Of a stretch of 64,000 nucleotides of DNA, positions 1 through 64,000 are shown piece by piece. The stretch's first letter is position 1; each line of letters opens with the position of its first letter. The position numbers and the translations under genes are program-made. This DNA comes from Poseidonibacter lekithochrous (GTDB lineage: Bacteria > Campylobacterota > Campylobacteria > Campylobacterales > Arcobacteraceae), in assembly GCF_013283835.1 (NCBI RefSeq), contig NZ_CP054052.1, positions 372,001 through 436,000 on the forward strand, given 5' to 3'. The notes under the pieces are model-generated. The model was not told the origin of the DNA and did no database searches. It saw nothing but the letters and a program-made list of their open reading frames with translations.

Positions 1-92
1 ACAATACCTAATACACCAATTAATACATAAGAGATGGAAAATTTAGTGGGAATTGATTTGTTATCAAAAAAATATTGCTTTAGATTACCCAT
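1..92 (-). CDS. 5' end of a divergent membrane-protein gene (partial)
   Basis: An open frame on the minus strand begins with ATG at 92 and runs off the left edge. It has an AAAGG ribosome-binding site about 9 nt upstream. The visible 30 residues start MGNLKQYFFDNKS and then turn hydrophobic (YVLIGVLGI), which fits an N-terminal membrane anchor. It is divergent from the phenol hydroxylase operon, so a sensor kinase or chemoreceptor for aromatics is an attractive guess, but the family cannot be read from this fragment. Confidence 0.6.
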   Translation of the reverse strand, partial: MGNLKQYFFDNKSIPTKFSISYVLIGVLGI

Positions 93-156
93 TATATAAG
101 CCTTTGAACTGTTATTTAGAAAATTATATCATAAAAAAAAACTTTAGATAACTAGT

Positions 157-188
157 GCGATACTTTTGCGAGTTTTTTCTATTAAACT
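157..188 (+). promoter_or_regulatory. Direct-repeat promoter element, copy A (upstream of dmpK)
   Basis: GCGA at 157-160 and again at 168-171 form a direct repeat of 11-bp period. Exactly 11 nt (T-rich) separate the second half-site from TAAACT (183-188), a -10-like hexamer. The dmpK start lies about 44 nt further on. The half-sites would sit near -38 and -27, where an activator would replace a -35 box. The same layout recurs at 5597, 14506 and 14759. The site is seen in sequence; its function is inferred. Confidence 0.7.
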
Positions 189-231
189 GATTTTTGAGAT
201 AAAAGTTTGACAATTAGATGGAGTAATTATT

Positions 232-480
232 ATGAGTAAAGTGTCACCATTTAAAAAAAAATATGTACATATCACAGATGAAAAAGCAAACGGATTAATT
301 GAGTTTGATTTTGCAATTGGTGATCCTTGTATGTATGTAGAACTTGCTTTACCAAAAGAGCAGTTTGAAAAATTTTGTATTAACAATACAGTTGAACATC
401 TAAGTAGGGAACAAATCATAGATGTTGAAAATGACAAATACAAATGGCAGTACGGAGTAATTGGTACATTAACAAAATAA
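232..480 (+). CDS. dmpK: Phenol hydroxylase assembly/accessory protein DmpK
   Basis: This 82-residue protein is the first gene of the phenol hydroxylase operon, and its size and position match the DmpK/PhhK family. In that family the small K protein is not part of the turnover complex but helps activate the oxygenase, possibly through iron insertion. It contains the family-like stretch GLIEFDFAIGDPCMYVELALP (split here by residues 26-46). GGAG precedes the ATG by about 9 nt. dmpL follows after 13 nt. Assignment rests on size, context and general family resemblance. Confidence 0.85.
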   Translation: MSKVSPFKKKYVHITDEKANGLIEFDFAIGDPCMYVELALPKEQFEKFCINNTVEHLSREQIIDVENDKYKWQYGVIGTLTK

Positions 481-493
481 GGAGTGAGAGAAT

Positions 494-1489
494 ATGTCTT
501 TAGATATTAAAAGTATAGATATTAAGCCAAAAAGAGAAACGTTTGGTCATGTTGAAAGAAGAATTGGTGAAGGTAAAATGGCTTCAAGATATGAAGAAGC
601 AACATTTGATATTCAACCAACTGATAATTTTCATTATAGACCTTTAGCAGATGCAACATATGAATTATATGATGTAGCAAAAACAGCAGTAAAGATGGAA
701 GATTGGTATAAGTTTTTAGATCCAAGACAATATCACTATGCTTCTTATGTAACAGCTAGAGCTAAACAACAAGAAGTAGCAGAACAAAATTTTGTTTTTG
801 TTGAAAAAAGAAATATGTTAGATGTAATGCCTGAAGATATTAAAGAGTTGATTTTATCTTATGTATTACCACTTAGACATTATGAGTGGGGTGCAAATAT
901 GAATAACCTTCAATTATGTTCTGAAGGTTATGGTGCTGCTATTACTAATGCTTACATGTTCCATGCAGAAGATAGATTGGGTAATGCTCAATATCTTACA
1001 AGAATTGGTCTTTTATTAGGTGAGAATGAGTCAATTGTTTTAGATAATGCAAAAGACAAATGGTTAAATGATGAAGCATGGCAACCACTTAGAAAAGCAA
1101 TGGAAGATTCTTTTGTACTTAAAGATTGGTTTGAATTACATATTGCTCAAAATGTAATATTTGATGCATTTATTCATCCTTTATATTTCAATTTAATGGA
1201 ACAAGAATTAAATGTAAGAGGTGGTTCTGCTCAAGTTATGATGACTGAGTTTATTACTTCTTGGAATGAAGAGTGTGCAAGATGGATTGATATGACGGTT
1301 AAAGTAGCTAGCGCTGAGAGTGAAGAGAATAAAGAATTATTAAATACTTGGTGTAAAAAGTATATTGATATTGCTTTCCATGCTGTATTACCATTAGCAC
1401 AAAAAGTACATTCAAATCCTGAAGTAGCTATGAATATGATTAAAGATGAGTTAGTTGTAAGACTTAATAAAAATGGTTTAAACCTTTAG
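494..1489 (+). CDS. dmpL: Phenol hydroxylase oxygenase, beta subunit DmpL
   Basis: This 331-residue protein is the beta subunit of the (alpha-beta-gamma)2 bacterial multicomponent phenol hydroxylase. Beta subunits share the ferritin-like fold of the alpha chain but lack the diiron ligands, and no paired EXXH motifs are visible here. The stretch WYKFLDPRQYHYASY (about residues 71-85) is characteristic of this subunit. It is preceded by an AAGGAG ribosome-binding site and followed 10 nt later by dmpM. Length is normal for the family. Confidence 0.93.
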   Translation: MSLDIKSIDIKPKRETFGHVERRIGEGKMASRYEEATFDIQPTDNFHYRPLADATYELYDVAKTAVKMEDWYKFLDPRQYHYASYVTARAKQQEVAEQNFVFVEKRNMLDVMPEDIKELILSYVLPLRHYEWGANMNNLQLCSEGYGAAITNAYMFHAEDRLGNAQYLTRIGLLLGENESIVLDNAKDKWLNDEAWQPLRKAMEDSFVLKDWFELHIAQNVIFDAFIHPLYFNLMEQELNVRGGSAQVMMTEFITSWNEECARWIDMTVKVASAESEENKELLNTWCKKYIDIAFHAVLPLAQKVHSNPEVAMNMIKDELVVRLNKNGLNL

Positions 1490-1499
1490 GAGAATTAGT

Positions 1500-1769
1500 A
1501 TGTCAAAAGTATTTTTAGCACTACAAGCAGTAGAAGAAACAAGAGCAATTATTGAAGCAATTAAAGAAGACAATCCTCACGCTGAGGTTGAAAACCAACC
1601 AGCAATGGTAAAAATTGCAGCTGAGGGAAAACTTCAAATAAAAGCAGAAACTGTATCAACTCATATTGGTAGAGATTGGGATCCACAAGAGCTACAATTA
1701 GTTTTAGTTTCATTAGCAGGAAATGTTGATGAAGATTATGATCATTTCACAATTTATTGGGATAACTAG
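1500..1769 (+). CDS. dmpM: Phenol hydroxylase effector (coupling) protein DmpM
   Basis: This 89-residue cofactor-free protein matches the DmpM/MmoB effector family. Such effectors bind the hydroxylase and tune access of oxygen and substrate to the diiron centre. It opens with SKVFLALQAVEETRAIIEAI and includes IGRDWDPQELQLVLVSLAGN, both typical of the family. It lies between the beta and alpha subunit genes, in the canonical L-M-N order. An AGGAG sequence precedes the start, and dmpN begins 12 nt after the stop. Confidence 0.93.
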   Translation: MSKVFLALQAVEETRAIIEAIKEDNPHAEVENQPAMVKIAAEGKLQIKAETVSTHIGRDWDPQELQLVLVSLAGNVDEDYDHFTIYWDN

Positions 1770-1781
1770 GAGGAAAACATT

Positions 1782-3302
1782 ATGACTATGCAAACACAAA
1801 AGAGAAAAAAACGTTTAAATATGAAAGACAAGTACAAGTATATGACAAGACTTGGATGGGATACTACATATCAAAATATGGATGATGTTTTTCCAAAAGA
1901 TAAATTTGAAGGTATCAAAATTCATGATTGGGAAGCATGGGAAGATCCATTTAGAATGACTATGGATTCTTACTGGAAATACCAAGGTGAAAAAGATAAA
2001 AAACTATATGCAATTATTGATGCTTTTGCTCAAAATAATGGACAAAAAAATATCACAGATGCAAGATATGTATCAGCATTAAAATTATTCTTAACAGGTG
2101 TTTCACCATTAGAATATCAAGCTCATAGAGGTTTTGCAGATGTTGCAAGAAACTTTAGAGGTGATGGTCCAAGAGTTGCATGTCAAATGCAAGCAATTGA
2201 TGAGTTAAGACATGTTCAAACACAAATTCATACATTAAGCCACTATAACAAACACTTTAATGGTTTCTCTGAATTTGCACATTGGCATGATAGAGTTTGG
2301 TATCTTTCAGTTCCTAAATCATTCTTTGATGATGCAAGATCAGCAGGTCCATTTGAGTTTATGATTGCTATTGGATTCTCTTTTGAGTATGTATTAACAA
2401 ACCTATTATTCGTACCGTTTATGTCTGGTGCTGCTTATAATGGTGATATGGCAACAGTAACATTTGGATTCTCAGCTCAGTCTGATGAAGCAAGACATAT
2501 GACTTTAGGTCTTCAAGCGATTAAGTTCTTATTAGAGCAAGACCCTGATAATGTTCCTATTGTTCAAAAATGGATTAATAAATGGACTTGGAGAGGATAT
2601 AAAGTTCTAGGACTTGTATCAATGATGATGGATTATATGTTACCAGAATCTCCACAATCATGGAAAGAAGCTTGGGAGTTATACTTCGAAGAAAATACAG
2701 TTGCATTATTTAAAGATTTAGAGAGATATGGAATTACAATTCCTGAGTGTGCTGGTACTGTAAGTGCTGAAAAAGAACATTTATCTCACCAAATTTGGAT
2801 GACTTTCTATACACATAACGCAGCAGCACCATTCCATACATGGTTACCTGATGAAAAGAAAATGGATTGGTTAAGTGAAAAATATCCAAATACATTTGAT
2901 AAATACTATAGACCAGTATATGAGCATTGGGCAGAATTAGAAAAGCAAGGAAAGAGATATTACTCTGAAATGCTTCCTCAATTATGTCAAACTTGTCAAA
3001 TTCCAATGTTATATACAGATTGTGAAAATGATGATCCAACACAAATTGTGCATAAGCAAACAACATTTAATGGTGAAAGATTCCATTTCTGTTCAGATCA
3101 TTGTCAAGAAATATTTGAAGATGAGCCAGAAAAATATGTACAGTCTTGGTTACCAGTTCACCAAATCTTCCAAGGAAATTGTGGAGGGGCTACATTACCA
3201 GAAGTATTAAAATGGTATAAGGTTGAATTTGGACAAGACAATCTTGATTACGTAGGTTCTCAAGATGAACAAATGTGGAAACAATGGAAAGGAGAAGCTT
3301 AA
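1782..3302 (+). CDS. dmpN: Phenol hydroxylase oxygenase, alpha (diiron) subunit DmpN
   Basis: This 506-residue catalytic subunit hydroxylates phenol to catechol using O2 and electrons from DmpP. Carboxylate-bridged diiron ligands can be placed at E111, E141 and H144 (DELRH), then E202, E236 and H239 (DEARH), with the spacing of soluble diiron monooxygenases. A C-terminal zinc-type site is visible at C402, C405, C437 and C441. The length is normal and no ligand is missing, so the enzyme should be active. A strong AGGAGG site precedes the start. Substrate range cannot be read from sequence; methylphenols are plausible. Confidence 0.96.
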   Translation: MTMQTQKRKKRLNMKDKYKYMTRLGWDTTYQNMDDVFPKDKFEGIKIHDWEAWEDPFRMTMDSYWKYQGEKDKKLYAIIDAFAQNNGQKNITDARYVSALKLFLTGVSPLEYQAHRGFADVARNFRGDGPRVACQMQAIDELRHVQTQIHTLSHYNKHFNGFSEFAHWHDRVWYLSVPKSFFDDARSAGPFEFMIAIGFSFEYVLTNLLFVPFMSGAAYNGDMATVTFGFSAQSDEARHMTLGLQAIKFLLEQDPDNVPIVQKWINKWTWRGYKVLGLVSMMMDYMLPESPQSWKEAWELYFEENTVALFKDLERYGITIPECAGTVSAEKEHLSHQIWMTFYTHNAAAPFHTWLPDEKKMDWLSEKYPNTFDKYYRPVYEHWAELEKQGKRYYSEMLPQLCQTCQIPMLYTDCENDDPTQIVHKQTTFNGERFHFCSDHCQEIFEDEPEKYVQSWLPVHQIFQGNCGGATLPEVLKWYKVEFGQDNLDYVGSQDEQMWKQWKGEA

Positions 3303-3303
3303 G

Positions 3304-3666
3304 ATGGCAATAGTTACAAAAGGGGATTACCCAACAATAATGATGGATAGTGTTGATAGATTTCATGGGAACCAACTTGTATATGTAGGTTGGGATAAAC
3401 ATAAGTTAATCAACTCAGCAATGACATTTCCACTTCCTCCACAAATGCCTTTTGGGGCATTAGTGAGCGAAGTAATGCCATCTTGTTATAAAGATCATCC
3501 GGACTTTGAAAAAGTAGTATGGGATGATTCTGTTATTTGGAGATTAAATGGGGAAGTATTCACTCCTGATTTTGAAAAATCTTTAATTGATAACGGAATC
3601 GATCATAAATCTTTAGTTAGATTTGAAACACCAAATTTAACAGGATTAAATGGAGTAGGAATTTAA
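3304..3666 (+). CDS. dmpO: Phenol hydroxylase oxygenase, gamma subunit DmpO
   Basis: This 120-residue protein is the gamma subunit of the phenol hydroxylase oxygenase, with the family-like N-terminus MAIVTKGDYPTIMMDSVDRF. The ATG at 3304 is chosen over an in-frame upstream ATG at 3265, which would lie inside dmpN and add unrelated residues; AAAGGAG immediately upstream supports 3304. It begins right after the dmpN stop, and dmpP follows with 1 nt between, consistent with translational coupling. Confidence 0.93.
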   Translation: MAIVTKGDYPTIMMDSVDRFHGNQLVYVGWDKHKLINSAMTFPLPPQMPFGALVSEVMPSCYKDHPDFEKVVWDDSVIWRLNGEVFTPDFEKSLIDNGIDHKSLVRFETPNLTGLNGVGI

Positions 3667-3667
3667 T

Positions 3668-4726
3668 ATGGCTTACCAAGTAGAAATTGAACCAACTGGT
3701 GATGTAATCGAAGTTGAGGATGGGCAAACCATCCTTGACGCAGCTTTAAGACAAGGTGTTTACATTCCCCATGCTTGTTCACATGGATTATGTGGAACTT
3801 GTAAAGTTGAAATCTTAGAAGGAGAAGTTGACTATGGTGCTGCTTCACCTTTTGCTTTAATGGATATGGAAAAAGATGAAGGAAAATGTTTAGCTTGTAC
3901 AGCAACACCAATGGAAAATACTTGTGTTGAAGCTGATATTGACGAAGATCCTGATGCTAAATCTATTGCAGTTCAAGATTTTATGGGAACAGTAATCGAA
4001 GTAAAAGATTTAACTCCTAGAATAAAAGGTATTTTTATTGAGTTAGATGAGGGAATTGATTTCCAAGCTGGACAATATATTCAATATCATGTTCCAGGTT
4101 TTGATGAACCAAGAGCTTTTTCATTATGTAATTCTTCAAATGATAAAAAAGTTGTTGAGTTAAATGTTTCACTAGTACCAGATGGGGAAGCTACTCCTTG
4201 GATTCATAATAATGTAAAAGTAGGTGCTAGACGGAAAATATCTGGACCTTATGGAAGATTTTTTGTAAGAGAATCAGCCCAGAAACCAATGATTTTCTTT
4301 GCCGGTGGTTCAGGATTAAGTTCTCCTAAATCTATGATTTTAGAGCAATTAGAAAATTCTTGTGATTTACCAATTACACTTTTTCATGGAGCAAGAAATC
4401 AAGAAGAGTTATATTACTCAGATCTATTTTTTGATTTAGAAAAAAAATATGAAAACTTTACTTATGTTCCTGTTTTATCAGATGATGATGTTCAAGACTG
4501 GAATGGAAGACGTGGTTTTGTAACTGATGCAGCAAATGAGATTTTCGAGAATGATTTCTCTGGAAATAAAGCATATCTTTGTGGACCTCCACCTATGCTT
4601 GATGCTTGTATTACAACACTTATGAGAGGAAGACTTTTTGAGAAAGATATTTATACAGAAAAATTCTTTTCAAAAGCTGACTTAAACGCTGAAAATCAGC
4701 GATCTCCACTATTTAAATCAATCTAA
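3668..4726 (+). CDS. dmpP: Phenol hydroxylase reductase DmpP (2Fe-2S/FAD/NAD)
   Basis: This 352-residue reductase passes electrons from NAD(P)H through FAD and a [2Fe-2S] centre to the DmpN diiron site. The plant-type ferredoxin domain carries C37, C42, C45 and C77. The FAD-binding RAFS motif is at 149-152. The nucleotide-binding region includes FAGGSGLSSP (211-220) and a late LCGPPPMLDACI. It is the last gene of the hydroxylase operon and is followed at once by a rho-independent terminator. Confidence 0.95.
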   Translation: MAYQVEIEPTGDVIEVEDGQTILDAALRQGVYIPHACSHGLCGTCKVEILEGEVDYGAASPFALMDMEKDEGKCLACTATPMENTCVEADIDEDPDAKSIAVQDFMGTVIEVKDLTPRIKGIFIELDEGIDFQAGQYIQYHVPGFDEPRAFSLCNSSNDKKVVELNVSLVPDGEATPWIHNNVKVGARRKISGPYGRFFVRESAQKPMIFFAGGSGLSSPKSMILEQLENSCDLPITLFHGARNQEELYYSDLFFDLEKKYENFTYVPVLSDDDVQDWNGRRGFVTDAANEIFENDFSGNKAYLCGPPPMLDACITTLMRGRLFEKDIYTEKFFSKADLNAENQRSPLFKSI

Positions 4727-4729
4727 ATG

Positions 4730-4755
4730 AAATAGAGTTTTTAACTCTATTTTAT
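4730..4755 (+). terminator. Terminator after dmpP
   Basis: A perfect 10-bp stem, AAATAGAGTT (4730-4739) with AACTCTATTT (4743-4752), encloses a 3-nt loop and runs into a T-rich tail. It lies immediately after the dmpP stop and separates dmpKLMNOP from the downstream exporter gene. Confidence 0.8.
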
Positions 4756-4776
4756 CTCACATTTCAAAGGATATAT

Positions 4777-5583
4777 ATGTTTGATATATCAATTATAATT
4801 CAATTTATTTTATTAGGTGCATTTGTAGGTTTCATCTCAGGACTCTTTGGTATTGGTGGAGGAGGTATTATAGTTCCTATTTTAACTGGTATTTTATTAT
4901 CACTACAATTTGATGCAAACACGGTTGTTCATGCTGCCATTGGAACTTCAATGGGAATCATGGCTATTACTTCTTTTTCTTCTATGTTAGCTCAGCATAA
5001 AAAACAAGCAGTTTTATGGGATATGTTTAAATTACTAGTTCCTTCTATTATTGTAGGAACTTTCTTAGCTTCTTTTTTAGCTTCATATTTAAGCTCTTTT
5101 ACCCTTGCAATAATTTTTGCAATATTTATGTTTTTGACTTCTATTAATATGTTTTTTGGCTCAACTCCAAAAAATATAGAAAAAGAGTTTTCAAAAAGAA
5201 TACATTATATTTCAGGTGCAATTTTTGGGGCTTTATCTGCATTAATTTCTGTTGCAGGTGGTATGTTTATTGTTCCTTATTTACTTGCACAAGGCATAGA
5301 TATAAAAAAAGCAATTGGTACTTCCTCTGCAATTGGATTTATTTTAACTTTATCAGGTGCCTTAGGTTACATGATAAATGGTTATATGATAAATCATACA
5401 AGCCTTGATTACACCATAGGTTTTCTTTTTTTACCTGCAATATTTTTTGTTGCACTAGCAAGCGTATTTACGGCACCCATAGGTGTGAAACTAGCTCATA
5501 AAATGTCTAGTAAATTACTTAAAAAAATCTTTTCATTAATACCATTTTTCTTGAGTATAAAATTGATTTATGAATTAGTTTAG
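4777..5583 (+). CDS. TauE/SafE-family (TSUP) membrane transporter
   Basis: This 268-residue polytopic membrane protein of the sulfite exporter TauE/SafE family is rich in glycine and alanine. It shows the N-terminal FISGLFGIGGGGIIVPIL and the repeated SVAGGMFIVPYLLAQGI, the two internal repeats of this family. TSUP proteins move organosulfur compounds, sulfite or organic anions. Its place between the hydroxylase and meta-cleavage operons suggests a role in handling an aromatic acid or a related anion, but this is only context. It follows the dmpP terminator, so it has its own promoter or depends on readthrough. Confidence 0.85.
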   Translation: MFDISIIIQFILLGAFVGFISGLFGIGGGGIIVPILTGILLSLQFDANTVVHAAIGTSMGIMAITSFSSMLAQHKKQAVLWDMFKLLVPSIIVGTFLASFLASYLSSFTLAIIFAIFMFLTSINMFFGSTPKNIEKEFSKRIHYISGAIFGALSALISVAGGMFIVPYLLAQGIDIKKAIGTSSAIGFILTLSGALGYMINGYMINHTSLDYTIGFLFLPAIFFVALASVFTAPIGVKLAHKMSSKLLKKIFSLIPFFLSIKLIYELV

Positions 5584-5596
5584 AAAAGTAAAAATT

Positions 5597-5628
5597 GCGA
5601 TTTTTCTGCGAATCTTTTCAAGTATAGT
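5597..5628 (+). promoter_or_regulatory. Direct-repeat promoter element, copy B (upstream of dmpQ)
   Basis: GCGA at 5597-5600 and 5608-5611 (11-bp period) is followed after exactly 11 nt by TATAGT (5623-5628), a good -10 hexamer. The dmpQ start is 55 nt downstream. This matches copies A, C and D in half-site, spacing and -10 distance, so the meta-cleavage operon should be co-regulated with the hydroxylase operon. Confidence 0.75.
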
Positions 5629-5682
5629 TTGAATAGTAAAAATATCATTCTTTATGAATTGATTATTTTAAAGGATATATAA

Positions 5683-6018
5683 ATGGCTGGTTCAAAATAC
5701 CAAATTAAAATGCTTGGAAATAATAAAAGCTTTGATTCATGTAATGAAGATCACATTTTAAACTGTATGGCAAAAGGTGGAGTATCACTTGCACCAAATG
5801 GTTGCCATGGTGGTGGATGTGGTGTTTGTAAAATCAAAATTTTAGATGGGGAAATTGAAACCTTATCTATGAGTAAAAAATATATAACAGAAGATGAAAA
5901 AGAATCTGGTTTTGTTCTTGCTTGTAGAGCTATTCCAAAATCAGATGTTGAGTTTGAATTTATTGGAAAACCTCAATGTAAAAGAGTAGAAGAAAAAAAG
6001 AAATACGGCTTCGTATAA
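5683..6018 (+). CDS. dmpQ: [2Fe-2S] ferredoxin, XylT/DmpQ type
   Basis: This 111-residue plant-type ferredoxin has cluster ligands C41, C46, C49 and C81. In the Pseudomonas systems the equivalent XylT/DmpQ protein re-reduces the active-site iron of catechol 2,3-dioxygenase after it has been oxidised by poor substrates. It is the first gene of the meta-cleavage operon and directly precedes the dioxygenase gene, the same arrangement as dmpQ-dmpB. The tail is basic (KRVEEKKKYGFV). Confidence 0.9.
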   Translation: MAGSKYQIKMLGNNKSFDSCNEDHILNCMAKGGVSLAPNGCHGGGCGVCKIKILDGEIETLSMSKKYITEDEKESGFVLACRAIPKSDVEFEFIGKPQCKRVEEKKKYGFV

Positions 6019-6035
6019 AAACTTAAGGAGAAGAA

Positions 6036-6980
6036 ATGGGAATTATGAGAATTGGACATATTAGTATTAATGCTATTGATATTGAAGAGTCAAAAAAATA
6101 TTACACAAACGTAATGGATATGAGAATTACTCATGAAGATGAAGAGGGTAGAGTTTACCTTAAGTGTTGGGATGAGTGGGATAAATATTCAGTTGTTCTA
6201 AATCCTAGTGAGAGTGCTGGAATGAATGATATTGCTTATAAAGTTGAAAAAGATTCAGATTTAGATGAACTAGCTTTAAAACTTGAAGAGAGAGGTATCG
6301 ATACAACAATGAAAGCTGCGGAAGCAGTTCCTTTCTGTGGTAGGACTTTGAACTTCAAACTTCCTTCTGGACATGATTTTATTTTATATGCTGAAAAAGA
6401 TTTTGTTGGTAAAGATGTTGGTACTACAAATCCTGAACCATGGCCTGATGGATTAACTGGTGTTGGAACACATTGGTTAGATCATGCTTTATTAATGTGT
6501 CCTTTAGATCCTGAAAATGGAATTAATACAGTTGCACAAAATACTCAATTAATGGTTGAAGTATTTGATATGAAACTAGCTGAACAAGTAGTAGTAGGAC
6601 CTGATGGTTCTGTTCAATTAGCAACATGGTTAAGTGCTGGAAATACTCCTCATGATATCGCTTTTGTTGGTGGTCCTGAAACAGGATTACATCACTTTGC
6701 ATTCTTCTTAGATGATTGGGCAGATATTCTAAAAGCTGCTGATGTATTAGGTAAAAGAAATGTAAAAGTTGACGTTACTCCTCAAAGACATGGAATTACT
6801 AGAGGAAATACAATTTATTTCTTTGACCCATCAGGAAATAGAAATGAAACATTTGCAGGTCTTGGATATGCAGTTTATCCAGATATGCCAACAGTTACAT
6901 GGACAGAAGATGAGTTATGGAAAGGTATTTTCTACCATACAAATCAGCCTGTTGAATCATTTACAAATGTTTATACATAG
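6036..6980 (+). CDS. dmpB: Catechol 2,3-dioxygenase (extradiol)
   Basis: This 314-residue type I extradiol dioxygenase cleaves catechol to 2-hydroxymuconic semialdehyde. Two VOC-type modules are visible. By alignment to XylE, the Fe(II) ligands are H150 (WLDH), H220 (GLHH) and E271 (RNETF), with active-site H206, H252 and Y261. The spacing between the first two ligands is about 9 residues longer than in XylE. AAGGAGAA supports the ATG at 6036; an in-frame ATG at 6045 (MRIGHI) is an alternative. No key residue is missing. Confidence 0.95.
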
Positions 6981-6990
6981 GATTGAATAA

Positions 6991-7410
6991 ATGACTCAGG
7001 TTAATAAAAGCCTTACATATCAAGCAGCTTTTGCTGCTTGTGAAATGGCAATAAAAAAAGCAGAAAATTTAAATATAGAAATAAACGTAAGTGTTACAGA
7101 TAATGCAGGATTAGAATTAGCTTTTTTAAGAATGAATGATTCTTTTATTCACTCAATGCAAATAGCAAAAGATAAGGCTTACACAAGTGCAAGTTTTGGA
7201 TTTGCAACAAATCAATGGACAGATATTTTTAAAGAAGCACCACACCTTGAACAGGGTTTTTCAAATAGGAATAGACTTATACCTTTTGGTGGAGGACTAC
7301 CAATATTTGAAAATAGCGTAAAAGTAGGAGCTATTGGTGTTTCTGGTGGAACTGAAGAAGAAGATATTATTTGCGCACAATATGCAATAGAAAAAATAGG
7401 ATTACAATAA
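6991..7410 (+). CDS. GlcG/HbpS-family (DUF336) protein
   Basis: This 139-residue protein belongs to the GlcG/HbpS family. Visible features are SVTDNAGLELAFLRMNDSF near the N-terminus, KAYTSASFGF in the middle, and the glycine-rich IPFGGGLPIF and VGAIGVSGGTEEEDI near the end. Some members bind haem or act as redox stress sensors; others sit in catabolic operons without a known function. It lies between the dioxygenase and semialdehyde dehydrogenase genes, and its stop overlaps the dmpC start by one base (TAATG). It is not part of the canonical dmp order. Confidence 0.85.
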   Translation: MTQVNKSLTYQAAFAACEMAIKKAENLNIEINVSVTDNAGLELAFLRMNDSFIHSMQIAKDKAYTSASFGFATNQWTDIFKEAPHLEQGFSNRNRLIPFGGGLPIFENSVKVGAIGVSGGTEEEDIICAQYAIEKIGLQ

Positions 7411-8867
7411 TGAATAAAGTACAACACTATATTAACGGACAATTTATGGACTCACAATGTGGAGAGTTCTTTGATAATTATAACCCAGCAACAGCTGAGT
7501 TAATCTCAAAAGTTGCATTAGGTAGAGAACCAGAAGTAGACGCTGCCGTTGCTGCTGCAAAAGCTGCACTAACAGGTGAATGGGGGCAAATGAAGCTAAA
7601 TGACAGAATAGCTTTAATGTACGAATTAGCAAATGAAATGGATAGAAGATTTGACGATTTCTTAGAAGCTGAGTGTTTAGATACTGGAAAACCATACTCA
7701 ATTGCTAGACATATTGATATTCCAAGAGGAGCTGCAAACTTCAAAGTATTTGCAGACACTATGAAATCTGTTGCTGATGAAGCATATAGAATGGATACTC
7801 CTGATGGTAAAACTGCAATGAATTATTCAATGAGAAAACCAAAAGGTGTAATTGCTGTTATCTCTCCTTGGAATTTACCACTATTATTAATGACTTGGAA
7901 AGTAGGTCCGGCACTTGCTTGTGGTAATACAGTAGTTGTAAAACCATCTCAAGTAACACCAACTACTACTTCACTTTTAGGGGAAGTAATGAGCAAAGTT
8001 GGAGTTCCAAATGGTGCTTATAATGTTGTTCAAGGTAAGGGTTCAATTACTGGAAACTTATTAACTGCACATCAAGATATTGATGCAATTACATTCACAG
8101 GGGAAACAAAAACTGGTGAAATGATTATGAATGCCTGCTCTAAAGGTGTAAGAGATGTATCTTTAGAATTAGGTGGGAAAAATCCTGCAATTATCTTTGA
8201 AGATTGTGATATGGAAAAAGCAGTTGCAGAAACAACTAGATCTGCATTTGCAAACTCTGGACAAGTATGTTTAGGTACTGAGAGAGTTTATGTACAAAGA
8301 CCAATTTTTGATGAGTTCTTAGCAAAATTAAAAGCGTCAGCAGAAAAACTAAAAGTTGGTGTTCAACATGATGAATCTGTAGATATGGGTCCTGTTGTAA
8401 GTGCTGCACATAGAGATAAAGTATTAGAGTTTTATGATATTGCTAAAAAAGAGGGTGCCAATGTAGTTTTAGGTGGTGGAGCTCCTAAAATGGAAGGTGA
8501 TTTAAAGAATGGATTCTTTGTGGAACCTACTATTTGGACTGGACTTCCAGAAACTGCAACAGTAGTAAAAGAAGAAGTATTTGGACCTTGTTGTCATGTT
8601 CAACCTTTTGATACTGAAGAAGAAGTTATCAAAATGGCAAATGATACACAATATGGACTAGCTTCTACTGTATTTACTGAGAATTTAGACAAAGCTCATA
8701 GAGTTGCATCACAAATTGATTCTGGAATTGTATGGGTTAACTCATGGTTCTTAAGAGATTTAAGAACACCATTTGGTGGAATGAAAGGTTCAGGAATTGG
8801 AAGAGAGGGTGGTCATCACTCACTTGAATTCTATACAGAACTTAAAAATGTATGTATAAAAATGTAA
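7410..8867 (+). CDS. dmpC: 2-hydroxymuconic semialdehyde dehydrogenase
   Basis: This 485-residue NAD-dependent aldehyde dehydrogenase oxidises the ring-cleavage product to 4-oxalocrotonate (2-hydroxymuconate). Visible elements are the cofactor-site SPWN with N155, FTGE at 229-232, the general base E253 (LELGGKNP) and the nucleophile C287 (SGQVCLGTE). The ATG at 7410 is chosen because it overlaps the upstream stop and starts MNKVQHYINGQF, as in the family. An upstream in-frame start at 7371 would only add out-of-family residues. Confidence 0.95.
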   Translation: MNKVQHYINGQFMDSQCGEFFDNYNPATAELISKVALGREPEVDAAVAAAKAALTGEWGQMKLNDRIALMYELANEMDRRFDDFLEAECLDTGKPYSIARHIDIPRGAANFKVFADTMKSVADEAYRMDTPDGKTAMNYSMRKPKGVIAVISPWNLPLLLMTWKVGPALACGNTVVVKPSQVTPTTTSLLGEVMSKVGVPNGAYNVVQGKGSITGNLLTAHQDIDAITFTGETKTGEMIMNACSKGVRDVSLELGGKNPAIIFEDCDMEKAVAETTRSAFANSGQVCLGTERVYVQRPIFDEFLAKLKASAEKLKVGVQHDESVDMGPVVSAAHRDKVLEFYDIAKKEGANVVLGGGAPKMEGDLKNGFFVEPTIWTGLPETATVVKEEVFGPCCHVQPFDTEEEVIKMANDTQYGLASTVFTENLDKAHRVASQIDSGIVWVNSWFLRDLRTPFGGMKGSGIGREGGHHSLEFYTELKNVCIKM

Positions 8868-8881
8868 GGTGGAATTGAATA

Positions 8882-9676
8882 ATGGCAATGAATAATGAAA
8901 AAATAGAAAAATACGGAAATGAATTGTATGAGGCTCTAAAAGCTAATACTGCAATGGATCCAATATCTTCAAGAGAACCTGATTCTACAATAGAAGATGC
9001 ATATGCAATTCAACATCATTTTTTAAAAAGAAGAATGGAAGATGATAAATCAACAATAATTGGTAAAAAAATTGGAGTTACTTCAAAAGTAGTAATGGAT
9101 ATGTTAGGTGTTCATCAACCTGATTTTGGTTACCTTTTATCAGATATGATTTATTCAGATGGAGATGTAATTGATGTAAGTAATGGAATGATTCAACCAA
9201 AAGCAGAGGGTGAAATTGCCTTTGTTTTAAAAGAAGATTTACAAGGTCCGGGAGTTACAGCTGCTGATGTAATTAAAGCTACAAAATTTGTAATGCCTTG
9301 TTTTGAAATTGTTGATTCAAGAATCAAAGATTGGAAAATCAAAATCCAAGATACAGTTGCTGATAACGCTTCTTGTGGATATATAGTATTTGGGGGACAA
9401 AGTGTAAGTCCTTTAGATGTAGATTTAACAACTTGTGGAATTACATTAGAGAGAAATGGTGAATTATTACATACAGGTGCTGGAGCTGCTGCTTTAGGAA
9501 GTCCTGTAAATGCTGTTGCTTGGCTTGCTAATAAATTAGGTGAGTTTGGTGTTGGTTTAAAAGCTGGAGAGGTTATTTTATCAGGTGCATTATGTGCCAT
9601 GGTTACTATTGAGCCAGGGGATAATATGACTATTAATATTGGTGGAATTGGTTCTGCTTCTATTAGATTTGAATAA
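8882..9676 (+). CDS. dmpE: 2-oxopent-4-enoate hydratase
   Basis: This 264-residue member of the fumarylacetoacetate-hydrolase/hydratase-decarboxylase family adds water to 2-hydroxypenta-2,4-dienoate to give 4-hydroxy-2-oxovalerate. The divalent-metal motif EGEIAFVL and the stretch [20 protein letters not shown] are visible. Its paralogue at 11652 carries the decarboxylase-like features, so this copy is assigned as the hydratase. It directly precedes dmpF and dmpG, its pathway successors. Hydratase and decarboxylase form a complex in Pseudomonas. Confidence 0.9.
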
Positions 9677-9686
9677 GGATAATACT

Positions 9687-10622
9687 ATGAAAATTAATTG
9701 TGCGTTAATTGGGTCGGGAAATATTGGAACAGACCTAATGTATAAACTTCAAAGAAGTGAAATCTTAAATCCTTTATGGATGGTAGGAATTGATCCTGAA
9801 TCTGATGGATTATTAAGAGCTAAAGAAGCTGGAATGAAAACTACAGCAGATGGTGTTGATGGATTATTACCTTTTATTAAAGAAGATGGTGTGAAGATTG
9901 CTTTTGATGCAACTTCTGCTTATGTTCATGGGGAAAATAATAGAAAACTTGCAGAACTTGGAGTTCAAGTTATTGATTTAACTCCTGCTGCTATTGGACC
10001 ATTTTGTGTTCCATCAGTAAATATGCAAGAACTATTAGATCAAAATACTCAAAATGTAAATATGGTTACTTGTGGTGGGCAAGCTACTATTCCTATGATT
10101 GCTGCTGTTTCAAAAGTACAAGAAGTTGAATATGCTGAGATTATTGCAACTGCTGCTTCTAAATCAGCGGGTCCGGGAACTAGAGCTAATATTGATGAGT
10201 TTACAGAAACTACTAAACTTGGAATTGAACAAGTTGGAGGGGCTAAAAAAGGAAAAGCAATTATTATTCTTAATCCTGCAGAGCCACCTTTAATGATGAG
10301 AGATACAATTCATTGTCAAACTAGTGAATCACCAGATCAAGAAGCTATTACAAAATCTGTAAAAGAAATGGTAGCTCAAGTTCAAAAGTTTGTTCCAGGA
10401 TATGCACTTAAAAACGGACCAGTTTTTGATGGAAATAAAATATCAATTTGGTTAGAGGTTGAAGGACTAGGAGATTACTTACCAAAATATGCAGGTAATC
10501 TTGACATTATTACAGCAGCTGCTTCAAATATTGCGGAGCAAATGGCTGAAAAAATTGTAAAAGCTGAAACTATGAGTGAACAAGCTGTAACAGCTACAAC
10601 AACAGAGCAAAAAGGATTATAA
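9687..10622 (+). CDS. dmpF: Acetaldehyde dehydrogenase (acylating)
   Basis: This 311-residue NAD- and CoA-dependent enzyme converts acetaldehyde to acetyl-CoA. The Rossmann motif GSGNIG is at 9-14 and the catalytic cysteine is C129 (TCGGQAT). The ATG at 9687 ([12 protein letters not shown]) fits the family; an upstream in-frame start at 9639 would lie inside dmpE. It is followed after 1 nt by dmpG, with which it normally forms a channelling bifunctional complex. Confidence 0.95.
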
Positions 10623-10623
10623 G

Positions 10624-11652
10624 ATGGATTTAAGAGGTAAAAAAATTACTATTCATGATATGTCTTTAAGAGATGGAATGCATTCTGTTAGACATCAATT
10701 TACTTTAGAGCAAATGAAAGATATGTCAGTTGCTATGGATAAAGCTGGTGTTCCAATGATTGAAGTAACTCATGGGGATGGACTTGGTGGTTCATCATTA
10801 AATTATGGTTATGGATTACATACAGATGAAGAGTGGTTAGATGCAGTTGTTCCTAATATGACTCAAGCAAAAATCTCTGCACTTTTACTTCCTGGAATTG
10901 GAATTGTAAAAGATTTAGAGAGAGCAGTTGAACATGGTATCTCAACAGTTAGAGTTGCAACACACTCTACAGAAGCTGATTGTTCAGCTCAACATATAAA
11001 AGCAGCAGTAGGAATGAATCTTGATACTGTTGGATTTTTAATGATGGCACATATGGTTGATGAAAAAAGATTAGTTGAAGAAGCTAGAAAAATGGTTTCA
11101 TATGGAGCTAATTGTATTTATGCAACTGATTCTGCTGGTTACCTTTTACCTGATATGGTAAGTTCAAGAATTGCTGCATTAAAAAAAGAGTTTGGTGATG
11201 AAATTGAACTTGGATTCCACGGTCATAATAATATGTCTATGGGAGTATCTAACTCCCTTGCTGCTATTGAAGCCGGAGCTACTAGAATTGATGCTTCTCT
11301 TGCTGGATTTGGAGCTGGTTCTGGAAATACTGCTACTGAGGTTTTAGTTGCTGTTTGTAATAGAATGGGAGTTGAAACGGGAGTTGATTTAGATCTAATT
11401 GAAGATGCTGCTGAAGATATTGCACTGCCAATTATGGGGAAACCTACAAGAATCTCTAGAGATTCTTTAACATTAGGTTATGCAGGTGTTTATTCTTCTT
11501 TCCTATTATTTGCACGTCGTGCTGAGAAAAAGTATGGAATTGACGCAAGAACTTTATTAGTTGAATTAGGTAATAGAGGAATGATTGGTGGTCAAGAAGA
11601 TATGATTGATGACTGCGCAATGGAATTAGCAAAAGAAAGAGGATTATTATAA
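10624..11652 (+). CDS. dmpG: 4-hydroxy-2-oxovalerate aldolase
   Basis: This 342-residue Mn2+-dependent class II aldolase splits 4-hydroxy-2-oxovalerate into pyruvate and acetaldehyde. The N-terminal LRDGMH contains R16, D17 and the catalytic base H20. The metal ligands H199 and H201 lie in FHGHNN. The TIM-barrel is followed by the C-terminal DmpF-contacting domain, and the length is normal. Its stop overlaps the dmpH start (TAATG). Confidence 0.95.
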
Positions 11653-12440
11653 TGGCATTAGATAAAGCAACAATACAAAAATTAGCAAAGCATTGTGAAG
11701 ATGCTGAATTAAATGCGCAAGAGATTACAAAAATTACGGATGATTATCCTGAAATGACATATGAAGATGCTTATGATATTCAATGGACTGCTAGAGCTGC
11801 TAAAGAAGCTAGGGGTACAAAAATCGTAGGTATGAAAATGGGTCTTACTTCACAAGCTAAGATGAAACAAATGGGTGTTGAAAACCCTTGTTATGGATAT
11901 TTAGCAGATTACTTTGCTTATGGTGATGGGGCTGAAATTGCTATTGATGAGTTAATTCATCCAAAAGTTGAAGCTGAGATTGCATTTATTTTAAAAGATG
12001 ATTTAAGTGGCCCTGGATGTCATATTGGAGATGTATTAGCAGCTACTGATTTTGTAATGCCTGCTGTTGAAGTTATTGATTCAAGATATAAAGATTTTAA
12101 ATTTGATTTAAAATCTGTAATTGCTGATAACTCTTCATCTTCTAGATATGTAACTGGTGGTCGTGCCAGAAAAGTAGAAGATTTAGATCTTAAAACTTTA
12201 GGTGTTGTAATGGAAATAAACGGGGAAGTAGTTCAGCTTGGAGCTGGTGCTGCAGTACTTGGTCATCCTGCAACTGCAATTGCAATGCTTGCAAATATGA
12301 TGGGTGAAAGGGACGAGGTTTTAAAAGCTGGAACTTATATCTTATCAGGTGCAATCACTGCTGCTATGAGCGTAAAAAAAGGAGATAACGTAACTGTTAA
12401 ATTCCAAGATTTAGGTTCATTATCTATGAAGTTTGTATAA
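11652..12440 (+). CDS. dmpH: 4-oxalocrotonate decarboxylase
   Basis: This 262-residue paralogue of DmpE decarboxylates the keto form of 4-oxalocrotonate to 2-hydroxypenta-2,4-dienoate. The metal motif is VEAEIAFIL. The segment VEVIDSRYKDFKFDLKSVIA and ADNSSSSRYVTGG match the decarboxylase branch better than the hydratase branch. It sits directly before the tautomerase gene dmpI, as in canonical meta operons. Confidence 0.9.
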   Translation: MALDKATIQKLAKHCEDAELNAQEITKITDDYPEMTYEDAYDIQWTARAAKEARGTKIVGMKMGLTSQAKMKQMGVENPCYGYLADYFAYGDGAEIAIDELIHPKVEAEIAFILKDDLSGPGCHIGDVLAATDFVMPAVEVIDSRYKDFKFDLKSVIADNSSSSRYVTGGRARKVEDLDLKTLGVVMEINGEVVQLGAGAAVLGHPATAIAMLANMMGERDEVLKAGTYILSGAITAAMSVKKGDNVTVKFQDLGSLSMKFV

Positions 12441-12453
12441 AAAAGGAAATTTA

Positions 12454-12645
12454 ATGCCTATAGCACAAATTAATATAATTGAAGGTCGAAGTGACGAGCA
12501 AAAAGAAAAACTTATTGCTAAAGTAACTCAAGCAATTCATGAAGCCATTGATGCACCTGAAGCAAATGTAAGGGTTATCATAAATGAAATGCCAAAACAG
12601 CATTTTGGAATTGGTGGACAAAGCGTAAAAAAGATGGGACGATAA
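12454..12645 (+). CDS. dmpI: 4-oxalocrotonate tautomerase
   Basis: This 63-codon gene encodes a tautomerase whose catalytic Pro1 is exposed when the initiator Met is removed. Counting from that Pro, the catalytic R11, R39 and F50 are all present. The ATG at 12454 is required for Pro1; an upstream in-frame ATG at 12433 would bury it. It interconverts 2-hydroxymuconate and its 2-oxo form for DmpH. AAAGGAAA precedes the start, and the next gene follows 1 nt after the stop. Confidence 0.95.
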   Translation: MPIAQINIIEGRSDEQKEKLIAKVTQAIHEAIDAPEANVRVIINEMPKQHFGIGGQSVKKMGR

Positions 12646-12646
12646 T

Positions 12647-13654
12647 ATGTCTTTGAAACTAAGTGTATTAGACCAATCTCCTATTCATGATGGAAAAGAA
12701 GATAAACAAGGTTTATTTGACACAATAAATCTTGCTAAAACCTGTGAAGACTTAGGTTATCACAGGTATTTATTAGCTGAACATCATGATACTCCTGGAT
12801 ATGCTTCTTGTGCTCCTGAAGTAATGGTTGGAGCAGTAGCAAGTGCTACATCTAAAATAAGAGTTGGTAGTGGTGGTGTTATGCTAAATCACTATAACTC
12901 TTTTAAAGTTGCAGAGACTTTTAATACACTTAGTGCTTTATATGATAATAGAATTGATCTAGGTATTGGTCGCGCTAGTGGAGCTAGTTATTTAGCTACA
13001 AGAGCTTTATATTGTACTAATGCTGATTATTCACAAAAAGCTTACGAACTTATAAATTATCTTGATGGAACAACACCTGAGGATTCTAGTTTTCATGAAT
13101 TAAACTTGAGTCCCAAAGGTATTGATTCAACTCCTGTATTTTTATTAGGTTCAAGTGATGGAAGTTCTTCTTTAGCTGGATATTTAGGAGCTGGATATAT
13201 TTTAGCTTTATTTATAGGTACTCATGAGCGAAGTCCTAATATTATCAAAGATTATAAGAAGTCTTTTGCAAGTGCAAAAGCAGATAAAAAGCCAAATGCA
13301 ATGATAGCAGTTGCTTGTATATGTGCTAATACTAAAGAAGAAGCTAGATTTATCGCTAGTACACATTCATATTGGAAGGTTCAAGCTTTTAGACACCCTT
13401 CAAGAGATCCTTTACTTTCTCCTAAAACAGTTCAAGACCGTATAAAAAACCTAAGCTTTGAAGATAAGGCTTATTATGAAGAAACAATGAACTCAATGAT
13501 TTTAGGAACAGCTAAAGAGTGTAAAGAACAAATAGAAGCTTTGGCCAAAGAGTATGATGTAGAAGAAGTAGTAGTTGTAAATGTGACTTATTCATTTGAG
13601 GATAGGAAAAATTCATATGAACTTTTAGCAAAAGAGTTCAATTTAAATAAATAG
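12647..13654 (+). CDS. Luciferase-like (LLM) flavin-dependent monooxygenase
   Basis: This 335-residue protein belongs to the luciferase-like monooxygenase family. Features include SVLDQSPI at the start, YLLAEHHDTPGYASCAPEV, the conserved IRVGSGGVML and the DLGIGRASG motif, all typical of the MsnO8/YhbW-type subgroup. It probably uses reduced flavin and O2. It is not part of any canonical phenol pathway, yet it sits 1 nt after dmpI and 8 nt before dmpD, so it is co-transcribed. The substrate is unknown. Confidence 0.85.
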   Translation: MSLKLSVLDQSPIHDGKEDKQGLFDTINLAKTCEDLGYHRYLLAEHHDTPGYASCAPEVMVGAVASATSKIRVGSGGVMLNHYNSFKVAETFNTLSALYDNRIDLGIGRASGASYLATRALYCTNADYSQKAYELINYLDGTTPEDSSFHELNLSPKGIDSTPVFLLGSSDGSSSLAGYLGAGYILALFIGTHERSPNIIKDYKKSFASAKADKKPNAMIAVACICANTKEEARFIASTHSYWKVQAFRHPSRDPLLSPKTVQDRIKNLSFEDKAYYEETMNSMILGTAKECKEQIEALAKEYDVEEVVVVNVTYSFEDRKNSYELLAKEFNLNK

Positions 13655-13662
13655 GAGAAAAG

Positions 13663-14481
13663 ATGTCAAATCCAGAAATAGCAAATAATATAAATACGGG
13701 TGGTTATAATACAAATTATCATGATTTAGGTGAGGGTGAAGTAGTACTATTTATTCACGGTTCAGGTCCGGGGGTTTCAGCATATGCAAACTGGAGATTA
13801 GCAATGCCTACTCTTGCACAAAACTTTAGAGTAATAGCACCTGATATGGCAGGATTTGGTTATACGCAGAGAATAGAAGATGCCACTTATGATATGGATG
13901 TATGGGTTAAACAAGCAATTGATTTAATGGATGCTTTAAATATAGAAAAATTTAATATTGTTGGAAACTCATTTGGTGGAGCTTTAGCTTTAGCTTTAAC
14001 TATTAAATACCCTGAAAGATTAAATAAAGTAGTGCTTATGGGTGCTATGGGAATTGATTTTGAACTAACAGCAGGACTTGATCAAGCATGGGGATATACT
14101 CCTTCTTTAGAGAATATGAGATCATTACTTGATACTTTTGCATATTCAAGAGTATTAGTAACAGATGAATTAGCTCAAATGAGATATGAAGCAAGTATAA
14201 GAGAAGGTTTCCAGGAATCTTTTGGTTCTATGTTTCCTGCTCCTAGACAAAGTAGTGTAAGTGCAATGGCCTCTAATGAAGAAGATATTAAAGCTATTGA
14301 TAAAGATGTTTTAATTATTCATGGAAGAGATGATAAGGTTATTCCTTTTGAGAATTCTACTAGGTTACATAGTCTAATTGAAAAATCTCAATTACATGGT
14401 TTTGGACAATGTGGACATTGGTCTCAAATTGAACATAAAGACAGATTCAATAAATTACTTGAAGATTTCTTTTTAGTTTAA
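13663..14481 (+). CDS. dmpD: 2-hydroxymuconic semialdehyde hydrolase
   Basis: This 272-residue alpha/beta hydrolase cleaves the C-C bond of ring-fission products, releasing formate from catechol-derived semialdehyde or acetate from methylcatechol products. The triad can be read as S103 (GNSFGG), D224 (GRDDKVIP) and H252 (CGHWSQIEH). The oxyanion region is HGSGPGVSAYANW. It is the last gene of the meta operon, whereas in Pseudomonas dmpD follows dmpC. Both branches of the pathway are therefore encoded. Confidence 0.93.
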   Translation: MSNPEIANNINTGGYNTNYHDLGEGEVVLFIHGSGPGVSAYANWRLAMPTLAQNFRVIAPDMAGFGYTQRIEDATYDMDVWVKQAIDLMDALNIEKFNIVGNSFGGALALALTIKYPERLNKVVLMGAMGIDFELTAGLDQAWGYTPSLENMRSLLDTFAYSRVLVTDELAQMRYEASIREGFQESFGSMFPAPRQSSVSAMASNEEDIKAIDKDVLIIHGRDDKVIPFENSTRLHSLIEKSQLHGFGQCGHWSQIEHKDRFNKLLEDFFLV

Positions 14482-14505
14482 GAAAAATGATAAATAGTAT
14501 ATCTT

Positions 14506-14540
14506 GCGATAAATTAGCGATTTGTTTTTACTAATATAAT
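14506..14540 (+). promoter_or_regulatory. Direct-repeat promoter element, copy C (intergenic)
   Basis: GCGA at 14506-14509 and 14517-14520 (11-bp period) is followed after 11 nt by TAATAT (14532-14537), which overlaps a perfect TATAAT at 14535-14540. No coding frame follows in the next 340 bp on this strand, so this promoter appears to drive a non-coding transcript or a long porin leader. Confidence 0.7.
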
Positions 14541-14546
14541 ATTTGT

Positions 14547-14740
14547 AATAGGTACAGGTATATAAGAAATAAAATATCTGAAGTTGTAGTACCTAAATAT
14601 TTTGCTTTTAAGTTCGTGTTCTCCTTTACGAATAGAATAAACTTGTGATTTTAACTATATATCACACAACTTCAGAGTTAACCTATCAAATGCTTTCTAA
14701 TACAGTACAAAATTAGCTTCCTTTTTGTACTGTATTTATT
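14547..14740 (+). ncRNA. Candidate structured small RNA of the phenol regulon
   Basis: This stretch begins just downstream of promoter copy C and holds no gene. It contains nested inverted repeats: TAGGTAC (14549-14555) with GTACCTA (14589-14595); CTGAAGTTGT (14578-14587) with ACAACTTCAG (14666-14675); TTCGT (14613-14617) with ACGAA (14628-14632); and TGTGAT (14644-14649) with ATCACA (14661-14666). The loop of the third holds GTTCTCCTTT, complementary to Shine-Dalgarno sequences. A strong hairpin closes the 3' end. Both ends are estimates. No known RNA family is recognised; it could instead be part of a long leader for the porin gene. Confidence 0.45.
14699..14740 (+). terminator. 14-bp hairpin ending the candidate small RNA
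   Basis: AATACAGTACAAAA (14699-14712) pairs perfectly with TTTTGTACTGTATT (14723-14736) around a 10-nt loop. The tail is only moderately T-rich (TATT). It sits just before promoter copy D, which suggests it insulates the upstream transcript from the porin promoter. Confidence 0.6.
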
Positions 14741-14758
14741 ACTAAAAACTATAAAATC

Positions 14759-14790
14759 GCGATAATTTTGCGATACTTTTCCATTAGAAT
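14759..14790 (+). promoter_or_regulatory. Direct-repeat promoter element, copy D (upstream of the porin)
   Basis: GCGA at 14759-14762 and 14770-14773 (11-bp period) is followed after 11 nt by TAGAAT (14785-14790). The expected start of transcription would leave a leader of about 90 nt before the porin ATG. The early leader contains GGTACAGG (14803-14810), which also occurs at 14551-14558 just after copy C. Confidence 0.75.
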
Positions 14791-14864
14791 AGAAATTCAT
14801 AGGGTACAGGACAAAACTTTAGATAATAAAGTTATGTAGCGCGTGTTTATGTAGTCTAGTTAAA

Positions 14865-14874
14865 ATTTCGAAAT
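14865..14874 (+). promoter_or_regulatory. Palindrome before the porin ribosome-binding site
   Basis: ATTTCGAAAT is a perfect 10-bp palindrome just upstream of the AGGGAGAG ribosome-binding site. The same palindrome precedes the ribosome-binding site of the other porin gene in the window (51786-51795). It may affect translation or mRNA stability; this is inference from the shared position only. Confidence 0.4.
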
Positions 14875-14887
14875 CTAGGGAGAGTAA

Positions 14888-16048
14888 ATGAGAAAAATTA
14901 CAAAATTAAGTTTGGCAGCTGGTTTATTAGTTTCATCAAGTGCATGTGCAGACAGTTTATCTGAAGCATTCGCAAATGCAAAAGTAAAAGGTGAGATTAA
15001 AGCTCAGTATTTTGATGTAAAACCTTTAGCTGATGGTAAAAGTGATTCTATATTAGTTTTTGGTGGTAATTTAAATGTTATCACAGATTCTTTTTATGGA
15101 TTTAAAGGGGGAGTAACATTCCAAACTTCACATGTATCGGATATTTCAACTGAAGGTACAAACAACTTTGCAAATACAATGGATGCATCTGGTTCTGTAA
15201 TGTCAGAATCATATCTATCTTATACAATGTCTAATACAACAGCTAAGATTGGTAGACAGTATATTAAAACACCATTAATCGCAGGATCTGGTTCTAGAAT
15301 GATAAAACAATCTTTTGAAGGTTTTACTTTAACTAATACTGATTTACCTCAAACAAAATTAATGGCTATATATGCAGGTAAATATCAAGATAGAACAGAC
15401 GGAAATGGTGGAGCAGGTGAGTTTACTAAAAGTAAAGTAGAAGATGGTGCTTATTCTGTATTAGCTGAGAATAAATCAGTGAAAGATTTAACATTAACTT
15501 TACAGTACTTAGATGTAAAAGGTAATACATCAGCTAGTGATAAAGATGCTTTATATTTTGATGCACATTATAAAATTGCTGGAATTGATTTATCTGCTCA
15601 ATACTATGATACAACAGATAGTAATGTAGATGGTTCTATGATTGGTTTTAAAGCCTCAGGAACAATTGGTATGATCAACTTAACAGGTTTATATACAACA
15701 ACATCAGATGATGGAAAAGTATACTCAGGTGTTGGTTCAGGTGCTGATGCAGCATTTACTGCGTTACCTTTACATGGAGGAAGTGTTACTTATACAAAAG
15801 ACACTGATACTATGGTTGGAGTTGCAGCAACAAAAATTGCAGATGTATTAATGGTTGCTTATTATGGGCAAGTAAATACTGATGATGCTTCATTGCCATA
15901 TGAAAAGATTGATGCTTATGGTGGATTCTTACAATATGTTTATAATAAAAACTTTTCAGCAAAAGTTATGTACGAAAGTGCAGACTTTAACAAAGCTGCT
16001 TTAAAAGATGATGATATTCTTAGAATATATACATCTTACAAATTCTAA
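14888..16048 (+). CDS. Outer-membrane porin linked to the phenol island
   Basis: This 386-residue protein has a signal peptide (MRKITKLSLAAGLLVSSSAC) with likely cleavage after ACA at residue 21, and it ends in an aromatic residue (SYKF), as beta-barrel outer-membrane proteins do. The body is rich in alternating hydrophobic strands such as YFDAHYKIAGIDLSAQYYD. It resembles OprD-like porins of Campylobacterota. Promoter copy D ties it to the catabolic genes, so uptake of phenol or related aromatics is the likely role. Substrate specificity is inferred, not shown. Confidence 0.85.
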   Translation: MRKITKLSLAAGLLVSSSACADSLSEAFANAKVKGEIKAQYFDVKPLADGKSDSILVFGGNLNVITDSFYGFKGGVTFQTSHVSDISTEGTNNFANTMDASGSVMSESYLSYTMSNTTAKIGRQYIKTPLIAGSGSRMIKQSFEGFTLTNTDLPQTKLMAIYAGKYQDRTDGNGGAGEFTKSKVEDGAYSVLAENKSVKDLTLTLQYLDVKGNTSASDKDALYFDAHYKIAGIDLSAQYYDTTDSNVDGSMIGFKASGTIGMINLTGLYTTTSDDGKVYSGVGSGADAAFTALPLHGGSVTYTKDTDTMVGVAATKIADVLMVAYYGQVNTDDASLPYEKIDAYGGFLQYVYNKNFSAKVMYESADFNKAALKDDDILRIYTSYKF

Positions 16049-16070
16049 AAGTTTAATCAATTAATTATAT

Positions 16071-16105
16071 AAAGGTTCAAGCATAAAGCTTGAACCTTTT
16101 TTTTT
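16071..16105 (+). terminator. Terminator after the porin gene
   Basis: AAAGGTTCAAGC (16071-16082) pairs perfectly with GCTTGAACCTTT (16088-16099) around a 5-nt loop and continues into a T run. It is the strongest simple terminator in the island. Confidence 0.93.
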
Positions 16106-16138
16106 GAGTATAATACAAAAAAATTTAGAAAGTAATTT

Positions 16139-17026
16139 ATGAAATATTATATATTTTTAGTTTTAGCTGTTTTATTTTGGTCTGGAAATTTTATTTTTGG
16201 ACGATTAATATCTTCTAGTGTAGAACCAGTACAATTATCATTTTTTAGATGGTTTTTTGTTTTTATACTTTTACTGCCATATATGTTAATACATAAACAA
16301 AGACTTATTAATTCACTTAAAAAAGATTTTAGAATATTGTTTTTATTTGGAGCTTTAGGAGTTGCTGGGTTTAATACTCTTTTATATTATGGATTACAAA
16401 CAACAACTGCGACTAATGCTTTGTTAATTAACTCTTCCACTCCTATATTTATTATTGTACTTTCGGCAATACTATTAAAAGTAAAGATTACAAAAATACA
16501 AAGTTTAGGAGTACTATTATCTTCTATAGGTGTATTATATTTGATTCTAAAAGGAAGTTTAGTCACACTATTAACTTTAGAATTTACCCAAGGTGATTTA
16601 TGGATAATACTTGCTTGTTTAGATTGGGCTTTATATTGTATTTTGTTAAAGTTTAAACCAAAAGATTTAAATGCCTTTGATTTTTTAAGTATTACAACAT
16701 TTATAGGAATAGTGATTTTATATATATTATTTAGCTTGCAGGGATTTAGTTTTGAATTTTCGTTTGTTAGTTCTGATGAGGTATTATATTCATTAATCTA
16801 TATGGTGATTTTCCCCTCACTATTATCTTTTTATTTTTGGAATGAATCAACTGTAGCAATTGGAGCAAATAAGGCTGGACAATTTACACACTTGATGTCA
16901 ATTTTTGGAGCTATTTTGGCTTTTTTATTATTAGGTGAAAGATTAGAGTTTTATCATTTTATTGGAATCACATTTATTGCCATTGGTATATATATTTCTA
17001 TGTTTTATAAACGTAAGGTTGTTTAA
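16139..17026 (+). CDS. EamA-family (DMT) transporter
   Basis: This 295-residue protein has about ten membrane segments in two EamA repeats. The N-terminal repeat contains LFWSGNFIFGRLISSSVEPV and TTTATNALLINSSTPIFI, typical of drug/metabolite exporters. The second repeat includes MVIFPSLLSFYFWNES and LLLGERLEFYHFIG. Family members export amino acids or metabolites, but the substrate cannot be inferred here. Its stop overlaps the start of the next gene by one base, so the two are probably co-expressed. Confidence 0.85.
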   Translation: MKYYIFLVLAVLFWSGNFIFGRLISSSVEPVQLSFFRWFFVFILLLPYMLIHKQRLINSLKKDFRILFLFGALGVAGFNTLLYYGLQTTTATNALLINSSTPIFIIVLSAILLKVKITKIQSLGVLLSSIGVLYLILKGSLVTLLTLEFTQGDLWIILACLDWALYCILLKFKPKDLNAFDFLSITTFIGIVILYILFSLQGFSFEFSFVSSDEVLYSLIYMVIFPSLLSFYFWNESTVAIGANKAGQFTHLMSIFGAILAFLLLGERLEFYHFIGITFIAIGIYISMFYKRKVV

Positions 17027-18315
17027 TGAACTTTTTGACTAAATTTTCTGGAATATTAATATTTCTATCATTTATTACTTCAATTTATGCTTACTTTTTT
17101 AATAAAGACTTAGTTCTAATCTCTGGATTAATTGCATGGTTTGCTTTGATGATATTATATGTTTTACTAAGCAACAAAAAGATTTTAAATACTTTATTTA
17201 TCTTAAGTATTCTAGCTTTTGCTTTTTCTTACTATAAAGGTTTTGATATAAACTTCATTAAGGTTTTTACTGTAAATCAATATCTTTTATCTTTACTTAT
17301 TGGAGTTGGGTTTTTAAGACTTATTGCTAGTCCTAAAAAAGATAAATCAATGAGCCTACCAAAAGGGAAACAATCTTTTTTTAAAACCTATTTAGGAATA
17401 CATCTTTTTGGTTCAGTTATAAATCTTTCATCTTTAATACTTGTAGCAGATAAGCTTTATAAAAAAGCTCCCTTATCTAATAGCCAAGTTATTGTATTAA
17501 CAAGAGCCTTTTCTAGTGATGCTTATTGGTCACCATTTTTTGTAGCTTTTGCCGCAGCTATTACTTATGCTCCAAACTTATCTCCTTCAATTATCTTGAT
17601 AAATGGTTTGTTTTTAGCCTTTATTGCTTTTGTGGTTACATACTTAGAGTTAAGTAATGATAAGAAGTTTAAACTGGATGATTTCAAAGGTTACCCAGTA
17701 GCTTTTGAAACACTCGTTTTACCTTTTTCTTTAGCTTTTCTAGTATTACTTACAAATCACTATTTCCCACAAGTAAAAGTAATTGTATTAATAGCCTTGT
17801 TTTCACTTCTATTAACTCTTTTTGTTTTACCAATAAAAAAAGGTTTAACAAAGTCATATAATCAATTAAAAATGCACCTTATTGATGAGTTACCAAAAAT
17901 GAGATTAGAGATGTCACTATTTTTAGTAGCGGGAATGTTTGGTATTTCAATAAGTACTATTCTTATAGGATATGATGTGTCTTTGCCTTTTGAAACTTTT
18001 GATTGGATTATTGCTTCAACTTTATTAGCTATATTTATTGTTCTTTCAATGGTTGGAATTCATCCTATTATTACCATTGCAATTATAGGTGATTTCATGA
18101 GCAGTGTAAATCATACATTATTGGCAATAACATTTTTGATGGCTTGGTCTACAACTGTTTCAACTTCACCTTTTAGTGGTTTGAATATGACTATAGTTTC
18201 AAGATATAATTTCTTAGCAATTGACATCTTTAAGCTAAATATATCTTATGCACTAAAAATGTACATAGTATGTGTTTTATGTCTATTTATTTTAAACACC
18301 TATGTTATATTGTAA
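17026..18315 (+). CDS. Polytopic inner-membrane protein of unknown function
   Basis: This 429-residue protein is almost entirely hydrophobic, with roughly 11-12 membrane segments and a cytoplasmic loop rich in lysine (ASPKKDKSMSLPKGKQSF). Stretches such as GIHPIITIAIIGDFMSSV and WSTTVSTSPFSGLNM resemble re-entrant hairpin and substrate-site segments of ion-transporter-type permeases, so a carrier function is plausible. I do not recognise the family with confidence. It is translationally coupled to the upstream EamA gene. Confidence 0.6.
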   Translation: MNFLTKFSGILIFLSFITSIYAYFFNKDLVLISGLIAWFALMILYVLLSNKKILNTLFILSILAFAFSYYKGFDINFIKVFTVNQYLLSLLIGVGFLRLIASPKKDKSMSLPKGKQSFFKTYLGIHLFGSVINLSSLILVADKLYKKAPLSNSQVIVLTRAFSSDAYWSPFFVAFAAAITYAPNLSPSIILINGLFLAFIAFVVTYLELSNDKKFKLDDFKGYPVAFETLVLPFSLAFLVLLTNHYFPQVKVIVLIALFSLLLTLFVLPIKKGLTKSYNQLKMHLIDELPKMRLEMSLFLVAGMFGISISTILIGYDVSLPFETFDWIIASTLLAIFIVLSMVGIHPIITIAIIGDFMSSVNHTLLAITFLMAWSTTVSTSPFSGLNMTIVSRYNFLAIDIFKLNISYALKMYIVCVLCLFILNTYVIL

Positions 18316-18655
18316 TAAAATCATACAATTATCATATAGTTTTATTACAATTATGATGTAAAAGAGATAGATGCATTCTCATTTGTATCCTTTCTGCTTC
18401 CTAAATTATAAATTTAAGTGCATTTATCTCGTTACAATAAATACTAATTACAATAGCCCAGCGATTATAATAATTTAACATTTTTTAAAATAAGAACCCC
18501 ATCCCTTATAGATTTAATACACTATTGAAAAGGGAAAATAATTCGCATTTCTCCAACAAAATACGGGCTAATTGTAATCCAAAACTTCCAAAAAAATTAA
18601 TTCAGAATATAAAACAAAATAAAAATAAAATGTAATTTGCGACAAGCAAGAAGAA
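18316..18655. other. Non-coding stretch with long inverted repeats
   Basis: No gene is seen in these 340 bp. Two inverted repeats stand out. GAGATAGATGCA (18364-18375) pairs with TGCATTTATCTC (18419-18430) with one G-U type mismatch. ATTACAATAGCCC (18447-18459) pairs with GGGCTAATTGTAAT (18565-18578) with one bulge. The arrangement could encode structured RNA on either strand. No RNA family is recognised and no clear promoter is assigned. Confidence 0.35.
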
Positions 18656-19267
18656 TTAGTTAATAATTCTTCTTGAAGTCCAGTAAGTTTTTTTGTAGAA
18701 AGGTTTGTTTAGTTTTGTAAACTTAACACCCTTAATTGAAGCATGCATAAAAGTTCCATCACCCATGTATATTCCAACATGTCTATCTCGTTTACCAGTT
18801 TTGAAAAAAACTAGGTCACCAAGAATTAATTCAGATTTTTTAACAGCTTTTCCAGATTTTACTTGAGTCCAAGTTGTTCTTGGAATCTTAACGTCAAACT
18901 TTTCTTTAAAGGCTCTTTGCGTAAATGCAGAACAATCAATACCTCTTTTAGAGTTTCCGCCAAATCTATACTTAACGTTTTTCCATTCATTATAGAATTC
19001 CATAAATGCTTCGTTCCGACTTAGAGTTGGATCTTGTTTTATGTTTGCTTCTATAATTAGTTTCTTGTATTCTTTTTGGATAGAAGAATCTTTAGTTAAT
19101 AATTTTTTATCTTGTGTTAGTGTTTCTTTGTGTGTGTTTTTAATCGTTGAAATAGAGTCATTTTTTTTCTCTATATTCGTAGTATTCTCAACATAAACAT
19201 CTTGTTTAGGTTGACAGCCAACAAAAATAAATAATAATGGCGTAAGTACCATTAGAGGTTTAATCAT
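18656..19267 (-). CDS. NlpC/P60 lipoprotein (putative peptidoglycan endopeptidase)
   Basis: This 203-residue lipoprotein has a lipobox (IFVGC, lipidated C18), then a low-complexity Lys/Thr linker to about residue 85. A C-terminal NlpC/P60 domain follows, with catalytic C112 (GIDCSAF), H163 (RHVGIY) and H175 (FMHAS). These enzymes cut peptide bridges in the cell wall, here probably from the inner face of the outer membrane. A paralogue lies just upstream on the same strand. The pair probably arose by tandem duplication. Confidence 0.88.
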   Translation of the reverse strand: MIKPLMVLTPLLFIFVGCQPKQDVYVENTTNIEKKNDSISTIKNTHKETLTQDKKLLTKDSSIQKEYKKLIIEANIKQDPTLSRNEAFMEFYNEWKNVKYRFGGNSKRGIDCSAFTQRAFKEKFDVKIPRTTWTQVKSGKAVKKSELILGDLVFFKTGKRDRHVGIYMGDGTFMHASIKGVKFTKLNKPFYKKTYWTSRRIIN

Positions 19268-19329
19268 TAAAACTATCCTTCTTTAAAATTAAAGTTAGCT
19301 TATATTATAGCTAAATTTCAAGAAAAATC

Positions 19330-19821
19330 CTAATAAAATACTCGTACAGATTTCCAATAATGTTTTTTATAGTAGACATTTTCTAGCTTAGAAATAATCA
19401 CACCTTTTTTTGTAGAGGCATGCATAAATTTGCCATTATTTGTATAAATCCCCACATGACGGGTGTTATAACCAGTTTTGAAAAATACTAAATCTCCAGT
19501 TTTTAACTGACTTTTTGTTATTTCTCTACCTATTCTTGATTGGTATTTAGTTGTACGAGGAATCTTAATGTTATAACTAGCGTTATATGCTTTTTGGATA
19601 AAAGCAGAACAATCTATTCCATTTTTTGAATTTCCACCATATTTATATCTAACACCTTTCCATTGAGAATAGAACTTAAAAAGCTTGTTATTTTTATCAT
19701 TTAATTGCATCATTGTATTTAATAACGAAGCACTTTGAATAGGCATGTTATTACTTGTGTTTGAGCAAGCATTAAATATAAGAATAGTAAAGAGTGCAAT
19801 AAATAAATGTTTTGTTTTCAA
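19330..19821 (-). CDS. NlpC/P60 lipoprotein, shorter paralogue
   Basis: This 163-residue lipoprotein has a lipobox ending at C19 (IFNAC), a short linker and an NlpC/P60 domain with C71 (GIDCSAF), H122 (RHVGIY) and H134 (FMHAST). The domain is clearly paralogous to that of the neighbour at 18656 (shared KYGGNSKNGIDCSAF-like core). The linker is about 40 residues shorter. The 62-bp gap between the two holds a TATAAT-like sequence on the minus strand within an inverted repeat, so each gene may have its own promoter. Confidence 0.88.
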   Translation of the reverse strand: MKTKHLFIALFTILIFNACSNTSNNMPIQSASLLNTMMQLNDKNNKLFKFYSQWKGVRYKYGGNSKNGIDCSAFIQKAYNASYNIKIPRTTKYQSRIGREITKSQLKTGDLVFFKTGYNTRHVGIYTNNGKFMHASTKKGVIISKLENVYYKKHYWKSVRVFY

Positions 19822-19934
19822 AGTAAGACCTAAGGAGTTATATAATAATAATATTATAGGAAAAAATAATTCATGTCAATAAAAAATTTAGAAAATGCTA
19901 TAATTATTTTATAGATAAATAATAAGGAACAATA

Positions 19935-20504
19935 ATGAGAATAATTTTTTTAGTTTTTATAACTATCTTTTTTACTTCTTGTGCACAACAAAATATTAGA
20001 AATATTGATGTTAATAAAAATGCAAAGTTTAATCAGATACAAACAATACCAACTTTTGATGTATGTACAAATGATTCATATATAGCAACATTAAATGATA
20101 AGAAATATGGAAGATTATTCATAGAGTATATATCTTTAAATAACAACTGTCTTTGGAATGGATATCAAAGAGGTTATTTCATGTATCAATTCCAAAATAA
20201 ACTAAATATCAAAGATATGAAAGCTGTAGAAGATTTCAATTTTGATAATTATGAAATTACAACATATTTAGTAGATCATAAATATTACGTGAATTTAATA
20301 TATAAATATGGTGTTTTTGAAGATGAATTTATTTTAGATTATTCAGGTGTAATGTCTTCTGAAATAATTAGAAAATATGATAGTTCATATGTGAGTGAAT
20401 ACCAAGACAAGGGTAGATTTAATAGGGACTATAATTATAGTTTGGTTAGAGAAAATCTTATAAATTCTTATTTTGTAAGGGAATTAGAAGAATATAGTAA
20501 ATGA
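19935..20504 (+). CDS. Hypothetical lipoprotein
   Basis: This 189-residue protein starts with a lipoprotein signal (MRIIFLVFITIFFTSC, lipidated C16). The mature part is rich in Tyr, Asn and Asp and shows no motif I recognise. It is divergent from the NlpC/P60 gene at 19821 and overlaps the downstream MFS gene by four bases (ATGA), which indicates translational coupling. Function is unknown. Confidence 0.7.
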   Translation: MRIIFLVFITIFFTSCAQQNIRNIDVNKNAKFNQIQTIPTFDVCTNDSYIATLNDKKYGRLFIEYISLNNNCLWNGYQRGYFMYQFQNKLNIKDMKAVEDFNFDNYEITTYLVDHKYYVNLIYKYGVFEDEFILDYSGVMSSEIIRKYDSSYVSEYQDKGRFNRDYNYSLVRENLINSYFVRELEEYSK

Positions 20505-21652
20505 AGAAAAAAGACCTCTTCATTGTAATTTATTGTATCATCATTGTTTTATCAGTGATGTATGCAACACAACCCTTACAACCATTATTAGCCAAACAGT
20601 TTGATATTTCAATTATTAAAGCTTCACAGTTTACAGCTGTAATTATGCTTTTTCTAGCAGTATCTCCCATAGTATATGGATATATCTTAGAAAAAGTTTG
20701 TGCAAAAAAGATGTTGTATATAACTTCCATTATTTTATTAATCACAAATATATTTTTAGGAATGTCTTCTACTTATGAGATGTTTTTATTTTTTAGAGTA
20801 TGTGAAGCCTTAGTAGTTCCTGCAATATTAACAGCATTAATGAGTATCTTGGCAAATATAGATAAAGAAAATATCAAATACAATATGGCAATTTATGTAG
20901 CTGCTACTGTATTTGGTGGTTTATTAGGTAGAGTATTCTCAGGTGCAATTGCTACAACTTTCTCTTATGAATATGTATTTTATTCATTGTCTTTTACTAT
21001 TTTTATTTCACTATTTTTAATTAAAAAATTATCTTATGAAGGGGAAGCCCAATTAAATAAACCAAAAATAAAAGATATTACAAATATTCTAAAAGATAAA
21101 AGATTTGCAATGGTTTATTTATTAATGTTTTGTATGTTTTTTGTATTCGCTGGAGTTTTAAATGTCTTACCTTTTAGGGTAAAAGATATTTCAAGTTCAA
21201 TAAATGAATTTCAAATAAGCTTATTATATTTGGGATATGGAATGGGAATCCTTGTATCTTTATCTTCAAAGAAAATTGTTAAGTTTTTCAAAAATGAGTT
21301 AAATACAATTCTTTTTGGAATTACACTATTTTTAATAGTTAATTTCTTTTTAGTAAATAAAGATGTTTTAATTCTATTTATAGTCTTATTTATCTTCTGT
21401 ATTGGAATGTTTACAGTTCATACGGTAAGTACTGGTTTAGCCAATTCTATGAAAGCTCAAAGGAAGTCTTTGACTTCTGGAATGTATTTAACTTTTTATT
21501 ATTTAGGTGGTGCTGCTGGTTCATTTTTCCCATCTATTTTATATGAACATTATGGTTGGGATATTATGATTTATTCTTTTATATTGGTTTTATTTATAGT
21601 TTTAGGTATTACTTATAGAAGTAGGGGATTATTTGAAGTTAAAGCTAATTAA
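20501..21652 (+). CDS. Major facilitator superfamily transporter
   Basis: This 383-residue protein has about 12 membrane segments. The N-terminal YATQPLQPLLAKQFDIS and a cytoplasmic loop (YGYILEKVCAKKMLY) in the usual MFS loop 2-3 position are visible. It resembles the YnfM-type arabinose/drug efflux branch of the family. Substrate is unknown. Its start overlaps the stop of the preceding lipoprotein gene. It is convergent with the CopD-like gene, and a shared hairpin lies between them. Confidence 0.85.
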   Translation: MKKKDLFIVIYCIIIVLSVMYATQPLQPLLAKQFDISIIKASQFTAVIMLFLAVSPIVYGYILEKVCAKKMLYITSIILLITNIFLGMSSTYEMFLFFRVCEALVVPAILTALMSILANIDKENIKYNMAIYVAATVFGGLLGRVFSGAIATTFSYEYVFYSLSFTIFISLFLIKKLSYEGEAQLNKPKIKDITNILKDKRFAMVYLLMFCMFFVFAGVLNVLPFRVKDISSSINEFQISLLYLGYGMGILVSLSSKKIVKFFKNELNTILFGITLFLIVNFFLVNKDVLILFIVLFIFCIGMFTVHTVSTGLANSMKAQRKSLTSGMYLTFYYLGGAAGSFFPSILYEHYGWDIMIYSFILVLFIVLGITYRSRGLFEVKAN

Positions 21653-21672
21653 GAGGATTAAAACCCTCTTAA
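21649..21672. terminator. Bidirectional hairpin between convergent genes
   Basis: TTAAGAGG (21649-21656) pairs with CCTCTTAA (21665-21672) around an 8-nt loop. It overlaps the ends of both convergent genes and may terminate transcription from either side. T runs are short. Confidence 0.5.
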
Positions 21673-22137
21673 TGTAACTCCTAAGAATATTGCAATAATT
21701 CCTAAAGCAATATTTAGTGGAATAAAGTATTTAGCAATTGGAGCTAATTGATTTTTTGCAGTCAAAAAATCTCCGCCCTCAAAAGCTTTTTGAGCTTTAT
21801 TTCTTTTTAGATAAATAGTAATAAATACTATTGTCATTACTGTCCAGATAATCTCTTTTACAATAACAACAGAATATAAAGGTGTACCTTTAAATCCTAA
21901 AGCAATTATCATAATAATTGCTGTGATTAATAATAAGACAATTGCTGGAATTACCATATTAAAAAATCTTCTTAAATTATCAAGTGTTCTCTCTATTTTA
22001 ATTCTAGGCTCTGCAATATCTTGCATAGAGTAATGAATACCAAATCTAATGGCAATCATTCCTCCAACCCATAATACAGCAGAAATTACATGTAAAAAAA
22101 CAATAGGTGCTGAAAAGTTTTGAAATAATTCAGTCAC
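21658..22137 (-). CDS. CopD-like integral membrane protein
   Basis: This 159-residue protein has four membrane segments. The N-terminal FLHVISAVLWVGGMIAIRF carries the His/Trp/Gly pattern of the CopD/YozB-like superfamily, some members of which bind copper or haem. A charged cytoplasmic loop (YLKRNKAQKAFEGGDFLTAK) separates the third and fourth segments. It lies 8 nt after alaS on the same strand and may be co-transcribed. Function in this organism is unknown. Confidence 0.65.
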   Translation of the reverse strand: MTELFQNFSAPIVFLHVISAVLWVGGMIAIRFGIHYSMQDIAEPRIKIERTLDNLRRFFNMVIPAIVLLLITAIIMIIALGFKGTPLYSVVIVKEIIWTVMTIVFITIYLKRNKAQKAFEGGDFLTAKNQLAPIAKYFIPLNIALGIIAIFLGVTLRGF

Positions 22138-22145
22138 TTCTCTTC

Positions 22146-24713
22146 CTATAAGTTTTCGTTAGCATATGCAATAGCCGCAACTTTTGCATCTTCTACTTTA
22201 GTTACGTCTTTTCCACCTGCTTGTGCGAAGTCTGGTCTTCCACCACCTCCACCACCAACGATAGGAGCAATATTCTTAATCCAATCACCAGCTTTAACAT
22301 TTGTATTTTTACTTCCTGCAACGATCATTACTTTTTCACCTTTTGGTTGTAGTAATAATACAGCAAGTTTTTCATTAGCATTTTTTAAATCATCAACGAT
22401 TTTTTTGATATCACCATTTTTAACAACATCAACTACAACTTTAACATCACCAACCATTATTTCATTAATAGGTGCTGCTGTTGAGCTTTGAGCTTCTTCA
22501 AGTTCTTTTTTAAGTTCTTTAATTTGGTCTTTTAATTTTTTGATACCAGTAATTGCATCTTGATTTTTAACTTCAGATTGTACTTCTTGGTATTTATTCA
22601 TAAATGATTTAGCATAAGAAATAGCAGCAGATCCACAAACCGCTTCAATTCTTCTAACTCCTGCACTAACACCAGATTCTTTAGTGATGTAGAATGAACC
22701 AATATCGTGAGAATTCTTTACGTGAGTTCCTCCACAGAATTCTACAGATACATCTCCAAATTCAACAACTCTAACTCTATTTCCATATTTTTCACCAAAC
22801 ATAGCAATAGCGCCTTTTTTCTTAGCGTCTTCAATATCTAATTCTTCAACAGAACCTTGGATACCTCTAGCAATCATAGAGTTAACTAAATCTTCAACTT
22901 CTTCAATTTGAGAAGTAGTCATTGCTTTTGGATATGTAAAGTCAAATCTTAATCTTGCAGATTCATTTAATGATCCAGCTTGTGCAACTGTATCACCAAG
23001 TACCATTTTTAAAGCACTTTGTAAAAGGTGAGTAGCACTATGATGTTTTGCAACTTCATATCTATTTACAACAATAGCATCTACTTCTTCACCTTGAGAA
23101 ATAGTTGAGTTTTCAACTTTTACTTTTGATAGGTTTAATCCATAGAATTTAGAAGTTTCTTCAATAATAGCAATATGTTCATTATCTTCTAATGCACCAA
23201 TATCACCAGCTTGCCCACCTGAAGTTGCATAGAAAGGAGTCTTTTCTAACATAACCCAACCAGTACTTCCTTTTTCTAAAGTAGTAACTTCTTTAAAGCT
23301 TTCGTCTAATAATGCAGTGATTTTAGTTTTGTATGAAGTATTTTCATATCCAACAAATTCATTTTCACCATATTTTTCAAGTAAAGTTTTGAAGTCACCT
23401 TCAGTAGCAGAGTCTCCACTACCTTTCCAAGCAGCTTTAGCTTTAGCTTTTTGAGCATTCATTAATGAATTGAATTTTTCATTATCTACTTTAAGATTTT
23501 TTTCTCTTAACATATCTTCTGTTAAGTCTAAAGGGAAACCTTTTTCATCGTAAAGTTTAAAAGCAATTTCACCAGAGAATACATCTTTAGTATTTGCTAA
23601 TTCTTCATTAAATAGAGTCATTCCAGAATCAATTGTTTTAAAGAATCTAGCTTCTTCTAAAGTTATTTGTTCTTTTACATAAGCAGCTTGATCTACTAAA
23701 TCAGTGTAATGATTACCTAAAATTTCACATAAAGTATCATACATTTCACTTAAAAATGGTGTTCTAAATCCAAGTAAATAACCATGTCTTACAGCTCTTC
23801 TCATAATTCTTCTGTTTACATATGGTCTTCCTTCGTTTCCGAATAAAATACCTTGAGATAACATAAATGATGCAGCTCTTAAGTGGTCAGCAATTACTCT
23901 GTATGAACCAATAGTTTCAGATGTAGCTTTTTGACCAGCTAACTCTTCTAATTTTTTGATAATTGGTTGGAAGTTTGATGAATCAAAGTTATTTAAAACA
24001 CCTTCTTTAATTGCAATAACTCTCTCTAACCCCATACCTGTATCAATTGAAGGTTTTGGTAAAGAAGCTCTTGTAATAGTTCCATCCGCAGCTTTAGTTT
24101 GCTCATATTGCATAAATACTAAGTTCCAGATTTCTAAGAATCTATCACCTTCTCCACCTAAGTAATCTTCTTCTGTATTGAAGTGTTCTTCACCTTGGTC
24201 ATAGAAAATTTCAGAACAAGGACCACAAGGACCTGTATCACCCATTGACCAGAAGTTATCTTTATCTCCAAATCTTTTGATTTTATCAGGAGAAATGTGC
24301 TCTTTCCAAAGCTCAAAAGCTTCATCATCAGTATCATGAATAGTTACCCATAGTTTATCAACCGGTAATTCTAAATTTACTGTAATAAATTCCCATGCAT
24401 AAGCAATAGCATCTTTTTTAAAGTAGTCTCCAAAAGAGAAGTTACCTAACATTTCGAATAATGTATGGTGTCTTGCAGTGTAACCAACATTTTCTAAGTC
24501 ATTGTGTTTACCACCTGCTCTTACACATAGTTGACATGAAGTTGCAGTTGGGTTTGCAGGTTTTGGAACCGCACCTGTAAATATATCTTTAAACTGAACC
24601 ATACCAGCATTTGTGAACATTAATGTTGGATCATCTGGTACTAAAGGCATAGATGAAACTACATCGTGACCTTTGTTTTTAAAAAATTCTAAATACTCTT
24701 TTCTAATATCCAT
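22146..24713 (-). CDS. alaS: Alanyl-tRNA synthetase
   Basis: This 855-residue protein charges tRNA-Ala. Class II catalytic motifs appear early ([29 protein letters not shown]). The editing domain contains the zinc-site motifs HHSATHLLQ and CGGTH. The C-terminal DHHA1 region holds [15 protein letters not shown]. Length is normal and there is no sign of truncation. It is divergent from the first thioredoxin gene. Confidence 0.97.
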
Positions 24714-24896
24714 TTTATGTTATCCATTTTGATTTTAATTATATACGTGATTTTATCTAAAAATTAATTTAGGCTAGATTAGGATTAATTATTATAATGT
24801 AAAATAATTTTAAGCTATTTTTCGCTACACTAATTAAGTTTAATTTATATTTTTTTTAAATATGCAAACTATAAAATTAATAATAAGGAAATTAAA

Positions 24897-25214
24897 ATGG
24901 GTAAATATGTTGAATTAACTCCTGCAAATTTTGAAGAAGTTACAAAAGAAGGTGTTTCACTAGTTGATTTCTGGGCTCCTTGGTGTGGACCTTGTAGAAT
25001 GATTGCTCCAGTAATTGAAGAATTAGCTGAAGAGTTTGAAGGTAAAGCAAACATTTGTAAAGTAAATACAGATGAAGAGCAAGATTTAGCAGTTAAATAT
25101 GGTATTAGATCAATCCCTACAATCATTTTCATGAAAGATGGTGAAGTAGTAGATCAAATGGTTGGTGCATCTTCTAAGCAAGCATTTGCTGACAAAATTA
25201 ACTCATTATTATAA
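24897..25214 (+). CDS. trxA: Thioredoxin, first tandem copy
   Basis: This 105-residue cytoplasmic thioredoxin has the redox motif WCGPC (residues 29-33) and the conserved cis-proline in RSIPT. AAGGAAA precedes the start. It is followed by its own terminator and then by a second copy with 88 of 105 identical residues by my count. The electron donor is TrxB, encoded at 31678. Confidence 0.96.
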   Translation: MGKYVELTPANFEEVTKEGVSLVDFWAPWCGPCRMIAPVIEELAEEFEGKANICKVNTDEEQDLAVKYGIRSIPTIIFMKDGEVVDQMVGASSKQAFADKINSLL

Positions 25215-25235
25215 TACATACTATAAACTATTAAG

Positions 25236-25268
25236 AAAGGTAAGACATTAAGGTCTTATCTTTTTTTA
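25236..25268 (+). terminator. Terminator after the first thioredoxin gene
   Basis: AAAGGTAAGAC (25236-25246) pairs with GTCTTATCTTT (25253-25263), with one G-U pair, and runs into a T tract. Its core resembles the terminator of the second copy, so the duplication may have included it. Confidence 0.85.
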
Positions 25269-25273
25269 TGCGC

Positions 25274-25315
25274 CATTTAAGCTAGATATAATTTATTAAA
25301 CGATAAAATTTTTCC
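25274..25315 (+). promoter_or_regulatory. 42-bp element shared with the trxB upstream region
   Basis: This stretch, from CATTTAAGCTAGATATAAT to the final TTTTTCC, matches 31520-31561 upstream of trxB at 38 of 42 positions. It contains a TATAAT-like -10 (25287-25292) and the common core ATTAAACGATAAAATT. It lies 25 nt before the second thioredoxin gene. Coordinated control of the thioredoxin system is the simplest reading. Confidence 0.6.
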
Positions 25316-25340
25316 ATAAATTTAAATAAAGGATTTCAAA

Positions 25341-25658
25341 ATGAGTAAATATATAGAATTAAACAATGATAATTTCGAACAAACAGTTAAAGAGGGAGTA
25401 TCTTTAGTTGACTTCTGGGCTCCATGGTGTGGACCTTGTAGAATGATAGCTCCTGTAATTGAAGAATTAGCAGAAGAATTTGAAGGTAAAGCAAACATCT
25501 GTAAAGTAAATTCAGATGAAGAACAAGATTTAGCAGTTAAATTTGGTGTTAGATCAATTCCTACTATTCTTTTCATGAAAGATGGTGTTGTTGTTGACCA
25601 AATGATTGGTGCAGCATCTAAACAAGCATTTTCTGACAAATTAAACTCACTACTGTAA
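25341..25658 (+). CDS. trxA: Thioredoxin, second tandem copy
   Basis: This 105-residue thioredoxin has WCGPC at residues 29-33 and is near-identical to the upstream copy from residue 17 to about 57. Differences cluster at the N-terminus (residues 8-16) and in conservative core positions. Unlike the first copy, it carries the upstream element shared with trxB. The ribosome-binding site is AAAGGA. It ends in its own terminator. Confidence 0.96.
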   Translation: MSKYIELNNDNFEQTVKEGVSLVDFWAPWCGPCRMIAPVIEELAEEFEGKANICKVNSDEEQDLAVKFGVRSIPTILFMKDGVVVDQMIGAASKQAFSDKLNSLL

Positions 25659-25688
25659 TAAACAATTTTATAAATACTAACAATTATT

Positions 25689-25722
25689 AAAAAAGGTAAG
25701 ATGTAAATCTTACCTTTTTTTA
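25689..25722 (+). terminator. Terminator after the second thioredoxin gene
   Basis: AAAAAAGGTAAGAT (25689-25702) pairs perfectly with ATCTTACCTTTTTT (25707-25720) around a 4-nt loop, with a T-rich tail. Confidence 0.93.
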
Positions 25723-25816
25723 TTTAAATACTTTGAAAATATCAAATGTCATATTAAGGTCACTTTGCTGTTTTATCATTTCACTATAAAAGATAAAAAC
25801 AAAAAAAGGAGACGTC

Positions 25817-27274
25817 ATGTTCCAAAGTAATAAAATCAAAATTTTCTTACCAATACTAGTTGCAATAATTGTAGCAGTACTACCAACACCAGAAGGTTTA
25901 AGTGTTAATGCTCACTATTTCTTTGCAGTATTTTTAGGGGTAATCGTAGGGCTTATTTTAGAGCCAATTCCAGCGGCTTTAATTGGTCTTACAGGAGTTG
26001 CATTTTCTGCAACATTCGGTTTAGTAGGGGATACTGCAAAAGCAAGTCGTGATTGGGCTTTAAGTGGATTCTCAAATGGAGTTATTTGGCTTATTTTTGC
26101 AGCGTTTATGTTTGCATTAGGTTATAAAAAATCTGGACTTGGAAAAAGAATTGCTTTACTACTAGTAAAAATGCTTGGTAAAACATCTTTAGGTTTAGGA
26201 TATGCAGTTGCATTTGCTGATGGTATTTTATCACCATTTATGCCTTCAAATACTGCAAGAAGTGCAGGGACTATTTTCCCAATTGCTATTAATATTCCGC
26301 AGATGTTTGATTCAACACCTGATAATAATCCAAGAAAATTAGGTTCATATATTTCATGGGTTGCAATTGCTGCTACTTGTGTAACTAGTTCTATGTTCCT
26401 AACAGCTTTAGCACCAAATTTATTAGCTGTATCATTAGTTGAAAAAAGTACAGGATTAGTAATTGAATGGGGACAATGGTTCTCTACTTTATCAATTATA
26501 ATGATTCCACTATTTTTATTAGTGCCATTTTTAACTTATATTGTATATCCACCTGAACAAAAAAGTTCACCAGAAGCACCAGCTTGGGCTGCAAAAGAGT
26601 TAGCTTCTATGGGACCTATTACAAAAAAAGAGTTAATTATGTTAGGTCTTGGAATGTTAGCTTTAGTAATGTGGATCTTTGGTAAACAAATTGGAGTAAA
26701 TGGTACAACAGCTGCCTTAGCTGTATTATCACTACTTGTATTAACAAATGTAATCTCTTGGGAAGATGTAATTACTAATAAAGGTGCTATCAATGTATTT
26801 ATTTGGTTTGCTACTTTAGTTGCCATGGCATCAGGGCTTAAAAAAGTTGGATTCTTAAAATGGGCAGCAGGTTTAATCTCTGGGGGATTAGTAAGCTTTG
26901 ATCCAGTTTCAATTGTGATTTTATTGGTGGTTCTATTCTTTTTATTCCACTACTTATTTGCAAGTGTAACAGCACATACAGTTGCACTATTACCACTTTT
27001 CTTAGGGGTTGCAACAAATTTACTACCTGCAAGTATGATTGAACCATTAGCTTTATTATTAGTTGGTTCTTTAGGATTAATGGGAATTATTACTCCATAT
27101 GCAACAGGACCATCTCCAATATGGTATGGAGCAGGATACATAACCTCAAGCAACATGGTGGAAACTAGGAGCTTTATTTGGAGCTATTTATTTAGGGGCT
27201 TTAGTAATACTTGGGTTTATAATTTTATAAATCAGATTCCAAATAATAAGGGTGTCAAAAGACATCCTTATTAA
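25817..27274 (+). CDS. DASS-family anion:Na+ symporter, frameshifted 3' end
   Basis: As written, this encodes 485 residues of a divalent-anion:sodium symporter of the DASS/CitT type. Visible are the substrate-site motif MPSNTARSAGTIFPI, a second site in TPYATGPSPIWYGAGYI, and about 12 membrane segments. From about residue 447 the frame reads non-hydrophobic sequence. The +1-shifted frame, entered at TGG 27156, instead reads WWKLGALFGAIYLGALVILG and stops at 27230, the expected final membrane helix. An extra base near 27155 is likely. Dicarboxylate or 2-oxo acid uptake is the probable role. Confidence 0.85.
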   Translation: MFQSNKIKIFLPILVAIIVAVLPTPEGLSVNAHYFFAVFLGVIVGLILEPIPAALIGLTGVAFSATFGLVGDTAKASRDWALSGFSNGVIWLIFAAFMFALGYKKSGLGKRIALLLVKMLGKTSLGLGYAVAFADGILSPFMPSNTARSAGTIFPIAINIPQMFDSTPDNNPRKLGSYISWVAIAATCVTSSMFLTALAPNLLAVSLVEKSTGLVIEWGQWFSTLSIIMIPLFLLVPFLTYIVYPPEQKSSPEAPAWAAKELASMGPITKKELIMLGLGMLALVMWIFGKQIGVNGTTAALAVLSLLVLTNVISWEDVITNKGAINVFIWFATLVAMASGLKKVGFLKWAAGLISGGLVSFDPVSIVILLVVLFFLFHYLFASVTAHTVALLPLFLGVATNLLPASMIEPLALLLVGSLGLMGIITPYATGPSPIWYGAGYITSSNMVETRSFIWSYLFRGFSNTWVYNFINQIPNNKGVKRHPY

Positions 27275-27299
27275 ATCAAACTTTCTGTATAATCAATCT

Positions 27300-29468
27300 A
27301 TGAAAAAACTTCTTTTACTACTAATTTTATTAAATACATATATTTTTGCTAATAGCTCTATTTTAATTATTAATTCTTATCATAAGGGATATGAATGGAG
27401 TGATAGTGTTGTTAAAGGTTTAGAAAAAAATCTAAGTTCAAAAGAAAATATTGATACAAATATATTATATATGGATTCAAAAAGAATAACTTCTAATGAG
27501 TATTATGAAAATCTGAAAAATTTATATAAAGTACAATTAAAAAATAGAAAATATGATTTAGTTGTGGCTATTGACAGATTTGCTTATGATTTTGTATTAA
27601 ATTACTATGATGACTTTTTTACAAATGAGAAAATCTTAGCAGTTGGTATTGAGAACTATAATAAAGATAATACTTTAAAATATAATTTAGAAAATAAAGT
27701 ATCAGCTCTTTTGGAAAAAAGAGATTTAAAAAGTAATGTTAAATTAATACAAAAAATTATCCCTTCTATAAAAAAGATTTATATTGTTAATGATAAAAGT
27801 CTAAATGCAAAACATACAGAACCACTTATAAAAGAGTTATTTAATGAGTCTTCTTTTTCTAAGAAACTAATATATCTTAGAGAAGATGACTTAAAAAGTT
27901 TAGAAAAGAAGTTTGAAAAATTTCATGAAGACTCAGCTTTACTTTTTGTTAGATTTTACAAAAATTCAAATGGAAAATTAAATAAAAATAAAGAGATAGC
28001 ACAGTTTATAAAAAATGCAAAAATTCCTGTTTTTATTACAGATTCGATTTTTAATAAAAAAGGAGCATTGGGTGGGAATATTGTTGACTTAGAAAATTTT
28101 GGAAATAAATCAGGTTTAATGGCTTTAGATATTTTAAAAACAAAAAAAACAGAAATAAAAACCTATGAAGATTTATATTATGTTTTTGATGCACTAAAAT
28201 TAGATCAATTTACACTAGCAATAAATCACCTAGATCATGAATATAAAATTGTAAATAAAAGAATGACTTTTTATGATAAAAATAGAGGTTTTATTAATTT
28301 TGTTTTTACTATTTCACCTATTTTAATTCTTTTAATTATTGGGCTTATTCATAATATCTATCTAAGACGTCATACTGAGAGTCAATTAAAACAAAGAATT
28401 GAGTTTGATTCTGTTTTATTAAATGCAATTGAGAGTCCTATCTTTTGGCAAGATGAAAAAGGAATAATTATTGATTCTAATGCTAGATTTTGTAATTTTT
28501 TAAATCTATCTTCTTTAGAAATTTATGGATACTCACTAGATTCTTTTCACACAAATAAAAAAGCAATTACTATTCATAGAATTTTGGAAAAATATAAAAA
28601 AAATAGTGAGTTAAATTCTCAATTTGAATTTAATATTTCAGCTAATGATAAAAGAATTTATTTTATAAAACAAGCCTCTTATTGTGATAGTAAAACCAAA
28701 AAAACAGGTATTGTTACAATTTTTACAGATATTACAAAAGAGAAAGAGATAGAAGAGCAAAGAGAGAAAGAAAAAGAGTTTATAATTCAGCAATCAAAAC
28801 TTGCAGAAATTGGAGAAATATTCTCATCAATCGCACATCAATGGAAATCTCCATTAGTTGAAATAACTACAATTGCCCAAGAGAGTTTTTATACTTCTAA
28901 TGTCAGTATTAGTGAAGATGAATCTTATGTAAAAGATATAATGACTCAAGTAAATTATATGACAAGAACTATAAATGATTTTCAGAATTTTATTATGCCT
29001 TCAAATGAGAAAAAAGTGTTTGATGTAAAAGAGGCAATTGATTCTATGTTAGAGATTGTAAATCATAATATCAAGTATAATTACATTAATATTAGTATAA
29101 AAGTTGAAGAGAATACAAACTTGGATGTTATTGGATTTAGAAATGAGTTTATGCAGTCAATTTTAAATATTATCAATAATGCAAAAGATGAATTAATAAA
29201 AAATGATTTAAAAAATAGAAATATAAATATCTCTTTTTATAATGAAAAAAATATGTTAATTGTAAAAATAGAAGATAATGCTGGTGGTATTAAAACCTCA
29301 AATATAAATAGAATATTTAAGCCATATTTTTCAACAAAACAATCAGGTCATGGTATTGGTTTGTATATGGCAAAAATGATTATAGAAGATAAAATGAACG
29401 GAAAATTAAAAGTAGAAAATATAAATAATGGTGCCTCATTTATAATTGCCTTGGAGAATAAAAAGTGA
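27300..29468 (+). CDS. Sensor histidine kinase with ABC-type periplasmic sensor domain
   Basis: This 722-residue kinase starts with a signal peptide ([17 protein letters not shown]). A large periplasmic domain resembling ABC substrate-binding proteins (ILIINSYHKGYEWSDSV) is followed by a membrane helix (FTISPILILLIIGLIHNIYL), a PAS-like domain, a HisKA domain with phospho-acceptor H513 (IAHQWKSPL) and an ATPase domain (EDNAGGI, GHGIGLYMAK). ATG 27300 is preferred because it gives the signal peptide; an in-frame GTG at 27252 is possible. It overlaps the regulator gene by four bases and probably senses a ligand of the adjacent transporters. Confidence 0.85.
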   Translation: MKKLLLLLILLNTYIFANSSILIINSYHKGYEWSDSVVKGLEKNLSSKENIDTNILYMDSKRITSNEYYENLKNLYKVQLKNRKYDLVVAIDRFAYDFVLNYYDDFFTNEKILAVGIENYNKDNTLKYNLENKVSALLEKRDLKSNVKLIQKIIPSIKKIYIVNDKSLNAKHTEPLIKELFNESSFSKKLIYLREDDLKSLEKKFEKFHEDSALLFVRFYKNSNGKLNKNKEIAQFIKNAKIPVFITDSIFNKKGALGGNIVDLENFGNKSGLMALDILKTKKTEIKTYEDLYYVFDALKLDQFTLAINHLDHEYKIVNKRMTFYDKNRGFINFVFTISPILILLIIGLIHNIYLRRHTESQLKQRIEFDSVLLNAIESPIFWQDEKGIIIDSNARFCNFLNLSSLEIYGYSLDSFHTNKKAITIHRILEKYKKNSELNSQFEFNISANDKRIYFIKQASYCDSKTKKTGIVTIFTDITKEKEIEEQREKEKEFIIQQSKLAEIGEIFSSIAHQWKSPLVEITTIAQESFYTSNVSISEDESYVKDIMTQVNYMTRTINDFQNFIMPSNEKKVFDVKEAIDSMLEIVNHNIKYNYINISIKVEENTNLDVIGFRNEFMQSILNIINNAKDELIKNDLKNRNINISFYNEKNMLIVKIEDNAGGIKTSNINRIFKPYFSTKQSGHGIGLYMAKMIIEDKMNGKLKVENINNGASFIIALENKK

Positions 29469-30121
29469 AAATTTTAGTATTAGAAGATAATGAAAGATTA
29501 TTAAATGTAATCAAAAATGCCCTAGAAAAAGAGAACTATCAAGTTGATACTTTTACAGATGGTGATGATGCCCTTGAAGCCCTTGAAAACGGTTATAATT
29601 GTTTTGTTTTAGATATAAATGTACCTAATATTGATGGGATTTCACTTTTAGAATTATTAAGAATTAATCATAAAGATACTCCTGCAATAATAATTAGTTC
29701 AAACCATGATTTTGAAAAGATTCAAAAGTCATATGATTTAGGTTGTGATGATTATATTAAAAAACCTTTTTTTATTTTGGAGTTAGTTCAAAAAATCAAA
29801 AAACTTTGTGTTGTACAAAAAAAGTTTCTAAAATTTAGTGATGAGTGTAAATATGATTTTATAAACCATATCTTATATGAAAATGAGAGTGAAATCGAAC
29901 TTACAAAAAAAGAGATACTTTTCTTAGAGCTGTTTTCAAAAAACTTACATCATGTAGCTTCTTATGAAGAGATAGAAGAGTATGTATGGGAAGGTGAAGA
30001 AACAAATCTTACAAATATTCGAGCAATGATAAAAAGACTTAGAAAAAAAATACCTAATGAGGCGATTGTTATTGTAAAAGGTATGGGATATTCACTAAAT
30101 AAAGAAGTTCTCTTAGTATAA
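29465..30121 (+). CDS. OmpR-family response regulator
   Basis: This 218-residue regulator has a receiver domain with the acidic pair E7/D8, the phosphorylation site D50 (FVLDINVPNIDG) and K100 before a proline. A winged-helix DNA-binding domain follows (TKKEILFLELF, then TNIRAMIKRLRKKI and GMGYSLN). It is the partner of the overlapping kinase. Likely targets are the neighbouring DASS and alanine symporter genes. OmpR-type regulators bind direct repeats of about 11 bp, which makes it one candidate for the repeats in the phenol island, without direct evidence. Confidence 0.9.
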   Translation: MKILVLEDNERLLNVIKNALEKENYQVDTFTDGDDALEALENGYNCFVLDINVPNIDGISLLELLRINHKDTPAIIISSNHDFEKIQKSYDLGCDDYIKKPFFILELVQKIKKLCVVQKKFLKFSDECKYDFINHILYENESEIELTKKEILFLELFSKNLHHVASYEEIEEYVWEGEETNLTNIRAMIKRLRKKIPNEAIVIVKGMGYSLNKEVLLV

Positions 30122-30140
30122 AAGCTTGCGCTTTTATACT
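30115..30140. terminator. Bidirectional terminator between convergent genes
   Basis: AGTATAAAAGC (30115-30125) pairs perfectly with GCTTTTATACT (30130-30140) around a 4-nt loop. It overlaps the stop codons of both the response regulator and the symporter gene. Confidence 0.75.
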
Positions 30141-31464
30141 ATTTTGCTTTAAAATATCTATCTGTTTCAGATGATACAATTTTTGCAAGTAAAAGAAGAC
30201 CTATTAAGTTAGGAATAGCCATAAGACCATTTGCCAAATCTGAGAAGTTCCAAACTAGTCTTAGTTGACTTACTGCTCCCACATAAATAATTGCAATGAA
30301 AATAACTCTATAAATTTTGATTTTGTCTTCACCAAATAAATATTCAAAAGCTTTTTCTCCATAATAAGACCATCCAAGAATAGTTGAATATCCAAAAAGA
30401 ATCGTTGCAACGACAATAACAATCGCTCCATAATCACCTAAGAAGAACTCAAAACTTTTTAGTGTTAATTCTCCTGCACTTCCACCTTGCGTCCAAATAG
30501 GAGCCATTAGAATAATAAGTGCTGTCATTGTACAAACAACTAAAGTATCAATAAATGTTTGTGTCATTGAAACTAAGGCTTGTTTTACAGGATCATTAGT
30601 TTTAGCAGCAGCTGCTGCAATTGGAGCAGAACCAAGTCCTGATTCATTTGAGAAAACACCTCTTGCTATACCATATCTAATGGCAGCTGCAATAGCAGCT
30701 CCTGCAAATCCACCACTTGCAGCAATAGGATTAAATGCATAATAGAAAATCATATTAAAAGCATCCCCAACTTTATCAAAGTTACCAATAATAATGATTA
30801 AGGACGTGATTAAATAAACTCCAATCATAAATGGAATTAAAAGTGAAGTTACTTTTCCAATTGTTTTTATTCCACCAAGAACTACAAAAGCAGTAACCAC
30901 TAATAATACAATTCCAGTAATTTCAAAAGCAATATCAAATTGAGAGTTTAGAGCATTAGCAACAGCATTAACTTGTGTCATATTACCAATACCAAATGAA
31001 GCTAATATTGTAAAAGAAGCGAATAAAGTAGCTAATATAGGCATATTAGCACCCTTAGCTAAATAATACATTGGTCCACCTTTGTATCCATTAGCTCCAT
31101 TTTCTCTGTACTTAACAGCAAGAATTGCTTCAGAATATTTAGTAGCCATTCCTACAAGTCCAGTAACCCACATCCAAAATACAGCTCCAGGTCCACCCAT
31201 AGTAATTGCAGTTGCAACTCCTACAATATTACCAATACCAACAGTAGCTGCAAGGGCTGTCATTAGTGCTGCAAAATTTGAAATATCACCTTTTGCATTC
31301 TCTTCTTTGTCAAAGATAAGTTTAAAAGCATGTCCTAATGCCCAAAATTGCATACCTTTTAGTTTGATCGTCAAATATAATCCAGTTCCTACTAATAAAA
31401 TTAGCATTGGAGGACCCCAAACAAATGAGGATGCATCTGAAATTAATTTTTCTAAAATTTCCAT
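30139..31464 (-). CDS. Sodium:alanine symporter (AGCS family)
   Basis: This 441-residue protein has about 10-11 membrane segments. The family signature region GNIVGVATAITMGGPGAVFW and the later GVFSNESGLGSAPIAAAAA are visible. AGCS proteins take up alanine or glycine with Na+. It is convergent with the response regulator and divergent from trxB. Length is normal. Confidence 0.93.
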   Translation of the reverse strand: MEILEKLISDASSFVWGPPMLILLVGTGLYLTIKLKGMQFWALGHAFKLIFDKEENAKGDISNFAALMTALAATVGIGNIVGVATAITMGGPGAVFWMWVTGLVGMATKYSEAILAVKYRENGANGYKGGPMYYLAKGANMPILATLFASFTILASFGIGNMTQVNAVANALNSQFDIAFEITGIVLLVVTAFVVLGGIKTIGKVTSLLIPFMIGVYLITSLIIIIGNFDKVGDAFNMIFYYAFNPIAASGGFAGAAIAAAIRYGIARGVFSNESGLGSAPIAAAAAKTNDPVKQALVSMTQTFIDTLVVCTMTALIILMAPIWTQGGSAGELTLKSFEFFLGDYGAIVIVVATILFGYSTILGWSYYGEKAFEYLFGEDKIKIYRVIFIAIIYVGAVSQLRLVWNFSDLANGLMAIPNLIGLLLLAKIVSSETDRYFKAK

Positions 31465-31519
31465 TTATTTCCTTTAAGTTATGAAATAATAACTAAAAAG
31501 TTGTAAATATGTTATAAAG

Positions 31520-31561
31520 CATTTAAGCTAAATATTAATTATTAAACGATAAAATTTATCC
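31520..31561 (+). promoter_or_regulatory. 42-bp element shared with the second thioredoxin gene
   Basis: This stretch matches 25274-25315 at 38 of 42 positions (common core ATTAAACGATAAAATT). It lies about 116 nt upstream of the trxB start, further than in the thioredoxin case, so it may be a regulator site and not a fixed promoter position. Confidence 0.55.
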
Positions 31562-31677
31562 TTTAAAATAGTTTTATTAATTAACCTATAACTTACATAC
31601 TTTTTAGTATTATTAGCTTTTTAATAAATACTATAAACTATAAACAAAAAAATTGAGAAATATTAAAGGAAATTGAT

Positions 31678-32607
31678 ATGTTAGATTTAGCAATTATCGG
31701 AGGAGGACCTGCAGGATTAACAGCTGGTCTTTATGCAACTAGAGGTGGATTACAAAATGTTGTTATGTTCGAAATGGGAATGCCTGGTGGACAAATCACA
31801 ACATCATCTGAAATAGAAAACTATCCTGGTCAGGGAAATGTAATGACTGGTATGGAGTTAATGGATAACTGGTTAGAACAGTGTCAAAAATTTGGTCTTA
31901 AACATGAGATGAACCAAGTGTCTTCTGTAGTAAAAGTTGGTGAAACTTTTAAACTAACTATGGTAGATGGTAAAGAATTTGAAGCAAAAACTGTTTTAAT
32001 GGCAACTGGGTCTGTTCCTAGACGTGCTGGAATTGCTGGAGAGAATGAATTCTTTGGTAGAGGTGTTTCTACTTGTGCTACTTGTGATGGATTTTTCTAC
32101 AAAGGAAAAGAAGTTGCAGTAATCGGTGGTGGAGATACAGCTTTAGAAGAAGCAGTATATTTATCAAAAATGTGTTCTAAAGTATATGTAGTTCATAGAA
32201 GAGATACATATAGAGCAGCACCTTCTACAATTGAACACATGAAAAAAGCTGAAAACATTGAAGAAGTTACTAATGTAACTGTTGAAGAAGTTTTTGGTGA
32301 TGCTTCAGGTGTAACTGGTATTAAAGTTAAAGATAAAAATACAGGTGATATTAGAGACTTAGATGTTCCTGGTGCATTTGTTTTTGTAGGTAGAGATGTA
32401 TTAAATGAGCCATTAAAACAAGAAGATGGATCATTTTTATGTGATGTAAATGAGCAAGGTGAAGTTATTGTTGACTTAAGAATGAGAACTTCTGTACCTG
32501 GTTTATATGCAGCTGGAGATATTAGAATTGACGCTGCAAAACAAGTAGTATGTGCATCTGGTGATGGTTCAACTGCTGCTGTTAATATTATTGAATATAT
32601 AGGATAA
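31678..32607 (+). CDS. trxB: Thioredoxin reductase
   Basis: This 309-residue NADPH-dependent flavoprotein has the FAD motif [10 protein letters not shown] (8-17), the redox pair CATC (C133-C136), an NADPH motif ([11 protein letters not shown]) and the C-terminal FAD motif GLYAAGDIR. It reduces the thioredoxins encoded at 24.9 and 25.3 kb. dapB follows 12 nt downstream on the same strand. Confidence 0.95.
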
Positions 32608-32619
32608 GGAAGCTAATAA

Positions 32620-33393
32620 ATGATTAATGTAGGTATATTAGGAAGTACAGGTAGAGTTGGTTCATTATTAATTGATGATCTTGAAATCGATGAGCAAGCA
32701 AAAGTTGGAGCAGTACATGTTTTTGATAAATTATCAAAACCATTACCTGAAGATACAATAGTAACAAATGATATGTCAATTTTATTTGAGAATTCTGATG
32801 TTGTTATAGATTTTTCTGCACCAGCAGCTACGGAAGCTTTACTTACAGAAGTAGTAGAAAATGGAGCAAGAAAACCATTAGTAATTGCTACAACTGGATT
32901 TAATAAGCATCAACAAAATTTATTAGTTGAAGCTAGTAAATTAGTACCAGTATTATACGCTACTAATATGAGTTTAGGTGTTGCAGTTTTAAATAAACTA
33001 GTACACTTAGCTTCAAAAACTTTAAGAGATTTTGATATTGAAATCGTTGAACAACATCATAAACATAAAGTTGATGCTCCTTCTGGAACTGCTTTAACTT
33101 TAGCTGAGCATGCTGCTGATGCAAGAGATTTAGATCTTGATGAAGTAAGAGTTTCAGGTAGAGATGGACAAATTGGAGCTAGAACTAAAGATGAAATCGC
33201 AGTTATGGCTTTAAGAGGTGGAGACATTGTAGGAAGACATACAGTTGGTTTATATAATGACGGTGAGTTCTTAGAACTTAATCATACTGCAACAGCAAGA
33301 AACACTTTCTCGAAAGGTGCTATTAAAGTTGCTAAATGGATTATTGGAAAAGATCCTAAGTTATATTCAATTAATGACGCTTTAGGTCTATAA
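32620..33393 (+). CDS. dapB: 4-hydroxy-tetrahydrodipicolinate reductase
   Basis: This 257-residue enzyme of lysine and diaminopimelate synthesis has an N-terminal Rossmann motif ([10 protein letters not shown]) and the catalytic/substrate stretch [15 protein letters not shown]. Length is normal. It is probably co-transcribed with trxB. A structured region and then purF follow. Confidence 0.95.
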
Positions 33394-33423
33394 AACTAAT
33401 AAACAAAATCAAAATAATATACT

Positions 33424-33492
33424 AAGAGAAAAAGATATTTTCTACAGGCTTAGCTTGTAGTTGCGCATTGGGTTCACTTCTTTCTCTTTTTT
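33424..33492 (+). promoter_or_regulatory. Structured leader/attenuator-like element before purF
   Basis: AAGAGAAA (33424-33431) pairs with TTTCTCTT (33481-33488), which runs directly into a T tract. Inside lies a second hairpin, CTACAGGC (33442-33449) with GCTTGTAG (33453-33460). The outer stem plus T run has the form of a terminator 14 nt before the purF start. It may terminate trxB-dapB transcripts or attenuate purF. No known riboswitch is recognised. Confidence 0.5.
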
Positions 33493-33505
33493 AAAGGTTA
33501 AATAA

Positions 33506-34855
33506 ATGTGTGCGATAGTTGGAATTTACGGAAACGATAACGCTGCTAGGTTAGCATCACTTGCTCTATTTTCTATGCAACATAGAGGTCAAGAAGCTAC
33601 AGGTATTTCTTCATCTGATGATGGAAGAATTTATACAAAAAAAGACAGAGGATTAGTATCTGAAGTTTTTAAAGAAGAAGCTTTATCTTACTTAAAAGGT
33701 AATATGGCAATAGGTCATAATAGATACTCAACAGCAGGTGGGGATTCTATTTTAGATGCACAGCCTGTATTTGCTAAGTATAAACTAGGTGAGATATCAA
33801 TCGTTCATAATGGTAACTTAATTAATAAGAAAGAAGTAAGAAACGATCTTATTGATAAAGGTGCTATTTTCCAAACTGGTATGGATACAGAAAACTTAAT
33901 TCATTTAATTGCTAAAAATACGCAAGATAGATTAAGAGATAGAATTAAAGAAGCCTTAGAGAAAACTATTGGTGCTTATTGTTTTATTGTTCAATCAAGA
34001 TCAAAACAATTTGTTATCAGAGATAGATATGGAATTAGACCTTTATCTTTAGGAAAAATTAAATCAGGTGGTTATATTGTTGCATCTGAAACTTGTGCAT
34101 TTGACTTAGTTGATGCGGAGTTTGTAAGAGATGTTAATCCAGGAGAAATGTTAATCTTCAGTGAAGATCACGAAGAACCAGAATCAATTCAATTGTTTGA
34201 GGCAGAGTTTAGACCTTGTGCTTTTGAATATGTATATTTTGCTAGACCAGATTCAGAAATCGATGGTAAAAATGTATATAGAACAAGAGAAAACATGGGT
34301 AAAGCTTTAGCTAAAAATGATACGGAATCAAAAACTAAATATGATATGGTTGTACCTGTTCCAGATTCAGGAGTTCCAGCGGCACTTGGTTATGCTGCAC
34401 AAAGTGGAGTTCCTTTTGAGTATGGGATTATTAGAAATCACTATGTTGGAAGAACATTTATTGAACCAACACAAGAGATGAGAAGTATGAAAGTTAAAAT
34501 GAAACTTTCACCTATGAGATCTCTTATTGCTGGTAAGTCATTATTAGTAATTGATGATTCTATTGTTAGAGGTACAACATCTAAAAGAATAGTTAGAATG
34601 CTTAAAGATGCTGGTGCAAAAGAGGTTCACTTTAGAGTTGCTTCTCCTGAAATTAAATTCCCTTGTTATTATGGTATTGATACACCAAATAAAGAAGAGC
34701 TTATTTCAAATAATATGTCTAAAGAAGAAGTTAGAGAGTATATCGAAGCTGATTCATTAGAGTATTTATCAATTGACGATTTAACAAATGCAATTGGTAA
34801 TGACAGAAATTATGCTTTAGAGAGTTTTGATGGGGATTACTTCGTAAAAGAGTAA
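33506..34855 (+). CDS. purF: Amidophosphoribosyltransferase
   Basis: This 449-residue enzyme performs the first committed step of purine synthesis. The nucleophile Cys follows the initiator Met (MCAIVGIYGN). The glutaminase domain includes MQHRGQEATGI and HNGNL. The PRPP-binding motif is LLVIDDSIVRGTTS. It is followed after 1 nt by the radical SAM gene. Confidence 0.96.
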   Translation: MCAIVGIYGNDNAARLASLALFSMQHRGQEATGISSSDDGRIYTKKDRGLVSEVFKEEALSYLKGNMAIGHNRYSTAGGDSILDAQPVFAKYKLGEISIVHNGNLINKKEVRNDLIDKGAIFQTGMDTENLIHLIAKNTQDRLRDRIKEALEKTIGAYCFIVQSRSKQFVIRDRYGIRPLSLGKIKSGGYIVASETCAFDLVDAEFVRDVNPGEMLIFSEDHEEPESIQLFEAEFRPCAFEYVYFARPDSEIDGKNVYRTRENMGKALAKNDTESKTKYDMVVPVPDSGVPAALGYAAQSGVPFEYGIIRNHYVGRTFIEPTQEMRSMKVKMKLSPMRSLIAGKSLLVIDDSIVRGTTSKRIVRMLKDAGAKEVHFRVASPEIKFPCYYGIDTPNKEELISNNMSKEEVREYIEADSLEYLSIDDLTNAIGNDRNYALESFDGDYFVKE

Positions 34856-34856
34856 A

Positions 34857-35819
34857 ATGAGTAATTTAAAAAATGTATTAACTATTGGCCGATATTTTAA
34901 AGATAAATTCGGTCATAAAGTATATAAAGTTCCTATTTCTATCTCTGGTTTCACATGTCCAAACATTGATGGAACTGTAGCAAAGGGAGGATGTTCATTT
35001 TGTGAAAATGATTCATTCTCTCCAAACCTTCAAGAAAAAAGAACTAAGTTCAAACTAAATCCAAGAATTGAAGAAAATCCATATTTAGAGAATCAACTAA
35101 AACAGCTTGAAATGCAGTTTATCGCAACTCGTGATAGATTACAAAATAAGTTTGGTGTTAGTAAATTCATTGTTTATTTTCAATCTTTTACAAATACTTA
35201 TGCTCCATTTTCAACACTTAAAGCTTTATATGAAAAAGCTTTATCTTTTGATAATGTAATAGGACTTAGTATTGGTACAAGAACAGATTGTGTAACAGAT
35301 GAAATACTTGATTATTTAAAAGATTTATCTAAAGACAAAGAGATTTGGATTGAGTATGGTATTCAATCATTTTATGATGAAACACTTGAAACTATTAATA
35401 GAGGTGACAGTGCTGAAAACATGAGATATTGGATTAATAAGTCTAAGGAAAAAGGTTTAAATGTTTGTGGACATTTAATCTATGGTTTACCTAATGAAAC
35501 TCAAGAAATGATGCTTGAGACATTTAAACAAACTGTTGAACTTAATGTTGATTCCATTAAGTTTCATCCATTATACGTAGTGAAAAATACACTATTAACT
35601 AATGAGTTTAGAAAAGGTAGATTTACTCCAATTACAGAAGAGTTATATATAGATACAGTTGTTAAATCTATTGTAGACTTGCCTGATAATATCTCTATTC
35701 AAAGAATTACAGCAGGGATTGATGATGAAACATTATTATCACCTGATTGGTGTAGAGATAAACACACTCAAATGAAAAAAATTAGATTGGCTTTGGAAAA
35801 AGAGGGATTTAATTATTAA
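34857..35819 (+). CDS. YhcC-family (TIGR01212) radical SAM protein
   Basis: This 320-residue protein has the atypical radical SAM cysteine pattern CPNIDGTVAKGGCSFC (residues about 30-45), followed by an Elp3-like barrel with EYGIQSFYDETLETINRGD and CGHLIYGLPNET. The family is widespread but its reaction is not established; RNA modification has been proposed for relatives. It is coupled to purF (1-nt gap) and ends at a terminator shared with the convergent LysR gene. Confidence 0.88.
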   Translation: MSNLKNVLTIGRYFKDKFGHKVYKVPISISGFTCPNIDGTVAKGGCSFCENDSFSPNLQEKRTKFKLNPRIEENPYLENQLKQLEMQFIATRDRLQNKFGVSKFIVYFQSFTNTYAPFSTLKALYEKALSFDNVIGLSIGTRTDCVTDEILDYLKDLSKDKEIWIEYGIQSFYDETLETINRGDSAENMRYWINKSKEKGLNVCGHLIYGLPNETQEMMLETFKQTVELNVDSIKFHPLYVVKNTLLTNEFRKGRFTPITEELYIDTVVKSIVDLPDNISIQRITAGIDDETLLSPDWCRDKHTQMKKIRLALEKEGFNY

Positions 35820-35824
35820 AAATA

Positions 35825-35852
35825 AATACTAGGAGTTTCCTAGTATTATTTT
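35825..35852. terminator. Terminator between convergent genes
   Basis: AATACTAGGA (35825-35834) pairs perfectly with TCCTAGTATT (35838-35847) around a 3-nt loop, followed by ATTTT. It overlaps the stop of the LysR gene. Confidence 0.85.
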
Positions 35853-36742
35853 ACTTTTAGTAGATAGTCAACTACATTATCAATAAATGCGTCGTGTTTT
35901 CTGTCTTTTCTATATGCAATATATAGCTTTCTAACCATTTTTTGGTTGTTAATTCTTGATTCAAATAATGCACCAGATTTTAATAATGATTCAATAGCAT
36001 TTCTAGATACAATTGAAACTGTTGGTGTAATATTTTTATCTGAATGTAAAACTGTTTGTACAATTGTAGTTGCACTAGTAACCTCAGAAGTTACATCAAA
36101 AGTATCGCAATCAGGGAAATTAGCTTTATCAAGGTTTTCTTTGAAAATAGCTCTTGTATGTGAATCTGGATTTCTACATACCCATTTATAAGATAATAAA
36201 TCTTCAGCTTTTGCTCTTGTTGGTAATTTTTGATTAGAGAAGATTACAATTTCATCTTCCATCCATTCTCTATAAATAATATCGTCATTTGGAACATAGT
36301 TTTCAACTAGTGCCATATCAATTTTTTTGTCTAATAAATCTTCTATTGCTTCATGTGATACTGAAACATTAATTGAAACTTCATTGTTAATATTTTCTTT
36401 TAAATTATTTAAAAATCTTGGTAAAATATAGTTACCAATAATAAATGATGCTCCAAATACAAATGTAATATCTTTGTTCATAATTTTTAGTAATTCTTTT
36501 TCGCCATTTGCAACACATTTTTCAATTTTAAGTGCAATAGAATATAACATTTGGCCTTCTTTTGTAAGCCTAATTCCGTTCTTTTTTCTATCAACTACTT
36601 GTACATCTAAATAATCTTCAATGAATTTCATTTGTTGTGTTACAGCAGGCTGTGAAATACCAAGTTTTGCCGATGCTTTTGAGAATGACTTTTCTCTAAC
36701 TACAGTTAGAAAAGTTTCTAATTTAGCAAAATCTGTTAGCAT
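35846..36742 (-). CDS. LysR-family transcriptional regulator
   Basis: This 298-residue regulator has an N-terminal winged helix (FLTVVREKSFSKASAKLGIS, then PAVTQQMKFIEDYL) and a C-terminal substrate-binding-type domain. It is divergent from the helicase gene. LysR proteins usually control a neighbouring or divergent gene in response to a small molecule; the target here is not evident. Confidence 0.9.
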   Translation of the reverse strand: MLTDFAKLETFLTVVREKSFSKASAKLGISQPAVTQQMKFIEDYLDVQVVDRKKNGIRLTKEGQMLYSIALKIEKCVANGEKELLKIMNKDITFVFGASFIIGNYILPRFLNNLKENINNEVSINVSVSHEAIEDLLDKKIDMALVENYVPNDDIIYREWMEDEIVIFSNQKLPTRAKAEDLLSYKWVCRNPDSHTRAIFKENLDKANFPDCDTFDVTSEVTSATTIVQTVLHSDKNITPTVSIVSRNAIESLLKSGALFESRINNQKMVRKLYIAYRKDRKHDAFIDNVVDYLLKVK

Positions 36743-36858
36743 TATAACCTCCGTAAAATAAATTATGATTATAATAACATTTATTTATATATAGAATAAT
36801 TAAGAAGAATAGTGAATTTATTTAATATATGGTATAATTATATATTATTGGAGAAGAA

Positions 36859-38913
36859 ATGTCGGAAAACTTACTATCATCACTTAATGATTCGCAAAAA
36901 ATTGCTGCTGAACACATAGATGGTTCACTTTTAATTTTAGCAGGGGCAGGTTCTGGAAAAACTAAAACAATCACCACAAGACTTGCATATTTAATCTCAA
37001 TTGGTATTGACCCAAGCTCAATTTTAACACTAACTTTTACAAATAAAGCCGCAGCTGAAATGCGTGAGCGAGCTTTTTCTATGATTAACCCTGAACATAT
37101 AAATACACCACCTTTATTATGTACTTTTCATAAATTTGGATTGTTATTTTTAAAATTTCACATGAGCGAATTAGATAGAAAAAACAACTTTATTATCATT
37201 GATACTGATGATAAAAAAAGAATTATAAAATCAATAGATAAAGAGATAACAACATCACTGTTAGTTAGTGAAATATCTAAATACAAAAATACACTTATTT
37301 CTCCTGAAGAAGCAAAATCAGCAGCTCAATTAAAGCTGTATCAACAAATTGCAGATGTATATGAAAAATATCAAGCATACCTATTAAAAAATAATTTGGT
37401 TGACTTTGATGATTTATTATTATTACCATATGAAATTCTAAAAAAGAATGAAAAACTAGCACAACAAACTAGTGATAAATATCAATATATTATGGTTGAT
37501 GAGTACCAAGATACAAATGAATTACAGTATAAACTTTTAAGAAAATTATGTTCAAATCACAATAACCTGTGTGTTGTTGGTGATGACGATCAATCAATTT
37601 ATGGTTGGCGTGGTGCAACAATTAAAAATATTCTTAATTTCTCAGAGCACTTTGAGGGAACTACTGTTGTAAAACTTGAATCAAACTACAGATCAACAGA
37701 TACTATTTTAGATCATGCTAATCAATTAATTGAGCATAATAGAGATAGATTAGGTAAAAAACTAGTAGGAACAAGAGCTAAGGGTGATTCTATTAAAGTA
37801 TATGAATCACATGATGAAAATGAAGAGACTAGAAAACTAATTGATGATATTAAAAAGTTATTAGATACTGGTGTTAGTGCTAGAGATGTAGCTATTTTAT
37901 TTAGAGTTAATGCCTTATCAAGATCACTTGAAGAAGGATTTAATAGAGCAGGGCTTAATTATAAATTAGTTGGTGGTATGAAGTTCTATGAAAGAGCAGA
38001 AATCAAAGATTTAATTGCTTATTTTAGAATTCTTACTAATGCTAATGATAACTTCTCATTAAAAAGAATTGTTAACAAACCAAAACGTGGTATTGGTAAA
38101 ACAACAATTGATAAACTTGATGCAAAATCACAAGAAACAAAAAAATCTATTTTTGAGATTATTCAAACATTTGATGCTGATGAATTAGCTACTGTTGTAG
38201 GTAAGAAAAACTCAAGAACTCTTAAAGTATTTGAAGCATCTGTTATGGATTTAAAAGAACTTCTTACAAAATCTAAAATGCAATTTTTAGACTCTTTTGA
38301 AGAAACGTTTGATTATAGAGCCTCTTATGATAATGTACCTGATGGATTTGATAGACAAGCCAATGTTGATGAGTTCTATGGATATATTAGAGATTATTTC
38401 AAACAAAACCCTCATTTAGATTTAAAAGATTTTTTAAATGAAATTGCTTTAGAGAGTGAAAATGAAGAGTATCATAATGAAGCTATTTCAATGATGAGTA
38501 TTCATGCATCTAAAGGTTTAGAATTTAAAAACCTATTTATTATTGGTTTTGAAGAAGGTTTCTTCCCTATTACAGGTGATGGATCTGATATTGAAGAAGA
38601 GAGAAGATTAGGATATGTAGCAATTACAAGAGCTATGGATAATCTTACTTTATCTTTTGTTCATTCAAGATTCTATAAAGGTAAAAGAGCCTCTTTAACT
38701 AAAAGTAGATTTTTAAGTGAATCTGGATTAATAAAAGGGTGTTTAACAATTGAAAAACACTCATCTTATAAAAAAGGTGATTTAGTTCAGCATAAGATTT
38801 TTGGAATGGGTAGAGTTCAAAAAGCTTGTAAAGCTGGAAAAGATTACAAACTTACAATTAATTTTGGCGGTTCGAGAAGAGATATCTTATCGTCATTCGT
38901 AGAGAAAATGTAA
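36859..38913 (+). CDS. UvrD/Rep/PcrA-type 3'-5' DNA helicase
   Basis: This 684-residue superfamily 1A helicase has the Q motif (LNDSQKIAAEH), Walker A (AGAGSGKTKTI), motif II (VDEYQDTNELQ), motif III (GDDDQSIYGWRGA), motif IV-V elements (MMSIHASKGLEFKN) and motif VI (VAITRAMDNL). It is somewhat shorter than E. coli UvrD, as in other Campylobacterota. Roles in repair and replication restart are expected. truB follows 33 nt downstream. Confidence 0.93.
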   Translation: MSENLLSSLNDSQKIAAEHIDGSLLILAGAGSGKTKTITTRLAYLISIGIDPSSILTLTFTNKAAAEMRERAFSMINPEHINTPPLLCTFHKFGLLFLKFHMSELDRKNNFIIIDTDDKKRIIKSIDKEITTSLLVSEISKYKNTLISPEEAKSAAQLKLYQQIADVYEKYQAYLLKNNLVDFDDLLLLPYEILKKNEKLAQQTSDKYQYIMVDEYQDTNELQYKLLRKLCSNHNNLCVVGDDDQSIYGWRGATIKNILNFSEHFEGTTVVKLESNYRSTDTILDHANQLIEHNRDRLGKKLVGTRAKGDSIKVYESHDENEETRKLIDDIKKLLDTGVSARDVAILFRVNALSRSLEEGFNRAGLNYKLVGGMKFYERAEIKDLIAYFRILTNANDNFSLKRIVNKPKRGIGKTTIDKLDAKSQETKKSIFEIIQTFDADELATVVGKKNSRTLKVFEASVMDLKELLTKSKMQFLDSFEETFDYRASYDNVPDGFDRQANVDEFYGYIRDYFKQNPHLDLKDFLNEIALESENEEYHNEAISMMSIHASKGLEFKNLFIIGFEEGFFPITGDGSDIEEERRLGYVAITRAMDNLTLSFVHSRFYKGKRASLTKSRFLSESGLIKGCLTIEKHSSYKKGDLVQHKIFGMGRVQKACKAGKDYKLTINFGGSRRDILSSFVEKM

Positions 38914-38946
38914 TTTTCTCTACAAAAAACTAACTGGATAAAAATA

Positions 38947-39795
38947 TTGCAAAAAAGACTTTATAATAAAGAACCCCTAAATAAACTATTAGTTGGTAAT
39001 AAACCAATGTTTATGAGTTCAAACTCTTATTTAAATAGAATAAAAAGAAAATACAAAAATAAAAAGGCTGGTTTCTCAGGAACTTTAGATCCTTTTGCTA
39101 ATGGATGTTTGATTATTGCATTTGGGCAATACTCAAAACTTTTTAAGTATATGGCTAAAACACCTAAATCATATAGAGCTGTTGTATGGTTGGGAGCTCA
39201 ATCTGAATCTTTAGATACTGAAAATATGATTAGTATAGAAGATGAGAAAAAGATTGATTTAACTTTAATCAAAAATGAAATAGAAAACCTAGTAGGTACA
39301 CATGAATATTACCCTCCTAAGTTTTCTGCTAAAAAGATTGATGGAAAAAGAGCATATGACTTAGCACGAGAGGGTATTGAGTTTGAAATGAAGAAGTCTT
39401 CTATGACTATTACTAACACAAAGTTTATTTCTTATAATCATCCCTTTATAACTTTTGAATCTACAGTTACAGAAGGCTCATATATAAGAAGTCTTGCTCA
39501 AATATTACTAGAGAAGTTAAACTCTAAAGGAACTCTATCTTATTTAAGAAGACTTAATGAAGGTAAATTCTTTTATGAGAATGAAAAAGACTTAAATCCT
39601 TTAGATTATATTGATTTAGAAAGAAATAAATACTCAGGTACAAAAGAGTGGCTTTTTGATGGTAAAAAGATTTCTATTGATTATTTAGAAAGAAAAGACG
39701 ATGGTAAATACCTAATTGTTTTCGATGACTTTTTTAGTATAATTGAGATTGAAAATAACGAAGTTACATATCTTCTTAATAAGGTTACTTTATAG
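38947..39795 (+). CDS. truB: tRNA pseudouridine(55) synthase
   Basis: This 282-residue enzyme makes pseudouridine 55 in tRNA. The catalytic aspartate is D48 in GFSGTLDPFANG. The start is TTG at 38947; the first in-frame ATG (39007) would remove the NKLLVGNKP strand that is conserved in TruB, so TTG is preferred despite a weak ribosome-binding site. Its stop overlaps the GTG start of ispE by one base. Confidence 0.93.
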   Translation: MQKRLYNKEPLNKLLVGNKPMFMSSNSYLNRIKRKYKNKKAGFSGTLDPFANGCLIIAFGQYSKLFKYMAKTPKSYRAVVWLGAQSESLDTENMISIEDEKKIDLTLIKNEIENLVGTHEYYPPKFSAKKIDGKRAYDLAREGIEFEMKKSSMTITNTKFISYNHPFITFESTVTEGSYIRSLAQILLEKLNSKGTLSYLRRLNEGKFFYENEKDLNPLDYIDLERNKYSGTKEWLFDGKKISIDYLERKDDGKYLIVFDDFFSIIEIENNEVTYLLNKVTL

Positions 39796-40556
39796 TGGAA
39801 AAAAAATCTTATGCAAAAGTAAATATTTTTTTAAAAATTGCAGGGAAAAGAGATAACTATCATGAATTAGTATCAAGGTTTGTTAGGGTACATTCCTTAT
39901 ATGATGTTATCTCTTTTGTAAAAACCCAAAGGAAAGCATTTGATATTATAGGTGACTTTGGATGTAAACTAGAATCAAACACTGTATATAAAGCGTACAA
40001 TTTATTAAAAGAGTATGATGGAGTTGAAGAGTTCTTTTTAACTCATAGTGTTAAAGTAGAAAAAAATATTCCAGAGTTTGCAGGTCTTGGTGGTGGAAGC
40101 TCTAATGCTGCTACTTTTTTGATTATGGTAAACGAAGTATGTAATTTAAATCTATCAAAAGATGAATTATGTGATATTGCAGTTAAAATTGGTGCAGATG
40201 TTCCTTTTTTTGTTTATGAGTATGATAGTGCAAATGTTACAGGCATTGGTGAGATTGTTGAAAAATTTGATGAAGATGTATTAGATATACAAACAATAAC
40301 TCCAAAGATTATGTGTAATACCGGTGAGATATTTACTTTATTTAGAAAAAACTATTATAAACAAGTATCCCAAGAGGAAGCAAATAAATTATTATCAATG
40401 AAATCACTAGATATAATTAGTGAATATGATATAAAAAAAGCAAATGATTTATATGAACCAGCTATTGAAGCTAAAAGTGAATTGGCAAATTATGCTAATA
40501 AAAACTGGTATTTTAGTGGTAGTGGAAGTTCATTTTTTAGGATAAACAATGGCTAA
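39795..40556 (+). CDS. ispE: 4-diphosphocytidyl-2-C-methyl-D-erythritol kinase
   Basis: This 253-residue GHMP kinase of the MEP isoprenoid pathway starts with GTG. The N-terminal [20 protein letters not shown] and the ATP-binding glycine-rich [14 protein letters not shown] are diagnostic. It is shorter than E. coli IspE, as in other Campylobacterota. It overlaps truB by one base and smpB by eight. Confidence 0.93.
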
Positions 40557-41022
40557 AAAAGAAAAAAAGAAAAACTTAGAGTTTAAAAACAAAAAAGCTT
40601 GGCATGACTTTACAATACTTGAACAGTTTGAAGCAGGAATTGTTTTAGAAGGTAGTGAAGTAAAAGCTGTAAGAGATGGTAGAGTTAATTTAAAAGATAC
40701 TTTTATTCGTATAATCAAAGGTGAAGTATTCTTATTTAATATGCATATCTCTCATTTAAGTACAGCTCATACAACATATAGACCAGATGAAAGACGTGAA
40801 AGAAAACTGCTTTTACATAAAAATCAAATTGGTAAAATGTTTTCAAAAGTTACAAAAGATGGAATGACAATTGTAGCTTTAAAACTTTACTTTAATGCAA
40901 GAAATATGCTTAAGATGCAAATTGCAATTGCAGAGGGTAAAAAACTTCATGATAAAAGAGAAGATTTAAAGAGAAAAACAATGCAAAGAGAGACTCAAAT
41001 AGCTCTTAAAAACTGGAAATAA
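40549..41022 (+). CDS. smpB: SsrA-binding protein
   Basis: This 157-residue RNA-binding protein brings tmRNA to stalled ribosomes. Motifs include [36 protein letters not shown] and a basic C-terminal tail ([13 protein letters not shown]-like). It overlaps the end of ispE by eight bases. The tmRNA gene itself is not in this window. Confidence 0.95.
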
Positions 41023-41496
41023 ATAGCTCTATTTTAATATGATAGAATGACTATCATCTTCTAAATTTAATCCATGGAAAATAATTATTAAACTAATAAC
41101 TATTTTCCTCACATCTTAAAAAAAATAAATCCCAATTTAAGTATAAATTATATTTATATAGATTAAGTTTTTAATCATTCACTTCATTAAGTAAAAACTT
41201 ATATATTATTTTTTTATGAAAGAAGACCATTTTTACCCTATTTAAGGCTTTTTCTAAATATTCAATTATTATAAAAGTTAATAAGTAGTAATTATAGAAT
41301 TAGATTATGCCAATAATAGCATGAAAGAAGCAATTGGGATAATAACTATCATTATATAATCTACATAAAACATTATTTATTAATTGAAAATAAGCTTAAA
41401 AAAAAGTTAATTTTTTGTTAATTTTAAGTTCGCTTTCGATAATATAAGCGCATAAGTGACGATTTGTGACTTGTATATAAAATTAGTAGGAGGAGA
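41023..41496. other. 474-bp intergenic region upstream of the cbb3 oxidase operon
   Basis: No gene is seen. The region is very AT-rich. A perfect 7-bp inverted repeat with a 5-nt loop (ATGATAG/CTATCAT) lies just after smpB. A Fur-box-like sequence is present at 41338-41356. The last 100 bp before ccoN probably hold its promoter. Its length is unusual in an otherwise tightly packed region. Confidence 0.5.
41338..41356. promoter_or_regulatory. Fur-box-like 19-mer
   Basis: GATAATAACTATCATTATA matches the classical Fur consensus at 16 of 19 positions by my count. In an AT-rich genome such matches can occur by chance. It lies about 145 nt before ccoN, so iron control of oxidase expression is possible but weakly supported. 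Confidence 0.3.
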
Positions 41497-41499
41497 TTG

Positions 41500-42966
41500 A
41501 TGCAAAACGGTGCACAAATTGAGTATGATTACTCAGTTGCAAAAGCCTTTACATTTGCAACAATTTTGTTTGGTATCATAGGTATGACAGTAGGTGTTAT
41601 ACTTGCGTTTCAATTGGCGTTCCCTGGACTAAATAATTTAGCTGGAGAGTATGGTACTTTTGGTAGATTAAGACCTTTACACACGAATGGTGTTGCATTT
41701 GGTTTTGCTCTAAGTGGTATTTTTGCGGGATGGTATTACATTTCACAAAGAGTTTTAAAGGTTTCTTTAAAAGAATCACCATTTTTAATGGGTGTTGCAA
41801 AGTTACACTTTGTTTTATACTTTATAACTATTCTATTAGCTGTAGTTACTCTTTTCATGGGTATTACAACTTCAAAAGAATATGCTGAATTAGAGTGGCC
41901 ATTAGACATTTTAGTTGTTTTATGGTGGGTTTTATGGGGAATTTCAATTTTTGGTTTAATCGGAATTAGAAGAGAGAGAACATTATATATTTCTTTATGG
42001 TACTTCATTGCTACATTCTTAGCTGTTGCAATGTTATACTTATTTAATAATATGGAAGTTCCTACTGCTCTAGTTTCTGGTTATGGTTCATGGATTCACT
42101 CTGTTTCTATGTATGCTGGAACTAATGATGCACTAGTTCAATGGTGGTATGGACACAATGCTGTTGCATTCGTTTTCACAACTCCAATTATTGCGTTAAT
42201 CTATTATTTCTTACCTAAGGAATCAGGACAAAACGTTTATTCATACAAGTTATCGATATTAGCATTCTGGGGATTGTTATTCGTATACCTTTGGGCAGGT
42301 GGACATCACCTTATTTACTCAACAGTACCAGACTGGATGCAAACAATGGGTTCTGTAATGTCAGTTGTATTAATTTTACCATCATGGGGATCAGCTATTA
42401 ATATGCTTTTAACTATGAAAGGTGAGTGGCAACAATTACAAACAAACACATTAATTAAATTCATGGTATTAGCTTCAACTTTCTATATGTTATCAACTAT
42501 TGAAGGACCAATTCAAGCAATTAAATCAGTAAATGCAATTGCGCACTTTACAGATTGGATTCCTGGACATGTTCACGATGGTGTACTTGGATGGGTTGTA
42601 TTTATGATTATGGCTGCATTATTCCATATGGTTCCAAGAATGTATAAAAGAGAAATATACTCTAAATCATTAATGGATACTCAATTCTGGTTACAAACTA
42701 CAGGTATCGTTTTATACTTTACATCTATGTGGATTGCAGGAATTACTCAAGGTATGATGTGGAGAGCTTACGATGAATATGGTTCATTAGTATACTCATT
42801 TATTGATACAGTTATTGTATTAAAACCATACTATACTATTAGAGCTGTTGGTGGATTATTATATCTAGTTGGATTCTTTATGTTCGCATACAACATTTAC
42901 AAAACTATTAAATGTGGTAGAGTACTTGACAAAGAACCAGTTAATGCAACTCCAGTAGCTGCGTAA
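41500..42966 (+). CDS. ccoN: cbb3-type cytochrome c oxidase subunit I
   Basis: This 488-residue catalytic subunit carries haem b and the high-spin haem b3-CuB centre. The invariant-histidine regions include RPLHTNGVAFGF, WWYGHNAVAFVF, AGGHHLIYSTVPDW and PGHVHDGVLGW. The ATG at 41500 directly follows an AGGAGG site; a TTG one codon upstream is less likely. It reduces O2 with high affinity, as expected for a microaerophile. Confidence 0.97.
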   Translation: MQNGAQIEYDYSVAKAFTFATILFGIIGMTVGVILAFQLAFPGLNNLAGEYGTFGRLRPLHTNGVAFGFALSGIFAGWYYISQRVLKVSLKESPFLMGVAKLHFVLYFITILLAVVTLFMGITTSKEYAELEWPLDILVVLWWVLWGISIFGLIGIRRERTLYISLWYFIATFLAVAMLYLFNNMEVPTALVSGYGSWIHSVSMYAGTNDALVQWWYGHNAVAFVFTTPIIALIYYFLPKESGQNVYSYKLSILAFWGLLFVYLWAGGHHLIYSTVPDWMQTMGSVMSVVLILPSWGSAINMLLTMKGEWQQLQTNTLIKFMVLASTFYMLSTIEGPIQAIKSVNAIAHFTDWIPGHVHDGVLGWVVFMIMAALFHMVPRMYKREIYSKSLMDTQFWLQTTGIVLYFTSMWIAGITQGMMWRAYDEYGSLVYSFIDTVIVLKPYYTIRAVGGLLYLVGFFMFAYNIYKTIKCGRVLDKEPVNATPVAA

Positions 42967-42981
42967 GAAGGAGGGATTATT

Positions 42982-43665
42982 ATGTTTCATTGGTTTGAAC
43001 AAAGACCGTTTTTCTTTGCGGTATTAGTATTCGTATTTATTTCATTTGCAGGGATCATCGAAGTAATTCCAGATTTCGCAAAACAATCAAGACCAACAGT
43101 AGGTACAAAACCTTATTCTGTTCTTGAATTAGCTGGTAGACAAGTATATATCAAAGAATCTTGTAATGCTTGTCACTCGCAATTAGTAAGACCATTTAAA
43201 TCAGAGACTGATAGATATGGTATGTATTCATTATCTGGTGAATATGCTTATGATAGACCATTTTTATGGGGATCAAAAAGAACTGGACCAGATTTATGGA
43301 GAGTTGGAAATTACAGAACTACAGATTGGCATGAGAATCATATGATGGATCCAGCTTCTGTTGTTCCAGGAACAGTAATGCCAGCTTACCCACACCAATT
43401 TGAGAATATCGCAGACTTAGATACAGCGTATGCAGAAGCATACACAGTAAAAACTGTATTTGCTACGCCATATGATCAAGATTTAAATGGTGATGGAAAA
43501 GTTGACGTTGAATTAGGTGAGTATAACTCAGCTATTGCAAATGCTAAAGCAGATGCTGCAGCAATTGCAGCTGATATGAAAAATCAAGCTGTAAAAGACG
43601 CTGTTGCAAAAGGTCAAATTCCTGAAATAGTTGCATTAATTGCATATTTAAATTCTTTAAAATAG
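42982..43665 (+). CDS. ccoO: cbb3 oxidase subunit II (monohaem cytochrome c)
   Basis: This 227-residue protein has an N-terminal membrane anchor (FFAVLVFVFISFAGIIEVIP) and a periplasmic cytochrome c domain with the haem site CNACH (61-65). The axial Met is probably in VPGTVMPAYPH. The C-terminal DGKVDVELGEYNSAIANAKA stretch is an acidic/alanine-rich insertion. AAGGAGG precedes the start. Confidence 0.95.
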   Translation: MFHWFEQRPFFFAVLVFVFISFAGIIEVIPDFAKQSRPTVGTKPYSVLELAGRQVYIKESCNACHSQLVRPFKSETDRYGMYSLSGEYAYDRPFLWGSKRTGPDLWRVGNYRTTDWHENHMMDPASVVPGTVMPAYPHQFENIADLDTAYAEAYTVKTVFATPYDQDLNGDGKVDVELGEYNSAIANAKADAAAIAADMKNQAVKDAVAKGQIPEIVALIAYLNSLK

Positions 43666-43674
43666 AGGTGTAAA

Positions 43675-43899
43675 ATGGAATATGAAACATTACTAACGAT
43701 ACAAGGTTATACAAAGTTTTTTCTAATATTAACTGTTTTTATTATTTTCTACGCTTACGCTTATTCTATATATAAAAGGGATAAGAAAGGTGAAAGAGAT
43801 TATGAAAAGTATTCGAATCTTGTACATGATGATTCTCATATTTCAGCTCCTCTTGAAGATAGAAAAAATGATAAAGATATAGATAATAAGGAGAAATAG
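43675..43899 (+). CDS. ccoQ: cbb3 oxidase small subunit CcoQ
   Basis: This 74-residue protein has one membrane helix (FFLILTVFIIFYAYAYSIY) followed by a highly charged cytoplasmic tail. It occupies the CcoQ position between ccoO and ccoP. CcoQ proteins stabilise the assembled complex. Assignment rests on position and topology. Confidence 0.85.
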   Translation: MEYETLLTIQGYTKFFLILTVFIIFYAYAYSIYKRDKKGERDYEKYSNLVHDDSHISAPLEDRKNDKDIDNKEK

Positions 43900-43900
43900 T

Positions 43901-44788
43901 ATGAAATCTATGATTATAGGTGGAATTATTCTTATCATCGCTTTAATGGCAGGAACTTACTTTGCGGCAGGTGATGCTTTTATCGGCGATGATTATATTA
44001 ATAGCTTAACAATGCTAGGGGCAATTGCAATTATTACAATTACTGTATTTGTTGCGTTAAAGTATATTAATCAAATGAAAAATGATACTGCTAGTGGTGA
44101 TTTAGCAGAAGAAAGATGGGATGGTATTGGTGAATATAAAAACCCTGTTCCAACTGGATGGGCATTAGCATTTATTGGTTCAATCATTTGGATGTTCTGG
44201 TACTTCACTGTTGGTTATCCAATTAATGGGTTCTCTCAAATTGGACAATGGAATGAAGAGACTATTGAATATAACCAAAAGTTTGAGTCAAAATGGCAAA
44301 ATCCATCTCAAGAGACTTTAGAAGCAATGGGTCAATCTACATACTTAGTACAGTGTTCACCTTGTCATGGTGTTGATGCTGAAGGTATTGAAGGAAAAGC
44401 TCAAAACTTAACTAAAAGAATTGCAAAAGAACAAGTTGTTCATGTAATTAATAATGGTTCAAATAGCTTAACAACTGCATATCCAGGTGGTATGCCAGGT
44501 GGAATGGCATTTGGTCCTGATGTTGATGTAATTGCTGAATATGTAGCTGGTGGATTCAAAGGTGAACAACCTGCAGCATACGCAGTATGTGCTGGATGTC
44601 ATGGTGTAGATGGTAAAGGTATGCCTTACGTTGCTCCAAACATTAGAGAATACGATGATGCTTTAGTTATTGCAGTTTTAAAAGATGGTAAAAAATCAAA
44701 TATTGGTTCAATGCCTAGCTTTGATGGAAGACTTAATGAAACTCAACAGAAAGCTTTAGCGGCTTACCTTAGAAGTTTAGGAGAGTAA
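43901..44788 (+). CDS. ccoP: cbb3 oxidase subunit III (dihaem cytochrome c)
   Basis: This 295-residue protein has two N-terminal membrane segments and two cytochrome c domains with haem sites CSPCH (152-156) and CAGCH (230-234). Axial Met candidates lie in GGMPGGMAF and GSMPSFDG. It passes electrons from soluble cytochrome c to CcoO/CcoN. The gene is 1 nt after ccoQ and 1 nt before the next small gene. Confidence 0.96.
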   Translation: MKSMIIGGIILIIALMAGTYFAAGDAFIGDDYINSLTMLGAIAIITITVFVALKYINQMKNDTASGDLAEERWDGIGEYKNPVPTGWALAFIGSIIWMFWYFTVGYPINGFSQIGQWNEETIEYNQKFESKWQNPSQETLEAMGQSTYLVQCSPCHGVDAEGIEGKAQNLTKRIAKEQVVHVINNGSNSLTTAYPGGMPGGMAFGPDVDVIAEYVAGGFKGEQPAAYAVCAGCHGVDGKGMPYVAPNIREYDDALVIAVLKDGKKSNIGSMPSFDGRLNETQQKALAAYLRSLGE

Positions 44789-44789
44789 G

Positions 44790-45032
44790 ATGGCTGGAAA
44801 TACACAAATGAACGAAAATGAAAGAGGTATCTTTAAACTTAATGGTATCACTGGAATGTTAATTGCTACAGTATTGTTATTAACAATATTAGCAGTTTTA
44901 GTATTCAATTCAGTATTAGTACAACAAAAAGAGGCTAACAATTTCTATAAAATCAACCAAGATTTAAATGGATTAAAAATGAATAGCACAGATAACCATA
45001 AACAGTACCAACTTGTTGGTACTGGTAAATAA
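44790..45032 (+). CDS. DUF4006-like small membrane protein
   Basis: This 80-residue protein has one membrane helix (GMLIATVLLLTILAVLVFNS) after a short polar N-terminus (ERGIFKLNG). Proteins of this type follow ccoP in many Campylobacterota and are assigned to DUF4006. A role in oxidase assembly or stability is likely from context only. Confidence 0.75.
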   Translation: MAGNTQMNENERGIFKLNGITGMLIATVLLLTILAVLVFNSVLVQQKEANNFYKINQDLNGLKMNSTDNHKQYQLVGTGK

Positions 45033-45042
45033 GGGGTAAGAT

Positions 45043-45135
45043 ATGGAAAAAATTATAGGTATTTTACTTGTAGTATCAGCCGTTATGACTGCTTATTACG
45101 CTTTCTTCGATTCAGCAAGAGTGTTTGTTGGTTAG
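45043..45135 (+). CDS. 30-residue membrane peptide in the cbb3 operon
   Basis: ATG at 45043 opens a 30-codon frame ending TAG at 45135, directly followed by the ATG of the next gene. The product MEKIIGILLVVSAVMTAYYA plus ten further residues is a single hydrophobic helix. A GGGGTAAG ribosome-binding site precedes it. The tight packing (10 nt after DUF4006, 0 nt before the next gene) argues that it is translated. It could be a CcoM/CydX-like oxidase accessory subunit. Confidence 0.65.
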   Translation: MEKIIGILLVVSAVMTAYYAFFDSARVFVG

Positions 45136-45771
45136 ATGAAAAATCTTAAAAACTTAAAAATAGGAGTGATTTTTTCACTTCTATTTTTTTTATCACAAAA
45201 TTTATTTGCAGGGAATTTTATATTAAGTGATGATAACTTAATTGATCCTAGAGCAAAGTCTAAAATCAATGAAATAGGTTCTGAAGTTAAATCAAAATTA
45301 GGTACGAATGTATATATTTATGCAAAAGAATCTTTAGATTTAAATGAAGATACTTCAAGAAAAGAAAAATTTGATATTATTAAAAACTTAGAAAAAGAAA
45401 TTATTCCAGCTTTAGAAAAACCATATATTTTACTTAGTATGTCTGTTGAAGATATGTATGTTAACTTATTGTTTTCGGATAATTTAGAAGAAGTAGTTGA
45501 TAAAGATGATATTCTTAATGGTTATGTTATACCCTTATTGGCTTCAAAAGATAAAAATACTTTACTTGCAAAAGTAAGTGCTTCAATGTTAAATGGATAT
45601 TCTGCAATTGTGGATAGTTTATCAGAGAATAAAGAAATCAAAATTGAATCTAATGCTGAAATTGGTAACCAAGGAAAAGTGTCTAGTACTATTTGGAGAG
45701 TTTTTATGTACACTCTTATTGTAACTAGTTTAATTCTATATACTTACGCAGTATTAAGAAAGAAAAAATAA
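45136..45771 (+). CDS. Membrane-anchored periplasmic protein, TPM-like
   Basis: This 211-residue protein has a signal peptide (FSLLFFLSQNLFAG), a periplasmic domain of about 150 residues and a C-terminal membrane helix (VFMYTLIVTSLILYTYAVL) ending in a lysine-rich tail. The pattern ILSDDNLIDPRAKSKINEIG resembles the opening of TPM domains. It is the third small gene after ccoP. Function is unknown; an assembly role for the oxidase is possible. Confidence 0.6.
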   Translation: MKNLKNLKIGVIFSLLFFLSQNLFAGNFILSDDNLIDPRAKSKINEIGSEVKSKLGTNVYIYAKESLDLNEDTSRKEKFDIIKNLEKEIIPALEKPYILLSMSVEDMYVNLLFSDNLEEVVDKDDILNGYVIPLLASKDKNTLLAKVSASMLNGYSAIVDSLSENKEIKIESNAEIGNQGKVSSTIWRVFMYTLIVTSLILYTYAVLRKKK

Positions 45772-45780
45772 AGATAAAAA

Positions 45781-46338
45781 ATGAAAAGAAATTACTGGCC
45801 TCTATTATTTATAGGTATATTCTCATTTACATTTGGAATGATTGTATGGACTATTGTAAGCACGTCAAAGGCTTCACTAGATGAAGATAGAAGTTTTTTA
45901 AAGAAGTATCAAGAAGTTGATAAACATTATAATGAAATTATGTTATCTAATAAAGAATTTAATAAAAACTATGATTTAGTTCTATATTTAAACTCTACTA
46001 AATTTGGTTTAACAACACAAGATATAAAATATTCTCAAAGAGTATTAGAAAAGAAATCAAAACACAAAAATGTTTTAAATATTGGTGACAATAATTTAAA
46101 AGTATACGTTATAGATAAAAAAACACAAGAAAAGAAAACAATAAAAATATCACTTAAGATTACAAAAAGTAATTCAAATGAAAGTGATTTAATATTAACA
46201 AATAATAATTTTAAAAATACAAATAAAGAATATACAACTGTATTAAAAATCAATGAAGAAAATAACTGGAATATTACAGGTAGCTTTGAAATTGACGGTA
46301 ATATGGGATATATTTATATAAAAACAAATGCTTCTTAA
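45781..46338 (+). CDS. FixH-family membrane protein
   Basis: This 185-residue protein starts with a membrane helix (YWPLLFIGIFSFTFGMIVWT) followed by the conserved-type stretch VDKHYNEIMLSNKEFNKNYD and a periplasmic beta-rich domain. This matches FixH-like proteins linked to cbb3 oxidase or copper delivery. It closes the oxidase gene group. Its end overlaps the start of the nuclease gene by 11 bases. Confidence 0.75.
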   Translation: MKRNYWPLLFIGIFSFTFGMIVWTIVSTSKASLDEDRSFLKKYQEVDKHYNEIMLSNKEFNKNYDLVLYLNSTKFGLTTQDIKYSQRVLEKKSKHKNVLNIGDNNLKVYVIDKKTQEKKTIKISLKITKSNSNESDLILTNNNFKNTNKEYTTVLKINEENNWNITGSFEIDGNMGYIYIKTNAS

Positions 46339-48697
46339 ACAAAAACTTTTTGTCTTTCCCACATCTAGATCTATAAGATCTTTTATTAATGAGCAAAAGA
46401 GTAAATCAACTCTTTTGCCATTTACACTTACAATTGATGAGCTTTTTAAAAAGTCTATTATTTTAGAAAATAAAAAATATATTGACGAAGAAGAAAGATT
46501 TCTCTTCCTTAAAGAATCAATTAAAAGTATAGATGTATCAAAATTAGGTATATCTGATAACTTTACTAAGTTTCTAAAACAAAATGAATATATTTATAGG
46601 TTTTTCCTAGAGCTTGCAAGTGAGAAAGTAGATATAAATGATATTAAAATTGCTGATACATATGATTATTATTATGAACATTTAGAAATATTATCATCAA
46701 TTAAAGATAATTATATTAAAAAATTAAATGAAAATAATTGTGTAGATAGATTAAATATTCATGAACATTTTAAAATTAATGAAAAGTTTTTAAATAAATT
46801 TTCTTCAATTGATTTGGTATTTGAAGGATATTTTACTAAAGTAGAATTTGACATTATACATGCTATATCTAACGTAATTGATTTAAATATTGAATTTCAT
46901 TCAAATGAATATAATCAAAAATCAATTGATGTATTTAGAGATTTATTTGATGAGGATTTTGAACTTAATAAAAAATATAAAATATCATTAAAGAGTAAAA
47001 AAATTCTAGAGGTCTCAGAAATAATAAATAAGGTTAATTCTTTAGAAATAAAGGGATTTACTTCAAGAATAAACCAAATTGCCTATATAAAATCTTCAAT
47101 TACTAAATGTGTACAAGATGGAATTGATCCCTCTACTATAGCACTTATATTACCTGATGAGAGTTTTGCTTCACAATTGCAGTTATTTGACAATGAGAAG
47201 TACTTTAACTACGCTATGGGTAAAGATATTAAAAATTATAGATTGTATGAAGTTGCATATAGTATTCACAGCTATTTAAATGAACATGAAATAAAAAATG
47301 AAAAGAATTTAGAATATTTAAAAATAGACAAAATATTCATAGAAAAGAATATAAAAGTTAAATGGAATAAGATTTGTACAAAAGAGATTTTTACTTTTGT
47401 ATGTGATTTTGTTCGTTCTTGTGAAAATAATGCTGAGATATTAGAAAAATATGATGAAATAATATATAAACTAAATATATTACTTTTCTCAAGTAATAAT
47501 GAGATACTTTTAAAGGATATATATAAAATTTTCTTACTAAGAATTTCAGAAATCAAACTTGATGATGTTAATGCAGGGAAAGTAACTGTTTTAGGTTTAT
47601 TAGAAACAAGAGCTGTAAATTTTGAAACTATAATTATTTGTGATTTTAATGAAAATTTTATTCCAAAAAAATCTATTAAAGATAAATTTTTATCAACAAA
47701 AATTAAACAGATGACTAAATTACCTACTTCTTTTGATAGGGAGTTATTACAAAAATACTATTATAAAAGATTAATTGAGTCATCAAAAAATATATTTATT
47801 TCTTATGTTAATTCAGCTTCTAATCAAATATCTAGATTTGCAAATGAGTTATTTCCTAAAAGTATAGATGAAAAAATATATGATAATTATTATAGACATA
47901 TTTTATATAACAATCATAATATCTCACATTTTGATGAAAATATTATACAAAGAGTTGATTTAACAAAAATCACTTGGTCAGCTAGTTCACTAAAAATATT
48001 CTTACAATGTAAAAGAAAATTCTATTTACAATATATATTAAAACTAAAAGAGCACACAATATCATTAAAACCTAAAGCCTTTGAATTAGGTGATATTGTA
48101 CATTCTATTCTTGAAGATTATTATAAAATTGATGAGAATTCGGATGATTTAACTTATGAGCGAATTGAAAGATTATTTACAAAATATACGACATCTAATC
48201 CATTTTTATTATTAGATTTAGAAATATGGAAAAAGAAGTTATATGAATTCTATTTATATGATTTAAAAAGACTTGAGAATAGAAAAATTATAGGACTAGA
48301 GAGGTCTTTTGATATAGAATTTGAAGGTTTTAAATTAAAAGGTATAATCGATAGAGTTGATCAACAAGATGACACTTATGAAGTCTTAGATTATAAGACT
48401 TCAAGTGCATTAAAAGTTGACACATTAAAAAATTATGAAAAGAGTAGTGACTTCCAGTTAGAGTTTTATTATCTAGCAATGAGTGAGATTTATAAAACAG
48501 ATAAAGTTAATGTTTATTATTACGATTTACATAATACAAAGCTTATTGAAGAAATTGCTTTAGATAAAAAATTAGAACTATTAGTTGAAGTTTTTAATAG
48601 TTTAAAAGAGATGTCAAATAAAGAAATTTCTTTTAATAAATGTGAAGACAAAGCAGTTTGTAATTTTTGTATTTATAATACTATTTGTGATAGATAA
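46328..48697 (+). CDS. addB: AddB-like PD-(D/E)XK nuclease
   Basis: This 789-residue protein looks like the AddB subunit of the AddAB double-strand-break resection complex. Near the C-terminus a RecB-type nuclease domain contains GDIVHSILEDYY, the catalytic GIIDRVD and VLDYKTSS. A [4Fe-4S]-type set of cysteines is visible: C561, C778, C781 and C787. The N-terminal region is a degenerate helicase-like domain. The partner addA is not adjacent: the next gene is prfB on the other strand. Confidence 0.85.
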   Translation: MLLKQKLFVFPTSRSIRSFINEQKSKSTLLPFTLTIDELFKKSIILENKKYIDEEERFLFLKESIKSIDVSKLGISDNFTKFLKQNEYIYRFFLELASEKVDINDIKIADTYDYYYEHLEILSSIKDNYIKKLNENNCVDRLNIHEHFKINEKFLNKFSSIDLVFEGYFTKVEFDIIHAISNVIDLNIEFHSNEYNQKSIDVFRDLFDEDFELNKKYKISLKSKKILEVSEIINKVNSLEIKGFTSRINQIAYIKSSITKCVQDGIDPSTIALILPDESFASQLQLFDNEKYFNYAMGKDIKNYRLYEVAYSIHSYLNEHEIKNEKNLEYLKIDKIFIEKNIKVKWNKICTKEIFTFVCDFVRSCENNAEILEKYDEIIYKLNILLFSSNNEILLKDIYKIFLLRISEIKLDDVNAGKVTVLGLLETRAVNFETIIICDFNENFIPKKSIKDKFLSTKIKQMTKLPTSFDRELLQKYYYKRLIESSKNIFISYVNSASNQISRFANELFPKSIDEKIYDNYYRHILYNNHNISHFDENIIQRVDLTKITWSASSLKIFLQCKRKFYLQYILKLKEHTISLKPKAFELGDIVHSILEDYYKIDENSDDLTYERIERLFTKYTTSNPFLLLDLEIWKKKLYEFYLYDLKRLENRKIIGLERSFDIEFEGFKLKGIIDRVDQQDDTYEVLDYKTSSALKVDTLKNYEKSSDFQLEFYYLAMSEIYKTDKVNVYYYDLHNTKLIEEIALDKKLELLVEVFNSLKEMSNKEISFNKCEDKAVCNFCIYNTICDR

Positions 48698-48707
48698 TAA
48701 AAAGAAT

Positions 48708-48730
48708 ATATAGAGCATTTAGCTCTATAT
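48708..48730. terminator. Hairpin between convergent addB and prfB
   Basis: ATATAGAGC (48708-48716) pairs perfectly with GCTCTATAT (48722-48730) around a 5-nt loop. It lies between the convergent genes; the T run is weak, so efficiency is uncertain. Confidence 0.5.
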
Positions 48731-48751
48731 GTGAGTAAAAATACTTATTCC

Positions 48752-49846
48752 CTAAACAGAAGTTGCAATTAAAACGTCTTCTATTACTTTTGTAATATCT
48801 CCGTCTAATATAGCTTCAACATTGGAATAACCAATATTTGATCTTGTATCTTTAACTTGTTGATATGGTTGCATAACGTAAGATCTGATTTGATGTCCCC
48901 ATCCAATTTCACTTTTTTCTACACCATTTTTTTCTGCTAGTTGTTTTTCTAATTCAAATTCATAAAGTCTAGATTTTAACATTTTTAAAGCACTTGCTTT
49001 ATTTTTATGTTGTGACCTATCATTTTGACATTGTACTACTATATTTGTTTCTATATGAGTAATTCTAATAGCTGACTCAGTTTTATTAACATGTTGTCCT
49101 CCAGCACCACTTGCTCTATATGTATCAATTCTAATATCTTTATCTTCAATAACAATATCAATATTATCATCAACTTCAGGAGATACCATTACTGAGGCAA
49201 AAGATGTATGCCTTTTTGCATTAGAATCAAAGGGTGAGATTCTAACAAGTCTATGAATACCATTTTCTGCTTTTAAATAACCATAGGCATTTTCACCTTT
49301 AATTATGAACGATACATCTTTAATACCAGCTTCTTCACCTGGTTGGTAGTCTAGTAACTCAATTTTAAAGTTTTGCCTTTCAGCCCATCTTAAATACATT
49401 CTATAAAGCATTGCTGCCCAATCTTGTGATTCTGTTCCACCAGCACCTGGATGAATAGAAACAATTGCACTTGAAGCATCATCTGGATTTGATAACATTA
49501 CTGATATTTCAGTAGATTTAATTAAATCTTCTAATTCATTAGCTTCATCATGAAGCATTTCAAAAGTATCATCATCTTTTTCTTCATTAGCTAATTCAAA
49601 AAGTTCATTTGTACCAGAAAGGGCATCGTTGGCTTTATTAAATTTACTTAGTTTTGATAATAATCTATTTTTTTCAATACCAATTTTAGTGGCATTTGCT
49701 ACATCATTCCAGAAGTCTTGATCTGCTTCAAGTGCTTCAATCTCTTTTAGTCTTGAATCAAGTTCATCTGGTTTTAAAATGTCTTTAATATTATTAAGTT
49801 TTGTATTTAGTAATTTTAATAATTCTGTATATTCATATGCATCCAC
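48752..49846 (-). CDS. prfB: Peptide chain release factor 2
   Basis: This 364-residue factor releases peptides at UGA and UAA stops. The SPF anticodon-like motif lies in [13 protein letters not shown] and the catalytic GGQ in [11 protein letters not shown]. The gene reads through in one frame, with no programmed frameshift of the E. coli type. It lies 17 nt upstream of nothing else on its strand except the cytochrome gene behind it. Confidence 0.96.
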
Positions 49847-49863
49847 GTAAACAGTATCTCCAG

Positions 49864-50514
49864 TTATTTTTTATTAATAGAATCTAAGTATGCTTTAATT
49901 TTTCTTAAAGCAGTTTCTGTTGTATTAGCTGCAATTGGTCTCATTATTATATTATAACCATAACCAAATTCATGACTATTAGTATATCTTCCAATTGCAT
50001 GACTCATATCATCAATTGACATATCCCTTAATGGAGTGGCTACATTATAAGCAGATTTTTCTCCATTTACTCCATGGCATGATTGACATTTTTGAGTATA
50101 TATCTCTTTACCTTCTTTTTTCAAGGAAATAATTTCTCTTATCTTTTTCTCTTCTATTTCTTTTTTCTTTTTTTCTTCCATTCTTTTTATAATTCTATTC
50201 TCTAAATCTTTTTGATTAAAAGTTGAATTCTGGTTAGATGTATTTGAAAAATTAGAATTTGATACAGAATCTTTTAGAATATAAATGAAATTATATTTTC
50301 CATTATTTGATGTAGTGATTTTAATATCTTCAACACTATATCCTTTTTCTTTCATTTCTAATAAAGAATAAGTACTTTTACATTCTCCTCCATCAAGCTT
50401 TGTGGATTCTATTGTGGCCATTGAATTATGGTTTTCTTTGAAACACATTGTACTTTGCGCAAATATTGATGTTGTAACTAAAAGTGTAATTGTAAGTGGT
50501 TTTATAAGTTTCAT
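49864..50514 (-). CDS. Periplasmic cytochrome c-like protein
   Basis: This 216-residue protein has a signal peptide ([12 protein letters not shown]), an N-terminal domain of unknown type with two cysteines, a Lys/Glu-rich segment ([17 protein letters not shown]) likely to be helical, and a C-terminal class I cytochrome c domain with one haem site, CQSCH. The axial Met is probably in [11 protein letters not shown]. Redox partner is unknown. prfB follows 17 nt downstream. Confidence 0.8.
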
Positions 50515-50572
50515 TTTTATCCTTCAAAATTTAAAGGATAGTTTATCATAAAGTGACTTGTTATATTTTTAA

Positions 50573-50608
50573 GATAAAAAAAAAGCTAGAAGCGAACTTC
50601 TAGCTTTT
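50573..50608 (-). terminator. Terminator of the MOMP-type porin gene
   Basis: AAAAGCTAGAAG (50581-50592) pairs perfectly with CTTCTAGCTTTT (50597-50608) around CGAA. On the minus strand the stem is followed by a long T run, so it ends transcription of the porin gene. Confidence 0.92.
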
Positions 50609-50644
50609 TATAAGTTTAGTAATTTACTAATTCAAATCAGAAGA

Positions 50645-51772
50645 TTAGAAAGAGTATTTAACTTCAACTCTACCTCTTTGACCATCAGCGTTGTCAGAAG
50701 TAGCATTTGAATCATACTCAGCATATCTTACGTATGAAGTTAAGTTTTTAGACATTTTGTAAGTAACTTGACCTAAAATTTCTTCTACATCTTTACCAGC
50801 AGCTTTACCTTGCTCACCAGCAGCATAAGCAGCTCTTAAAGAAACTTTATCAGTTAATGCAACAGATGCATCTAAAGCAAATAATTCTAAGTCAGCTCTA
50901 TTAGATGAACCTAAGTTCCATAATAAGAATTCAGAAGCTGATTCTAACCCATCAGAGTTAGCCTGGCTATCAATTGCACCTGAACCATTATCACCAGTTT
51001 GTGCATATGTTAATTTAGCAGAAACAATTCCAGCTTTACCAGATACGTAAGCTTTTAATGTACTTCTATCATCTAATGAAGCTGCAGCTACACCAGTTTT
51101 TGAATCTAACTCAGATTCAGTATATTCAATACCGGCTTTAATCATTTCAATTGATGCATCAGCTTTGATACCAAAAGTATCAACAGTATCTTCAACAGTT
51201 GCGTATTGACCTAATAATGATACAGGACCAACGTTACCCATAGCAATTACAGAGTAAACTGCTTGTGAACCATTGTAAGAGATAGCAGATAAATCAACAT
51301 TGTGGTTAGCAAATGCAGCAGCACCAACAGTTGCAGCACCTAAGTTGTATAATGCAACCATACCGTCACCTTGAGCACCATCAGTTAATCTTCCAGGGAT
51401 ATTTTGTTGACCAGCATTAACAGTTAATGCTCCATCAGCATAAGAGAAGTAGTAATCTTCAATTTCTACGTCACCTTTACCAGATGGTGAGTTGTCTTTA
51501 TGATTACCAGCATTATCAATTTTGAATACTGCAGTAACTTTATCATTAACAGGTACTTTAACACCAATTTCAACTTCTACGTCAGAGTTAGTTTCGTTAT
51601 TTGTACTTGCTCCAGTAGTTTCACCATCAACGTTTTTTTCTTGGAATCTGAATCTGAATTGACCAGAAACATCAACACCTTTGATTGCTTCTTCTAAAGA
51701 TGCTGCATTAACGTTTGTTAATCCTGCTACTGCTACTGCTGTTACTAAACTTAATTTTGCGATTTTTTTCAT
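50645..51772 (-). CDS. MOMP-type major outer-membrane porin
   Basis: This 375-residue porin starts at ATG 51772 (MKKIAKLSLVTAVAVAGLTN, signal peptide cleaved after NVNA). The mature N-terminus ASLEEAIKGVDVSGQFRFRF strongly resembles the Campylobacter major outer-membrane protein. The C-terminus ends in an aromatic residue (VEVKYSF). An upstream in-frame ATG (51826) is rejected because it would mask the signal peptide, and AGGAGAAC precedes 51772. It is probably the general porin. Confidence 0.92.
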   Translation of the reverse strand: MKKIAKLSLVTAVAVAGLTNVNAASLEEAIKGVDVSGQFRFRFQEKNVDGETTGASTNNETNSDVEVEIGVKVPVNDKVTAVFKIDNAGNHKDNSPSGKGDVEIEDYYFSYADGALTVNAGQQNIPGRLTDGAQGDGMVALYNLGAATVGAAAFANHNVDLSAISYNGSQAVYSVIAMGNVGPVSLLGQYATVEDTVDTFGIKADASIEMIKAGIEYTESELDSKTGVAAASLDDRSTLKAYVSGKAGIVSAKLTYAQTGDNGSGAIDSQANSDGLESASEFLLWNLGSSNRADLELFALDASVALTDKVSLRAAYAAGEQGKAAGKDVEEILGQVTYKMSKNLTSYVRYAEYDSNATSDNADGQRGRVEVKYSF

Positions 51773-51785
51773 TTGTTCTCCTAAA

Positions 51786-51795
51786 ATTTCGAAAT
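51786..51795 (-). promoter_or_regulatory. Palindrome before the MOMP-type porin ribosome-binding site
   Basis: ATTTCGAAAT, the same perfect palindrome found before the phenol-island porin, lies just upstream of AGGAGAAC. The 15-mer AAAATTTCGAAATCT occurs here in inverted orientation relative to the other site. Confidence 0.4.
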
Positions 51796-51985
51796 CTATA
51801 TTCAGTTTATCGGAGCGCGCGAACAATTCAAATTTTGTTTTTGAACCTTTTCCGATATACCGTTAGAGCCATTCTACATCACTAAATTTTAAAGTTTTCT
51901 TAAAAATAGGGCAATTGTGGTTAATTAATTGTTAATTTAAGGTAGATTTTAATTAACAAGCCATTAATGCTTTGTTATTGCTATG

Positions 51986-52309
51986 TTAATTTGAGAGTGT
52001 TACAATACAGTCTTTTAGGATATCAGGCTTAGATATTTTAATACTTAATTTATTTATTTTATACAATTTGTATAGTTTTTTCTCAATATATAAAATTGCA
52101 TCTTCTAAAAGTTCAAATTTTTTGTTTTTCATGATAGATTTTACTAGTTCTGATACTTCAGAGTAATCAATAAAGTAGTTTTTTGTATATTGGTAGTTAA
52201 AAGAGATATTAATAATAACTCTTTGTTTTTTAATTCTTTCAAAATCTAATATTCCTATTATGCATTTGAAAGTTAAATCATTTATTTCTATTGTTAGTTT
52301 TTTTTTCAT
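51986..52309 (-). CDS. folB: FolB-like dihydroneopterin aldolase
   Basis: This 107-residue protein has the FolB-like opening TFKCIIGILDFERIKKQRVI and EDAILYIEKKLYKLY in the second half. It would act in folate synthesis. It is slightly short and divergent from E. coli FolB, so a related tunnelling-fold enzyme cannot be excluded. plsY lies 37 nt upstream on the same strand. Confidence 0.8.
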   Translation of the reverse strand: MKKKLTIEINDLTFKCIIGILDFERIKKQRVIINISFNYQYTKNYFIDYSEVSELVKSIMKNKKFELLEDAILYIEKKLYKLYKINKLSIKISKPDILKDCIVTLSN

Positions 52310-52346
52310 ATAAAAAAATTATTTGAGAAGAAGAGTTATCTATATA

Positions 52347-52970
52347 TTAGATAACTCTTTTCTCTTCTCCTTTTATAACTCTAATAATATTTGGAATATG
52401 TTTATAGAATATAATAAAAGCAATAATATATAATGGTGCATTAGATCCAATGTTTAATCCATCATACATTAATACTGCACTTACAACTACAGCTGTTAAT
52501 CCAAGTAGAGACGAAACTGAAGAGATTTTAAGTACTTTAGCACATATAATCCACACAGCAGCACCTATAAGTGTAGGAATTGGAACTATTGCAATATAAA
52601 CACCTAGTCCAGTAGCAACACCTTTACCACCTTCAAGTCCTAAGTAGATTGAATAACAATGACCTAGTACAGCAAGTACAGCTATTGCCCATAATGTTGA
52701 TTCACTCATTCCCATGCTCATTGCAAATAGTATTACTAATGTACCTTTTAGTGCATCAAGAATAACAGTTGCAGCTCCAAGTTTTTTCGCTAATGATGGA
52801 TTTGTTTCTTTTACAACTCTTAAAACATTTGTTGCACCAATTGATTTACTTCCTGCACTTTTAATATCAACACCTGCAAAAGTTTTTGCTAATAAAAGTC
52901 CAAATGGTATTGAACCAATTAGGTATGCTGCAATGTAAAATAGTATATTTGGGTTTGTAAAAAAATCCAT
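52347..52970 (-). CDS. plsY: Glycerol-3-phosphate acyltransferase PlsY
   Basis: This 207-residue integral membrane acyltransferase has about five membrane segments. The conserved loops are YLIGSIPFGLLLAKTF, SIGATNVLRV and HCYSIYLGLEGGKGVATGLG. It makes lysophosphatidate from acyl-phosphate. It is divergent from nadA. Confidence 0.95.
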   Translation of the reverse strand: MDFFTNPNILFYIAAYLIGSIPFGLLLAKTFAGVDIKSAGSKSIGATNVLRVVKETNPSLAKKLGAATVILDALKGTLVILFAMSMGMSESTLWAIAVLAVLGHCYSIYLGLEGGKGVATGLGVYIAIVPIPTLIGAAVWIICAKVLKISSVSSLLGLTAVVVSAVLMYDGLNIGSNAPLYIIAFIIFYKHIPNIIRVIKGEEKRVI

Positions 52971-53080
52971 TAATTCCCTTTGTTTATTGTTATATAGACG
53001 ATAGTCAGTTTTTAGTTAAATGGATTATAACAAAAATTTAGTTATATTATCATTTAAAAATGTTTTGTTGAAGGTTTATT

Positions 53081-54070
53081 TTGAATTTAAAAGAAGAGAT
53101 AATAAGACTAAAAGAAGAGTTAGACGTTACGTTAGTAGCGCATTTTTATCAAAGAGATGAAGTATTTGAATTAGCTGATATTACAGGTGATTCTCTTGAA
53201 TTAGCAAAAAGAGCTAAGGCTACGGATTCTGAATTTATTGTATTTTGTGGAGTTGGTTTTATGGGAGAGAGTGTTAAAGTACTTTCACCCCAAAAAAGAG
53301 TTCTTATGCCAAAAATTGCATGTTGTGCAATGGCTAGGATGATTGATGAAGGTTATTATGAAGAGAACCTAAAATTAATCAATGATGCTGGAATTGCAAA
53401 TGAAGATATTCTTCCAATTACATACATTAATTCAAGTGCTAGAGTAAAAGCTAGAGTTGGAGAAATGGGTGGAATGGTATGTACATCATCTAATGCATAC
53501 AAAATCATTGAAAAAGGCTTAAAGTCTGGGAAAAAGATATTCTTTGTTCCGGATAGATGTTTAGGTCAGAATTTTGCTAAATCTCTTAATTTAAAATCTG
53601 CAATTGTAGGTGATGGAACTGACTTAAAAGAAGCAGATATTATTTGTTATAACGGTTTTTGTTCTGTTCATCAACTATTTACAGTTGAAGATATAGAATT
53701 TTATAGAGAGAAATACGAAGATATTTTAATTGCTGTTCATCCAGAGTGTGATCCAGCTATTTGTGATAAAGCAGATTTTGTTGGATCTACTTCTCAATTA
53801 ATTGAATTTATAAAAGAATTACCAGAGGATCAAAAAGTTGCTGTTGGTACTGAGTTTAATATGGTAAATAGATTAAGAACAAAGAATACTTATATTTTAT
53901 CTTCAACAAAACCAGAATGTCCAACAATGAATGAAACGACATTAGAAGATGTATACAATACATTAAAATCAATAAAAGATGATAAGATCATAAAAGAAAC
54001 AGAGATTTTTATTGACGAAGATACCGCTAAATATGCTAAATTAGCCCTAGAAAGGATGTTTGAAGTATGA
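53081..54070 (+). CDS. nadA: Quinolinate synthase
   Basis: This 329-residue [4Fe-4S] enzyme condenses iminoaspartate with dihydroxyacetone phosphate. Conserved parts include AHFYQRDEVFELADITGDSL, CGVGFMGESVKVLSP, HPECDPAICDKAD and a late CPTMNET. The start is TTG at 53081 with AAGG upstream; no suitable ATG lies near. It overlaps nadC by four bases (ATGA). Confidence 0.95.
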   Translation: MNLKEEIIRLKEELDVTLVAHFYQRDEVFELADITGDSLELAKRAKATDSEFIVFCGVGFMGESVKVLSPQKRVLMPKIACCAMARMIDEGYYEENLKLINDAGIANEDILPITYINSSARVKARVGEMGGMVCTSSNAYKIIEKGLKSGKKIFFVPDRCLGQNFAKSLNLKSAIVGDGTDLKEADIICYNGFCSVHQLFTVEDIEFYREKYEDILIAVHPECDPAICDKADFVGSTSQLIEFIKELPEDQKVAVGTEFNMVNRLRTKNTYILSSTKPECPTMNETTLEDVYNTLKSIKDDKIIKETEIFIDEDTAKYAKLALERMFEV

Positions 54071-54888
54071 TTAATATTAAGAAATTCGTAAAGAATGCAA
54101 TTATTGAGGATAATGGTAGAGGGGATTTATTTTTTGATGTAGCCCCTAAAGGTAGATTTACTGCACGTGCAATCTCAAAATCAGATGGTATTGTTGCTGG
54201 AATTCAATATGCAAAAGTATTAGCTAGAACTGAAAAGTTTGATTGTAAATTCCTTAAAAGAGATGGAGATCCTATTAAAGCTGGTGAAGTTATTGCTGAA
54301 CTTGAAGGTAAGGCTTCAATTTTATTATCAAGTGAGCGAACATTCTTAAACCTTTTACAACATGCATCTGGCATTGCTACTATGGCAAATGAATATGCAA
54401 AACTAATGGAAGGTACAGGTGTTGTTTTATTAGATACAAGAAAAACAAGACCACAATTAAGAGATTTTGAAAAATATGCTTCAAGAGTAGGTGGAGCAAT
54501 TAACCATAGACTTGGTCTTGATGATTGTTTAATGCTTAAAGATACTCACTTAAGAACTATCAAAAACTTAAAAGAATTTATTAAAAAAGCAAGAAAAAGA
54601 ATCTCTTGGGTTACAAAAATCGAAATTGAATGTGAAACTTTCTCTCAAGTAGAAGAAGCTATGGAAGCTGGTGCTGATATTATTATGTGTGATAATATGA
54701 CACCGGAACAAATAAAAGATGTTGTTAAATTCAGAGATGAGAATTTCTCTCATATTTTATTAGAAGCTAGTGGAAATATTAACCTAGATACAATTAGATC
54801 TTATGCTGATTCTGGTGTTGATGCAATTAGTAGTGGTAGTATAATACATCAAGCAACTTGGCTTGATTTCTCAATGAAGTTCGACTAG
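54067..54888 (+). CDS. nadC: Nicotinate-nucleotide pyrophosphorylase (carboxylating)
   Basis: This 273-residue enzyme converts quinolinate to nicotinate mononucleotide. Conserved parts are ERTFLNLLQHASGIAT, DTRKTRPQLRDFEKYA, GGAINHRLGLDDCLMLKD and ADIIMCDNM. It is translationally coupled to nadA, its pathway predecessor. Confidence 0.96.
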   Translation: MINIKKFVKNAIIEDNGRGDLFFDVAPKGRFTARAISKSDGIVAGIQYAKVLARTEKFDCKFLKRDGDPIKAGEVIAELEGKASILLSSERTFLNLLQHASGIATMANEYAKLMEGTGVVLLDTRKTRPQLRDFEKYASRVGGAINHRLGLDDCLMLKDTHLRTIKNLKEFIKKARKRISWVTKIEIECETFSQVEEAMEAGADIIMCDNMTPEQIKDVVKFRDENFSHILLEASGNINLDTIRSYADSGVDAISSGSIIHQATWLDFSMKFD

Positions 54889-54952
54889 ATTTGTTAACCA
54901 TTGGTTATTATAAATTTAATAGAATAAATAGTCAAAAAATAAAGGATAGATC

Positions 54953-55939
54953 TTGAAAAAAGATTTTATAGTTAGTAATAAAATAGATATGTCAGCATAT
55001 ACAAAGGCCTTAGAGCTTATTGAAAAAAGTAGATATATTCTAATAATTACTCATGTAAATCCAGATCCAGATACTATCTCTTCAGCTTTAGCTTTATCAA
55101 ATCTGTTTTTTGAGAATAAAATTAAACATAAAGTCTATAATATAAGTTCTGACTTACCTCAAAACTTAGACTTTATAGAAAGATTTGACAAGATAACAGA
55201 TCAATTACCAAAGTTTTTTGATTTAGCAATTTCAGTTGATTGTGGTACATATAAAAGATTAGGTTTTACACTTGATCCCTCAATTCCCTTAATCAACTTT
55301 GATCATCATAAATCAAATAATGACTTTGGAGATATAAATATAGTAGATCCAATGAAAAGTTCAACAGCAGAAATAGTATATGACTTTTTTAAACACAATG
55401 GTTTATATATTACTAAAAATTCTGCAACAGCATTATATGTTGGTATTTATGATGATTCATTAGCATTTTCATTGGGAAGATGTGATGAATTAACATTTGA
55501 TAAAGTTAACTTTTTAGTTCAATGTGGAGCAAGTCCTTCTGGAATTGCTAATAAATTACTAAGAAGAGACTCATTAGCTAAATATAGAATTATACCTAAG
55601 GTATTAGATAGTTTAGAATTATTTAAAGAAGGTGATATTGCCAGTATTTATGCTCAAACTGCATGGTTTGAACAAACTGGTGCACACAATAGAGATTGTG
55701 AAGATGCCTTAGATATGATTATGAGTATGGCAATAGTGAAAGTTGCATTTTTTGTACGAATTGTTTCTGGAATATCAAGAGTTTCTATTAGATCAAAGGG
55801 TGAAGTTGATGTGTCAAAAATCGCTGCTGTTTTTAATGGTGGTGGACATTTTAACTCTGCTGGATGTACAATTGATACAAAAGATATTGAAGAAGCCAAA
55901 CAATTAATATTAAAGGAAATTTTTGAGTTTTACAAGTAG
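54953..55939 (+). CDS. DHH-family phosphoesterase, NrnA-like
   Basis: This 328-residue protein has the DHH motifs HVNPDPDTISSALAL near residue 35-49 and NFDHHKSN, and a C-terminal DHHA1 domain with GGGHFNSAGC. Relatives degrade nanoRNAs or hydrolyse cyclic dinucleotide products and pAp. The start is TTG at 54953 with AAAGGA upstream. Confidence 0.88.
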   Translation: MKKDFIVSNKIDMSAYTKALELIEKSRYILIITHVNPDPDTISSALALSNLFFENKIKHKVYNISSDLPQNLDFIERFDKITDQLPKFFDLAISVDCGTYKRLGFTLDPSIPLINFDHHKSNNDFGDINIVDPMKSSTAEIVYDFFKHNGLYITKNSATALYVGIYDDSLAFSLGRCDELTFDKVNFLVQCGASPSGIANKLLRRDSLAKYRIIPKVLDSLELFKEGDIASIYAQTAWFEQTGAHNRDCEDALDMIMSMAIVKVAFFVRIVSGISRVSIRSKGEVDVSKIAAVFNGGGHFNSAGCTIDTKDIEEAKQLILKEIFEFYK

Positions 55940-57308
55940 AAAAAAAAATATTAAGATGCAAAGACTTCTAATATACACAACAATTATTATAATTGCAGCA
56001 ATTACTGCATTTGTATTTTTATCACCAATTTTTGAAAAAAATAGTCCGAAAATATCTTTAGAAAAAAGTATATTTTGGAATTTAAAAACACCATTAAAAG
56101 TTGAATTAAGTGATGACAATGAAATTCAATCTTATAAAATTACATACAATAATGGAAAAACTGAACAAGAATTAAAAACAAAAATCATTAGTCAAACTAA
56201 GGGATTAATTACATTAGATATTTTAGCTCCTAAAATTGATAGAATGTCTTATCCTAAAGATGTTGTTCTAAATATTGAAGTTTCTGATACAAGTAAATGG
56301 AATTTCTTTAGAGGAAATGTTCTAAAAAAACAAATTGATGTAAAAATTGATAGAAAAAAACCAACAGCTAATGTGATTAATAACTCTTATTTAATAAGGC
56401 AGGGTGGAAGTGCTACCGTAATTGCTGAAATTAAAGATGAAAATTTAGCTGATTTTTATGTATCATTTAATAATGATGAGAGATTTGAATTAATACCTTT
56501 TTATAAAGACAACTTTTATATGGCAATTATTGCATGGCCAATTGATATAGACGAATTTAGTAAAATTAGTATTGTAGCAATTGATAAAGCAAAAAATAAA
56601 ACTGTAACAAAAGTGCCATATTATATTAAAAGTTTAAAGAAAAAAGTTGACAAGATTAAAATCTCAGATAGATTTATTAATCAAGTAACAAAAGAAGTTC
56701 TTACTAAAAGTGGTTTTGATATTCCAGATTCTCAAGAAGATTCATTTGTTTTAGCAAATAAAGACTTAAGAGAAAATAATGTTTTAACTATTAGAACTGA
56801 AGTAAGACGAAATATGAATATGGATATGGTCTCAGAATTTAAACTAAAAGCTTTTAGACAGTTAAGAGGTGCTAAAACTTTTGCTGGTTATGGTGAAAGA
56901 AGACATTACTTTTATGATGGTGATAAAATAGATGAAGCTTGGCATTTGGGTATGGACTGGGCAAGTATTAAAAAAGCTAAAATTTATTCAACAAATGAAG
57001 GTAAGGTTATTTTTAAAGATTATTTAGGAATTTATGGGAATACAGCAATTATTGACCATGGATATGGATTATCTACTTTATATGCTCATACAAGTGCTTT
57101 AAATATAGAACTAAATGATGAAATTTCTTTTAATCAACTAATTGCAAATACAGGCTCGACTGGGGCTGTATTTGGAGATCATTTACATTTTGGAGTTCTT
57201 ATTCAAGGTATCGAAGTTAATCCACTAGAGTGGATGGATAGAAAATGGATAAAAACAAACGTAACTAATATTATGAATCAAGCTAAGAAAGTGATAGATA
57301 CTAAATGA
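55923..57308 (+). CDS. M23-family metallopeptidase with membrane anchor
   Basis: This 461-residue protein has an N-terminal membrane helix (LLIYTTIIIIAAITAFVFL), a long beta-rich region and a C-terminal LytM/M23 domain with HLGMDWAS, the HxH-type HLHFGVL and GNTAIIDHGYGLSTLYAH. It probably cuts peptidoglycan. Two starts are possible: TTG 55923, with AAAGGA six bases upstream and overlapping the previous gene, and ATG 55956 (450 residues) with a weaker site. The first is preferred. Confidence 0.85.
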   Translation: MSFTSRKKNIKMQRLLIYTTIIIIAAITAFVFLSPIFEKNSPKISLEKSIFWNLKTPLKVELSDDNEIQSYKITYNNGKTEQELKTKIISQTKGLITLDILAPKIDRMSYPKDVVLNIEVSDTSKWNFFRGNVLKKQIDVKIDRKKPTANVINNSYLIRQGGSATVIAEIKDENLADFYVSFNNDERFELIPFYKDNFYMAIIAWPIDIDEFSKISIVAIDKAKNKTVTKVPYYIKSLKKKVDKIKISDRFINQVTKEVLTKSGFDIPDSQEDSFVLANKDLRENNVLTIRTEVRRNMNMDMVSEFKLKAFRQLRGAKTFAGYGERRHYFYDGDKIDEAWHLGMDWASIKKAKIYSTNEGKVIFKDYLGIYGNTAIIDHGYGLSTLYAHTSALNIELNDEISFNQLIANTGSTGAVFGDHLHFGVLIQGIEVNPLEWMDRKWIKTNVTNIMNQAKKVIDTK

Positions 57309-58210
57309 AACAAAGAACAATTGCAAAAGAAGTAGAAATTGTAGGAATTGGATTACATAAAGGCGTTCCTGTAAAAATGAGATTAGAACCATTAGATTCA
57401 GATATGGGAATAATTTTTTACAGAGTTGATGCTGGGGTAACTATTCCTTTAGAAATTGCCAATGTAGTTGATACAAAAATGGCAACAGTTATTGGTAAAG
57501 ATGATGTTGTAGTTTCAACAATTGAACATTTATTATCAGCAGTTTATGCATACGGGATTGATAATTTAAGAGTAGTAATCGATAATGATGAAGTTCCAGT
57601 ATTAGATGGAAGTTCATCTGGATACTGTATGCTTATTGAAGAAGCTGGTATTAAAGAACTTGATAAGTCTAAAAAAGCTATCAAAGTTAAAAAAGAAGTT
57701 GAAGTTACAACTCCTGAGGGTAAAAGAGTATGTCTTAAACCTTCAAATCACATTGTATATGATTTTAAAATATCTTTTGATCATCCATCAATTGGTGAGC
57801 AAAACTTTCATTTTGATTACTCTATTGCTGAATATAAAGAAAATATTTCAAGAGCTAGAACATTTGGATTTTTACATGAAGTTCAATACTTAAGAAGTGT
57901 TGGTTTAGCTCAAGGTGGCTCTATGGAGAACGCTATTGTTTTAGACCAATCAAAAGTATTAAATCCAGAAGGTTTAAGATATACAGATGAGTTTGTAAGA
58001 CACAAAATCTTAGATGCAATTGGTGATATGGCTTTATTAGGTTATACCTTAGTTGGAGAATATGATGCAGTTGCTGGTTCTCACCATTTAAATCACTTAT
58101 TAACGAAAGAGTTATATAAAGATCCTGAGAATTATGAAATTATCGATTTAGAAGAAGCTAGTGCTGAAGCAGAAGTATTTGAATTAGCTTATTCTAAAGT
58201 TGAAATATAA
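57305..58210 (+). CDS. lpxC: UDP-3-O-acyl-N-acetylglucosamine deacetylase
   Basis: This 301-residue zinc enzyme performs the committed step of lipid A synthesis. Motifs are VGIGLHKGVPVKMRL, the zinc ligand region TIEHLLSAVYAYGIDN (H75), VLDGSSSGYCMLIEEAG and the late SHHLNHLL. It overlaps the M23 gene by four bases (ATGA). Confidence 0.96.
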   Translation: MKQRTIAKEVEIVGIGLHKGVPVKMRLEPLDSDMGIIFYRVDAGVTIPLEIANVVDTKMATVIGKDDVVVSTIEHLLSAVYAYGIDNLRVVIDNDEVPVLDGSSSGYCMLIEEAGIKELDKSKKAIKVKKEVEVTTPEGKRVCLKPSNHIVYDFKISFDHPSIGEQNFHFDYSIAEYKENISRARTFGFLHEVQYLRSVGLAQGGSMENAIVLDQSKVLNPEGLRYTDEFVRHKILDAIGDMALLGYTLVGEYDAVAGSHHLNHLLTKELYKDPENYEIIDLEEASAEAEVFELAYSKVEI

Positions 58211-58219
58211 GGTTTATAA

Positions 58220-58672
58220 TTGATAGAAGTTTTAGTTATAAGTATCTCAAATCCAATATTAATTGGTATATATGAAAATGAAGAATTAATTAATGAATAT
58301 AAAATTGAAGGTAAAACATCAGATTTACTACCTTCTTTATTTGAAAAATTATTAAATAAATATAATATTAAAAGATTAAATTATGTTAATACGCCTGGAT
58401 CTTATATGGCAATAAAAGTTGCGTATATCTTCCTAAAAACAATTAGCATTACAAAAAAAATTGAGTTCAGAGCTGTTGAAGGTTTTGAATTTAATGAAAA
58501 ATCTCCTATAAAAGCCTTGGGTAAAAAGTACTTTATAAAAGATGGAAAAGACGTTAAAGTAGAATTTTTAGAAAAAGATTGTATAATTCGCGACTTTAAG
58601 TTACCTAAGAGTATAAGTAACATAAATTTTAACAAACAGACATTACCAATTTATAATTTACCAGCTGTTTAA
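58220..58672 (+). CDS. tsaB: TsaB-like tRNA threonylcarbamoyladenosine protein
   Basis: This 150-residue protein resembles short TsaB proteins of Campylobacterota: the opening VLVISISNPILIGIYENEEL is the strand pattern of the ASKHA fold, and NTPGSYMAIKVAYIFLKT matches the conserved GPGSFTGLR region. It is far shorter than E. coli TsaB and lacks most of the second domain. The start is TTG. Assignment depends partly on its place between lpxC and thrB. Confidence 0.7.
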   Translation: MIEVLVISISNPILIGIYENEELINEYKIEGKTSDLLPSLFEKLLNKYNIKRLNYVNTPGSYMAIKVAYIFLKTISITKKIEFRAVEGFEFNEKSPIKALGKKYFIKDGKDVKVEFLEKDCIIRDFKLPKSISNINFNKQTLPIYNLPAV

Positions 58673-58683
58673 GAAGGAAATAG

Positions 58684-59565
58684 ATGAAAGTAAGCGTTCC
58701 TGCTACTAGTGCAAATTTAGGACCAGGGTTTGATTCTCTTGGACTAGCAATTGCTATGAAAAACCAAGTTATTATTAAGCCATCAAAATTTCACAGTGTA
58801 TCATTAAAAGGTGAGGGTGCTAATAACCCTGTATTAAAAGATAACAATATGTTTATCTCAATTTTTAATGATTTTTATTATAATTTGACACATAGAAAAA
58901 GACATTTTAGATATGAATTCTTTAATGAAATTCCATTATCTAGAGGATTAGGTTCTTCTTCTGCTGTAATTGTATCAGCAATTGCTAGTGCATATGCTAT
59001 TGAAGGCATTAAATTAGATAAAGATAAATTATTAAATTTAGCACTTGCTTATGAAAATCATCCAGATAATATTACACCAGCTGTAATGGGTGGATTTAAT
59101 GTGGCAACTGTACAAGATAATGAAGTTAGATATATTAATAAAAATATACCAAAATCATTAAAAGCTGTTGTAGTAATTCCTAATAGACCTATTTCAACAC
59201 AATTATCTAGAAAAGCGTTACCTTTTAAATACTCTAAAGATGATGTAATATTTAATATTTCTCATTCTTCATTATTAACGGCTGCATTTATGAGTGAAAA
59301 CTGGAAAATGCTTAGAACTGCATCTATGGATAAAGTTCACCAAAAATATAGAATGAAACAAATGCCAGAATTATTTGATGTACAAAAAACAGCACTTAAA
59401 AGTGGTGCTTTAATGAGTACATTATCAGGTTCAGGTTCAACACTGTTTTCTATCTGTTTTGCTGAAGATGCAAAGAAGATTGAAAAATCACTTAAAAGTA
59501 GATTTCCTCATTTTAAAGTTTTCAGTTCAGACTTTGATAATGTGGGCGTTAAAATAGATCTTTAA
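58684..59565 (+). CDS. thrB: Homoserine kinase
   Basis: This 293-residue GHMP kinase phosphorylates homoserine for threonine synthesis. The start [20 protein letters not shown] and the ATP loop [20 protein letters not shown] are diagnostic, and [17 protein letters not shown] is the third GHMP motif. AGAAGGAAA precedes the ATG. Confidence 0.95.
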
Positions 59566-59602
59566 TATTTTTTGATATTAAAGTATATTTTAGGTATAAT
59601 CG

Positions 59603-59881
59603 TTGGCTAATTTAAAAAAGACGTTAAGAACTTGCATTTCTTGTCGAGAAAAAATCGAACAAAAAATGCTAGTAAGACTTAAATGTGAAGATAAAAAACT
59701 TGTATTATTTAACAATTATGGTAGAAGTTTTTATATCTGTAAAGATTGTATATCAAAAATAGTACAAACAGATATTGATCAAAGAGTTTATAAAAAAATT
59801 GATAAGGCACTATGTAGAGAGTGCAAAAATAAAGATAAGTATGTTCTACAACTTAAGGAGATGTTAACAGATGTCAGATAA
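59603..59881 (+). CDS. ylxR: YlxR-family (DUF448) protein
   Basis: This 92-residue small basic protein has the family pattern RTCISCREKIEQKMLVRLK and a second cysteine pair (YICKDCISK). YlxR genes normally sit before infB, and relatives bind RNA. The start is TTG at 59603, and the gene overlaps infB by 11 bases. Confidence 0.88.
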   Translation: MANLKKTLRTCISCREKIEQKMLVRLKCEDKKLVLFNNYGRSFYICKDCISKIVQTDIDQRVYKKIDKALCRECKNKDKYVLQLKEMLTDVR

Positions 59882-62540
59882 AGTAAGAGTTTATGAAATT
59901 GCAGAAGAGGCGGGAGCTAGTAGCTCGGAAGTTATTGCAAAAGCAAAAGATTTAAATATAGAACTTAAATCACCTCAAAGTGCAGTTTCATTTGAAGACG
60001 CAGAAGAGATTGCAAATTATATAATGACTGGTAAAAGTTCTAAAATAGCTGAAAAACCTGCAGCTAAGCCTAAGAAGGTAGTTGTAAAAAAAGCAGAACC
60101 AGTAAAACCAGTTGAAGAAGTTTCTAAAGTTGAGGCTCCTAAAGTGGAAGCTGAAAAGAAAGAAGAAAAAGAAACAATCTCAAAACCTACAACACCAGTT
60201 GAAAAACCTGCATCTGATGAAGTACAAAAAGAAGAAAAGAAAGAAGAAACAAAAGAAGAAGCAGTTGTTTCTAAACCTAAAAAGATAATTCCTAAGAGAA
60301 GAGGTCTAAAAATTATCAAGAAGAAAAAGCCAAGAGAAGTTGAACCTAAGATTGAAGATAAACCAACTGAAATTCAACCTAGAAAGAAAATGAAATCTCT
60401 TAGTGAAATTTTAGGAAGTAATGATTCTGATACATCTTCAAAAGATGATAATTTCGATGCTAGAAGAGCTAAGAAAAAAGAGAAGAAAAAACAAGCTACT
60501 AGAACACATGATCATGGTAGAAAATTAGATGTTAACAGAGGTGCCTCTGATGACTTTAATAATAAAACTGAACACTCACTACTTGGGGAAGAAGTTGTAT
60601 TATTAGATATGGGATTATCTGATACTTCAAAACTTTTAGAGGAAACTAAACCTCAAAATACTAATAAGCAAGCAAGAGGTTCTAAACCAGCTGCATTTGG
60701 TAATAGACCACAAGGTTTAAAAAGAAGAAAAAGAAAGAAAAGAATTAAAAGAGAATTCGAATCAGTTGAAATTACTGAAGTAACAATTCCTGAAGACATT
60801 AGAGTATATGAATTTGCTGAGGCGTGTGGTAAATCTGCTTCTGAAGTGATTTCTGTATTATTCGGTCTTGGTATGTTAGTTACTAAAAATGACTTCTTAA
60901 AACAAGACGAATTAGAAATTCTTGGTGAAGAGTTTGATATTGAAGTTACTGTTAAAGATGCATTAGAAGACGTAAACTACGTTGATGAATATTTAGAAGA
61001 AGAAATTGATGATTCTAACTTCTCAGAAAGACCACCAGTTGTTACTATTATGGGTCACGTTGACCATGGTAAAACTTCTTTACTTGACAAAATTAGATCT
61101 TCTAAAATTGCTGCAGGTGAAGCAGGTGGAATTACTCAACATATTTCATCTTACACAGTTGAAAAAGATGGAAAGAAAATTACATTTGTTGATACTCCAG
61201 GTCACGCCGCGTTCTCTGCTATGAGAGCAAGAGGTGCAAGTGTTACTGATGTTGTAATTATTGTTGTAGCTGCAGATGATGGTGTTAAACCTCAAACTGA
61301 AGAAGTAATTTCTCATGCAAAAGCATCTGGATGTCCAATTATTGTTGCAGTAAACAAAATGGATAAAGAGACAGCTAACATGGATATGGTTAAATCCCAA
61401 ATGGCAGAGAGAGAAATGACTCCTGTTGATTGGGGTGGAGATATTGAATTTATTGGTGTATCTGCACATTCAGGAATGGGAATTGATGATTTATTAGAAA
61501 ATATTTTACTTCAATCTGAAATTCTTGAACTTAAAGCTGATCCTACTGCAAAAGCAAAAGCTACTGTTGTTGAATCTTTACTTGAAAAAGGAAGAGGACC
61601 AGTTGCTACTGTTATTGTTCAAAATGGTACATTAAAAGTTGGTGATAATATTGTTTGTGATACTACTTTTGGTAGAGTTAAAGCAATTACTAATGATATG
61701 GGTAAACCAGTTAAACAACTTGGTCTTTCTGAAACAGGTAATGTTTTAGGATTAAGTGAAGTTCCAGCTGCTGGATCTGTTATGGTTGTACAAGACTCTG
61801 ATAAAGAAGCAAGAGAAATTGCTACTAAAAGAGCTGAACATGAAAGAGCAAAAGAATTATCTAAATCTACTAAAGTATCTTTAGAAGAGATGAGTGGATT
61901 AATTGCAGAAGGTAAGATCAAACAATTACCAGTTATTATTAAAACTGATGTTGGTGGATCACTTGAAGCTATTAAAGGTTCTTTAGAAAAAATTGCTAAC
62001 GAAGAAGTTAAAGTAAAAGTTATTCACGCTGCAGTTGGTGGAATTACTGAATCTGATTTAGTTCTTGCAAGTGCTTCTGAGGGTTGTATTATCCTTGGAT
62101 TCAACGTAAGACCTACTGGTTCTGTTAAATCTAAAGCAAAAGCTGATGGAATTACTATTAATACTTATTCAATTATCTATGATTTAATTGATGATATTAA
62201 AGCTACTTTATCTGGAATGATGAGTGGTGTAATTAGAGAAGAGAATACTGGTCAAGCTGAAGTTAGAGATACATTCGTTGTTCCTAAAGTTGGAACTGTT
62301 GCTGGATGTTTAGTTACTGATGGTAAAGTAATCAGAGGTGGATTAGCAAGAATCATTAGAGATGGTGTTGTTACATACACTGGTAAAATTTCAAGTCTGA
62401 AAAGATTTAAAGATGATGCTAAAGAAGTTGCTAATGGTTACGAGTGTGGTATTATGTTTGATAAATTCAACGATATTAAAGTTGGTGACTTCATTGAAAC
62501 ATTCATTGAAATTGAAGAAAAAGTTTCAATTGACGACTAA
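59871..62540 (+). CDS. infB: Translation initiation factor IF-2
   Basis: This 889-residue GTPase places initiator tRNA on the small subunit. A N-terminal IF2N domain (VYEIAEEAGASSSEVIAKA) is followed by a long Lys/Glu/Pro linker (about residues 50-290), a second IF2N-like domain and the G domain with GHVDHGKTSLLD (from residue 395), VDTPGHAAFSAMRARGA and NKMDKE. Domains II-IV complete it. Confidence 0.97.
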   Translation: MSDKVRVYEIAEEAGASSSEVIAKAKDLNIELKSPQSAVSFEDAEEIANYIMTGKSSKIAEKPAAKPKKVVVKKAEPVKPVEEVSKVEAPKVEAEKKEEKETISKPTTPVEKPASDEVQKEEKKEETKEEAVVSKPKKIIPKRRGLKIIKKKKPREVEPKIEDKPTEIQPRKKMKSLSEILGSNDSDTSSKDDNFDARRAKKKEKKKQATRTHDHGRKLDVNRGASDDFNNKTEHSLLGEEVVLLDMGLSDTSKLLEETKPQNTNKQARGSKPAAFGNRPQGLKRRKRKKRIKREFESVEITEVTIPEDIRVYEFAEACGKSASEVISVLFGLGMLVTKNDFLKQDELEILGEEFDIEVTVKDALEDVNYVDEYLEEEIDDSNFSERPPVVTIMGHVDHGKTSLLDKIRSSKIAAGEAGGITQHISSYTVEKDGKKITFVDTPGHAAFSAMRARGASVTDVVIIVVAADDGVKPQTEEVISHAKASGCPIIVAVNKMDKETANMDMVKSQMAEREMTPVDWGGDIEFIGVSAHSGMGIDDLLENILLQSEILELKADPTAKAKATVVESLLEKGRGPVATVIVQNGTLKVGDNIVCDTTFGRVKAITNDMGKPVKQLGLSETGNVLGLSEVPAAGSVMVVQDSDKEAREIATKRAEHERAKELSKSTKVSLEEMSGLIAEGKIKQLPVIIKTDVGGSLEAIKGSLEKIANEEVKVKVIHAAVGGITESDLVLASASEGCIILGFNVRPTGSVKSKAKADGITINTYSIIYDLIDDIKATLSGMMSGVIREENTGQAEVRDTFVVPKVGTVAGCLVTDGKVIRGGLARIIRDGVVTYTGKISSLKRFKDDAKEVANGYECGIMFDKFNDIKVGDFIETFIEIEEKVSIDD

Positions 62541-62542
62541 TC

Positions 62543-62902
62543 ATGAAAAGCGTTAATTTACAAAGAACTGAATCATTATTAATGGAGCTAATTCCAGAAG
62601 GTCTTTCATCACTTTCTGATCATAGAATTAGCTCTTTAGCTATTACAGGTGTAAACTGTAAAAATGGTAAATATGATGCAATTGTTTATTTCGATGGTTC
62701 AGATTATGATCAAAAAGAAATAAGAGAAATAATTGCATTATTAAAAAAAGCAAATGGTAGAATTAAATCTTATATTTTAGCAAGTACAGGTTGGTACAAA
62801 TGTCCAAACTTTACTTTTGTTAATGATACTACTTTAGAAGAATCAAGAAATATAGAAGCTCTATTTGCTCAAATCAGAAAAGATAAAAAAGAAGAAGAAT
62901 GA
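62543..62902 (+). CDS. rbfA: Ribosome-binding factor A
   Basis: This 119-residue KH-like protein matures the 16S rRNA 5' end. It starts two bases after infB, starts with [20 protein letters not shown] and contains [20 protein letters not shown]. It overlaps rimP by four bases (ATGA). Position and size support the call strongly; sequence motifs are modest. Confidence 0.9.
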
Positions 62903-63327
62903 GTTTAGAAGAATCAATCAAATTAGCTGTTGAAAGTTTAGATGCTCAACTTTATGATATCGTTACAACTAGAGAACATGATGATAACATTTATAGAGTT
63001 TTTGTTACTGCTAAAGGTGGTATTAACTTAGATAAATGTGCTGAAATCTCTAGAATGATTTCACCTATTTTAGATGTTGAAGAACCTATGGGTGGAAAAT
63101 ATAGACTTGAAGTAAGTTCTCCTGGAATTGAAAGAAAGTTAAGAACAAAAGATCACTTTATTGCTTCAGTTGGCGAAAAAGTAAGAGTAAAAGATATTGC
63201 GACAGAAGTTTACAAAGGTGAACTTTTAAGCGTAGACAATCAAAAGATTGTTGTAAAAACTGAACATGGTGAAGAAGAAATTGAACAAAGTTCAATTCTA
63301 TCTGCATCTACTTATTTTGAGTGGTAA
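62899..63327 (+). CDS. rimP: Ribosome maturation factor RimP
   Basis: This 142-residue protein helps assemble the 30S subunit. The family core [20 protein letters not shown] is present, followed by the small SH3-like C-terminal domain. It closes the infB-rbfA-rimP group. Confidence 0.93.
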
Positions 63328-63427
63328 TAGATTTATCTATTAACCCTCAATACCTAATCTAACTAATTATTTAGCCTCTTTAATATATACTACAATCAAA
63401 ATTTAACTTACTAGAAAGAATTGTCTA

Positions 63428-64000
63428 ATGAAAATTAATAATGAATTTTTCATGAAATTAGCAATTAACGAAGCATGGAAATATCAATTTTTAACTTATC
63501 CTAATCCTGCTGTTGGTTGTGTAATTGTAAAAGGTGAAAGTGAAATACTTTCAATTGAAGCACACAAAGAAGCTGGTATGCCGCATGCTGAAGTAAATGC
63601 ACTGAAAGCTGCTTTTTTAAAATATCATCCAAATGATTTAATTAAAACAAAAAAAACTTCTCATGATATACATGAATATTTAATCAAGAATCATAATGGT
63701 TTTTTTAATGATTGTAAGGTATATGTAACACTTGAACCTTGTAATCATATAGGTAAAACTCCAGCTTGTGCTAACTTACTTAAAGAACTAAATCCTAAAA
63801 AAGTAATTATTGCACATGAAGATCCAAATAAAGAAGCTTCAGGGGGTCTAGAAACACTTTTGTCAGTTAATATTAATACTGAGATAGGTTGTATGAAAAA
63901 AGAAGCTTATGAGCTTTTATATCCATTTATCAAATGGAATAGCGGTACATTTATTTTTTATAAAATGGCACAAACTTTAAATGGCTCAGTAGATGGTGCA
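63428..64000 (+). CDS. ribD: Riboflavin biosynthesis deaminase/reductase RibD (partial)
   Basis: ATG at 63428 opens a frame of 191 codons that runs off the right edge. The N-terminal deaminase domain is complete: PNPAVGCVIVKG, the zinc motif PHAEVNAL and the second zinc motif TLEPCNHIGKTPAC. The start of the reductase domain (YKMAQTLNGSVDGA) follows. It would convert the pyrimidine intermediate in riboflavin synthesis. AAAG lies upstream of the start. Confidence 0.93.
   Translation, partial: MKINNEFFMKLAINEAWKYQFLTYPNPAVGCVIVKGESEILSIEAHKEAGMPHAEVNALKAAFLKYHPNDLIKTKKTSHDIHEYLIKNHNGFFNDCKVYVTLEPCNHIGKTPACANLLKELNPKKVIIAHEDPNKEASGGLETLLSVNINTEIGCMKKEAYELLYPFIKWNSGTFIFYKMAQTLNGSVDGA

Follow-up and report, generated by a model that had tools for sequence, protein, structure and literature searches.

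Introduction

In the RsaE-type small RNAs of Firmicutes, a C-rich single-stranded motif blocks Shine-Dalgarno (SD) sites; these RNAs belong to a phylum other than the one studied here. The closest described systems are RepG of Helicobacter pylori, whose C/U-rich hairpin loop pairs with G-rich mRNA sites and represses (PMC8295292), FlmE/CJnc230 of Campylobacter jejuni, which carries a putative anti-SD motif (CCUU) and is expressed with the flagellar (RpoN) regulon (PMC11187230), and sX13 of Xanthomonas, an Hfq-independent RNA that uses C-rich loops on G-rich motifs, sometimes at ribosome-binding sites (PMC3771888).

In this work we analyzed a window of 64,000 nt (the whole stretch of DNA under study) from the genome of Poseidonibacter lekithochrous and describe a candidate small RNA of ~195 nt on its plus strand (14545-14740; the spacing of the promoter predicts its 5' end and the terminal hairpin its 3' end). 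Like RepG, it would be a Campylobacterota small RNA with a C/U-rich hairpin loop, but the RepG loop lies in the terminator and is described as binding homopolymeric G-repeats (PMC8295292), whereas here a separate hairpin matches SD sites. With FlmE/CJnc230 it shares the Campylobacterota host, the link to a regulon and the presence of a putative anti-SD motif; the FlmE motif differs in lying in a single-stranded stretch, and FlmE itself is released from an mRNA by cleavage and serves flagella (PMC11187230). The sX13 RNA has three C-rich loops and belongs to another phylum, and a link to aromatic catabolism is absent from the accessible part of its description (PMC3771888). By analogy, the candidate RNA would fit the working mode of RepG, FlmE or sX13, which does not imply kinship with them; RepG was compared by description, the sequence-level comparison being confined to Rfam scans. 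These scans found no covariance match at gathering score in the window, and at a relaxed threshold returned only a microRNA model that matched the bare hairpin on both strands, far below its cut-off. RNAs of the CsrB type, which act as CsrA sponges, carry several GGA motifs in loops; GGA is absent from 14545-14740, which sets the candidate apart from them. An exposed SD-complementary sequence, as in anti-SD small RNAs, is predicted in it.

We assign a probability of roughly 0.55 to the overall reading that 14545 to ~14740 encodes a trans-acting small RNA that belongs to the aromatic (phenol) regulon and has an anti-SD loop. An OmpR-type regulator would bind the GCGAT repeat and induce this RNA along with the dmp genes and the aromatic porin, as we infer from the shared promoter. 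An 11-bp stem would hold or adjoin a hairpin presenting the loop UUCUCCUU, which would pair with the ribosome-binding sites of several mRNAs and lower their translation independently of Hfq. Its likeliest targets would come from within the pathway, with dmpO at the head of the list and dmpB next, and the resulting incoherent feed-forward loop would limit the pathway during induction; pairing, repression and targets are proposals of this model. That a small regulatory RNA gene stands beside the phenol genes is, from the sequence features given below, highly probable.

Homologues are labeled G009 (same genus) and G011 (another Arcobacteraceae genus), the present genome being G000. An Hfq gene was not found in any of these three genomes (G009 is 86% complete; the control search was positive in 5 of 14), and the candidate RNA is probably Hfq-independent. 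If real, it would add a post-transcriptional layer to a catabolic regulon in a group whose three searched genomes gave no Hfq gene, with a short target list. None of the best-ranked titles of the open-access literature linked an Arcobacter small RNA to phenol or to aromatic catabolism.

The dmp cluster and the regulon promoter

At its left edge (bases 1-92) the window holds the beginning of a minus-strand gene for a two-component kinase. The phenol hydroxylase and meta-cleavage cluster runs from dmpK at 232 through dmpD, which ends at 14481. Pfam, run on six of the genes, backs dmpK, dmpL, dmpN, dmpO (PF04663), dmpB (catechol 2,3-dioxygenase-like) and dmpD (alpha/beta hydrolase); the remaining dmp names are assigned from sequence. 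About 235 gene-free bp lie between the operator after dmpD and a second regulon operator (14759-14774, plus strand), which by its motif would be the promoter of the aromatic porin. This OprD-family gene (14888-16048, plus strand) adjoins the RNA in all three RNA-bearing genomes. A porin gene with 61% identity occurs on a contig labeled Deltaproteobacteria (L092, 4300-5030), with neither operator nor RNA match upstream; we regard that contig as mis-binned or transferred.

The regulator beside the dmp operon has Response_reg and Trans_reg_C domains, and OmpR-family regulators bind direct repeats. This dmp-adjacent OmpR-type response regulator, encoded together with the kinase divergently from the hydroxylase operon, probably binds the GCGAT repeat. 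Similar kinase/regulator pairs were seen by eye near the pathway in G011 and in another relative, G012.

The predicted promoter of the candidate RNA consists of the operator GCGAT-N6-GCGAT, an 11-bp direct repeat (GCGATAAATTAGCGAT, 14506-14521, plus strand), and a predicted -10 box TAATAT 10 bp past it (14532-14537, plus strand); the operator/-10 spacing puts the RNA 5' end at ~14545. The first-pass annotation had described a third copy of the regulon promoter that drives no gene, and there is indeed an operator at 14506-14521 with no protein gene behind it. Across the whole 3.57-Mb genome the exact repeat is present at three sites (reversed control, 1). The operator of the dmp operon (157-172) is a variant with its last base changed, the exact form being present in G011. 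Searching 104 family genomes for the pattern GCGATWANNNNGCGAT produced 44 matches, spread over 27 of them; the reversed control produced 3. A -10 box stands at a fixed distance: counted from the operator, positions 11, 12 and 16 carry T, A and T in 86%, 91% and 91% of 43 distinct sites. At least four sites (L117, L118, L125, and L128) appear to be chance matches, with no -10 box by eye; sites away from the porin loci include some before catabolic genes. Judged by sequence recurrence, the regulon promoter is a real class across the family.

The third exact operator of this genome precedes a solute-binding-protein gene (L068, 7248-8023; PF00497, barely above cut-off). By eye, G038 has a similar gene after its operator and G088 has one after a near-match operator; the L068 protein may serve the aromatic regulon in sensing or uptake. 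In G027 (L147), tandem regulon operators at 1011 and 1141, 130 bp apart, lie upstream of a gene for a ferredoxin-like protein; the first of the two drives no gene, its start TTATAGGTATTAGTAC is faintly like the RNA start, and the arrangement is possibly a relic.

Since the stretch lies directly after dmpD and its hairpin could end the dmp transcript, it might also be a 3' untranslated region belonging to the dmp operon, terminator included, any RNA arising by processing. The stretch has its own regulon promoter, however, and a different gene upstream in the relatives, namely a ketopantoate-reductase gene in G011 (Pfam) and in G009 (by eye) where dmpD stands here, which makes this origin quite unlikely.

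Predicted fold of the candidate RNA

Four inverted repeats of 7, 10, 5 and 6 bp had been reported in this stretch; they are present, with lengths that now read 11, 7, 5 and 6 bp. The longest forms stem P2 (14577-14587/14666-14676). The 7-bp repeat, which includes G-U (14612-14618/14627-14633), closes a hairpin at 14612-14633 predicted to display the anti-SD loop UUCUCCUU (14619-14626), and the others lie at 14645-14649/14661-14665 (5 bp) and 14548-14553/14681-14686 (6 bp). The terminal hairpin (14699-14736, plus strand) has 14 perfect base pairs (14699-14712/14723-14736), as had been stated, around a 10-nt loop, and with its poor U-tract (UAUUACU) it is a possible terminator. It was not called by the consensus terminator scan, whose loop limit is 8. 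The terminal hairpins of the two lineages (-14.4 and -11.6 kcal/mol) have a common position and unrelated sequences, and a good U-tract is absent in both.

The fold of the candidate RNA is unusual, not unique. Its z-score is -3.5, with none of 200 shuffles as stable; for G009 the value is -2.4, a stability reached by 2 of 200 shuffles, and for G011 it is -3.2. A rougher scan of the plus strand (427 windows, 40 shuffles each) gave 21 windows with z <= -3, and the one starting at 14595 was second best (-4.9); the window starting at 14545 is absent among the best 15 listed and so scored weaker than -3.12.

The 5' segment AUAGGUAC (14548-14555, plus strand) has two alternative partners. Its AUAGGU could pair with 14589-14595 to give an H-type pseudoknot with P2, of 7 bp here and 9 bp with a G-U in G011, or it could form a nested closing helix with 14681-14686, which has 6 bp with one G-U in all three RNAs. 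The pseudoknot complementarity taken alone is weak: a shuffled 5' region reaches 7 bp in 515 (G000), 487 (G009) and 221 (G011) of 5000 trials.

Alternative pairing of this kind, together with the weak U-tract and the location of the RNA directly upstream of the aromatic porin in all three genomes, would also suit a long structured porin mRNA leader, in which transcription from the first promoter runs through the hairpins into the porin, the structure acts in cis as an attenuator or stability element, and the second promoter makes a short leader. We consider this unlikely: in all three genomes a separate copy of the regulon promoter stands between the hairpin and the porin, and a leader would have no obvious need of an exposed anti-SD loop. 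Among 30 porin loci, moreover, 21 have one operator within 500 bp and 6 have none, the 3 with two operators being exactly the RNA-bearing ones. A 10-nt pairing of 14648-14657 with the porin leader (14857-14866) was considered and dropped, being by eye mismatched in G009 and missing in G011.

A coding function was likewise set aside, as the ORFs within the stretch have 6-23 codons with no SD by eye. A peptide from the shared AAATGCTTTCT was rejected too, since the G000 and G011 ORFs have only their first three codons in common and G009 differs at the third. That shared sequence (14688-14698) lies 3' of P2 here and inside P2 in G011, as if swapped with the loop hairpin, and has one change in G009. 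A further stretch, UUUUGCUUUUAA (TTTTGCTTTTAA, 14600-14611, plus strand), is identical in all three RNAs, with no clear role in the fold.

Distribution and conservation

A DNA search of 150 relatives retrieved G009 at 96% identity and G011 at 73% across bases 2-130 of the query, with some shorter pieces besides. With a covariance model (R1), only G000, G009 and G011 fell below E 1e-10 among 104 family genomes; the covariance searches used stricter filters, under which weak homologues may be missed. The other listed matches were weak (E 0.027 to 0.96): of 17 examined (L074-L090), all except L084 lie inside open frames of at least 100 codons, and the operator is absent from the 3-kb loci of all 14 checked (L074-L087). 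Besides G000 and G011, the search of 398 genomes of the order returned a single match, at E 0.0125 (G408, L156), which lies outside frames of at least 100 codons and has neither operator nor TTCTCC in the 360 bases inspected. Plasmids gave no match to the RNA, and this genome contains no second copy, the best other match being 30 bp at 87%; a mobile element was discarded on the absence of copies in the own genome.

The order operator-RNA-operator-porin is common to G000, G009 and G011. Between G000 and G009 there are 5 differences in 45 nt of promoter and 8 in 21 nt of the first loop, as against 1 in 86 nt across P2, the loop hairpin and the terminal hairpin. Since the upstream genes differ, the variable left part may mark a recombination border. 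P2 is kept in G011 with a double change, its second pair being C-G here and U-A there, while G009 breaks the outermost P2 pair. RNAalifold reports 3 pairs changed on both sides, two of them in doubtfully aligned columns, and because there are three homologues only, in effect two lineages, the covariation is thin.

A convincing match in only 3 of 104 family genomes, and a tandem operator in G027 without a clear RNA, could be taken to mean that the stretch is a non-functional remnant, that is a decayed promoter duplication with chance hairpins. The stem, the loop 9-mer and a terminal hairpin are conserved across genera, though, and we think such a remnant very improbable. A more ambitious version of the small-RNA reading is speculative: it would make the candidate a new pseudoknotted RNA family of Hfq-less Arcobacteraceae and the incoherent feed-forward arm of a two-component aromatic regulon, limiting translation of dmpO (phenol hydroxylase) and dmpB (meta-cleavage), whose effector hairpin moved between genera while its loop was kept.

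The anti-Shine-Dalgarno loop

The loop sequence GTTCTCCTTT, given for 14618-14627 in the first-pass annotation, occupies exactly those positions, and UUCUCCUU within it is the complement of a AAGGAGAA-type SD site. Computed unpaired probabilities of UUCUCCUU are 0.88-1.0 in G000 and G009 and 0.33-0.94 in G011 (global fold), whose whole-molecule minimum-energy fold arranges the loop region otherwise. TTCTCCTTT lies in an apical hairpin loop of all three RNAs, on unrelated stems: the loop hairpin is inside P2 in G000 (stem GUUCGUG/UACGAAU) and in G009, whereas G011 keeps the 9-mer UUCUCCUUU at a different place, 3' of P2, in a hairpin with the stem AUGAA/UUCAU. Among 20,000 dinucleotide-shuffled versions of the G011 RNA, only 29 contain the 9-mer TTCTCCTTT. 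The loop keeps its sequence while stem and place change, and this is the strongest argument for it being the working part. Against 45 gene starts of the window, the loop as probe had a mean duplex energy of -7.2, better than any of 300 shuffled loops (mean -5.6). On these computed features, the odds lean slightly toward a candidate RNA that acts by its loop. The part of the earlier proposal that places a candidate RNA gene behind the phenol-regulon promoter and gives it an exposed anti-SD loop is supported, with conservation in another genus (G011).

Candidate targets

Duplex energies of the loop were computed for 123 automatic gene starts in G000 and 74 in G011, which cover the examined stretches of these genomes. 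The best G000 partner is a gene in L171 (-14.4).

The target first put forward was the general porin MOMP, which the RNA would chiefly serve to lower during induction of the aromatic porin. Bases 14617-14625 are exactly complementary, over 9 nt, to AGGAGAACA ahead of the MOMP start (51770-51782, minus strand, ATG at 51772). This perfect 9-bp pairing at the SD (-13.7 kcal/mol) is the best among the 45 hand-picked starts and second among the 123 automatic ones, with 9 of 300 shuffled loops as good against the hand-picked set. In G011 the pairing drops from 9 to 7 bp (-9.3 kcal/mol, rank 15 of 74). Among the 123 starts, 40 of 400 shuffled loops were as good (-13.7), and the MOMP SD is alike in five same-genus genomes without an RNA match (AGGAGAAC in three, AGGAGAAT in two). 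The claim of the general porin as a particular target is not supported by these comparisons, and MOMP repression as the main job seems improbable to us. Speaking for MOMP, AGGAGAACA in the genome stands close before an ATG at only 3 gene-like sites, those of MOMP, an RraA-like protein and one other protein. AGGAGAAC with an ATG within 9 nt occurs 11 times, below the 14 of the reversed control; 6 of the 11 sites, MOMP included, have open frames of more than 100 codons, and the other 5 stop after 8-11 codons.

The dmpO gene (start 3304), overlooked in the first-pass annotation, has a 9-bp loop match as long as that of MOMP. Its SD AAAGGAGAA with the start codon (3288-3306, plus strand) overlaps the coding end of dmpN and is the same in G009. 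It ranks 3 of 123 in G000 (-11.8 kcal/mol) and 1 of 74 in G011 (12 contiguous pairs with two G-U, -17.6 kcal/mol; next best, -11.8), ranks to be read in the knowledge that dmpO was chosen after ranking and that orthologous SDs are not independent. Among the 74 G011 starts, 1 of 400 shuffled loops reached -17.6; against dmpO alone, 4 of 2000 (G011) and 57 of 2000 (G000) were as good. Also in favour of dmpO, it came only 14th in G011 and 10th in G000 when the 16S tail was the probe. Of 22 dmpO rows from genomes without an RNA match, 4 bind the G000 loop as well as its own dmpO does, which, like the overlap with dmpN, speaks against a special role of dmpO; none reaches -17.6 with the G011 loop, and the dmpO sites of the five closest relatives (G012, G027, G030, G040, and G082) are weaker, at -4.9 to -9.8. 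The second candidate in the pathway is dmpB, whose SD and start lie at 6025-6038 (plus strand); it carries AAGGAGAA, in agreement with the match reported earlier, and ranks fourth in both G000 (-11.0) and G011 (-10.9).

By complementarity, dmpO appears to be a more consistent partner than MOMP. As the most consistent partner lies in the same regulon as the RNA, an incoherent feed-forward loop is suggested. That dmpO or dmpB is a real target we advance tentatively and with considerable doubt.

The MOMP leader and promoter drew our attention for a separate reason. In the segment 51773-51900 of the window (minus strand; L100-L106), mean column identity is 86% over 7 Arcobacteraceae genomes, and the leader is conserved even in G011, whose MOMP protein is only 34% identical. 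Paired arms are predicted in it, UGUCGG/CCGACA, with two both-sided changes, and GUUCAAA/UUUGAAU, around an invariant GUUCGCGCGCUCCG plus a AUUUCGAAAU palindrome; the RNAalifold covariation term is slightly unfavourable (+0.66). From this model, the MOMP leader is possibly an unrecognised cis-acting RNA. The leaders of the aromatic porin (14820-14887) and of MOMP (51773-51810) share GCGCG and a ATTTCGAAAT stretch before the SD.
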